Shown here one piece after another: positions 1 through 41,369 of a DNA stretch of 41,369 bases. This DNA is from Gallionella sp. Its GTDB lineage: Bacteria > Pseudomonadota > Gammaproteobacteria > Burkholderiales > Gallionellaceae. The position numbers and the translations under genes were made by a program. The notes under the pieces are model-generated. The model saw nothing but the letters and a program-made list of their open reading frames with translations, did not search any database and was not told where the DNA came from. The stretch is from assembly GCA_025350705.1 (NCBI GenBank), contig JANXXH010000130.1, positions 1 to 41,369 of the forward strand, given 5' to 3'. Position 1 is the stretch's first letter; every line of letters starts with the position of its first letter.

Positions 1-123
1 AGAGGTATCGATCTCTGGAAGTTACTCGAACCGGAATATAGGTAAACTGATTTCAAATCGGCACCAAAATAAATTGCTTCGCAAGCCGCGCCAATATTTA
101 ATCTTGGCTCGGCAATTTGTAAA

Positions 124-1089
124 TTAACCGGACACTACTGATGGTTTATCTTGAATCGATGATTTGTCCTGGGTTTGTTGAAGCGGTGTTTTATCCAACA
201 TCCACCAAGCGGCCAAACCGAATAAGAGCAGTGCGGTAATCGCGCTTACAAGCAGCAACTTATTGTTGAAAAAGATGGGAGCGGTATTGAGTTCGCTATC
301 GTGCATCGCCGCTTGTACGTGGCGCGCCTCGATGTTGTGAGTGTTTTCAACAAAGGCGGCCAACAGGGATTTGTCCGCAAGAATATTTACGCGACGCATC
401 AATCCGCTGGATGTTTTAGCAATAAGTTTCAGGGCGTCCGGTGAGAAGATGTTCGGACCGCGATAGCCTGCCGCTCTCATCCGGAACATCAGGTAGCTTT
501 CCAGTGTGTTGCGCGACAAAGGCTGCATATGGAAGTGATGTGCAATGCGGTCCTTGAGTTGGCGCATGTTCGGTTGATTCAGCTTGGTGTTCAATTCCGG
601 TTGCCCGAACAAGACTATTTGCAGCAGTTTGGCGTTGCCGACTTGCAGGTTGTATAGCAGGCGCAACTCTTCCAGAGTGTCCGGCGGCATGGCGTGGGCC
701 TCGTCCACCAGTACAACGATACGCTTGCCTTCACGCGCTTTCTCCTCGAGCTTGTTCTGGATGCGCTGCATGATGATGCCGACGCGCTCGCCTTCGATGT
801 TCAGCCCGAGGCCGTCGGCGATCGCATACAACATCTCTTCGCGCGACAAGCTGGGGTTGGCCAGATAGATGGTCTCGATGTGCGCAGGCAGTTTTTCCAG
901 CAACACCCGGCACAGCATGGTCTTGCCGCTGCCGACTTCGCCGCTGACCTTGATGATGCCCTCGACTTCGGAGATGGAGTAGATCAGCGCGTCAAGAATC
1001 TCGCCGCGATTTGCGCCGGAAAAAAAGAATACAGTGACCGGCGTGATCCTGAAGGGGGGTTCGTCCAGCCCGAAGTGTTTTAAATACAT
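124..1089 (-). CDS. ExeA/GspA-like AAA ATPase (general secretion / PEP-CTERM-locus type), C-terminal TM segment
   Basis: MYLKHFGLDEPPFRITP N-terminus, Walker A GEVGSGKT, Walker B VVLVDEAHA, hydrophobic stretch near C-terminus. Confidence 0.85.
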   Translation of the reverse strand: MYLKHFGLDEPPFRITPVTVFFFSGANRGEILDALIYSISEVEGIIKVSGEVGSGKTMLCRVLLEKLPAHIETIYLANPSLSREEMLYAIADGLGLNIEGERVGIIMQRIQNKLEEKAREGKRIVVLVDEAHAMPPDTLEELRLLYNLQVGNAKLLQIVLFGQPELNTKLNQPNMRQLKDRIAHHFHMQPLSRNTLESYLMFRMRAAGYRGPNIFSPDALKLIAKTSSGLMRRVNILADKSLLAAFVENTHNIEARHVQAAMHDSELNTAPIFFNNKLLLVSAITALLLFGLAAWWMLDKTPLQQTQDKSSIQDKPSVVSG

Positions 1090-1098
1090 AACCGAGTG

Positions 1099-2556
1099 CT
1101 ATGTCTTGAGTTTTTCATGCGTATCCATACGACTGTGCAGTGTGGTGCGGTTGATGCCGAGCAGCTTGGCAGCCTCGCTGATGTTGCCTGCGGCTAGTTC
1201 CAGTGCGGCAGCGATATAGTGCCCTTCCTGGACACGCAGGTGCTGATCCAGACTGAAGTTGCCTTGGAGCAGTTGTTGTTTTATCGACTCCGAAGAAGTC
1301 GCATCTTGCGTAGGTGCGGATATTTCCAGAGGGTCGAATTCGTCTTGAAGTTGTTTCATGCTGACAGTTTGACCTGGATATTTTGTGCATAGCCGAATGA
1401 CGATGTTGCGCAATTCGCGGGTGTTGCCTGGAAAGCTGTATTGCTCCCAGCGTTGCAATGCTTCCGGGTTTAATTCAAAGGGAGTCTGCTTGATTTGCTG
1501 CGCGTAATAGGTGCGGAAATGGTTGAGCAGGACCAGCTTGTCCGGACCCAGTTCACGCAAAGATGGGACAGTGATCGAGAATACATTCAGGCGGTGGTAA
1601 AGGTCGCCGCGAAATGTGCCGGCCCGGGCTGCATCGCGCAGGTTGCGATTGGTCGCGGCGATGATGCGCGCGCTGCTTTTGCGCGTTTTTGTTTCGCCGA
1701 CGCGCTGATACTCGCCGTTTTCCAGCACGCGTAACAGTTTGGTTTGGAGTTCCAGTGGTAGCTCGCCGATCTCGTCAAGAAACAGCGTACCGTCAGATGC
1801 GTCTTCAAAAAAACCGGACTGCGCGCTGGTCGCGCCGGTGAAGGCTCCTTTGCTGTAACCGAACAGGGTGGGCTCGATCAGTGTCGGGGAGATCGCGGCG
1901 CAGTTGAGTACCTTGAATGGTGCATCCGGGCGGCCACCCAGTTTTTGTAACGCAGTGGCAACCAGCTCCTTGCCGCAACCGGATTCACCTTCGATAAGTA
2001 CCGGAAAGGGTATTGCGGCATACATCACGATCTGGCTGCGCAAGGATTGTAGTGCGGAGCTTTGTCCGATGATACCAAGGGATTGTCTGTCCTGATCTTC
2101 AGCGGGGTGCTCGCTGTCCTGAACCTTTAGTGCATCGTCCAGATATTTTTTTATTTTCTCAGGCGCACAGGGTTTGGCGATGAAATCTATCGCACCCAAA
2201 GAGCGTGCATGGCGCGCGTTGCTTTGATCGTCTTGTCCGGACAAGACGAAGATTTTTATTTTCGGCGAATGAGCCAGCAATTCGGCTATCAGGTGAAAAC
2301 CTTCGTCTGGACGGTGCGGGACGGGCGGCAGCCCCAAATCAACCAGCGCCAGTTGCGGGGGGCTGGGCAATCTACGCAGCAAGGCTATCGCTGCGGCGCG
2401 AGATTCGGCCTGATGAATCTCGAAGTCATTGCTGAAAGCGAGCGCCAATCCTTCGCGAATCAGCGGATCGTCATCGACAATCATCAGGCTGGGGAGTGTC
2501 GCTTTAGGTTTAGTGGCGGCGTTCAATTTGAGTTCAGGGCGATAGGCATAGAGCAC
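1099..2556 (-). CDS. Sigma-54-dependent response regulator (REC-AAA-Fis HTH, NtrC family)
   Basis: REC domain (IVDDDP...LVDLGLP), GESGCGKE Walker A, GAFTGA sigma-54 contact motif, C-terminal Fis-type HTH (AAKLLGINRTTLHSRM). Confidence 0.9.
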   Translation of the reverse strand: MLYAYRPELKLNAATKPKATLPSLMIVDDDPLIREGLALAFSNDFEIHQAESRAAAIALLRRLPSPPQLALVDLGLPPVPHRPDEGFHLIAELLAHSPKIKIFVLSGQDDQSNARHARSLGAIDFIAKPCAPEKIKKYLDDALKVQDSEHPAEDQDRQSLGIIGQSSALQSLRSQIVMYAAIPFPVLIEGESGCGKELVATALQKLGGRPDAPFKVLNCAAISPTLIEPTLFGYSKGAFTGATSAQSGFFEDASDGTLFLDEIGELPLELQTKLLRVLENGEYQRVGETKTRKSSARIIAATNRNLRDAARAGTFRGDLYHRLNVFSITVPSLRELGPDKLVLLNHFRTYYAQQIKQTPFELNPEALQRWEQYSFPGNTRELRNIVIRLCTKYPGQTVSMKQLQDEFDPLEISAPTQDATSSESIKQQLLQGNFSLDQHLRVQEGHYIAAALELAAGNISEAAKLLGINRTTLHSRMDTHEKLKT

Positions 2557-2687
2557 GAAGCATAACGGCTGGCGGGCGGAAGCTCAATAGGTAAAAATGC
2601 ACGGATATTCATATTGAGGCCAATTAGTTGGGCATTATCGATTCTGTGGTTTAGAATGCGCCGTCTCGGTTTATTGGGTTTTTAATT

Positions 2688-3497
2688 TTGTCTTTGTCTT
2701 CGTCAGCTTTGGTCGAAATTCGCGATCTTAATTTCGCCTACGATAAGCGTCCTGTGCTGGAGGGTATCAATATGACTTTTCCCAAAGGGAAATTAATTGC
2801 CATCATGGGACTGAGCGGCTGCGGCAAGACTACACTGCTGCGCCATATCGGCGGTGCACTGAAACCGGCCAAGGGCTATGTGAAGATGGACGGGCAGGTG
2901 ATCCATGAACTGGATCAGGACGGTTTGTACCGGATGCGCCGCAAGATGGGCATGTTGTTCCAGTTCGGCGCATTGTTTACCGACATGTCTGTTTTTGACA
3001 ACGTGGCATTTCAGATGCGCGAACATACCGATCTGCCTGAAGAGATCATTCACGATCTGGTCTTGATGAAGCTTCATGCAGTGGGGTTGCGTAGCACATT
3101 CAATCTGATGCCTTCCGAATTGTCCGGCGGCATGGCGCGGCGTGTAGCATTGGCGCGCGCCGTGGCGCTCGACCCGATGCTGATCATGTACGACGAGCCG
3201 TTTGCCGGGCTGGATCCGATCTCCCTGACCGTGGTGGGAGATTTGATCCGGCGCTTGAACGATGCGCTGGGCGCGACCTCGATAGTGGTCACCCATGACG
3301 TGCAGGAATCGCTGAAGATCGTGGACTATGTTTATTTCATGGCGAATGGTGTGATCGTGGCGGAAGGAACGCCCGATGAGATACGTGCTTCGGACGAGGA
3401 TTTCGTGCGGCAGTTTGTGCATGGCGAAATCGATGGCCCGGTGCCTTTCCATTACCCCGGCGGTGATTACCGCCAGGATTTGAATTTGCGAGATTGA
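2688..3497 (+). CDS. mlaF: Phospholipid ABC transporter ATP-binding protein MlaF (TTG start)
   Basis: GLSGCGKTTLLRHIGG Walker A, LSGGMARRVALARA signature, followed by MlaE/D/C/B-like ORFs. Confidence 0.93.
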   Translation: MSLSSSALVEIRDLNFAYDKRPVLEGINMTFPKGKLIAIMGLSGCGKTTLLRHIGGALKPAKGYVKMDGQVIHELDQDGLYRMRRKMGMLFQFGALFTDMSVFDNVAFQMREHTDLPEEIIHDLVLMKLHAVGLRSTFNLMPSELSGGMARRVALARAVALDPMLIMYDEPFAGLDPISLTVVGDLIRRLNDALGATSIVVTHDVQESLKIVDYVYFMANGVIVAEGTPDEIRASDEDFVRQFVHGEIDGPVPFHYPGGDYRQDLNLRD

Positions 3498-3499
3498 TT

Positions 3500-4288
3500 A
3501 TGCCAGCAACCAAAACAATTAAAATTGTCGGACGTCGCACCATCAACGCGGTATGGCGCATCGGCATGGCAGCGAGATTCTTCTTTCTTACGCTGTTGTA
3601 TTCGGGGAGCAGTTTTCGCCGCTTCCACCTGATCATCAAGGAATTGTTTTCTACCGGCGTGATGTCGCTGATCATCATCATCGTTGCAGGGCTGTTCGTC
3701 GGGATGGTGCTGGGCTTGCAGGGTTATGAAACGCTCAAACGCTATGGTTCCGAATCGGCGCTGGGCGTGATGGTGGCTCTGGGGCTGGTGCGCGAATTGG
3801 GGCCGGTGGTAGCAGCGTTGCTGTTTGCCAGCCGCGCCGGTTCGGCGATGACGGCAGAGATCGGGCTGATGAAAGCGACCGAACAGATCTCCGCGATGGA
3901 GATGATGGCGGTGAATCCGATCGCGCGCATCGTTGCGCCGCGCTTCTGGGCCGGCGTGATATCCATGCCGTTGCTGGCCGCCCTGTTCAGCGCGGTGGGT
4001 GTGTTCGGCGGATACTTCGTCGGAGTCGTGCAGATCGGCGTCGATGAAGGTTCGTTCTGGTCGCAAATGCAGGCGGCGGTGGATTTTCGCGAAGATATAT
4101 TGAACGGCGTGATCAAGAGTTTTGTGTTCGGTACGGCGGTAACGGTCATCGCATTGTTCGAAGGTTATGACGCGCCTCCCACTGCTGAGGGCGTGTCGGG
4201 TGCAACCACGCGCACGGTGGTAACATCGTCTTTGGTGATTCTGATGTTGGATTTTGTCTTGACTGCAATCATGTTTAGAGGGAACTGA
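3500..4288 (+). CDS. mlaE: Phospholipid ABC transporter permease MlaE
   Basis: MlaE family protein (LGLVRELGPVVAALLFASRAGSAMTAEIGLMKATEQI); ATG at 3500 overlaps end of mlaF. Confidence 0.93.
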   Translation: MPATKTIKIVGRRTINAVWRIGMAARFFFLTLLYSGSSFRRFHLIIKELFSTGVMSLIIIIVAGLFVGMVLGLQGYETLKRYGSESALGVMVALGLVRELGPVVAALLFASRAGSAMTAEIGLMKATEQISAMEMMAVNPIARIVAPRFWAGVISMPLLAALFSAVGVFGGYFVGVVQIGVDEGSFWSQMQAAVDFREDILNGVIKSFVFGTAVTVIALFEGYDAPPTAEGVSGATTRTVVTSSLVILMLDFVLTAIMFRGN

Positions 4289-4291
4289 ATT

Positions 4292-4762
4292 ATGGAACGC
4301 ACTACGCTGGATTTTTGGGTGGGTATATTTGTGGTGGCAGGCGTCGCCGCACTGGTGATGCTGGCGATGAAAGTCGGGAATCTGGGCACTTACAACATGT
4401 CAGACACTTATCAAGTGCATGCCTATTTTTCCAATATCGGCGGCTTGAAGCCCAAGGCGTCGATCAAGAGCGCGGGGGTGCTGGTCGGGCGCGTCACCGA
4501 CATTACGCTGGACACAGAACGCTACGAAGCTAATGTGGTGATGAGCCTGGACAAGCGTTATAAGTTTCCCAAGGATACGTTCGCCAATATCCTGACTTCC
4601 GGTTTGCTGGGCGAGCAATATATAGGTTTGATGCCCGGCGGTGACAGCGAGATGGTCAAGAATGGCGATGTCATGAAACATACCCAGTCGGCGATCGTGC
4701 TGGAAGATATGATCAGCAAGTTCATTTATAACAAGGCCGAAGAACCCGCAAAATCTAAATGA
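4292..4762 (+). CDS. mlaD: Outer membrane lipid asymmetry protein MlaD (MCE domain)
   Basis: N-terminal TM followed by MCE domain (YFSNIGGLKPKASIKSAGVLVGRV...GLLGEQYIGL). Confidence 0.93.
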   Translation: MERTTLDFWVGIFVVAGVAALVMLAMKVGNLGTYNMSDTYQVHAYFSNIGGLKPKASIKSAGVLVGRVTDITLDTERYEANVVMSLDKRYKFPKDTFANILTSGLLGEQYIGLMPGGDSEMVKNGDVMKHTQSAIVLEDMISKFIYNKAEEPAKSK

Positions 4763-5412
4763 GTGATGGCATGATAGCGTTGAAGAAAATTATTGCTGGT
4801 GTGCTGATGTGTTGTGCGGCCGGTGTGGCACACGCCGGGGTGATCGAGCCCGATGCGCTGATCAGAAACACCGTGGATGAAGTCATTGCGATCATCAAGC
4901 AAGACAAAGACATTCAGGCGGGAGACCAGAAAAAAATCCTTGCGCTGGTTGACGCCAAGGTGCTGCCGCATTTTGATTTTACGCGCATGACCCAATTGGC
5001 GGTGGGCAAGTATTGGCGCACTGCGACTCCCGAGCAGAAACAGGCATTGGTTACGGAATTCCGCAATATGCTGGTGCGCACCTATACCAAGGTTTTTACG
5101 GTATACCGCGATCAGACGGTAGAGGTGAAACCGCTCAAGATGGCAGCCGATACGACTGATGAAGCGACCATCAAGACCGTCATCAGCAAGCCGGGATCGC
5201 AGCTGACTCTGGTGGATTATGAAATGAAAAAGGCCGCCGACGGCTGGAAGGTGTTTGACATATCCATAGAAGGAGTCAGCATGGTGATGAGTTATCGCGG
5301 CACGTTTGCGACGCAAATTCAGGAAAACGGGATCGATGGCCTGATCAAAACGCTGGCTGACAAAAACATCAATTCAGCCAATGTTTCGCTACGCAAGGAG
5401 GGCGAGAATTGA
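4759..5412 (+). CDS. mlaC: Phospholipid-binding protein MlaC
   Basis: Signal peptide, MlaC-like sequence, position in mla operon; overlaps mlaD stop. Confidence 0.9.
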   Translation: MSDGMIALKKIIAGVLMCCAAGVAHAGVIEPDALIRNTVDEVIAIIKQDKDIQAGDQKKILALVDAKVLPHFDFTRMTQLAVGKYWRTATPEQKQALVTEFRNMLVRTYTKVFTVYRDQTVEVKPLKMAADTTDEATIKTVISKPGSQLTLVDYEMKKAADGWKVFDISIEGVSMVMSYRGTFATQIQENGIDGLIKTLADKNINSANVSLRKEGEN

Positions 5413-5684
5413 TCGCCCATGAGATGCTGCTGAGCGGTAGCTTGACCATGGAAACCGTCCCCGTGTTGTATGAAACCGGATTGCGGCGCCTGGCCAGCGA
5501 AGATTTGCGGGTTGATTTCTCCCGGGTTGAAGCAGTCGATTCCGCTGCGGTCAGCATGTTGCTGGGTTGGGCAAGAGCTTCGCAACGCTTTCAGCGAGAG
5601 TTGCATGTGCTCAATCTTCCCGATGATTTGCTCAGCTTGGCGCGCTTGTATGGTGTAGCTGACCTGTTACCCCAACCTGATTGA
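5409..5684 (+). CDS. mlaB: STAS domain protein MlaB
   Basis: Small STAS-like protein (VDFSRVEAVDSAAVSMLLGW) terminating the mla operon. Confidence 0.85.
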   Translation: MIAHEMLLSGSLTMETVPVLYETGLRRLASEDLRVDFSRVEAVDSAAVSMLLGWARASQRFQRELHVLNLPDDLLSLARLYGVADLLPQPD

Positions 5685-5772
5685 TTCCCGTGTCATGCGG
5701 CATGCTCGATGCCACATATTCTTCTTCAAGCCGCTTTTATCAATTTAACATTTAACAACAACGGATTTAATC

Positions 5773-6015
5773 ATGACCACCCCGGAAATCATTGAACAAC
5801 ATATCTCGCAGGGTATGATCACCACATATCTCAGCGTGGAAGGTGACGGACGGCATTTCGAGGCCGTGGTGGTCAGCGAAGAATTCGCGGGCAAGAGCCG
5901 CGTGCAACGACACCAGCATGTGTTCAAGGTACTGGGAGACCGGATGCGCGACGAGATGATCCATGCGCTGTCCATCAAAACCTACACGCCGCAAGAGTGG
6001 GAAAATAGTCGTTAG
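5773..6015 (+). CDS. ibaG: BolA/IbaG family protein
   Basis: BolA-like fold sequence (VEGDGRHFEAVVVSEEFAGKSRVQRHQHVFKVLGDRMRDEMIHALSIKTYTPQEW) between mla operon and murA. Confidence 0.88.
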   Translation: MTTPEIIEQHISQGMITTYLSVEGDGRHFEAVVVSEEFAGKSRVQRHQHVFKVLGDRMRDEMIHALSIKTYTPQEWENSR

Positions 6016-6020
6016 ACGTT

Positions 6021-7364
<1,344 letters not shown>

Positions 7365-7395
7365 CATTTACGCCACATCAAATCGTAGCGGGATG

Positions 7396-8487
7396 AAAAT
7401 AAATCACTCTGACCCTTGGTAGTGCTCATCGATTTTTTTGGACAACTTTGTTTCACCATTGCACCGAAAGCAACTTTACGTCGACGATGATTTTAAATTT
7501 GTCACTTTCGTGTGCAGAAGAGCTCGTTAGTAATGCGTATTTTCCATTCGGACTGAGCTTGATAGAGATGAACTCTTCATCCTTCCTATGATCACCTGAA
7601 ATAAGCGGCCCCACCTCTCCAACTCCAACAATGTAGGCGTACAGCGCAGACTTATTAGTGCCGTTTTCTTTCCTAATAAAGAGTGCGACTTTTTCGTCTT
7701 GTCTTGGCGACACAGACACGTCTATATGACCTCTAGTCAACTTCACTTGCTTGTGGCTAGCCTTCGATATCCGACTAATTCCATTCAGCGTTAAATCCTC
7801 GTCCGTTAGTCTCGTAAACCAAAGGTAATGCCGTGTTACTGCCGGATATACTCCAGAAGTATACTTCCTTGGCTTGCCACCACTCGGTAGAAATTGAATC
7901 CCATCGCGCTCATCCTCACCAGTATAAAAAAGACCCCGCTCCCACTTATCCCATGCTGGGCTGCCATAAGCTTCAGGCAATGGTTTAAAATCCTCTAAAT
8001 TCTGCTCCTGAAAGCTAGTCTTATTCCAATCTGGTACTGGCAGGCTCTGAATTACAGTTGCTCCTTCACCGAATCCGACAGCCACATATATCTGTGTATC
8101 TGCCCAATCAATTGAATCAACCCCAATATCCGGCTGCGGCTTTAAAAAATATATGCAATTTTCTTTGGTTCTCGTAGAAACACTGTAGATACACAAATGA
8201 ATACGCTGGTCAGACTCGTGATATTCGGCAAGCAGTATCCGAGTGCCATCTGGTGACCAAGCAGAAGCGCTCGTGCCATTAACACCCGGTGCAGCAATTT
8301 TTGTGGTGCCTGTGATTTCTACGGCTTTACAGGTTGTTGTAACGACGCCTACCGTGCCCCCACCAACCAAAGCTAAATACAGTAATGCCCGACTAGGCCA
8401 GTTTATTGTGTGCAACATAAAGCCTCCGTTTCTGTACTGGCAGCTAAAACGCACGGTAAAACGCACGGGGTCAGAGTGATTTATTTT
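7396..8487. mobile_element. Candidate mobile cassette bounded by a 20-nt perfect inverted repeat, containing one beta-propeller gene
   Basis: aaaataaatcactctgaccc (7396-7415) is the exact reverse complement of gggtcagagtgatttatttt (8468-8487); sits between murA and hisG. Mobility is inferred. Confidence 0.5.
7453..8418 (-). CDS. Hypothetical TolB/PD40-like beta-propeller protein with N-terminal signal/TM segment
   Basis: ASAWSPDGTRILLAEY and IKLSPNGKYALLTSSS propeller-type motifs; ATG at 8418 preceded by CGGAGG SD (ORF can extend to 8502). Confidence 0.7.
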   Translation of the reverse strand: MLHTINWPSRALLYLALVGGGTVGVVTTTCKAVEITGTTKIAAPGVNGTSASAWSPDGTRILLAEYHESDQRIHLCIYSVSTRTKENCIYFLKPQPDIGVDSIDWADTQIYVAVGFGEGATVIQSLPVPDWNKTSFQEQNLEDFKPLPEAYGSPAWDKWERGLFYTGEDERDGIQFLPSGGKPRKYTSGVYPAVTRHYLWFTRLTDEDLTLNGISRISKASHKQVKLTRGHIDVSVSPRQDEKVALFIRKENGTNKSALYAYIVGVGEVGPLISGDHRKDEEFISIKLSPNGKYALLTSSSAHESDKFKIIVDVKLLSVQW

Positions 8488-8627
8488 GCGCGCCACCTCC
8501 ACTCATCCCCGTAAATCGGCGACCAGCCGATCTGCCCCAAAACAAATCAGGACAAATCATATCCGAATTTCAACATAAGCCGCATTTAACGATAGAATGC
8601 GCATCTTTACATAAGCCGCTGAATCCG

Positions 8628-9269
8628 ATGACTATCACCATCGCCTTGTCCAAAGGCCGCATCTTCGAAGAAACCCTGCCGCTGCTGAATGCGGCTGGCA
8701 TCACTGCGCTGGAAGCCCCAGAGTCGTCGCGCAAGCTGATCCTGACTACCAATCGCGCCGATGTGCGGCTGATCATCGTGCGTGCCAGCGATGTGCCGAC
8801 CTATGTGCAATATGGCGCGGCGGACCTCGGCGTGGCGGGCAAGGATGTGCTGGATGAACACGGCGGCACCGGGCTGTATCAGCCGCTGGATCTGAACATC
8901 GCGCGCTGCCGGATGATGGTCGCGGTGCGTGATGATTTCGATTATGAATCCGCGGTGCGTCAGGGCGCGCGCCTGCGTGTGGCAACCAAATATGTGCAGA
9001 CCGCCAGGGCTCACTTCGCCGCAAAGGGCGTGCATGTGGATTTGATCAAGCTGTATGGCTCGATGGAGCTTGCGCCGCTGGTTGGACTGTCCGATGCGAT
9101 CGTGGATCTGGTGAGCAGCGGCAACACCCTCAAGGCCAACCACCTCAAGGCGGTCGAACACATCGCCGACATTTCATCTCGGCTGGTGGTGAACCAGGCC
9201 GCACTCAAATTAAAACATGATGTGATCCAGCCTATGCTGGATGCGTTTGCCAAAGCGATAAAGAAATAG
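8628..9269 (+). CDS. hisG: ATP phosphoribosyltransferase, short form (HisG_S)
   Basis: [20 protein letters not shown]...; 213 aa, lacks the C-terminal regulatory domain. Confidence 0.95.
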
Positions 9270-9285
9270 AAAAGTGATTTAAAGA

Positions 9286-10581
9286 ATGAACATCAGGAAA
9301 CTATCCTCCCGTTCCGCTGGATTCAATGCCGAGCTGGACAAGCTGCTGGCCTTCGAGGAAACCGCGGATGAAAAACTCGAAGCGACCGTAGCCGGCATCC
9401 TTGCCGACGTGCGCAAGCGTGGTGATGCGGCCGTGCTGGAATACACGCGCAAGTTCGATCGCCTGCCAATAGCCAATGCCGCAGCGATGGAGTTGTCGCG
9501 CGAAGAATTGCGCGTCGCGTTCGAGGGCTTGCCAGCAGATCAGCGCAATGCGCTGGAACAAGCCGCGCAGCGCGTGTCTGATTATCACAAGAAGCAGGTG
9601 CAACCTTCGTGGAGCTATACCGATGCCGATGGCACGCTGCTCGGCCAGCAGGTCACGCCGCTGGATCGCGTCGGCCTGTATGTTCCGGGCGGCAAGGCGG
9701 CTTATCCGTCTTCGGTGTTGATGAATGCGCTGCCGGCCAAGGTGGCCGGTGTCGCCGAACTCATCATGGTGGTGCCGACCCCGGATGGCGTTAAGAATCA
9801 ACTGGTGCTGGCGGCAGCGTATCTGGCGGGCGTGGATCGCGTGTTCACGATAGGCGGAGCGCAAGCGGTGGCGGCGCTGGCTTATGGCACCGCAACGATA
9901 CCGAAGGTGGACAAGATCGTCGGCCCCGGCAACGCCTATGTGGCAGCCGCGAAACGCCGCGTGTTTGGCGTGTGCGGCATCGACATGATCGCCGGGCCAT
10001 CTGAAATTCTGGTGATCTGTGACGGGCAAACCAACCCGGACTGGATCGCGATGGATTTGTTCTCGCAAGCAGAGCATGACGAACTGGCGCAAGCCATCCT
10101 GTTATCGCCAGACGCAAAATTTATCGAAGCCGTTGCGGCCAGCGCCGACAAGCTGCTGGGGCAAATGCCGCGCCGCGACATCATCAAGACCGCGCTGGAG
10201 AATCGTGGCGCGCTGATACACGTCGCCGATCTGGATGAAGCTTGCGTCATCAGCAACCGCATTGCGCCGGAACATCTGGAGTTGTCGGTCGCTGATCCTC
10301 AAGCCTGCTTGCCCAAACTGAAACACGCCGGAGCGATCTTCATGGGACGTTACACATCCGAAGCGCTCGGTGATTATTGCGCGGGGCCGAATCATGTCCT
10401 GCCAACTTCCGGCACCGCGCGCTTCTCCTCACCGTTGGGTGTGTACGACTTCCAGAAGCGCAGCAGCCTGATCCAGGTCTCTGCGCAAGGTGCGCAAAAA
10501 CTGGGCGACATCGCATCTGTATTGGCGTTTGGCGAAGGCCTGCAAGCGCATGCGCAATCGGCTTTGTTCAGGAAGAACTAG
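9286..10581 (+). CDS. hisD: Histidinol dehydrogenase
   Basis: HisD signature ([43 protein letters not shown]). Confidence 0.97.
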
Positions 10582-10646
10582 ATATCCTGTTGTGCATTCG
10601 GCGCATTTAACCAATCCGGGTAGTCGACGTTCAAAGGGGTAGTAAA

Positions 10647-11963
10647 GTGTCAGGTGACGATTACGAGCAGTGCCAGAAATATTTCAAGAAGGCGCTCAGC
10701 AAGCAGAAAGAAAAGGATTTTGCCGCGGCCGAAAGTTTTTATAAACGCGCGCTCCGCTATGATCCCCTGCATCTTGATGCCAATTATTTGCTGGGCACGC
10801 TCTACGCGGAGCGGGGGGAGTTGGCGCAGGCATTGAAATACTTGCGGCAGGCGGCAGATATCAATCCGCGCTCGCACATGATCCAGAATAATCTCGGCAA
10901 CATTTACCAGATGTCTGGGCAATTCGACAAGGCGATAGCATGTTACCAGCGTGCGCTCGGCTTTGAGCCCAACATGCCCGAGGTGCAAAACAATCTGGGT
11001 AATATCTATAAGAATCAGGATCTGCTGGCCGAGGCTGAGGCATGTTACCGCCGCGCGCTTTTGTTGCGTCCGGATTTCGTCGAGGTCTACTGCAATCTCG
11101 GCAGCGTGCTGCGCCGCCTGAAAAAATTTCAGGAGGCGATTGAAAATTATCGCAAGGCGCTCGATCTGTCGCCTGCTTTCAAGGCGGCATTTGAGGGGTT
11201 GGGCATCTGCTACGCGGAGTTGGGTGAGCGTGATCAGGCGATCGCATGTTTCAACCGCTATCTGGAACTTGATCCGGGTGATAACAGCGAAGCGAAGCTG
11301 CGCTTGGCACAGTTGAATGCGGGTGAGATTCCCAAACGCTATCCGACAGCGGCGATGCTGACCACTTACGAAAAAAAGGCGCAAAACTGGGATACCGATA
11401 TTCAGCGCCCGGGGATGGAGTTCCTTGGCCCGCAGCATGTGCGTGAGATGCTGGAAGAATTGAAATTGCCGCAGGCGCGCAAACTTGATGTTCTGGATAT
11501 CGGCTGTGGCACGGGAATTTGCGGCGAATATTTGCGGGACTATGCCAAACATCTGGAAGGGGTCGATCTTTCTCCGCAAATGCTGGCGCAAGCAAAGAAA
11601 AAAGGCTATTACAATAAACTCGAGTGCGCAGATGCCGTGGGTTATATGCAGGGTTGCAAACGAAAGTTCGATTTGATCGTTGCATCGGGTGTGCTGATTT
11701 TGTTCAGCGATCTGACGCCGGTTTTTCAGGCTGTCGCACGTCTGTTAAAACCCGGCGGTGTTTTCGTCTTTACTTTGTATCGCAGCGAATCCGAAGCGGT
11801 GATGGTGCGTCACAACTTGCACTTTGCCCACAGCGCAGCCTATGTGCAGGAAGCGGCTCAAGCTGCTGATTTACAACTGGCCCTGCTTGAGCAGGAAGTG
11901 CATGAGTATGATCAAGGCGAGCCGCAGGCCGGTTGGGTCGGGGTATTGCGCAAAGCCGACTGA
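10647..11963 (+). CDS. TPR-repeat protein with C-terminal SAM-dependent methyltransferase domain
   Basis: Multiple 34-aa TPR units then LDVLDIGCGTGICGEYLRDYAKHLEGVDLSPQML (class I MTase motif I). Confidence 0.88.
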   Translation: MSGDDYEQCQKYFKKALSKQKEKDFAAAESFYKRALRYDPLHLDANYLLGTLYAERGELAQALKYLRQAADINPRSHMIQNNLGNIYQMSGQFDKAIACYQRALGFEPNMPEVQNNLGNIYKNQDLLAEAEACYRRALLLRPDFVEVYCNLGSVLRRLKKFQEAIENYRKALDLSPAFKAAFEGLGICYAELGERDQAIACFNRYLELDPGDNSEAKLRLAQLNAGEIPKRYPTAAMLTTYEKKAQNWDTDIQRPGMEFLGPQHVREMLEELKLPQARKLDVLDIGCGTGICGEYLRDYAKHLEGVDLSPQMLAQAKKKGYYNKLECADAVGYMQGCKRKFDLIVASGVLILFSDLTPVFQAVARLLKPGGVFVFTLYRSESEAVMVRHNLHFAHSAAYVQEAAQAADLQLALLEQEVHEYDQGEPQAGWVGVLRKAD

Positions 11964-11979
11964 AGCCGGGGTTGCGGCA

Positions 11980-13626
11980 TTACTTGGTGTTCACCTGCCG
12001 GTACAACCGGAAGTGCTCGCCCTTATCCCCTTTGCGGCTTCCCTCCCAGATTTTTTCCCAACGCGTTTCGTCGAGCAGTGGTTTGGATAGTTTGTCGCCC
12101 TGGATCAGGCGCAGATCACAACGATGTTTGTAGTCGTTCTGGGCGATGATATTGCCGAAATAATCCAGCATGGCGCGTTGCCCGTCGCCCAGATTTTCGC
12201 CTGCGACACATTGGTAATGTTTAGGCAGGGCTTGTTTCAGCGCGACGACCATGGAGCGGTAGCTTTTTCCGCTGTCCAGCCAGGGCAGCCACAGCGTCAT
12301 CGCGAGTATCCAGATCAGCGTGACGCCGGATGCCCAATTTAAAGTTGCACGGCGCATCGAACGTCCGACACGCCATACCACTACGACCCACATCACGGTG
12401 GCGATGATCGCGATGACGAATGGTGCAGTGTGCAATTCCGGCTCGAAGCCCGGCTGAAAATCTTTTAGCCAATGTGTGATCTTGGCCTGGTTATCCAAAA
12501 GCAAGCCCCCCCAACCCCACCACATCAAGATAGCGAGTAGCGCGAAAGTCATGATCCCGAACCAGTCCAGCGCGTTGGCGGCACCGCGTTTCAGCATGGA
12601 TAATGAGGCGGTTGCCAACAGCGTGATCGGTAGCAGCATCGGCAACGCGAATACCTCCTCGGTGTTGATCGCCAGGCTGAGGGTGACAAGCATCACTGTG
12701 AAACTGACCAGAGGCAATTGCAAATCGTCGCGCTGCGAAAGGCGTTTTCGCGTCTTCCATACTACCCAGGCGGCCAGCGGCAGGGCAGGCCACGCAAGCC
12801 ATGGCAAGTTCTCCAGATAGTAAAAGAGATTTTTTCCCGGCACGGTTTTCACGTAGCTGATCCAGTAACCGATATTGCGCGTCCATGCCCAGTCTGCGAA
12901 CAGTTGCGGGGAGTGTTGATACAGCAGCAGCGGCCAGACGGTCAGCCAGGGCAGGGCAAACAGGACGGCGGTGGCAATGCTGAGATAATAATAACGCTTG
13001 CGCCAATCTTGAAACAGCAACGGCAAGCTGGCCGCGATCAGCACGAACAGTATCGGCGAGATAAAGCCCTTGGACATGAAGCCGATCCCCATGCCCGTGC
13101 CTATCCATATGCCGGCGCGCAGGAAGCGCTCCTGGCTCAGGGAAAATCCGTACAGCATCATCGCGCAACCGGTCAGCAATGCCAGGTCGGCAATCATTTC
13201 GTGCGCGCGCACCAGTATACCGAGGCAACCGATCAGGATGATCGCCGCAGCCCAGCCGCGATTTTCGCCATACAACTTGCGGCCTGCAAGTCCGATGAAC
13301 AATAGTGTCAGCGCGGAGTAAAAACCACTGGCAAGGCGAGCGCCATCATGCAATGGCAGCCAAGGCGAGAATAGTTTTGCAAATAACGCGGCAGTCCAAT
13401 AGAACAGTGGTGGCTTGCCCATAAAGGGTTCACCGGCCAGCGTGGGTACTAACCAATCGCCATTTTGCAGCATCGAATATATCAGCCCGAAGCTGACCGC
13501 ATCATCCGATTTCCAGGGGTCATGCCCGACCAACCCGGTGCCCAACCAAATCAAGTATAACAGCCCGAGCAGCACTGCCTTGAGGGGAGTGATCGGGTGG
13601 GGATCGGTGGGTTTGATAAAATACAT
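11980..13626 (-). CDS. ArnT/PMT-type membrane glycosyltransferase (GT-C)
   Basis: Polytopic protein, GHDPWKSDDAVSFGLIYSMLQNGDWLVPTLAGEPFMGKPPLFYWTAALFAKLFSPW N-terminal GT83-like region. Confidence 0.85.
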   Translation of the reverse strand: MYFIKPTDPHPITPLKAVLLGLLYLIWLGTGLVGHDPWKSDDAVSFGLIYSMLQNGDWLVPTLAGEPFMGKPPLFYWTAALFAKLFSPWLPLHDGARLASGFYSALTLLFIGLAGRKLYGENRGWAAAIILIGCLGILVRAHEMIADLALLTGCAMMLYGFSLSQERFLRAGIWIGTGMGIGFMSKGFISPILFVLIAASLPLLFQDWRKRYYYLSIATAVLFALPWLTVWPLLLYQHSPQLFADWAWTRNIGYWISYVKTVPGKNLFYYLENLPWLAWPALPLAAWVVWKTRKRLSQRDDLQLPLVSFTVMLVTLSLAINTEEVFALPMLLPITLLATASLSMLKRGAANALDWFGIMTFALLAILMWWGWGGLLLDNQAKITHWLKDFQPGFEPELHTAPFVIAIIATVMWVVVVWRVGRSMRRATLNWASGVTLIWILAMTLWLPWLDSGKSYRSMVVALKQALPKHYQCVAGENLGDGQRAMLDYFGNIIAQNDYKHRCDLRLIQGDKLSKPLLDETRWEKIWEGSRKGDKGEHFRLYRQVNTK

Positions 13627-13686
13627 ATATCAGCTTACCTTAAATCCGATGCCAAATCGCCTGGAAAGGAATTGTCGCCGCAAATA

Positions 13687-13711
13687 AAAAAGGCAGCAAA
13701 CGCTGCCTTTT
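13687..13711 (-). terminator. Rho-independent terminator downstream of rpmE
   Basis: aaaaggcagc-aaac-gctgcctttt perfect 10-bp stem with T-run on the minus strand. Confidence 0.85.
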
Positions 13712-13766
13712 GATGGAACTGCCATTCCGCTTAGCAATCGCTGAACAATTGCCAAATAACCAATTA

Positions 13767-13982
13767 TTACGCCGCAGCCTTGGTGCCATACTTCTGGCGG
13801 AACTTGTCGATACGACCAGCGGTATCAACGATCTTTTGTGTGCCGGTGTAGAACGGGTGGCACTCGGAACAAACTTCAATGTTGAGCGATGGCTTGCCCA
13901 TAACGGACTTGGTCTTGAAACTGTTTCCGCAACTGCATGTCACGGTGATTTCCTGATATGTTGGGTGTATATCTGCTTTCAT
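13767..13982 (-). CDS. rpmE: 50S ribosomal protein L31 (Cys-containing, C+ type)
   Basis: [26 protein letters not shown]...[24 protein letters not shown]; internal Met chosen as start. Confidence 0.95.
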
Positions 13983-14192
13983 TTTCTTTCCTTGCGAGTA
14001 GTTTAGTGCGGCGGGTGTACGCACTCAGGTGTTGCATAAGGGGGCGCATTATCCATTAAAACAGGGGAGTGCGCAAATTTTTATATGCTTGCTAACGTTG
14101 TGAAGAATCCTTGCGGTATGGTCGGGTGCTAGTCCTAAAGTCCTGCATCACATACACTCTACATGGTGAATGAATTTCAAGGATCGAAAAAT

Positions 14193-15464
14193 ATGACTAC
14201 ACTGAGTCGCAGTGATTACCAGACGCTGACGCTGGCCGCGTTGGGCGGTGCACTGGAGTTTTACGATTTCATCATCTTTGTGTTCTTCGCGGTGGTGATC
14301 GGGAAGTTGTTCTTTCCGCCCGATATACCTGACTGGCTGCGCCAGTTGCAGACCTACGGAATCTTTGCCGTAGGTTATCTGGCGCGTCCGCTGGGCGGTA
14401 TCGTCATGGCGCATTTCGGCGATCTGCTGGGGCGCAAGCGCATGTTCATGTTGAGCATCTTTTTAATGTCTGTGCCGACGCTGGCCATAGGCTTGCTGCC
14501 AACCTATGCCGTGATCGGCATCTGGGCGCCGATTTTATTGCTCGCCTTGCGCGTGTTGCAGGGCGCGGCGATCGGCGGCGAGGTGCCGGGTGCCTGGGTG
14601 TTCGTCTCCGAGCATGTGCCGCCGCGCCGTGTCGGCTTCGCCTGCGGCACGTTGACCGCAGGACTGACTGGCGGCATCCTGCTCGGTTCGCTGGTGGCGA
14701 CCGCGATCAACAAGTTGTATGCGCCTGCCGAGTTGCTCACCGAAGGTTGGCGCGTGCCGTTTATCATCGGCGGACTTTTCGGCTTGATGTCGGCCTGGTT
14801 GCGCCAGTGGCTGCACGAAACGCCGGTGTTCAAAGAGATGCAGGCACGGCAAACGTTGGCTGACGAGTTGCCGTTGAAGACGGTGATACGCGCACATCGT
14901 CCGGCGGTGATCCTGACGATGCTGATGACCTGGCTTCTGTCCGCCGCGATCGTGGTGATGATATTGATGACCCCGACGCTGGTGCAAAAGCTCTATGCCA
15001 TTCCTGCTGCGGTTGCGTTGCAGGCGAACAGTATCGCGACCTTGTTTCTGAGTCTAGGCTGCGTGGCGTTCGGCGCGCTGGCCGATCGATATGGCGCGGG
15101 ACGAGTGCTGGTGGCCGGTTGTGCGATGCTGGGCATCACATCATGGTTGTTCTACCAGCAGATGGAAGTCGCGCCGCAAAACATCAACGGCCTGTATGCC
15201 CTGTGCGGATTCTTTGTCGGCGTGATCGGCGTGCTACCGAGCGTCGCGGTTAAGTCGTTTCCGCCGGTGGTGAGATTCTCCGGATTATCGTTTTCCTACA
15301 ACGTGGCTTATGCGGTGTTCGGCGGATTGACACCGGTTGCGGTGAGCATGCTGCTGCCGCTCGATCCTTTGGCCCCGGCACATTATGTGGTGGTGTTGAG
15401 TGCGGTGGGAATGATGATAGGGATATATTTGTGGCGGAAAGACCAGGCAGTGAGGCACGGATAA
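14193..15464 (+). CDS. MFS transporter, MHS (metabolite:H+ symporter) family
   Basis: GALEFYDFIIFVFFAVVIGKLFFP; RPLGGIVMAHFGDLLGRKRMFMLSIFLMSVPT; 12-TM-like; internal ATG 14193 preferred. Confidence 0.85.
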   Translation: MTTLSRSDYQTLTLAALGGALEFYDFIIFVFFAVVIGKLFFPPDIPDWLRQLQTYGIFAVGYLARPLGGIVMAHFGDLLGRKRMFMLSIFLMSVPTLAIGLLPTYAVIGIWAPILLLALRVLQGAAIGGEVPGAWVFVSEHVPPRRVGFACGTLTAGLTGGILLGSLVATAINKLYAPAELLTEGWRVPFIIGGLFGLMSAWLRQWLHETPVFKEMQARQTLADELPLKTVIRAHRPAVILTMLMTWLLSAAIVVMILMTPTLVQKLYAIPAAVALQANSIATLFLSLGCVAFGALADRYGAGRVLVAGCAMLGITSWLFYQQMEVAPQNINGLYALCGFFVGVIGVLPSVAVKSFPPVVRFSGLSFSYNVAYAVFGGLTPVAVSMLLPLDPLAPAHYVVVLSAVGMMIGIYLWRKDQAVRHG

Positions 15465-15519
15465 AATATTTTATGCGACAATGCGCGCCGCACCGCGAGC
15501 CAACTTTTCAGGATAGAAA

Positions 15520-16488
15520 GTGTTTATAGAGAATCTCAAGCAATTACTCGCCGCAGATATGGCTGCGGTGGATCAAGTGATACGCACACGGCTGCACTCG
15601 GAAGTGTTGCTGGTCAATCAGGTGGGTGAATACATCGTCAACAGCGGCGGCAAGCGCTTGCGCCCGGCTCTGGTGGTGTTGTCTGCCCAAGCATTCGGTT
15701 ATCAGGGCAAGCAGCATCACGATCTGGCTGCTGTCGTGGAATTCATCCATACCGCGACGCTGTTACACGATGATGTGGTGGATGAATCCGAGATGCGCCG
15801 CGGACGGGCTACCGCCAGTGCGCTGTTCGGCAATGCAGCCAGCGTGCTGGTAGGCGATTTTCTGTATTCGCGAGCTTTTCAGATGATGGTCGAAGTAGGC
15901 GAGATGCGCGTGATGGAAATTTTGGCCGATGCGACCAACACCATTGCCGAGGGCGAGGTATTGCAATTGCTCAACTGCCACGATGCCGATGTGGATGTCG
16001 ACAACTATATGCGCGTGATCCATTGCAAGACTGCAAAGCTGTTCGAGGCTGCGATGCGCCTTGGTGCGATCCTGGGCAAAGTCGGTGCTGCGGAAGAACA
16101 GGCTGTGGCCGAATACGGCATGCATCTGGGCACTGCATTCCAGTTGGTGGATGATGTGCTGGATTATTCTGCCGATGAACTGCAAACCGGCAAACATCTG
16201 GGGGACGATCTCGCCGAAGGCAAACCGACGCTACCGTTGATCTATGCGATGCAGCACGGCTCTGGTGAACAGGCTGCCGTGGTGCGCAGCGCGATTGAGC
16301 AGGGTGATGTCGGAAAGTTCGTCGAAGTGTTGCAAATCGTCCGCGCCACCGGCGCACTGGATTTCACCCGCCGGCAAGCGATGCGCGAAGCCGAGGCTGC
16401 GTGTGCCGCCATTGCAGGGTTGGCCGATTCAAAATACAAAAAGTGTCTGCTAGAATTGGCGCACTTTGCCGCGACGCGACAGTTCTAG
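15520..16488 (+). CDS. ispB: Octaprenyl diphosphate synthase
   Basis: Polyprenyl synthetase motifs LLHDDVVDESEMRRGRAT and LVDDVLDYSAD; GKRLRPALVVL. Confidence 0.92.
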   Translation: MFIENLKQLLAADMAAVDQVIRTRLHSEVLLVNQVGEYIVNSGGKRLRPALVVLSAQAFGYQGKQHHDLAAVVEFIHTATLLHDDVVDESEMRRGRATASALFGNAASVLVGDFLYSRAFQMMVEVGEMRVMEILADATNTIAEGEVLQLLNCHDADVDVDNYMRVIHCKTAKLFEAAMRLGAILGKVGAAEEQAVAEYGMHLGTAFQLVDDVLDYSADELQTGKHLGDDLAEGKPTLPLIYAMQHGSGEQAAVVRSAIEQGDVGKFVEVLQIVRATGALDFTRRQAMREAEAACAAIAGLADSKYKKCLLELAHFAATRQF

Positions 16489-16500
16489 AGTGTTAAGTTT

Positions 16501-16703
16501 GTTTGAAGCTGCAAAAACCGTAGCGAGCGGTTCGAGAGCAAGGCGCACGGAGCTCTGCATGGCCATTCGACTAAGCTGGCAAAAAACGCCAGTCAAGTCG
16601 CTGGTCAGCGCAACGACCGAGGCATACCTCATTGATAGACGAGGAGTGAGCACCGCGCAACGCAGCTATCGAACCGCGCAGTAGGTTTGTGCAGCATCAA
16701 AAA

Positions 16704-16704
<1 letters not shown>
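16501..16704. repeat. Imperfect long palindrome between ispB and tRNA-Pro
   Basis: Left arm gtttgaagctgcaaaaaccgtagcgagcggttcgagagc resembles the reverse complement of the right arm (gtttttgatgctgcacaaacctactgcgcggttcgatagc); internal ctggcaaaaaacgccag hairpin. Confidence 0.7.
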
Positions 16705-16779
<75 letters not shown>

Positions 16780-16796
16780 CTCAAGGTCGATTTTTA

Positions 16797-16937
16797 GGGC
16801 GCTTCTAAAAATTCAAAGTTCTAGGCAAGACAAGGCGAGAGCAAAAAATTGCGACGCGGCATATATTTTATATGTAAGGAGCAATTTTTTGTGAGCAACG
16901 CTGTATTGCGACGAAATTTGGATTTTTAAAAGTGCCC
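16797..16937. repeat. Imperfect palindromic interspersed repeat, full copy (~141 bp)
   Basis: Left half gggcgcttctaaaaattcaaag... versus reverse complement of right half gggcacttttaaaaatccaaat...; related half copy at 31953-32020. Confidence 0.8.
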
Positions 16938-16938
16938 T

Positions 16939-17583
16939 TCAAAGCGGCGCAAGAATAAGCAACACGCGATAAGGCCCATGCGCGCCCAGCGTGACGGTCT
17001 GCTCGATATCGGCGGTGCGCGAAGGCCCGGAGATAAAATTGACCGCGCGCGGCGGCTGTTTGAATTCCTTGCGCATCAGATCCCAGGCATCTTCCATCGT
17101 GGCGACGATACGGCGCGGATCGAGAACGGACACATGAGTTTCGGGTAACAAACTGGTAGTCGCTGGCGTATCGGCTCCTGACAGCATCATCAAGGTGCCT
17201 GTCTCCGCAATCGCGCAAAATGCACCAGTCACGCCAATCAAGTCATGATTTTTTGCCGGGCGTGATTGCATGTCCAATCCGGCAGCACTCCACGGCAACC
17301 CGGCCAGCGATGGCCAGCATACGCCGCTATTCGGCAACTTTCTTTCGCTCAAATAAATCGCCAGCAGCTTCGGTACTTCCATCTTGTCACTGGTCCCCCG
17401 CACATCGCTGGAGAGTTTGAGCGCGCGCTCCTTGAACTGTGCAAGCAAATTTTCCGGTGCAGACGGCATTGGTCCGCGCGGGTGTTGCGCGAGATGGTTG
17501 TTGATACTTTCTGTGGGCGTACGCAGCGCCGCATTTGATTGCGCGCTGCGTATCTTGCCGAGTATTTTTTCGCGCGCGTTCAT
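16939..17583 (-). CDS. lutC: LUD-domain lactate utilization protein C
   Basis: LUD domain (GVTGAFCAIAETGTLMMLSG...ETHVSVLDPRRIVATMEDAW...ISGPSRTADIEQTVTLGAHGP); adjacent to LutB/LutA-like genes. Confidence 0.88.
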   Translation of the reverse strand: MNAREKILGKIRSAQSNAALRTPTESINNHLAQHPRGPMPSAPENLLAQFKERALKLSSDVRGTSDKMEVPKLLAIYLSERKLPNSGVCWPSLAGLPWSAAGLDMQSRPAKNHDLIGVTGAFCAIAETGTLMMLSGADTPATTSLLPETHVSVLDPRRIVATMEDAWDLMRKEFKQPPRAVNFISGPSRTADIEQTVTLGAHGPYRVLLILAPL

Positions 17584-18986
17584 TTGTGCGCCCCACGTTT
17601 ATACAACTCACGGAATGTCATACCTGATGGCGCAGGGAAGTCGCGACCATCCGTCCAGCCGCGTGCGCCCGGCAGCGTGTGCAATAATTTTTCTTTGCCG
17701 CCCATCGCGCGCATCATGCGCACGCCGATTTTAGTTGCAAGAGCATACAAGTTCGGGCGCAGCGCCAGCCATGCCCATGCCTTGAGCATGAAAGTTTCCT
17801 GGCGAGATTTCATGCCGAGCTGCATTTGTTTTTCGCGCAGCTTGCGCAACAGATCGGGCAGTGGAATCTTTACCGGGCACACTACCGCACAGGCACCGCA
17901 CAAGGTCGAAGCATTGGGCAGGTCGGGCGATTTCTCCAGGCCAGACAATAGCGGCGTCAGTATCGAGCCCATCGGGCCGGGATAGACCCAGCCATAAGCA
18001 TGGCCGCCGATATTCTGGTACACCGGGCAATGGTTCATGCACGCGCCGCAGCGTATGCAGCGCAACATCTCCTGCATTTCTCCGCCAATGAGGCTGCTGC
18101 GGCCATTGTCGAGCAGGATGATGTGGAAGTGTTCCGGGCCGTCATGATCTTCTTTATTTTTGTTACCGGTCAGCACCGACACATAGTTGGTGATCGACTG
18201 CCCGGTGGCCGAGCGGGGCAGCAGGCGCAGCAGTGTGGTCACGTCTTCCAGCGTAGGCACCACTTTCTCGATGCCGGTGATCGCGACGTGCACGCGCGGC
18301 AGCGTCGTCACCAGCCGCCCGTTGCCTTCATTGGTGACGATCAGCACCGAGCCAGTTTCGGCCACTAAAAAATTAGCTCCCGAGATGCCCATGTCTGCGT
18401 TCAAAAAGGCGGGGCGCAGGATTTCACGCGCCTCGCGGCACAGTTCGGCGATACCTGTCTTGCGCGGCAACTGATGTTTCTCCGCGAACAGATCGGAAAT
18501 TTCTTCCTTGTTCTTGTGTACCACGGGAGCCACGATGTGCGACGGCGCTTCGTGTGCGAGCTGCAAAATATATTCGCCGAGGTCGGTCTCCATCACTGAA
18601 ACGCCCGCCTGTTCCAGCGCGTCGTTCAGCCCGCACTCTTCGCTGACCATGGACTTGGATTTGGCCGCTGTTTTTACGCCGTGCTGGGCGGCGATCTCGG
18701 CGATGATGCGGTTGACGTCATCGCCTGTCTCAGCCCAATGCACGATCGCACCGCGCGCAGTTGCCTGTTGCTCGAAGTGAAGCAGCCAGTGTTCAAGATC
18801 GTTCAACACTCGGTCGCGTATTGCTGCAGCTGCAGTGCGCGTTTCTTGCAGATCGTGAATCTCGCTGATGACCGCAGAGCGGCCTTCGACAAAACGTGAC
18901 TGCAAACGCGACAGAGCGTCCTGGAGTTTGACGTCGGCCAGTTTGATGGTGACCTGTTTTTTGAATTGGAGGGAAGTGTTTTGCAT
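17580..18986 (-). CDS. lutB: Lactate utilization iron-sulfur protein B (LutB/LldF)
   Basis: LUD domain plus two 4Fe-4S motifs CIRCGACMNHCPVY and CGACAVVCPVKIPLP. Confidence 0.92.
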   Translation of the reverse strand: MQNTSLQFKKQVTIKLADVKLQDALSRLQSRFVEGRSAVISEIHDLQETRTAAAAIRDRVLNDLEHWLLHFEQQATARGAIVHWAETGDDVNRIIAEIAAQHGVKTAAKSKSMVSEECGLNDALEQAGVSVMETDLGEYILQLAHEAPSHIVAPVVHKNKEEISDLFAEKHQLPRKTGIAELCREAREILRPAFLNADMGISGANFLVAETGSVLIVTNEGNGRLVTTLPRVHVAITGIEKVVPTLEDVTTLLRLLPRSATGQSITNYVSVLTGNKNKEDHDGPEHFHIILLDNGRSSLIGGEMQEMLRCIRCGACMNHCPVYQNIGGHAYGWVYPGPMGSILTPLLSGLEKSPDLPNASTLCGACAVVCPVKIPLPDLLRKLREKQMQLGMKSRQETFMLKAWAWLALRPNLYALATKIGVRMMRAMGGKEKLLHTLPGARGWTDGRDFPAPSGMTFRELYKRGAHK

Positions 18987-19726
18987 TACTGCATTTCATC
19001 CGTATCAATGCCGGACAATACCTCGGCCACATGCAGCACACGTGTGGTGTGATCGCCATTGCGGCGCAGACGGCCTTCGATATTCAGCAAACAGCCAAGG
19101 TCGCCGCCGACGATCGCACCGGCATGGGTCGCGGTGATGTGCTGGCATTTGTTGTCCGCCATGCGCGTCGACAGTTCTCCGTACTTGACCGAGAACGTGC
19201 CGCCGAAGCCGCAACAGGTGGTCGATTCCACCATCTCATGCAAATTGACACCTGGCATCTTCGCCAGCAGCGCGCGCGGTTGTTTGTAGACGTCAAGTTC
19301 GCGCAGGCCGGAGCAGGAATCATGATAGGTCAGCGTGCCTTTGAAGTTGCCGGGTACTTTTTCCAGCTTGGCGATCTTGACCAGAAAGTCGGTCAACTCG
19401 TAGGTGCGCTGGCCCAACGCCGTGATCCTTTCCAGCAGTACCGGGTCGTCTTTGAAAAGATCGGGGTAATGCACGCGTATCATCCCGGCGCAGGAGCCGG
19501 AAGGCAGAACCACATAGTCGAACGCTTCGAATTCGGCGAGGAACTTCAGTGCCATCGCCTCGGCGGATTTGCGGTCGCCCGAGTTGTAGCCGGGTTGGCC
19601 GCAACAGGTTTGCAGCTCGGGCACGACTACTTCGCAACCGGCGGCTTCCAGCAACTTGATGGTGGCAAAGCCTATGCGCGGACGCATGGAGTCGACCAGG
19701 CAAGTGACGAACAATCCTACGCGCAT
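18986..19726 (-). CDS. lutA: Lactate utilization protein A (LutA/LldE), CCG-domain Fe-S oxidoreductase
   Basis: Cysteine-rich motifs (ELQTCCGQPGYNSG; YHDSCSGLRELDVYKQPRALL; STTCCGFGGTFSVKYGELS). Confidence 0.92.
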   Translation of the reverse strand: MRVGLFVTCLVDSMRPRIGFATIKLLEAAGCEVVVPELQTCCGQPGYNSGDRKSAEAMALKFLAEFEAFDYVVLPSGSCAGMIRVHYPDLFKDDPVLLERITALGQRTYELTDFLVKIAKLEKVPGNFKGTLTYHDSCSGLRELDVYKQPRALLAKMPGVNLHEMVESTTCCGFGGTFSVKYGELSTRMADNKCQHITATHAGAIVGGDLGCLLNIEGRLRRNGDHTTRVLHVAEVLSGIDTDEMQ

Positions 19727-20077
19727 TGATTTTCTCCAGAGGTGCTATCGCAATGCTGTGCAATTATACGCTCGCAGAATCGCACATATTTAAGACTCGA
19801 ACTCGACAGACCTGACCAGTTCATCGCATGTATTTAGAAAGCATAGATTTATCGGTAACGGGTCTTCGTGTTCCTGAATTATTAATGATTAAATCCAAAC
19901 TGCGAGAAAGTCGTTTTCCCCAAGTGTAGCCTATGACGTGTGTCTGCACTTTACTTTTTCCAACAGAGGGCGATCAGTTCAGGCGAATAGTTTTGAGCAA
20001 CTTTAAAGGCCGATATTATTTGCGGACAAGTTCTTGATCCGCAGTCTACAAGTTGGTGAGTGAAGACTTGAAGTCTG

Positions 20078-21631
20078 TCAGACTGCTGATCGCATCCGTT
20101 CTAACAAGTTTTGAGTGATTCGCTGGCATCGCGCGTCTGGTCCGCGAAGGCCAGGGTAACGAGACTGGCGGACATATCCGGGAGGCTCGACCAAGCCGTC
20201 AGCCCACCAGAAGGTGGAGGCATTGAAAACAAAGTTTCCCTTCGGTCCGGGATAGATCGTCGAGGTGTAGGTACCGCCGTTCGGTCTTCCCAATGGATCA
20301 TGTGTCTGGCCGGTGGCGACAATCTCCAACCCGGGAATTGCCGCAGGATCGCCGTTCCATTCCGGGCCGACCAGGCCGGGTATGCCGTCGCCTTTTTTCA
20401 TGCCGGTGCCTTCGAACAACCAGTGATTTGGTTGCGCGCAAATCCAGTCCGCGCCTCCGGTCACCTCACCGGTGCTGTGCGCACCGACGAGTTCATTGGC
20501 GTAAGGCCGATCATGGGGCATCGATTCAATCACCCCAAATTCGCGCGTCCCCCCCGGCGGGCCGAAGACACCCACACGGCCAAAAGTGCGATTTGGATGA
20601 TTGCCGGAATCAGGCGAAAAGCGAATCCGCCCGAAGCTGGTGTTGGCGGTAAGGAACGCCACGCTAACGCCTGAGGCTATGGCGCTTTTCAAGTGGTTGA
20701 ACATCTCGATGGAGTAATACTCGTCATGGCCGACGGATAGAATTCCGTTCGCGCGCAACAAACCTTTCGGATCGCCGTGGGTATCGAGGCTCGAAATGTA
20801 GGTTACGTCGTAGCCGTGCTGCTCCATCCAGTAGGCCATCGGATACTCCCAGAGAAACCATTCGCCGGAACCAGTCGAAAGCGGTGCGTCAATGGAGCCG
20901 TCCTTTGCAAGGATCAGGAGGCTCTTCCCGTAAGGCCGGTTAAAACTTACGTCCACATTCGGCCCCCAATACCAACTGGATTTTCCGTTGTCATAGAGGG
21001 CGAACCGGCTCGGCCAGCGATTGTAGGCCTGCCAAGTCGTGTCCGCACACTGGAAGATGAAGTCGGCGCGACGATCATCGCGTACGATGAAAATGACGTA
21101 GCTCTGCAAGCCCTCGCGTTCGGCAGTGAGTTTGCCCAAGTACACGCCGCTGAGCCAGTCGTTCGGAATCGTGACTTCTGCGCACGGTTGCCATTGGCAA
21201 TCTCGCACGCGGTTTACGCCGATCGGCGGATATGGTTGAGCAGTTCCCTTGAGCGACCCCAGACTCAAGACATGACGTCCGCCTGTGCCGCCATAGTATC
21301 CCATCCGATAGATATCCAGCGTGAACGCCGAAACTGGATTGGTGCTGACGAAAAAAGAGATTTTTTCGCCGGATCGAACGCTCGTTCGAGAACAATACCC
21401 CTCGATCCACGGACTAAGAATTTGTTTCGCCGGATCGACGCGCGTGTTGGTCAACATCCAGTCGCGGGTGCCGGGCTTTTCGTTCTCACGGCGGACCGAA
21501 GCGCTTTCGCCAAAAATTGATTTATTCATGGCGCCGCAACTGGAAAGCAGAGGCATTGCGCCAAGGCTGGCCGCGCCCTTGAGAAAATCGCGGCGGCTGA
21601 TGGTCGATGAGTTCACTTTCTTCACGAGCAA
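20078..21631 (-). CDS. Tat-exported lipoprotein-like protein, N,N-dimethylformamidase large-subunit-like domain
   Basis: Tat motif SRRDFLKGA followed by lipobox-like LLSSC; WSPSR-type DMFase region (ADTTWQAYNRW; GHDEYYSIEMFNHLKSAI). Confidence 0.75.
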   Translation of the reverse strand: MLVKKVNSSTISRRDFLKGAASLGAMPLLSSCGAMNKSIFGESASVRRENEKPGTRDWMLTNTRVDPAKQILSPWIEGYCSRTSVRSGEKISFFVSTNPVSAFTLDIYRMGYYGGTGGRHVLSLGSLKGTAQPYPPIGVNRVRDCQWQPCAEVTIPNDWLSGVYLGKLTAEREGLQSYVIFIVRDDRRADFIFQCADTTWQAYNRWPSRFALYDNGKSSWYWGPNVDVSFNRPYGKSLLILAKDGSIDAPLSTGSGEWFLWEYPMAYWMEQHGYDVTYISSLDTHGDPKGLLRANGILSVGHDEYYSIEMFNHLKSAIASGVSVAFLTANTSFGRIRFSPDSGNHPNRTFGRVGVFGPPGGTREFGVIESMPHDRPYANELVGAHSTGEVTGGADWICAQPNHWLFEGTGMKKGDGIPGLVGPEWNGDPAAIPGLEIVATGQTHDPLGRPNGGTYTSTIYPGPKGNFVFNASTFWWADGLVEPPGYVRQSRYPGLRGPDARCQRITQNLLERMRSAV

Positions 21632-21881
21632 AATAATTACCTGTTGTCGCCCGACCTCTTCAATGTCATGTTCACCATGAACTAATTCACAGTCAGTTTG
21701 ACCTCCAGTCGATCCAGGCTTTGCCCCTAAACAAAAATCGTCGGGGAAGATGCACGAATATTACCTCTTTTCATAATTAATTACATAGACGATTCAGGGA
21801 TGGAGTGCGAATTTGATTAATGCATTTCAGCCGGGCGGGGTGCGGTGGCATCCATGCCTTTTTGAATAGCCAGTTGAAGAT

Positions 21882-22301
21882 TTAACGGCTCAATTGTTCA
21901 AGAAACACACTGATGCCAGCGCGAGCGATCTGAGCATCCTCCGGAGACTTGACGCCGGATACACCCACGGCACCCACGCATTCTCCGTCGACCAATATTT
22001 GTTCGCCACCTTCTATCATGGTGAGTCCGCCCGGGACGGAGAGGAAAGCGTTGCGACCACCAGCCACTACTTCTTCATAGACCTTGGTAGACCTGCGACC
22101 CATCGCCGAGGTATGCGCCTTGCCCGTGGCGATCTGCATGCTGGTCAATGGCGCACCATCGAGGCGTTGCAGCCACATTAAGTGGCCGCCGTCGTCGGCG
22201 ATCGCAATGGTCACCGCCCAGTTCTGGCGCAGTGCTTCGCTTTCGCAGCCTGCTGCAATGATCTTCACATCGGCCAGCGTTAAACATTTTTTATTTTTCA
22301 T
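21882..22301 (-). CDS. GlcG/HbpS family protein
   Basis: MKNKKCLTLADVKIIAAGCESEA...VTIAIADDGGHLMWLQRLDGAPLTSMQIATGKAHTSA...VPGGLTMIEGGEQILVDGECVGAVGVSG. Confidence 0.88.
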   Translation of the reverse strand: MKNKKCLTLADVKIIAAGCESEALRQNWAVTIAIADDGGHLMWLQRLDGAPLTSMQIATGKAHTSAMGRRSTKVYEEVVAGGRNAFLSVPGGLTMIEGGEQILVDGECVGAVGVSGVKSPEDAQIARAGISVFLEQLSR

Positions 22302-22345
22302 GTGAGCCTTCCTTTGCGTTGATTTAAAAACTGGAGCGATGAATT

Positions 22346-23128
22346 TCAGGTGGCGTGATAACCGAGCTGTTTCGAAATCTGCATGCCGGTTTGCATGACT
22401 TGCTCTATCCATTCATCGCGGCGCCGTTCTATCGGTGCCGACACTGACAAGCCGCCAATCACATGGCCGCTGGCCTCGTGTATCAGCGTACCTATGCATC
22501 CTACACCCAGTTCCGCTTCTTCATTATCCAGGGCATAGCCGTGTTTTATGGCGGCGCTACATTCTTTCAGAAGGGCCGTTATCTTGGTGTGAGTGTTGAC
22601 CGTATACGCGGGTAGTTTGCTGCGCTTGGCATAGCTGCGGCACGCGGCTTCGCCTTGTTCGCCCAGCATCAGCTTGCCGACTGCGGTCACATGCAAAGGC
22701 GCGCGGCTACCGATCACCTGCTCCACCCGGATCATGCGCTTGGCAAGCGTGCGCTCGATATAGACGACCTCATCGCCTTCGCGCACGGTCAGGTTGACCG
22801 TTTCTCCCAATTGGTCGCGCAGTTTTTCCATCAGCGGCAATGCAACTTTTCTGATGTCCACGCTGGCGTGGACCCGGCTACCCAGCTGCATGAGCTTGAC
22901 GCCCAGTTGGTAGTTGCCCCGGCTGGTACGCTCCACGAAACCTTGTTCGGCGAGCGATGCGAGTATGCGGAACGCGGTGGAAGGATGCAATCCCGTTTCC
23001 GCCGAGAGTATCTTCAGGCTCACCGGGTCTTCGTGAGCAGCAATGGCGTCCAGCAGCCTGGCCAACCGTTCGATCACTTGTATGGAATTCGAGCCTTCCT
23101 GTATTTTGTGTTTTGGCATATTTCGCAT
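22346..23128 (-). CDS. IclR family transcriptional regulator
   Basis: N-terminal wHTH (IQVIERLARLLDAIAAHEDPVSLKILSAETGLHPSTAFRILASLAEQGFVER) and IclR effector domain; start may be 23128 or 23119. Confidence 0.9.
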   Translation of the reverse strand: MRNMPKHKIQEGSNSIQVIERLARLLDAIAAHEDPVSLKILSAETGLHPSTAFRILASLAEQGFVERTSRGNYQLGVKLMQLGSRVHASVDIRKVALPLMEKLRDQLGETVNLTVREGDEVVYIERTLAKRMIRVEQVIGSRAPLHVTAVGKLMLGEQGEAACRSYAKRSKLPAYTVNTHTKITALLKECSAAIKHGYALDNEEAELGVGCIGTLIHEASGHVIGGLSVSAPIERRRDEWIEQVMQTGMQISKQLGYHAT

Positions 23129-23158
23129 TATGAAAACGATTGTGTATTGCGAAATTAT

Positions 23159-23180
23159 ATAACAAGCCGTATTCTGTTAT
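23159..23180. promoter_or_regulatory. Candidate operator: ATAACA-N10-TGTTAT inverted repeat in the iclR / XFP-like intergenic region
   Basis: Perfect 6-bp arms; lies between divergent iclR and the TPP-enzyme gene. Confidence 0.4.
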
Positions 23181-23288
23181 CAAATATTTCTTTAGTCTTT
23201 TTTGGCAATGCTTTTTAGCAACCAATTTCCCAAAGCGAATGAATTTCCGATAATGAATTTCACAGGATGAACAAAAGGAGCAAGGATC

Positions 23289-25511
23289 ATGAAGACGAAC
23301 GTAGCGGCAGCGCCGCAATTTTGTGCAGGCATTCAACATTTCGGTCTGGCTTGGGAAGGATATTCCCAATATGCCCAATCGGCTGTTATCAAGGAAGGCA
23401 AGTCTGCGATCAGCGATCCGCGCGCGCCTGATGCGGTGTACCAGACACTGTTGATGGCCGATGCGCTGCGCTATCTGACGCTGCAAACCTGCGGCTCAAA
23501 GGGCTCGGGTCATCCCGGCGGCTTCGCCAGCAGCGCCGAGGCCTACGCCTCGCTGGTGATGCTGGGCCATACCAATATCGTGACCGAGGTGGGCCACCAT
23601 GCGCCCGGTTTCTACAGCGCGATGTTTCTTGATACTTCGCTGGAAGAGATGGGCATCAAGACGGTGACCGACTTGATGACGCGCTTCCGCGAGAAGCATG
23701 GTCTGCTCGGCCACTTGTCCGGTGCGATCCCCGGCCTGCTGGCACCCGCCGGTCCGCTGGGCCAGGGCCAGCACTTCGCGATGGCCGGTGCGTTACTGCA
23801 TCCGGGCAAACTGTTCCCGGTCACTATCGGTGACGGCGGCATGGGCGAGCCTTATGTGTTGAATTCGATGATGCACTTCAATACCGCGTATCCCAAAGTT
23901 ACAAATTTCCTGCCGACCTTGATCTGGAACGGTTACAGCCAGGAGCACCATTCGATGGTGTCGCGCTTTAGCAACGCGGAAATGATCGCGTACTGGAAAG
24001 GTCATGGATTTAAAGAGGTGATCCTGGTCGATGCCAAGGAGTTTGACGATACCAACCAGAGCAGCGCCTATGCCGACAGCTCTTACTTCTCGCACAAGCA
24101 GCGCCTGGCTTTTGCCGCCGCTGTCTTGGCCGGTGTGGACAAGGCTGCCAAGTCTGCTTTGGGCGGCACCTTGACCGCATTCATAATCAAGCAGATGAAG
24201 GGCACCGGTGTGCATACGGTGGGTGCGAAGTCGCACAATTTGTATCCGGCCGACAGTCTGGACAAGCCGCACATGATTGAAGGTTTGCAGCGCCGTGCGC
24301 TGAATCCTGAAGCGTGGTCTATCGTACGCGACAATTTTGTGCGTGCAGGTGGCGGCCCTGCGGCCAGGACAGTAGTTACCGAACACGTGCTGGATATAGC
24401 ACCGTTGGGCAAGATGCCGCTGCACGAATTCGCCAAGGGTGAAAAGGCCGTGCCGTCAACCGCAATGGGTGCACTAGCTGCGTATGTGGGCACCAAAGAC
24501 AAGCGTTTCGTCGTATCTAATGCGGATGGCAACGAAGCATCGGCGATGAAGAACATCAACGACGCACTGAAGATACGCCATCCGACTGTCGATCCGCTGT
24601 ACAACCAGGAACCGGAAGGGCAGGTGTATGAGCCGCTGAATGAGGACGCGTGCGCCGGTCTGGCTTCTGCGCTGGCGCTATTCGGTTCGCGCGCGTTGTG
24701 GCTGTCTTATGAGAGCTTCGCGATCAATGGCTGGCCCATCGTGCAGACCGTGGCACAGGCGATGGCCGAGTTGCGCCGCAAGACGCCTTCCATCGTCACG
24801 ATGTTCACTGCGGGTGCGCTGGAGCAGGGGCGCAACGGCTGGACGCATCAGCGACCGGAGATCGAGAATTACTTCGCTGCCCAGATGCGCAACGGCAACA
24901 CTTACCCGTTGTTCCCATGCGATGCGAATGCGATCCAGGCAGCTTATGAATATGCCACCAACAGCTTCAACAAGTGCATGGTGATCATCGCGTCAAAAAG
25001 TCCGTTGCCGGTTTACATGAGCGTTGATGAAGCCAGGCACGCAGTGGAAGAGGGTGCGGCAACTATTCACGAGAGCCCCAACTTTGCAAACATGGGTGGC
25101 AGCAAAGGCACCGTGGTGTTCGCGGTTACCGGCGACATGATCTTCCTGCCGGTATTCGAGGCCAGAGACAAGCTGGAAGCGGAGGGTTACAAGGTGCGTA
25201 TCGTTGCGATCGTGAATCCGCGCCGCCTGTATCGTCCTACCGACATATCGTGGGACACCGTGTCGGAGCCGGACAACAAGTTCATGGATGACGCCCATTT
25301 CAACGCTCTGTTCGACGGCGATGTATTGCTGGGCGTTAGCGGTGGTCCAAGTGCAGTGCTGGAGCCCGCACTGCTGCGCACTCGTGCAACCAAGCGCGAT
25401 ACCTTTGCCTGGAAGCGCGGCGAGACGACCGCAAGCCCGGCCGAGATCATGGAGTTCAATGGCCTGACCGCAGATGCGATGGTCAAACGTGTCAAGGTGC
25501 TGAAAGGCTGA
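23289..25511 (+). CDS. Phosphoketolase/transketolase-superfamily TPP-dependent enzyme, divergent
   Basis: GSGHPGG, GDGGMGEPYVLNSMMHFNTAYPKVTNFLPTLIWNGY (GDG-Xn-N TPP motif), LWLSYESFA, NGWTHQRPEIENYF, DANAIQAAYEYA - phosphoketolase-like C-terminal half. Confidence 0.75.
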   Translation: MKTNVAAAPQFCAGIQHFGLAWEGYSQYAQSAVIKEGKSAISDPRAPDAVYQTLLMADALRYLTLQTCGSKGSGHPGGFASSAEAYASLVMLGHTNIVTEVGHHAPGFYSAMFLDTSLEEMGIKTVTDLMTRFREKHGLLGHLSGAIPGLLAPAGPLGQGQHFAMAGALLHPGKLFPVTIGDGGMGEPYVLNSMMHFNTAYPKVTNFLPTLIWNGYSQEHHSMVSRFSNAEMIAYWKGHGFKEVILVDAKEFDDTNQSSAYADSSYFSHKQRLAFAAAVLAGVDKAAKSALGGTLTAFIIKQMKGTGVHTVGAKSHNLYPADSLDKPHMIEGLQRRALNPEAWSIVRDNFVRAGGGPAARTVVTEHVLDIAPLGKMPLHEFAKGEKAVPSTAMGALAAYVGTKDKRFVVSNADGNEASAMKNINDALKIRHPTVDPLYNQEPEGQVYEPLNEDACAGLASALALFGSRALWLSYESFAINGWPIVQTVAQAMAELRRKTPSIVTMFTAGALEQGRNGWTHQRPEIENYFAAQMRNGNTYPLFPCDANAIQAAYEYATNSFNKCMVIIASKSPLPVYMSVDEARHAVEEGAATIHESPNFANMGGSKGTVVFAVTGDMIFLPVFEARDKLEAEGYKVRIVAIVNPRRLYRPTDISWDTVSEPDNKFMDDAHFNALFDGDVLLGVSGGPSAVLEPALLRTRATKRDTFAWKRGETTASPAEIMEFNGLTADAMVKRVKVLKG

Positions 25512-25522
25512 ACACTCCCCTT

Positions 25523-25551
25523 TGCCAAGATGAAAATCTTGGCATTTTTTT
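25523..25551 (+). terminator. Rho-independent terminator/attenuator between the XFP-like gene and the DUF1537 gene
   Basis: tgccaagat-gaaa-atcttggca perfect 9-bp stem followed by 7 T. Confidence 0.9.
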
Positions 25552-25577
25552 GAAGTGAATGCTGCTTGAAATAAAAT

Positions 25578-26912
25578 ATGTCAGAAACCAAAATCATCGT
25601 TCTGGATGATGACCCTACCGGCTCGCAAACGGTGCATAGCTGTTTGCTGTTGACGCGTTGGGACACGGAGACTTTGCGTGAGGCGATAATCGACGCTTCG
25701 CCGTTGTTTTTTGTGTTGACCAATACCCGTGGCATGGCGGCCAAGCCAGCGGCGGATATTACCCGCGAGGTGTGCACGAACCTGAAGCTGGCGTTGGCAG
25801 AGTTAACGAAAAGCGGACTCAACGTCAATCCCATTCTGGTCAGCCGTTCGGACTCGACCTTGCGCGGTCACTACCCGGTGGAGACCGATGTGATCGCGGA
25901 GGAACTGGGTCCGTTCGATGCGCACTTCCTGGTGCCGGCATTTTTCGAGGGTGGCCGCCTTACGCGCGACAGCATTCACTATCTGCTGGTGAGTGGCAAG
26001 GAAACGCCGGTGCATGAAACCGAGTTCGCGCGTGACTCGGTGTTTGGCTATCGATACAGCTATCTGCCGGATTATGTCGAGGAGAAAACGGCCGGGCGCA
26101 TCAAGGCGGCCCAGGTCGAGCGTTTCCTTTTGCGCGATGTGCGCGGCGACAGCATGCCGCGCCTGATGCTGCTGCATGACAATGTGTGCTGTGTGGTGGA
26201 TGCCGAGAATCAGAGCGATTTAAATCATTTTGCCGAACAGTTACGTGTGGCAGCCAGCAATGGCAAGCGCTTCCTTTTCCGCAGTGCAGCGAGTCTGCTC
26301 ACCGCGCTGGCACGCCTGCCGGGCCAGCCCGTGGCTGCACAGGACATGGCGAAATATGTGCGCGGTGGGCGACCGGGGGCGGTCATCGTTGGTTCTCATG
26401 TCAAGAAGACCACTTTGCAACTTGAACGACTGCTCAAGATGCCAAGTGTTGCATCTATCGAAGTGAATGTGGAACAATTGCCCGCAAATCATGAAGTGCT
26501 GCTGGCAGACATCGTCCGCAAGTGCGAGCAGAGTCATGCTGCGGGTAAGACGCCCGTGGTTTTTACTAGTCGCTTGGAAAAAGTATTTTCTGACCAGGCA
26601 ACGCGGCTGGCGTTTGGTGATATGGTTTCTGCCTTCCTGATGGAGCTGGTGCGTAACCTGCCCAAGACCTTGGGTTTTCTGATCAGCAAAGGCGGCATCA
26701 CGTCCAATGACGTATTAAGTTCAGGTTTGGCATTGCGCACTTCGCGTGTAGTTGGTCAGATTTTGCCGGGATGTTCGGTGGTATGCTGTCCGTCTGATCA
26801 TCCGCGTTATCCGGATTTGCCGGTGGTTATTTTTCCCGGCAATGTCGGTGATGATCAAGCATTGGCAATGGCATATGGCCGACTGGCGGGTATTGAACTG
26901 GTTGCATTGTAA
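25578..26912 (+). CDS. Four-carbon acid sugar kinase family protein (DUF1537/OtnK-like)
   Basis: LDDDPTGSQTVHSC N-terminal motif, LVSRSDSTLRGHYP, C-terminal SKGGITSNDV. Confidence 0.85.
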   Translation: MSETKIIVLDDDPTGSQTVHSCLLLTRWDTETLREAIIDASPLFFVLTNTRGMAAKPAADITREVCTNLKLALAELTKSGLNVNPILVSRSDSTLRGHYPVETDVIAEELGPFDAHFLVPAFFEGGRLTRDSIHYLLVSGKETPVHETEFARDSVFGYRYSYLPDYVEEKTAGRIKAAQVERFLLRDVRGDSMPRLMLLHDNVCCVVDAENQSDLNHFAEQLRVAASNGKRFLFRSAASLLTALARLPGQPVAAQDMAKYVRGGRPGAVIVGSHVKKTTLQLERLLKMPSVASIEVNVEQLPANHEVLLADIVRKCEQSHAAGKTPVVFTSRLEKVFSDQATRLAFGDMVSAFLMELVRNLPKTLGFLISKGGITSNDVLSSGLALRTSRVVGQILPGCSVVCCPSDHPRYPDLPVVIFPGNVGDDQALAMAYGRLAGIELVAL

Positions 26913-27092
26913 TTGCTGGACTTAACCTGAGAGAGAGCGAATGTTGTAAAGTCAGACAAGTGGCGTTTATTATTGAAAGTATTTTTGCGGTAAGTGTTAC
27001 AAGTCTGTATGAATAAGCTGTTGTTGTGTGTAGTCGGCAGGTGTTATTGGTTCCTGAATATTGTTTGATTTACCTTAACCGAGGAGTGAAAT

Positions 27093-28256
27093 ATGAACAT
27101 TAAAATTAAAACTGTAATCACCGCTTTTGCACTGGCCGCATCCTTTTCCGCTTTTGCTGCCGATCCGATCAGGATCGGCGTTTCCGGCCCATACACTGGC
27201 GGTTCCAGCCCGATGGGCGGTTCCATGCGTGACGGTGTAAGGCTTGCAACTGCCGAGATCAATGCCAAGGGCGGCGTGCTTGGCCGCCCGATCGAGCTGG
27301 TCGAACGTGACGACGAAGCCAAGAATGAGCGTGGTGTGCAAGTGTCCCAGGAGCTGATCAACAAGGAAAAAGTTGTCGCTACCGTCGGCTACATCAATAC
27401 CGGTGTTTCCTTGGCATCGCAACGCTTCTATCAGGAAGCCAAGATTCCGGTACTTAACAACGTAGCGACGGGTTCTATCGTTACCAAGCAATTCCTGCCG
27501 CCGGAGTTTGCTGACAACTACATATTCCGCAGTTCCGCCAACGACACTATCCAGTCTGCAATGATCGTCAAGGAAGCCATCGACAATCGCAAGTTCACCA
27601 AGGTGGCGATCCTGGCTGATTCCACCAACTACGGTCAGCTGGGACGTGAGGATCTGGAAAAGGCGCTGGCGGCCAAGAACATCAAGCCAGTTGCGGTGGA
27701 AAAGTTCAACGTTAAAGATACCGACATGACCGCACAGTTGCTCAAGGCCAAGGAAGCCGGCGCACAGGCTATCCTGACCTATGCGATTGGACCTGAGTTG
27801 GCGCAGATCGCTAATGGCATGGAGAAGCTGGGCTGGAAAGTTCCAATGATGGGAAGCTGGACCTTGTCCATGGGTAACTTTATCGACAACGCCGGCAAGA
27901 ATGGCGAAGGTGCGCGTATGCCGCAAACTTTCATCCAGGAGCCAAACACACCAAAGCGTAAGGCATTCATCGAAGCGTACTTGAAAGCCTACAATCCGCC
28001 GAACGGCCGTATACCTTCACCCGTTTCCGCAGCACAGGGTTACGATTCCATGTATATCCTCGCAGCTGCGATCAAACAGGCTGGGAATACCGATGGCGTG
28101 AAGATTCGCGAAGCGCTGGAAAATCTGAAAGAAAAGATCGAAGGCGTAGTGACTACTTATGATCATCCCTATACTCATGACAACCATGAAGCGATCACCA
28201 TGGATATGGTGGTGATGGGCGAAGTCAAGGATGGTCATGTGGTGCGTGCCAAATAA
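27093..28256 (+). CDS. Branched-chain amino acid-type ABC transporter substrate-binding protein
   Basis: Signal peptide, Liv-type SBP (IRIGVSGPYTGGSSPMGGSMRDGVRLATAEINAKGGVLGRPIELVERDDEA). Confidence 0.92.
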   Translation: MNIKIKTVITAFALAASFSAFAADPIRIGVSGPYTGGSSPMGGSMRDGVRLATAEINAKGGVLGRPIELVERDDEAKNERGVQVSQELINKEKVVATVGYINTGVSLASQRFYQEAKIPVLNNVATGSIVTKQFLPPEFADNYIFRSSANDTIQSAMIVKEAIDNRKFTKVAILADSTNYGQLGREDLEKALAAKNIKPVAVEKFNVKDTDMTAQLLKAKEAGAQAILTYAIGPELAQIANGMEKLGWKVPMMGSWTLSMGNFIDNAGKNGEGARMPQTFIQEPNTPKRKAFIEAYLKAYNPPNGRIPSPVSAAQGYDSMYILAAAIKQAGNTDGVKIREALENLKEKIEGVVTTYDHPYTHDNHEAITMDMVVMGEVKDGHVVRAK

Positions 28257-28357
28257 TTCGACAATAGTATTGAAGTGCGTGAAATAGCAACGGATAAAGC
28301 CAGGAAGTAATCGGCAGTTGCTGCAATAATTTTGTGTGGCATTTTTGGTAATCAGCT

Positions 28358-28385
28358 TTTGGGCCGGGGTAGTCCCCGGCCCAAA
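28358..28385 (+). promoter_or_regulatory. Strong intercistronic hairpin between substrate-binding protein and permease genes
   Basis: tttgggccgggg-tagt-ccccggcccaaa perfect 12-bp stem, no downstream T-run. Confidence 0.8.
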
Positions 28386-28407
28386 TAGCACACGACGGAG
28401 CATTTTC

Positions 28408-29280
28408 ATGGAAATCCTTGCACAACTCATAGTGAGCGGCATCGCGCTCGGCATGATTTACGGTTTGATCGCGTTTGGCTATCAACTTACCTTTGCCACA
28501 TCGAGCACACTGAACTTCGGTCAGGGCGAAGCGCTGATGTTGGGCGCGCTGGTTGGACTCACGCTGGTCGGTCACATTAACTACTGGCTGATGATCCCTC
28601 TGGTTATGGTGTTTGGCGCATTGCAAGGTGTATTTGTAGAACGCGTTGGAGTGCTGCCCACGTTAAAGACAAAATCCGAATTCGGCTGGATCATGACCAC
28701 CATTTCGCTGGCCATCATTTTCAAGAACGTCGCCGAAAATATCTGGGGGCACGACGACCTCACGTTTCCTTCGCCGCTGCCTACGGCGCCCCTGCAGTTC
28801 TTCGGTATCAGAGTGCTGCCGATGGAAATACTGGTCGTGGTGGGTGCGTTGGCGATCATGCTGGCAGTGGAAATATTCAACCGCAAATCCATCTACGGCA
28901 AGGCCGTGGTGGCAACCTCCAATGACCGCGATGCTGCCGGATTGATGGGCATCAATACCGGCGTGGTGATCACCTTTTCTTACGCGTTGAGTTCGATGAC
29001 CGCAGCTTTTGCGGGCGTGCTGGTCGCTCCGCTGACGCTTACCGGCGCGACGATGGGCGCGGTGCTGGGCCTGAAAGCTTTTGCGGTTGCCATCATCGGC
29101 GGCCTCAACAGCGGCATGGGTGTCATCGTTGGCGGACTGATCCTGGGCATCGCCGAGACCACCACCGGTTATTACATTTCCACAGGTTACAAGGACGTGC
29201 CAGGGTTGTTATTGTTACTGCTGGTTCTGGCGATCAAGCCGGCGGGCATGTTTGGCAAGTCTGTCATCAAGAAAGTATGA
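28408..29280 (+). CDS. Branched-chain amino acid-type ABC transporter permease (LivH-like)
   Basis: MEILAQLIVSGIALGMIYGLIAFGYQLTFATSSTLNFGQGEALMLGAL; ATG 28408. Confidence 0.92.
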   Translation: MEILAQLIVSGIALGMIYGLIAFGYQLTFATSSTLNFGQGEALMLGALVGLTLVGHINYWLMIPLVMVFGALQGVFVERVGVLPTLKTKSEFGWIMTTISLAIIFKNVAENIWGHDDLTFPSPLPTAPLQFFGIRVLPMEILVVVGALAIMLAVEIFNRKSIYGKAVVATSNDRDAAGLMGINTGVVITFSYALSSMTAAFAGVLVAPLTLTGATMGAVLGLKAFAVAIIGGLNSGMGVIVGGLILGIAETTTGYYISTGYKDVPGLLLLLLVLAIKPAGMFGKSVIKKV

Positions 29281-29281
29281 G

Positions 29282-31219
29282 ATGAGTGTAACCAAGAAAA
29301 TTTCCATCGTTCTGGCCATAACATTGGCGGCGTTGCTGCCCTCGCTCTGGCCGAATCCCTACTATATTCATCTGATGGTGGTGATCGGTATCTACGCGAT
29401 ACTGCTGCTCGGTCTCGATATCGTGGTGGGTTATGTGGGTGAAGTCTCGCTAGGTCACGCTGCACTGTTCGGGATCGGTGCCTATACCGCCGGCGTACTC
29501 AATTTTCAGCTGGGTGTTCCATTTTTGCTTGCGGTACCGGCGAGCGTCGTCGTCACCGCTTTATTCGGCGCCATACTCGCATTGCCGGCGTTGCGTGTGA
29601 GCGGCCCTTATCTGGCGATGGTGACATTGGCTTTCGGCACCATCATCCAGATTTTGATCAATGAAATGACTTTCCTGACCAACGGGCCGATGGGACTCTC
29701 GATACGCAAACCGGTATTTTTCGGCCACCACATCACCGGCACCGACTATTACTACATCGTGCTGATAGCCTTGGTGGCGGCTCTCTTTGTCGTGCAGCGC
29801 ATACTCAAATCTCACCTCGGGCGCGCGTTCGAAGCCTTGCACGACAGCCCGATCGCATCGGACTGCATGGGGGTGAGCGTGTATGGCTACAAGGTCTACG
29901 CCTTTGTTCTCAGCGCGGGCATCGCGGGTTTGGCCGGCAGCCTGTTTACCTATTCCGAGGAATACATCTCGCCCAATACCTACAACTTCGAGTTGACCAT
30001 CCTGTTCTTGCTGGCGGTCATCATGGGGGGACGCAAAACACGCAGCGGCCCGATCCTGGGGGCGATCATCGTCGTGATGCTGCCGAATGTGCTTTCCGAT
30101 ATCGAACTGTTCCGCAAGATCTCGATCGGCATCGCTGTAATCACGGTAGTGTACTCGGCTTATGCAGTGGCAGTCGGCATGCGCACGCTGAAACAAGTAA
30201 CGCTACCGTTGCTGGTTACCATCGTCCTGGCAGTGTCAGGCTACTTCATGGAAAACATCACCGATCACCGCCTGACGATATTCGGCGTGATGATCCTGTT
30301 CGTAGTGTATTACCTGCCGAATGGCATCATGGGCTTCCTGCGCAGTATCGTACACAGAGTCCGTCCGCAGTGGATACATCGTCATGAAGAGATATTGGAT
30401 CACGGCGACAAGCACCATATATGGTCGGTGCCGGATCATCCGGTTACCGCCAGAGGACATTTGCTGGAAGCGCGCAACATCGTGATGCAATTCGGCGGAT
30501 TGAAGGCCTTGAACGAAGTCAATCTTGACATCGCCAAAGGCTCGGTACATGGCCTGATCGGGCCGAACGGTTCAGGCAAGAGCACCATCATGAACGTGCT
30601 CACCGGCATCTACAAACCGACCGCAGGCGAGATCGAATTCAACGGCAAACTCATCACCGGCGCAACACCCTCATCCATCGCCGGAGAGGGCATCGCACGC
30701 ACGTTCCAGAATGTGCAGTTGTTCGGCGAGATGACCGCGATCGAAAACGTGCTGGTCGGCCTGCACCACACTTATCGCCATAGCTTGCTTGATGTCGTGT
30801 TTCATACGCCTCGCTGCCGCAAAGAAAAGCTTGCGGCAAGAGTGCGCGCCGCCAGCTTGCTGAAGTTCGTCGGCCTTGCCGACCTCGCCAATGAAGAAGC
30901 ACGCAATCTGCCATACGGCAAACAGCGCCTGCTGGAAATTGCCCGTGCGCTGGCGCTGAACCCCAGCTTGTTGCTGCTCGATGAACCGGCTGCCGGCCTG
31001 ACCGCGCCGGACATCAAGGAGTTGATCGTGATGATCAACAAGATACGCGGCCACGGCATCACCGTGATACTCATCGAACATCACATGGACGTGGTGATGA
31101 GCATCTGCGACAAAGTCACGGTGCTGGACTTCGGCCAGAAGATCGCGGAAGGCACCCCGGCCATCGTCCAGTCCGACGAGAAAGTGATCGAGGCGTATCT
31201 GGGCGGCAGCGCCGCATAG
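29282..31219 (+). CDS. Fused LivM-like permease and LivG-like ATPase
   Basis: N-terminal LivM permease (GEVSLGHAALFGIGAYTAGVL), C-terminal ABC ATPase (GLIGPNGSGKSTIMNVLTG; LLLLDEPAAGL) in a single uninterrupted ORF. Confidence 0.92.
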   Translation: MSVTKKISIVLAITLAALLPSLWPNPYYIHLMVVIGIYAILLLGLDIVVGYVGEVSLGHAALFGIGAYTAGVLNFQLGVPFLLAVPASVVVTALFGAILALPALRVSGPYLAMVTLAFGTIIQILINEMTFLTNGPMGLSIRKPVFFGHHITGTDYYYIVLIALVAALFVVQRILKSHLGRAFEALHDSPIASDCMGVSVYGYKVYAFVLSAGIAGLAGSLFTYSEEYISPNTYNFELTILFLLAVIMGGRKTRSGPILGAIIVVMLPNVLSDIELFRKISIGIAVITVVYSAYAVAVGMRTLKQVTLPLLVTIVLAVSGYFMENITDHRLTIFGVMILFVVYYLPNGIMGFLRSIVHRVRPQWIHRHEEILDHGDKHHIWSVPDHPVTARGHLLEARNIVMQFGGLKALNEVNLDIAKGSVHGLIGPNGSGKSTIMNVLTGIYKPTAGEIEFNGKLITGATPSSIAGEGIARTFQNVQLFGEMTAIENVLVGLHHTYRHSLLDVVFHTPRCRKEKLAARVRAASLLKFVGLADLANEEARNLPYGKQRLLEIARALALNPSLLLLDEPAAGLTAPDIKELIVMINKIRGHGITVILIEHHMDVVMSICDKVTVLDFGQKIAEGTPAIVQSDEKVIEAYLGGSAA

Positions 31220-31229
31220 GGAGACAGTG

Positions 31230-31952
31230 ATGCTACAAATTCAGAATCTGCATGCTGCCTACGGGAAAGTCGAAGTCCTGCATGGCATCTCGGTTAACGT
31301 GCCGCAAGGCAAGGTCGTCACGCTGATCGGCTCCAACGGTGCAGGCAAGACCACGACGATGCGCGCGGTCTCCGGCATGATCAAACCGGTTAGCGGCAGC
31401 ATCACGCTGAACGGCAAGGACATCACCGGCATGTCGTCGAACAGGATCGCGCGCACCGGCGTCGCGCATTCACCGGAGGGACGGCGCGTGTTCGCTTCAT
31501 TGCCGGTCAGAGATAATTTGTTATTGGGAGCCTTTCCGCGCCTGACCTATGGCAGGCCGCGCGGCGACGTGCAGGGCGATCTTGCGCGCGTGTTCGAGCT
31601 GTTTCCGCGGCTCAAGGAGCGCGAGAACCAGCTGGCCGGCACATTGTCCGGCGGCGAGCAGCAGATGCTGGCGATGGGCCGCGCGCTGATGCTCAACCCC
31701 GATGTATTGCTGCTCGACGAGCCTTCGATGGGCCTGGCTCCGTTGCTGGTGAAAGAAGTGTTCCGCATCATCCGCGAATTGAAGTCGCGCGGCATCACGA
31801 TGCTGCTGGTCGAACAGTTCGCTGCCGCCGCGCTGGATGTCGCCGACTACGGTTATGTGCTGGAGAATGGCCGCATCTCGGTGCACGGCCCGGCGGAACA
31901 GTTGCGCAACGACCCAGCGGTGAAGGCGGCGTATCTGGGCGCCGCGCATTAA
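31230..31952 (+). CDS. ABC transporter ATP-binding protein (LivF-like)
   Basis: GSNGAGKTTTMRAVSG; LSGGEQQMLAMGRALM; LLLDEPSMGLAPLLV. Confidence 0.94.
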   Translation: MLQIQNLHAAYGKVEVLHGISVNVPQGKVVTLIGSNGAGKTTTMRAVSGMIKPVSGSITLNGKDITGMSSNRIARTGVAHSPEGRRVFASLPVRDNLLLGAFPRLTYGRPRGDVQGDLARVFELFPRLKERENQLAGTLSGGEQQMLAMGRALMLNPDVLLLDEPSMGLAPLLVKEVFRIIRELKSRGITMLLVEQFAAAALDVADYGYVLENGRISVHGPAEQLRNDPAVKAAYLGAAH

Positions 31953-32020
31953 GGGTATCTCTAAAAATCCAAACTCCGTCGCAATGCGGTGTTGCTCAAG
32001 TTGTTTGTCGCTTACATATT
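31953..32020. repeat. Half copy of the palindromic interspersed repeat seen at 16797-16937
   Basis: gggtatctctaaaaatccaaactccgtcgcaatgcggtgttgctcaag...cttacatatt matches the reverse complement of 16797-16937 right half (gggcacttttaaaaatccaaatttcgtcgcaatacagcgttgctcac...ccttacatat). Confidence 0.8.
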
Positions 32021-32034
32021 GGGCGGGTTAAATA

Positions 32035-32664
32035 ATGAAAACAAAATTTGGCCTTAACCCTAAAGAATATAAATCCGCCCGAAAAGCATTGGGCTCGCTA
32101 TTTGCGAAAGAAGAACTCAGTGAGCAAAAAATTAGCGAACTGGAGGATATTTATAAGCGTTGTGAAATGGCATGGAAAAAGAACTTAGTACGTCTCCGTG
32201 GCAAGAAAATTCGCTACCTTTTGATTGCAGAGGCTGTACCTTGCACGGGTAAATATTTCTATAAAGACTTGCATGGACAATGGTCACGAAGAGTTCTAAA
32301 TGCCTTCCACATTCCAAATACAGAATCAGTCGAATCACGATTTAAACTTTTGGCTGAAAAAGGCTTTCTTCTTGTAGATACCATCCCCTTTGCAATGAAA
32401 TATACAAATAGAAGAAGTCCTGAATACTTTGAGCTTGTTAAGGCTTGCAAGAGTTATTTAGATAAAAAACTTTCGGACAAGCGCCTTTCGTGGTCACCTA
32501 AGATTCGAGTTGCAATAGCATTTAAATTGCATGGAATGAGTTTAATTGAGGCATATCCTAAAAGACATAAAATTCCTAAGATTAAGCTTTCAGAAAAATT
32601 GATTGCGACAGATGGTAGTAATTACACAAGCCCCTCCCGTCTCAGGGAAATATATGGGATATGA
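32035..32664 (+). CDS. Hypothetical protein, low-GC; weak resemblance to uracil-DNA-glycosylase-like fold
   Basis: Intact 209-aa ORF, AT-rich codon usage unlike neighbours; IRYLLIAEAVPCTGKYFYKD...GFLLVDTIPFA pattern. Confidence 0.6.
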   Translation: MKTKFGLNPKEYKSARKALGSLFAKEELSEQKISELEDIYKRCEMAWKKNLVRLRGKKIRYLLIAEAVPCTGKYFYKDLHGQWSRRVLNAFHIPNTESVESRFKLLAEKGFLLVDTIPFAMKYTNRRSPEYFELVKACKSYLDKKLSDKRLSWSPKIRVAIAFKLHGMSLIEAYPKRHKIPKIKLSEKLIATDGSNYTSPSRLREIYGI

Positions 32665-32734
32665 GAAGATAAGACAGCTAGTAGGATTTCATAGAAAATC
32701 GAAACCAAATTCAGAATTTCGGGATGGCAGGCTG

Positions 32735-32816
32735 GACACGGCGATACGAAGTATATGGGGCGGGTAGTCCTGCTGCTCCGCGCCCCCGCACTGGAGGACT
32801 GCGCCCCCACCGTGTC
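32735..32816. other. GC-rich nested inverted repeat (candidate structured leader or repeat)
   Basis: Nested complementary arms: gacacgg/ccgtgtc, ggggc/gcccc, agtcct/aggact. Confidence 0.55.
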
Positions 32817-32875
32817 GCGCGGGTACCGCAAGGAGCCGCGCATAACCAGCGACTTGCCCGAAAGATGAATTTTTA

Positions 32876-34186
32876 ATGACCACAAACATCCATCGCCGCA
32901 TGCGTCGTCTCCGCTGGACCAGTTACACGCTGGTGGTGACGGGTTACATGCTGGCATTTTTTCACCGCATGGCACCGGCAGCGATTGCAACCGATTTACA
33001 ACAGTCCTTCCTCGCCAGCGGCGCTGCACTTGGCGCATTGGCGGCGGCTTATTTTTACACTTACACGGTGATGCAGATACCGGTCGGTGTGATGGCCGAT
33101 ACGCTGGGGATACGCAAGATCGTCGCGATCGGCGCAGCACTCGCGGGTGTGGGCTCGCTGTTGTTCGGCATGGCTGATACGCTGGCTGTTGCGACAGTTG
33201 GACGGATACTGATCGGTCTGGGCGTTTCCTCGATGTTCATCTCGCTGATGAAACTGAATTCAGTGTGGTTCCATGACCGGCATTTCGGCACCGTCGGCGG
33301 CATGTCCATCCTGCTCGGCAACCTGGGCTCGGTGCTCGCCGCCACACCGCTGGTGTGGGCGGTATCACAAACTTCCTGGCGTAATGTGTTCGTCGCGGTC
33401 GGAATATTCTCGATAGTGTTGGCCGTGCTGGCGTGGTTGCTGGTGCGCAGCCATCCCGGTGAAGCGGGTTTGCCGTCGATGCGCGAACTGGACGGCAACC
33501 CAGCGCATCCGCCGCATCAAGGTCACTGGTTCGACGGCCTGCGGGAGGTGATGAAGAACCGCGCCAGCTGGCCGGGCTTCCTGCCCAATCTGGGCATCGG
33601 CGGCAGCCTGTTTGCTTTTGCGGGCCTGTGGGGTGTGCCCTATCTGCGCGACGTCTACGGCATGGAACGCAATGTCGCCGCCAATCACACGATGCTGCTG
33701 CTGTTCTCGTTCGCGGTCGGTGCGATGTTGTGCGGCACACTTTCCGACCGGATCGGCAAGCGTGTGCCGGTGATCGTCGGCGGCATCGTTGTGTACGTAT
33801 TATGCTGGTTGCCTATCGTGTTCGCATGGCATCTGTCAGCTGCGCTCAGCTATTCGTTGTTTGCGTTGATGGGTGTGGGAGCGTCGGGATTCACGCTGAC
33901 CTGGGCTAGCGTCAAGGAAGTGAATCCCCCTTCGCTGTCCGGCATGGCGACCAGTGTCGTCAATACCGGTTCCTTTCTCGGCGCGGCGGTATTGCAGCCG
34001 CTGGTGGGATGGTCCATGGATCAGGGCTGGGATGGCAAGCTGCTGGCGGGTGCGCGGGTCTATTCGGAGCAGAATTATCAGACCGGCCTGGGCATCATGC
34101 TGGGCTTTGCCGTCGCTGGTTTGTTTGGAGCAATGTTCATCCGCGAGACCAACTGCCGCTACATCAATCTTTCCTCGTCGAAATAA
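32876..34186 (+). CDS. MFS transporter
   Basis: 12-TM-like: YMLAFFHRMAPAAIATDLQQSF...GVMADTLGIRKIVAIGAALAGVGSLLFG. Confidence 0.88.
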   Translation: MTTNIHRRMRRLRWTSYTLVVTGYMLAFFHRMAPAAIATDLQQSFLASGAALGALAAAYFYTYTVMQIPVGVMADTLGIRKIVAIGAALAGVGSLLFGMADTLAVATVGRILIGLGVSSMFISLMKLNSVWFHDRHFGTVGGMSILLGNLGSVLAATPLVWAVSQTSWRNVFVAVGIFSIVLAVLAWLLVRSHPGEAGLPSMRELDGNPAHPPHQGHWFDGLREVMKNRASWPGFLPNLGIGGSLFAFAGLWGVPYLRDVYGMERNVAANHTMLLLFSFAVGAMLCGTLSDRIGKRVPVIVGGIVVYVLCWLPIVFAWHLSAALSYSLFALMGVGASGFTLTWASVKEVNPPSLSGMATSVVNTGSFLGAAVLQPLVGWSMDQGWDGKLLAGARVYSEQNYQTGLGIMLGFAVAGLFGAMFIRETNCRYINLSSSK

Positions 34187-34199
34187 TTACGGAGGCGAT

Positions 34200-34601
34200 A
34201 TGCCATATTTGAACGTCAAGATTTGCGCACCACAATCTGTTGAAACGACAAACAAGGTAGCGGCTTTCCTGACCGAGCTGACTGCCGATGTATTGCACAA
34301 GAAAAAAGAACTTACTTCGGTTGCAATTGAATACATGCCAGTTTATCAGTGGTTCATTGGAGGTACATCTATTTCATCGCAAGATGCAAAAACTTTTTAC
34401 CTCGACATTAAAGTGACAGAAGGAACAAACACGAAAAACGAAAAAGCCGACTATATAAATAAAGCTTTTGCTGAATTTGAGGCGACATTGGGTCGCCTCG
34501 ATCCGGCGAGCTGTATAGTCATACATGAGGTTCGTGCTGACTCATGGGGGTATGCAGGTGAGTCACAAGAATTCCGTTATATCAAAGGTAAATCTTTATA
34601 A
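34200..34601 (+). CDS. Tautomerase superfamily protein (4-OT/MIF-like, Pro-1)
   Basis: MPYLNVKICAPQ start gives N-terminal Pro; 133 aa; good SD (ggagg) upstream. Confidence 0.7.
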   Translation: MPYLNVKICAPQSVETTNKVAAFLTELTADVLHKKKELTSVAIEYMPVYQWFIGGTSISSQDAKTFYLDIKVTEGTNTKNEKADYINKAFAEFEATLGRLDPASCIVIHEVRADSWGYAGESQEFRYIKGKSL

Positions 34602-34650
34602 GTAGCGCACGGTTCCTGACAGAATGGATTTGGTGCAATAGGAGAACAAT

Positions 34651-36153
34651 ATGACAAAACCAATTTTACAATTATGGATCAACGGCCAGCGCACTGCGAG
34701 CCGCAGCAAACGCTTTGCCGATGTGTCCAACCCGGCGAAAGGTGAGACAATCCGCCAGGTTCCGCTGGCCAGCCGCGAGGATGTGGAAGCAGCAATTGCT
34801 ATGGCCAAGGCTGCATTCCCGGCCTGGCGCGATACCACGCCGTTGCGCCGCAGCCGCATCCTGAACAAATTCCGCGAACTGCTTGAAACGCATCGCGCCG
34901 AACTCGCTCAGCTCGCCAGTGAAGAACACGGCAAGACTTTGGAAGACGCCACAGGTTCGGTGCAGCGCGGCATCGAGGTGGTGGAGTTCGCTATCGGCGC
35001 GCCGCATCTGCTCAAGGGCGAGCATGCCGAGAATGTGGGACGCGGCGTCGATTGTCATTCCATGCTGCAGCCGATAGGCGTATGCGCGGGCATCACGCCA
35101 TTCAACTTTCCGGCAATGGTGCCGATGTGGATGTTCCCGATCGCGATCGCCTGCGGCAACACCTTCATCCTCAAGCCTTCCGAAAAAGTACCTTCGTGCA
35201 GTTTGCGCATGGCCGAGTTATTCAAGGAGGCGGGTCTGCCCGACGGCGTGTTCAATGTCGTGCCCGGCGACAAGGAAGCAGTCGATACGTTGTTGATGCA
35301 TCCCGATGTGCGTTCCATTTCTTTCGTCGGTTCGACACCGATCGCGAAATATATCTACGAGACCGCAGCGCATCACGGCAAGCGCGTGCAGGCGCTGGGC
35401 GGCGCGAAGAACCATGCCGTCGTATTGCCGGATGCAGAGCTGGATTTTACCGCCGACGCGATCATGGGCGCAGCCTACGGCTCCGCGGGCGAGCGCTGCA
35501 TGGCGATCTCCACCGTGGTCGCGGTCGGCGATGTCGCCGACAAGCTGGTGACTAAATTGAAGTCCAGAGCCGAGAAACTGGTGGTCGGCCCCGGCAACAA
35601 AAAAGGTGTCGATATGGGTCCGGTGATCTCGGCACAACATCGCGACAAGATCGTCGGCTACATAGACAGCGGAGTGCAGCAAGGCGCCAAACTTGTCACC
35701 GACGGGCGCGGCATCAAGGTGCCGGGTCACGACAAAGGATTCTTCGTCGGCCCGACATTGTTCGATAACGTCAGCACAGAGATGACCATTTACCGCGAAG
35801 AAATCTTCGGCCCGGTGCTGATCGTGTTGCGTGTTGCCAGTCTCGATGAGGCGATCAACATCGTCAACGCAAATCAATATGCCAACGGTACCGCGATCTT
35901 CACTGCCTCCGGTGCGGCGGCAAGGCGCTTCCAGAACGAGATCGAGGTCGGCATGGTCGGCATCAATGTGCCTATTCCGGTGCCGATGGCGTTCTTCTCG
36001 TTCGGCGGCTGGAAATCCTCGCTGTTCGGCGACCTGCACATGCACGGCATGGAAGGGGTATATTTCTACACTCGCACTAAAGCAGTTACCACGCGCTGGC
36101 CGGAAGTGGAGGAGCGCAGTGGTTCCACGCTGACGATGCCGACATTGGGTTAA
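34651..36153 (+). CDS. CoA-acylating methylmalonate-semialdehyde dehydrogenase family (MmsA/IolA-like)
   Basis: ALDH superfamily with MmsA features: ITPFNFPAMVPMWMFPIAIACGNTFILKPSEKVP; GSAGERCMAIS; PVPMAFFSFGGWKSSLFGD. Confidence 0.9.
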   Translation: MTKPILQLWINGQRTASRSKRFADVSNPAKGETIRQVPLASREDVEAAIAMAKAAFPAWRDTTPLRRSRILNKFRELLETHRAELAQLASEEHGKTLEDATGSVQRGIEVVEFAIGAPHLLKGEHAENVGRGVDCHSMLQPIGVCAGITPFNFPAMVPMWMFPIAIACGNTFILKPSEKVPSCSLRMAELFKEAGLPDGVFNVVPGDKEAVDTLLMHPDVRSISFVGSTPIAKYIYETAAHHGKRVQALGGAKNHAVVLPDAELDFTADAIMGAAYGSAGERCMAISTVVAVGDVADKLVTKLKSRAEKLVVGPGNKKGVDMGPVISAQHRDKIVGYIDSGVQQGAKLVTDGRGIKVPGHDKGFFVGPTLFDNVSTEMTIYREEIFGPVLIVLRVASLDEAINIVNANQYANGTAIFTASGAAARRFQNEIEVGMVGINVPIPVPMAFFSFGGWKSSLFGDLHMHGMEGVYFYTRTKAVTTRWPEVEERSGSTLTMPTLG

Positions 36154-36164
36154 GGAGAATTGAT

Positions 36165-37064
36165 ATGACGATTAATATTGGATTCATCGGCCCCGGCATC
36201 ATGGGTCGCCCCATGGCTCTCAATCTGATGAAGGGCGGGCACAAGCTATGGGCCTATGCACGACGTCCGGAAACATTGCATCCGCTGACGGAGGCGGGCG
36301 CCATCGCGTGTGCTACGGCCGCTGAAGTCGCCAAACATGCCGACGTGATCTTCACGATGGTGTCCGACACGCCGGATGTGGAAAGTGTGATTTTTGGTGA
36401 GCATGGCGTTGCCCCAGGTATCATCAAAGCTGCACGCAGTGGCAGTGTGATCGTCGACATGAGCACGATCTCGCCGACTGCGACGAAAGTTTTTGCCGAG
36501 CGTTTGGCGAAGCAGGGCGTCGACATGCTGGACGCGCCGGTCTCCGGCGGCGAGACCGGCGCGATCAACGCCACTCTGTCCATCATGGTCGGCGGAAAAA
36601 CCAAAGTGTTCGAGCGCATCAAACCGCTGTTCGAGTACATGGGCAAGAACATCGTTCACATCGGCGACCACGGCGCGGGGCAAGTGGCAAAAGCATGCAA
36701 CCAGATCGTCGTGGCGGTGACCATCGAAGCGGTGGCCGAGGCGCTGACCTTTGCGCGCAAGAATGGCGCCGATCCGGCCAAAGTGCGTGAGGCGCTGATG
36801 GGCGGATTCGCCGGCAGCAAAATCATGGAAGTGCATGGCAAGCGCATGTTGGGCAACGATTTCAAACCCGGCTTCAAGGTCGGCCTGCACCAGAAGGATA
36901 TGCGCATCGTGATGGAAACCGCGCACCAGTTGGGTGTGGCGCTGCCCGCAACGGCATTGGTCACCCAGCATCTCAACGCACTGATGGGCACTGGCGACAC
37001 TGATCTGGATTCGGCGGCGGTGGTCAAGGTGATTCAACGCATGTCGGGGATGGGTGGCGATTAG
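36165..37064 (+). CDS. Beta-hydroxyacid dehydrogenase (3-hydroxyisobutyrate dehydrogenase / tartronate semialdehyde reductase family)
   Basis: IGFIGPGIMGRPMALNLMKGGH Rossmann motif, DAPVSGGETGA, GAGQVAKACNQ. Confidence 0.9.
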   Translation: MTINIGFIGPGIMGRPMALNLMKGGHKLWAYARRPETLHPLTEAGAIACATAAEVAKHADVIFTMVSDTPDVESVIFGEHGVAPGIIKAARSGSVIVDMSTISPTATKVFAERLAKQGVDMLDAPVSGGETGAINATLSIMVGGKTKVFERIKPLFEYMGKNIVHIGDHGAGQVAKACNQIVVAVTIEAVAEALTFARKNGADPAKVREALMGGFAGSKIMEVHGKRMLGNDFKPGFKVGLHQKDMRIVMETAHQLGVALPATALVTQHLNALMGTGDTDLDSAAVVKVIQRMSGMGGD

Positions 37065-37423
37065 AATATATTCAACAGAGGAAATGAGTCCGCAGATTTC
37101 GCAGATTCACACAGGTTCTTCTACATAACTCTAGATCGATACAGCGATGCAGAGATTGAACAACAGAGACAGAAAACGACTTGAATACCAGATATCCAAT
37201 CAGGTATTCTTCAAGCTAGGCATTTTACTTTAAACTTGAACTCTCTTTCGTATTCAGGCGAATTCACTTAAGACTATTACAAAGATACTTTGTCGTTGAC
37301 TATTGGACTGCACGGGGAAGTTGTCGACAGTTCGGTAGTAGTGGGCGTAACCTGAGCTAAGGGTCGGGGCAATGCAGACTAAATCTGTGGCAGTCGTTGA
37401 TTGTTAAATTGAAGGGAGAAGTG

Positions 37424-37966
37424 ATGAAAAGAATCATTGTCGCTGTATCGGTACTTGTCCTTAGCGCATGTTCGTACATGCCACAACGTTACAGCGTTTC
37501 TCAGGAAAATACCGAGGCGTTAAAAAAAAGCGGGGGCAGCAATATTAACGTAGGCCCGTTTACGAAAACTGCCGAGTTTGACAATAGTTGCCGCGTTGTT
37601 GCTGGGGTAGTCGAGAAGCCTGACAGTACGGGTTTTGAGGGCTATATTCAAAAGGCGCTCGTCGAGGAACTGAAACAGGCGGATATGTTTGATGATAAAG
37701 CACCGAAAATTACACTCACAGGAGTCGTTGAAAAACTTTCACTTTCCACGTTGCGCACCATCTATCTTAGCAATTGGGACATCGGGGTGCGCCTCAATTC
37801 ATCGAATGGAAAATCGGTTTATATTACCCAACATTATGAATTCAACGCTGGCCCAAATAAATTAGCTGACTGCCAAATAATCGCAGACCAATACATGGTG
37901 GCAGTCCAAAAAACTCTCGGAAAATTAATCAACGCTCCGGAATTCCAGTCCCTTGTAACTCCATAA
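37424..37966 (+). CDS. Putative lipoprotein, unknown function
   Basis: MKRIIVAVSVLVLSACSYMPQ lipobox; SD gaagggagaag upstream of ATG 37424. Confidence 0.75.
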   Translation: MKRIIVAVSVLVLSACSYMPQRYSVSQENTEALKKSGGSNINVGPFTKTAEFDNSCRVVAGVVEKPDSTGFEGYIQKALVEELKQADMFDDKAPKITLTGVVEKLSLSTLRTIYLSNWDIGVRLNSSNGKSVYITQHYEFNAGPNKLADCQIIADQYMVAVQKTLGKLINAPEFQSLVTP

Positions 37967-37983
37967 AATAAGTTAAGCTGCAT

Positions 37984-39444
37984 CTAGGTGGTGTTTTTGT
38001 GCTCTTCAACCCAAGTTTCCAGTGCTCGGGTTAACTCGCCGATGGTCGCCGACCAGCCGCCTGACTTTGTTTGCCGGAAGAGTCTCATCACACCGGGATA
38101 CCAAGGCGAGTCCGTTCGTTCGTGAAGCCAACGCCAGTCAACGCCGATAGCAGGCAACAACATCCAGCAAGGCTTGTTTAATGCCCCTGCCAAGTGGGCA
38201 ATGGCTGTATCGATGCAGATCACCAAGTCTAGCTGTGTCACGATGGATGCGGTATCGGCAAAGTCCAGGATGTCTGACCCAAGATGGAGTATCGGCTGAC
38301 CAGCCGGTGGCGTTGCGGCCTCTTCCTCGCCCGGCCCCTTCTGCAGGCTGATGAAAGTCACACCCGGCACTGACCATAGGGGTGCCAGTGTGGAAAGATC
38401 TGGCAGGGAACGGTGGGGATTGGGGGTCATATTTCCCTTCCAGACCAACCCCACCTTCAGTCCACTCGTGGGCAATCGATTGCGCCACAGATTCAACTTT
38501 TCCGGCGGAGCGCTCAGATAAGGCAGCTTGGCTGGAATGGTCTCGAGTGTGGTGGAAAAGTGCTGGGGCAAGCTCATCGGAAAAGTCCAGTAGTCGTGAA
38601 ATGGCAAAGATGCTGCTTCCGAGATGGGAATCATCACATCCACGCCCTCGACCTGTTCCAGTAATGCTCTAAGTGGCGGCTTGCAGACTAAAGTGAGGCA
38701 GGTGACTTTCAGAGCCTTGAGCATGGGAAAATATCGTGCAAATTGAATTTCGTCGCCAAATCCCTGCTCGGGCCAGACTACGATGGACTTGCCAGCCAGC
38801 GGTTCACCTTGCCACTTGGGAAAAGGGAGATTGGGTGGAATGGATTGCCGTGCCGTATAACTTTGATCGTAGCGAGCTTCGTACTTGGGCCATGCTTCAA
38901 GGTATCGGCCTTGGGAGAGAAGTAGCGAGCCCTGATTTAATTTTACCTCGACCATATCCGGATCGATCTCCAGCGCTTTTTGGAAGCTCTCCACCGCGCC
39001 ATCGAGTTGACCGAGCTCTTTGAGAGCAACCCCCAGAGCGCAATGCACCTCGGCATATTCGGGTTGGATTTCCAGAGCCCGGCGGTAGCTTGCCACCGCC
39101 TCATCGAGTTGGTCATTGCCCATCAGAGCATTCCCGATGTTGTAATAAGCCCCGGCATAATCCGGTTTGAATTTGATTGCAGTCCTGAAAGCATCCAGCG
39201 CACCCGGCAAGTCACCCTTCAACAACAAGACATTGCCCAGATTGAGGTGGGCACGCGCCGGATTCGGCGCCAGACGGATGGCCTCCAGATAGCGCTGCAT
39301 CGCCTCGTCGAGCTTGCCCTCCGCTTCAAGAGCATGGCCCTCTTCGATCAAACGAGTCGCATCCTGTTCGGAGGTTTCTGTCCTGACCCCGGTGCCGTTT
39401 GCAACAGTTTGCCCGGCAGAGCGGAGCCGATCAAATATTCCCAT
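37984..39444 (-). CDS. TPR-repeat protein with C-terminal glycosyltransferase-like domain
   Basis: Four or more TPR units then GKSIVVWPEQGFGDEIQFARYFPML...KVGLVWKGN...DLVICIDTAIAHLAGALNKPCWMLLP. Confidence 0.82.
   Translation of the reverse strand: MGIFDRLRSAGQTVANGTGVRTETSEQDATRLIEEGHALEAEGKLDEAMQRYLEAIRLAPNPARAHLNLGNVLLLKGDLPGALDAFRTAIKFKPDYAGAYYNIGNALMGNDQLDEAVASYRRALEIQPEYAEVHCALGVALKELGQLDGAVESFQKALEIDPDMVEVKLNQGSLLLSQGRYLEAWPKYEARYDQSYTARQSIPPNLPFPKWQGEPLAGKSIVVWPEQGFGDEIQFARYFPMLKALKVTCLTLVCKPPLRALLEQVEGVDVMIPISEAASLPFHDYWTFPMSLPQHFSTTLETIPAKLPYLSAPPEKLNLWRNRLPTSGLKVGLVWKGNMTPNPHRSLPDLSTLAPLWSVPGVTFISLQKGPGEEEAATPPAGQPILHLGSDILDFADTASIVTQLDLVICIDTAIAHLAGALNKPCWMLLPAIGVDWRWLHERTDSPWYPGVMRLFRQTKSGGWSATIGELTRALETWVEEHKNTT
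38958..39079. repeat. TPR-encoding DNA segment, ~93% identical to 41247-41368
   Basis: 8 differences in 122 aligned positions by eye. Confidence 0.85.
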
Positions 39445-39474
39445 CTGGTAACCTTTCCGCGGAGGATCGTTGAG

Positions 39475-41369
39475 TCATGCCGGTTTTCCTTGTTGAACCT
39501 GGTAATGTTGCCACATTCCCCACAGCGCCTCCTCGAAATTCCGGGCAAAGCGCGGTGCGTCGAACAATGGCGATGCCAGCACCTGCTGGCGCAATCCGGC
39601 ACGCAGGGCTGCCAAGCGATCCAGATTTTCCGTGCGAGCCACGGCTTTGGCCACATAGTCGTCCTCGTTAGCAGCAATCCAGTCGGGCAATCCGGCATTG
39701 TGGGCGATGCTTCCCGCAGTGCGTGTAAGGAATCGGTCGCCAAGCATACTCAACACAGGCACTCCCATCCACAAGGCTTCGACACTGGTCGTGACCCCGG
39801 GATAGGGGAAGGTGTCCAAAGCGATATCTACTTTGTTGTATGCAGCCAAATGATTATCGCGGGAGGCTAGTGTCCCGCCCAGTAACAGCTTGTCGGGTGC
39901 AATGCCACAGACAGCAAAACGCTGGCGGGTCTGCTCGCAGGCAAGCGGATCATTCAATTGTTTCGTCTTGAGAAGCAGCCGTGAGTTGGGCACCGATTTG
40001 AGTATGCGCGCCCACACAGCCACCACGGCATCGTTCATCTTGGTCAGGTTGTTGAAGCTTCCGAAGGTCACATATCCCGTTGAAAGGGCAGGAAGCGGAG
40101 CGACATTCACGGGTGAGGCCGGAATGGTAAGGCACAAGCAGCTTTCAGGCATCCGCCACACAGCTTCCGAAAAGTGGTTTTCGTATTCGGTGGGAATGGC
40201 ATGAGGGTCACCGAGCACATAATCCATTTCCGCTACCCCGGTCGTGGACGGCAAACCCAGCCACGAAACTTGTACCGGAGCAGGTTTCCAGGCGAACATC
40301 GGCAGGCGGTTGTATCTGCTATGGACAGAGACATCTAACAAAATATGCACGCCATCGGCGTGGATCAAATGGGCAGCAACAGCATCGCTTTTGCCAAACA
40401 AGGATTGCCATGCGGAAAAATATGGGTGGATGCGTGCGGAGAGCTCATCTTCTTTGTGGTGTGTCGGGTAAGCGATCAACTCGACACGAGCAGGGTTGAT
40501 GTGAGCTAACAGACCCTCCAGAAAATATCCCACTGGATGTTCATACAGGTCGCCCGACACCAATCCGACACGCAGGCGTTCAGGTCGAACGTCGCACTGC
40601 CAAGTGGAAAAACGTGTACCCGCTTTTTCTGTAACCATCCGGCCATACTGGCGTGCCTGTTCGAGATAATACGAAGGCGTATGGTTGGCGTAGTAGTTCA
40701 AGACAAACAACAGATTGCTACGTGCTTCATGATAATCAGGTTTGATTTCCAATGCCTGCTGGTAACACACCACCGCGCTTTCAAATTGTCCGAGGGTATG
40801 CAGCACCCCGCCCAGATTACTATGAGCCTCGGTAAAATCAGGTTTGATCTCCAGCGCGCGCCGATAACATGCTATTGCCTCTTCAAGTTGCCCGAGTTCT
40901 TGCAGGGTATTGCCCAGATTGTTATGCGCTTCGGCAAAATCGGGGTTAAGTTTCAGGGCGCGGTGACAACTTGCTGCCGCATCTTTGAACTGGCCTAGGT
41001 TGTGTAACGCAAGTCCCATGCCACAATGCGCTCCGGAAAAGTCGGGTTTGAGGTCCAGAGCACGTTGATAACATGCGACAGCAGCATTGAGTTGTCCAAC
41101 AGCTTGCAGTACACCGCCTAGATTGCTATGAGCTTCAGCGTAATCGGGTTTGATTGTCAGAGCACGCCGGTAACATACCACCGCACTTTCAAACTGCAAT
41201 AGGCTATGCATGGTATTGCCCAGATTGACATGGGCCTCGGTTAAATCCGGATCGATCTCCAGCGCTTTCTGGAAACTCTCCACTGCGCCATCGAGTTGAC
41301 CGAGCTCTTTCAGAGCCACCCCCAGAGCGCAATGCACCTCGGCATAATCGGGCTGGATCTCCAGAGCCT
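39475..41369 (-). CDS. TPR + SPINDLY/OGT-type O-linked N-acetylglucosaminyltransferase-like protein, 5' end outside window
   Basis: TPR array followed by OGT-like domain (LRVGLVSGDLYEHPVGYFLEGLLAHI; VSWLGLPSTTGVAEMDYVLGDPHAIP; FGSFNNLTKMNDAVVAVWARIL; LDTFPYPGVTTSVEALWMGVPVLSMLGDRF); frame stays open to window edge (ALEIQPDYAEVH). Confidence 0.9.
   Translation of the reverse strand, partial: ALEIQPDYAEVHCALGVALKELGQLDGAVESFQKALEIDPDLTEAHVNLGNTMHSLLQFESAVVCYRRALTIKPDYAEAHSNLGGVLQAVGQLNAAVACYQRALDLKPDFSGAHCGMGLALHNLGQFKDAAASCHRALKLNPDFAEAHNNLGNTLQELGQLEEAIACYRRALEIKPDFTEAHSNLGGVLHTLGQFESAVVCYQQALEIKPDYHEARSNLLFVLNYYANHTPSYYLEQARQYGRMVTEKAGTRFSTWQCDVRPERLRVGLVSGDLYEHPVGYFLEGLLAHINPARVELIAYPTHHKEDELSARIHPYFSAWQSLFGKSDAVAAHLIHADGVHILLDVSVHSRYNRLPMFAWKPAPVQVSWLGLPSTTGVAEMDYVLGDPHAIPTEYENHFSEAVWRMPESCLCLTIPASPVNVAPLPALSTGYVTFGSFNNLTKMNDAVVAVWARILKSVPNSRLLLKTKQLNDPLACEQTRQRFAVCGIAPDKLLLGGTLASRDNHLAAYNKVDIALDTFPYPGVTTSVEALWMGVPVLSMLGDRFLTRTAGSIAHNAGLPDWIAANEDDYVAKAVARTENLDRLAALRAGLRQQVLASPLFDAPRFARNFEEALWGMWQHYQVQQGKPA
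41247..41368. repeat. TPR-encoding DNA segment, second copy of 38958-39079
   Basis: See 38958-39079. Confidence 0.85.

Follow-up and report, generated by a model that had tools for sequence, protein, structure and literature searches.

The bracketed gene between murA and hisG

We examined a window of 41,369 nucleotides, the whole stretch of Gallionella DNA that was analysed (contig JANXXH010000130.1), taken from an assembly of 2.69 Mb in 161 contigs that is 87% complete. A repeat search of the window recovered a perfect inverted repeat of 20 nt (7396-7415 and 8468-8487), the arms of which are 100% complementary, lie 1052 nt apart and enclose one gene between murA and hisG. The features of the locus are:

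6096-7364, (+) strand: murA, the left neighbour; its stop codon is followed by 31 nt of spacer homologous to relatives, up to the left arm
7396-7415, (-) strand: left arm, AAAATAAATCACTCTGACCC, a putative TIRYT-type repeat (see below), GGG end towards the cargo gene and A/T tail towards murA
8418-7453, (-) strand: cargo gene, 321 aa from its ATG, the sole ORF between the arms, with the Shine-Dalgarno (SD) sequence GGAGG at 8423-8427
8445-8468, no strand assigned: TAAAACGCACGG twice in tandem, upstream of the cargo gene and adjoining the right arm at its GGGG edge
8467-8487, (+) strand: right arm, GGGGTCAGAGTGATTTATTTT, GGGG towards the cargo gene and tail towards hisG; fits GGGGWSAS
8488-8627, (+) strand: flank on the right, containing a promoter-like site for hisG (8570-8598); homology to relatives sets in only at about 8551
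8628-9269, (+) strand: hisG, the right neighbour

An earlier, sequence-only reading of this DNA had described the perfect repeat and, within it, a single SD-preceded ORF on the strand opposite to murA and hisG with no transposase inside; all of this was confirmed, the 321-aa gene being the only one between the arms. A longer version of that gene, starting with GTG at 8502 and crossing the right arm, is unlikely. The label 'propeller' that the same reading had given to the product has only weak matches behind it, to DPPIV_N (E=0.0016) and PD40 (E=0.15), in both cases under the Pfam cut-offs; the protein is a possible exported beta-propeller. The single-sequence AlphaFold model was uninformative (mean pLDDT 31). 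The protein had no match in the 157 other genomes of the family, and homologues were likewise absent from its own genome, plasmids, viral contigs, PDB, NCBIfam and PADLOC. The GC content is 45.4% in the bracketed interior and 58.8% in the flanks. Absent from the family genomes and low in GC, the cargo gene is foreign to its host.

The repeat itself is rare in its surroundings. No further copy was present in the window at ≤3 mismatches, and the 15-nt core of the arms was found at only two sites of the assembly, the arms themselves. The sequence-only reading had counted an absence of the 20-mer elsewhere in the genome against its own proposal of a mobile unit, and indeed the 20-mer occurs nowhere but in the two arms. 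As the arms are identical over 20 nt and absent elsewhere in the genome, they most likely arrived together. A target-site duplication is not visible in the window sequence at the junctions of the block. A chance origin of the repeat, for which its short length and nothing else speaks, is negligible: shuffled controls gave 0.00 matches at ≤3 mismatches, and the sequence is part of a recognised repeat family in other genomes.

That the gene was inserted between murA and hisG, as had been proposed, is supported by its absence from the 157 family genomes and by the short distance between murA and hisG (5-257 nt) in 56 of the 64 genus relatives with a contig that spans the site. The spacer of the other eight measures 0.8-1.7 kb and holds different genes, and the murA-hisG spacer is thus a variable spot, or hotspot. 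The single genes found there, which differ between relatives (L023-L025, L028, L033, L036, L048, L177), encode a membrane protein, a PIN-domain protein and methyltransferase- and glycosyltransferase-like proteins, mostly with a separate promoter region for hisG. The suggested comparison with an empty site, for which we searched 69 relatives, placed the left junction, where the homology with relatives ends no more than a few nt short of the left arm. The right junction could not be placed in this way, since 8488-8550 has no counterpart in the relatives and homology resumes at about 8551; a precise empty site was therefore not recovered among them. Two further repeats were seen near this site: a cluster upstream of murA (6009-6093) in which a unit like GTTAGTCGCTAGTCGTTAGT (CTAACGACTAGCGACTA) recurs in direct and inverted orientation, a separate repeat family, and, behind the PIN-domain gene of one relative (G057, L177 at about 1755-1813), a GCCTAAC...GTTAGCC stretch that looks like an integron attC site and has a predicted fold no stronger than that of shuffled sequences.

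Family assignment of the arms

Di Nocera et al. 2013 (PMC3733652) gave the name TIRYT to Y1 transposases with terminal inverted repeats (TIRs), many of which share the consensus GGGGWSAS. Quentin et al. 2018 (PMC6006769) placed most TIRYTs in their subclass 2.1, described as being without REP-like structures, and reported subclass 2.1 / TIRYT in about 15% of the surveyed strains, without a known role; the canonical criterion for REP/RAYT given there is a hairpin with the tetranucleotide GT[AG]G at its foot. The right arm fits the TIR consensus fully (GGGGTCAG), and the left arm, which has AGGGTCAG where GGGGTCAGAGTGATTTATTTT carries a fourth G, fits it in 7 of 8 positions. Neither GTAG nor GTGG is present at the inspected arms. 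Because they fit GGGGWSAS and are without the GTAG foot of true REPs, the arms are assigned, by their sequence, to the TIRYT-type repeats (of the GGGGTCAGAGT type) rather than to the GTAG REPs.

Repeats of this kind are found next to Y1 genes in other genomes. In a sister genome (G053, L015), CAGGGGTCAGAGTGATTTGTTTT lies directly 5' of the gene (7046-7774 of L015) for a 242-aa Y1_Tnp protein (MPRRPRLSLAGLPQHIVQRGNN...) that is near the REP-associated tyrosine transposases (Pfam, NCBIfam), and the right arm is identical in 20 of 21 nt to the repeat GGGGTCAGAGTGATTTGTTTT directly upstream of that gene. A second copy of the CAGGGGTCAGAGTGATTTGTTTT stretch nearby is accompanied by just the initial part of the upstream region, and the adjoining Y1 gene at the same locus has inverted ends of the GGGGTCAGCATCGCA type. 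Two Arsukibacterium genomes (L081, L082) contain a Y1/TIRYT gene between hairpin dimers with a GGGTCAGAGT core, together with roughly 11-18 exact copies of GGGTCAGAGTGATTT per genome, and an Arsukibacterium hairpin, GGGTCAGAGTGATTTATTTGTAAAATAAATCACTCTGACCC (L007), holds the left arm in 20 of 20 and the right arm in 19 of 20 positions. The link between repeat and Y1 gene in these organisms is one of position, as read from their sequences. The hint of the sequence-only reading that the GGGTCAGAGT core resembles REP/RAYT (Y1) sequences was therefore right with respect to the Y1 transposases, given the G053 repeat that abuts a Y1_Tnp gene, and wrong with respect to the family, which is TIRYT and not GTAG REP/RAYT. 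The Arsukibacterium dimers have the form AAAAAGGGTCAGAGTGATTTT...CTGACCCTTTTT and could act as two-way transcription terminators. We considered whether they delimit a cassette array and rejected it: the repeats, hairpin dimers and singles, lie in a polysaccharide gene cluster that is itself conserved, and the genes they separate are therefore not cargo.

No TIRYT homologue was found in the window's own assembly at E≤1e-10 (87% completeness), and its one Y1_Tnp gene (G000 contig C56, L020 2400-2940) belongs to a different type (MVNYRRNLVPGGTYFF...), with flanking TAGCCCGGATG...CCGGG repeats that are probably its own REP family. The exact 19-mer was present in only three stretches among 84,980 genomes, none of them with a bracketed gene. 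Phages, plasmids and viral contigs gave no convincing match to the arm repeat, and order-wide and class-wide scans returned scattered single matches, in the class scan at about the level of the reversed-pattern control.

Several known systems share part of this organization:

i) The TIRtrons (TIRYT elements) resemble the block in having terminal inverted repeats with GGGGWSAS, the core being the one found next to Y1 genes in the sister genome and in Arsukibacterium. Unlike them, the block holds a cargo gene in place of a Y1_Tnp gene, its GGGG faces inward, and its genome contains no amplified repeat family. Cargo is not described in the parts consulted of PMC3733652 and PMC6006769.

ii) The REP/RAYT systems and REPINs (GTAG palindromes) likewise combine short repeats tied to a Y1 transposase, inverted pairs and presumed single-strand mobilisation, whereas the arms lack the GTAG foot, form no hairpin when alone, occur in two copies rather than many dispersed ones and have 1 kb of cargo between them.

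iii) Bacterial MITEs with a passenger gene show perfect short inverted repeats, no transposase and presumed movement in trans; the block differs in being single copy, without a visible target-site duplication, related to Y1 and not DDE enzymes, and reversed in polarity with respect to the parent.

Inversion sites (a phase-variable cassette), or an unrelated DDE insertion sequence whose transposase was lost and whose ends remain, would likewise frame one gene with a perfect inverted repeat. Such an origin is very improbable here, as the core matches TIRYT repeats and no known inversion system, the ORFs around the block include no recombinase, and no target-site duplication is visible.

Polarity and recurrence in the genus

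The repeats of the window are near-identical to a transposase-gene repeat in other genomes only, and there with opposite polarity. Around the TIRYT genes of the family GGGG forms the outer edge of the element, whereas in the window it points inward to the cargo gene and the A/T tails point outward to murA and hisG. With the arms thus reversed, the block is not a TIRYT element in which the transposase was swapped for cargo. With the 20-mer found nowhere else in the genome either, a simple MITE-like swap is not supported; movement in trans, which the sequence-only reading had proposed, is an inference.

We scanned 76 genomes of the genus for the common related repeat GGGGACAGACCACGNTTT and collected neighbouring inverted copies at a distance of 0.4-4 kb. 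The four (+)...(-) pairs all had a TIRYT gene inside. Among the pairs without a TIRYT gene, formed by the repeat GGGGACAGACCACG, the arrangement was (-)...(+), as in the window, in eight cases and (+)...(-) in none (two-sided p=0.008), or 5:0 (p=0.06) after removal of three pairs with adjacent further copies. The check proposed earlier, whether the repeat flanks other cargo genes or Y1 genes, gave brackets of the related repeat GGGGACAGACCACG and the near-identical repeat at the G053 Y1_Tnp gene in sister genomes, and no further copy in the window's own genome.

The interior of the (-)...(+) intervals is 10-15 GC points under the flanks in L198, L199, L200 and L202, and the gap is about 5 points or less in L203, L185, L213, L184 and L230. 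Several intervals encode proteins similar to known anti-phage defence components: NsnA/PD-T4-2_A (L198, E=3e-29), PD-T7-3 (L199, E=6e-38) and a TIR-domain effector (L202, E=1e-10). The cargo of the window shows no such defence-gene likeness, unlike that of several sister brackets. Single repeats may also have low-GC genes on their GGGG side, including an NsnA/PD-T4-2_A-like (L219) and a PDC-M43AB-like gene (L226). Overall, 40 of 63 repeats had the lower GC on their GGGG side (p=0.0014), as did 22 of 29 when one repeat per locus was taken from loci fetched solely for a repeat (p=0.0026), and 18 of 25 with orthologous sites removed (p=0.012). At the DUF2442 loci the sequence on the tail side is conserved and divergence begins beyond the GGGG. 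The number of pairs surveyed is small, and there are other reasons for which defence genes cluster in hotspots.

Some of these repeats overlap with, or border on, resident genes. In L198, L199, L200, L186, L205 and L219 the last codons of the DUF2442 gene (...KTWSVP) are provided by GGGGACAGACCACG, which overlaps the 3' end of that gene, and in L226 (5330) and L199 (9466, reversed coordinates) a zeta-toxin-like gene begins directly at the repeat's tail side, with different cargo on the GGGG side. Local tandem arrays of GGGGACAGACCACG occur in L191 (G084), L184, L234 and L235, in which the A/T-rich spacers of 6-9 nt before the GGGG are duplicated (AACAGCATT twice), which suggests local amplification.

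The inward polarity might also stem from a larger composite, in which the gene lay between two TIRYT elements or hairpin dimers of which the outer halves were lost and the inner arms left. The inner arms of neighbouring dimers are indeed oriented (-)...(+), as in L081/L082 and L185. We regard such a remnant as improbable, since outer arms have left no trace in the sequence beyond 7396 or 8487 and the two arms terminate at the same base.

A proposed cassette moved in trans and its main alternative

Our preferred explanation, held tentatively and at slightly less than an even chance, is that the block of 1,092 bp represents a cassette with one foreign gene and TIRYT-type ends, placed in trans by a Y1 transposase of the TIRYT kind. 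The Y1 HUH enzymes are described as cutting and joining single-stranded DNA at hairpins (PMC3733652, PMC6006769). A TIRYT encoded outside the block would act on the arms, which, joined end to end, form a perfect palindrome of 40 nt (20-nt arms) that is predicted to fold into a strong DNA hairpin, similar to those on either side of the Arsukibacterium TIRYT gene. The junction of the putative circle would consist of GGGTCAGAGTGATTTATTTT joined to AAAATAAATCACTCTGACCC; cutting of the single-stranded circle at the tip of this hairpin, followed by insertion into the variable murA-hisG spacer, would produce the observed ends with GGGG inward. As the host assembly contains no TIRYT, the enzyme would under this model be located elsewhere, have been lost, or be encoded in the missing 13%. 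The inward GGGG also counts against the cassette, as it leaves the cargo outside what would normally be the interior of a TIRYT element; the cassette is known in one copy only, and a cargo role for TIRYTs was not found in the open-licence literature searched.

The main rival to the cassette is separate insertion of repeats at the edges of foreign DNA. The gene would then have reached the murA-hisG hotspot otherwise, by homologous recombination of incoming DNA, and two single TIRYT repeats, settling at its edges independently or from one source, would be markers rather than the vehicle. This is a real, if lesser, possibility: repeats standing alone are frequent in the genus as well as in Arsukibacterium, the genes in the murA-hisG spacer of other relatives are without such repeats, and the two arms around one low-GC interval with a PtuA-like gene (L223, E=1e-150) belong to different repeat types, a finding easier to reconcile with independent insertions. 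Against it, the genome contains just two copies, which share all 20 nt and lie in inverted orientation on either side of the one foreign gene, and the strict (-)...(+) polarity (8:0) is unexpected from random single insertions.

The cassette explanation can be extended to the genus, in a form that we consider doubtful: TIRYT-type Y1 transposases may run a gene-cassette system in which single foreign genes or small operons, often anti-phage, are captured between short GGGG-inward repeats and carried into chromosomal hotspots by single-strand cutting and joining, and the gene in the window would then be an example of these cassettes and a candidate for a new defence gene. If TIRYT repeats do bracket and move foreign genes, these proteins would gain a function, small defence genes could spread without encoding a transposase, and pairs of GGGG-inward repeats would provide a handle in the search for unknown cassette genes.
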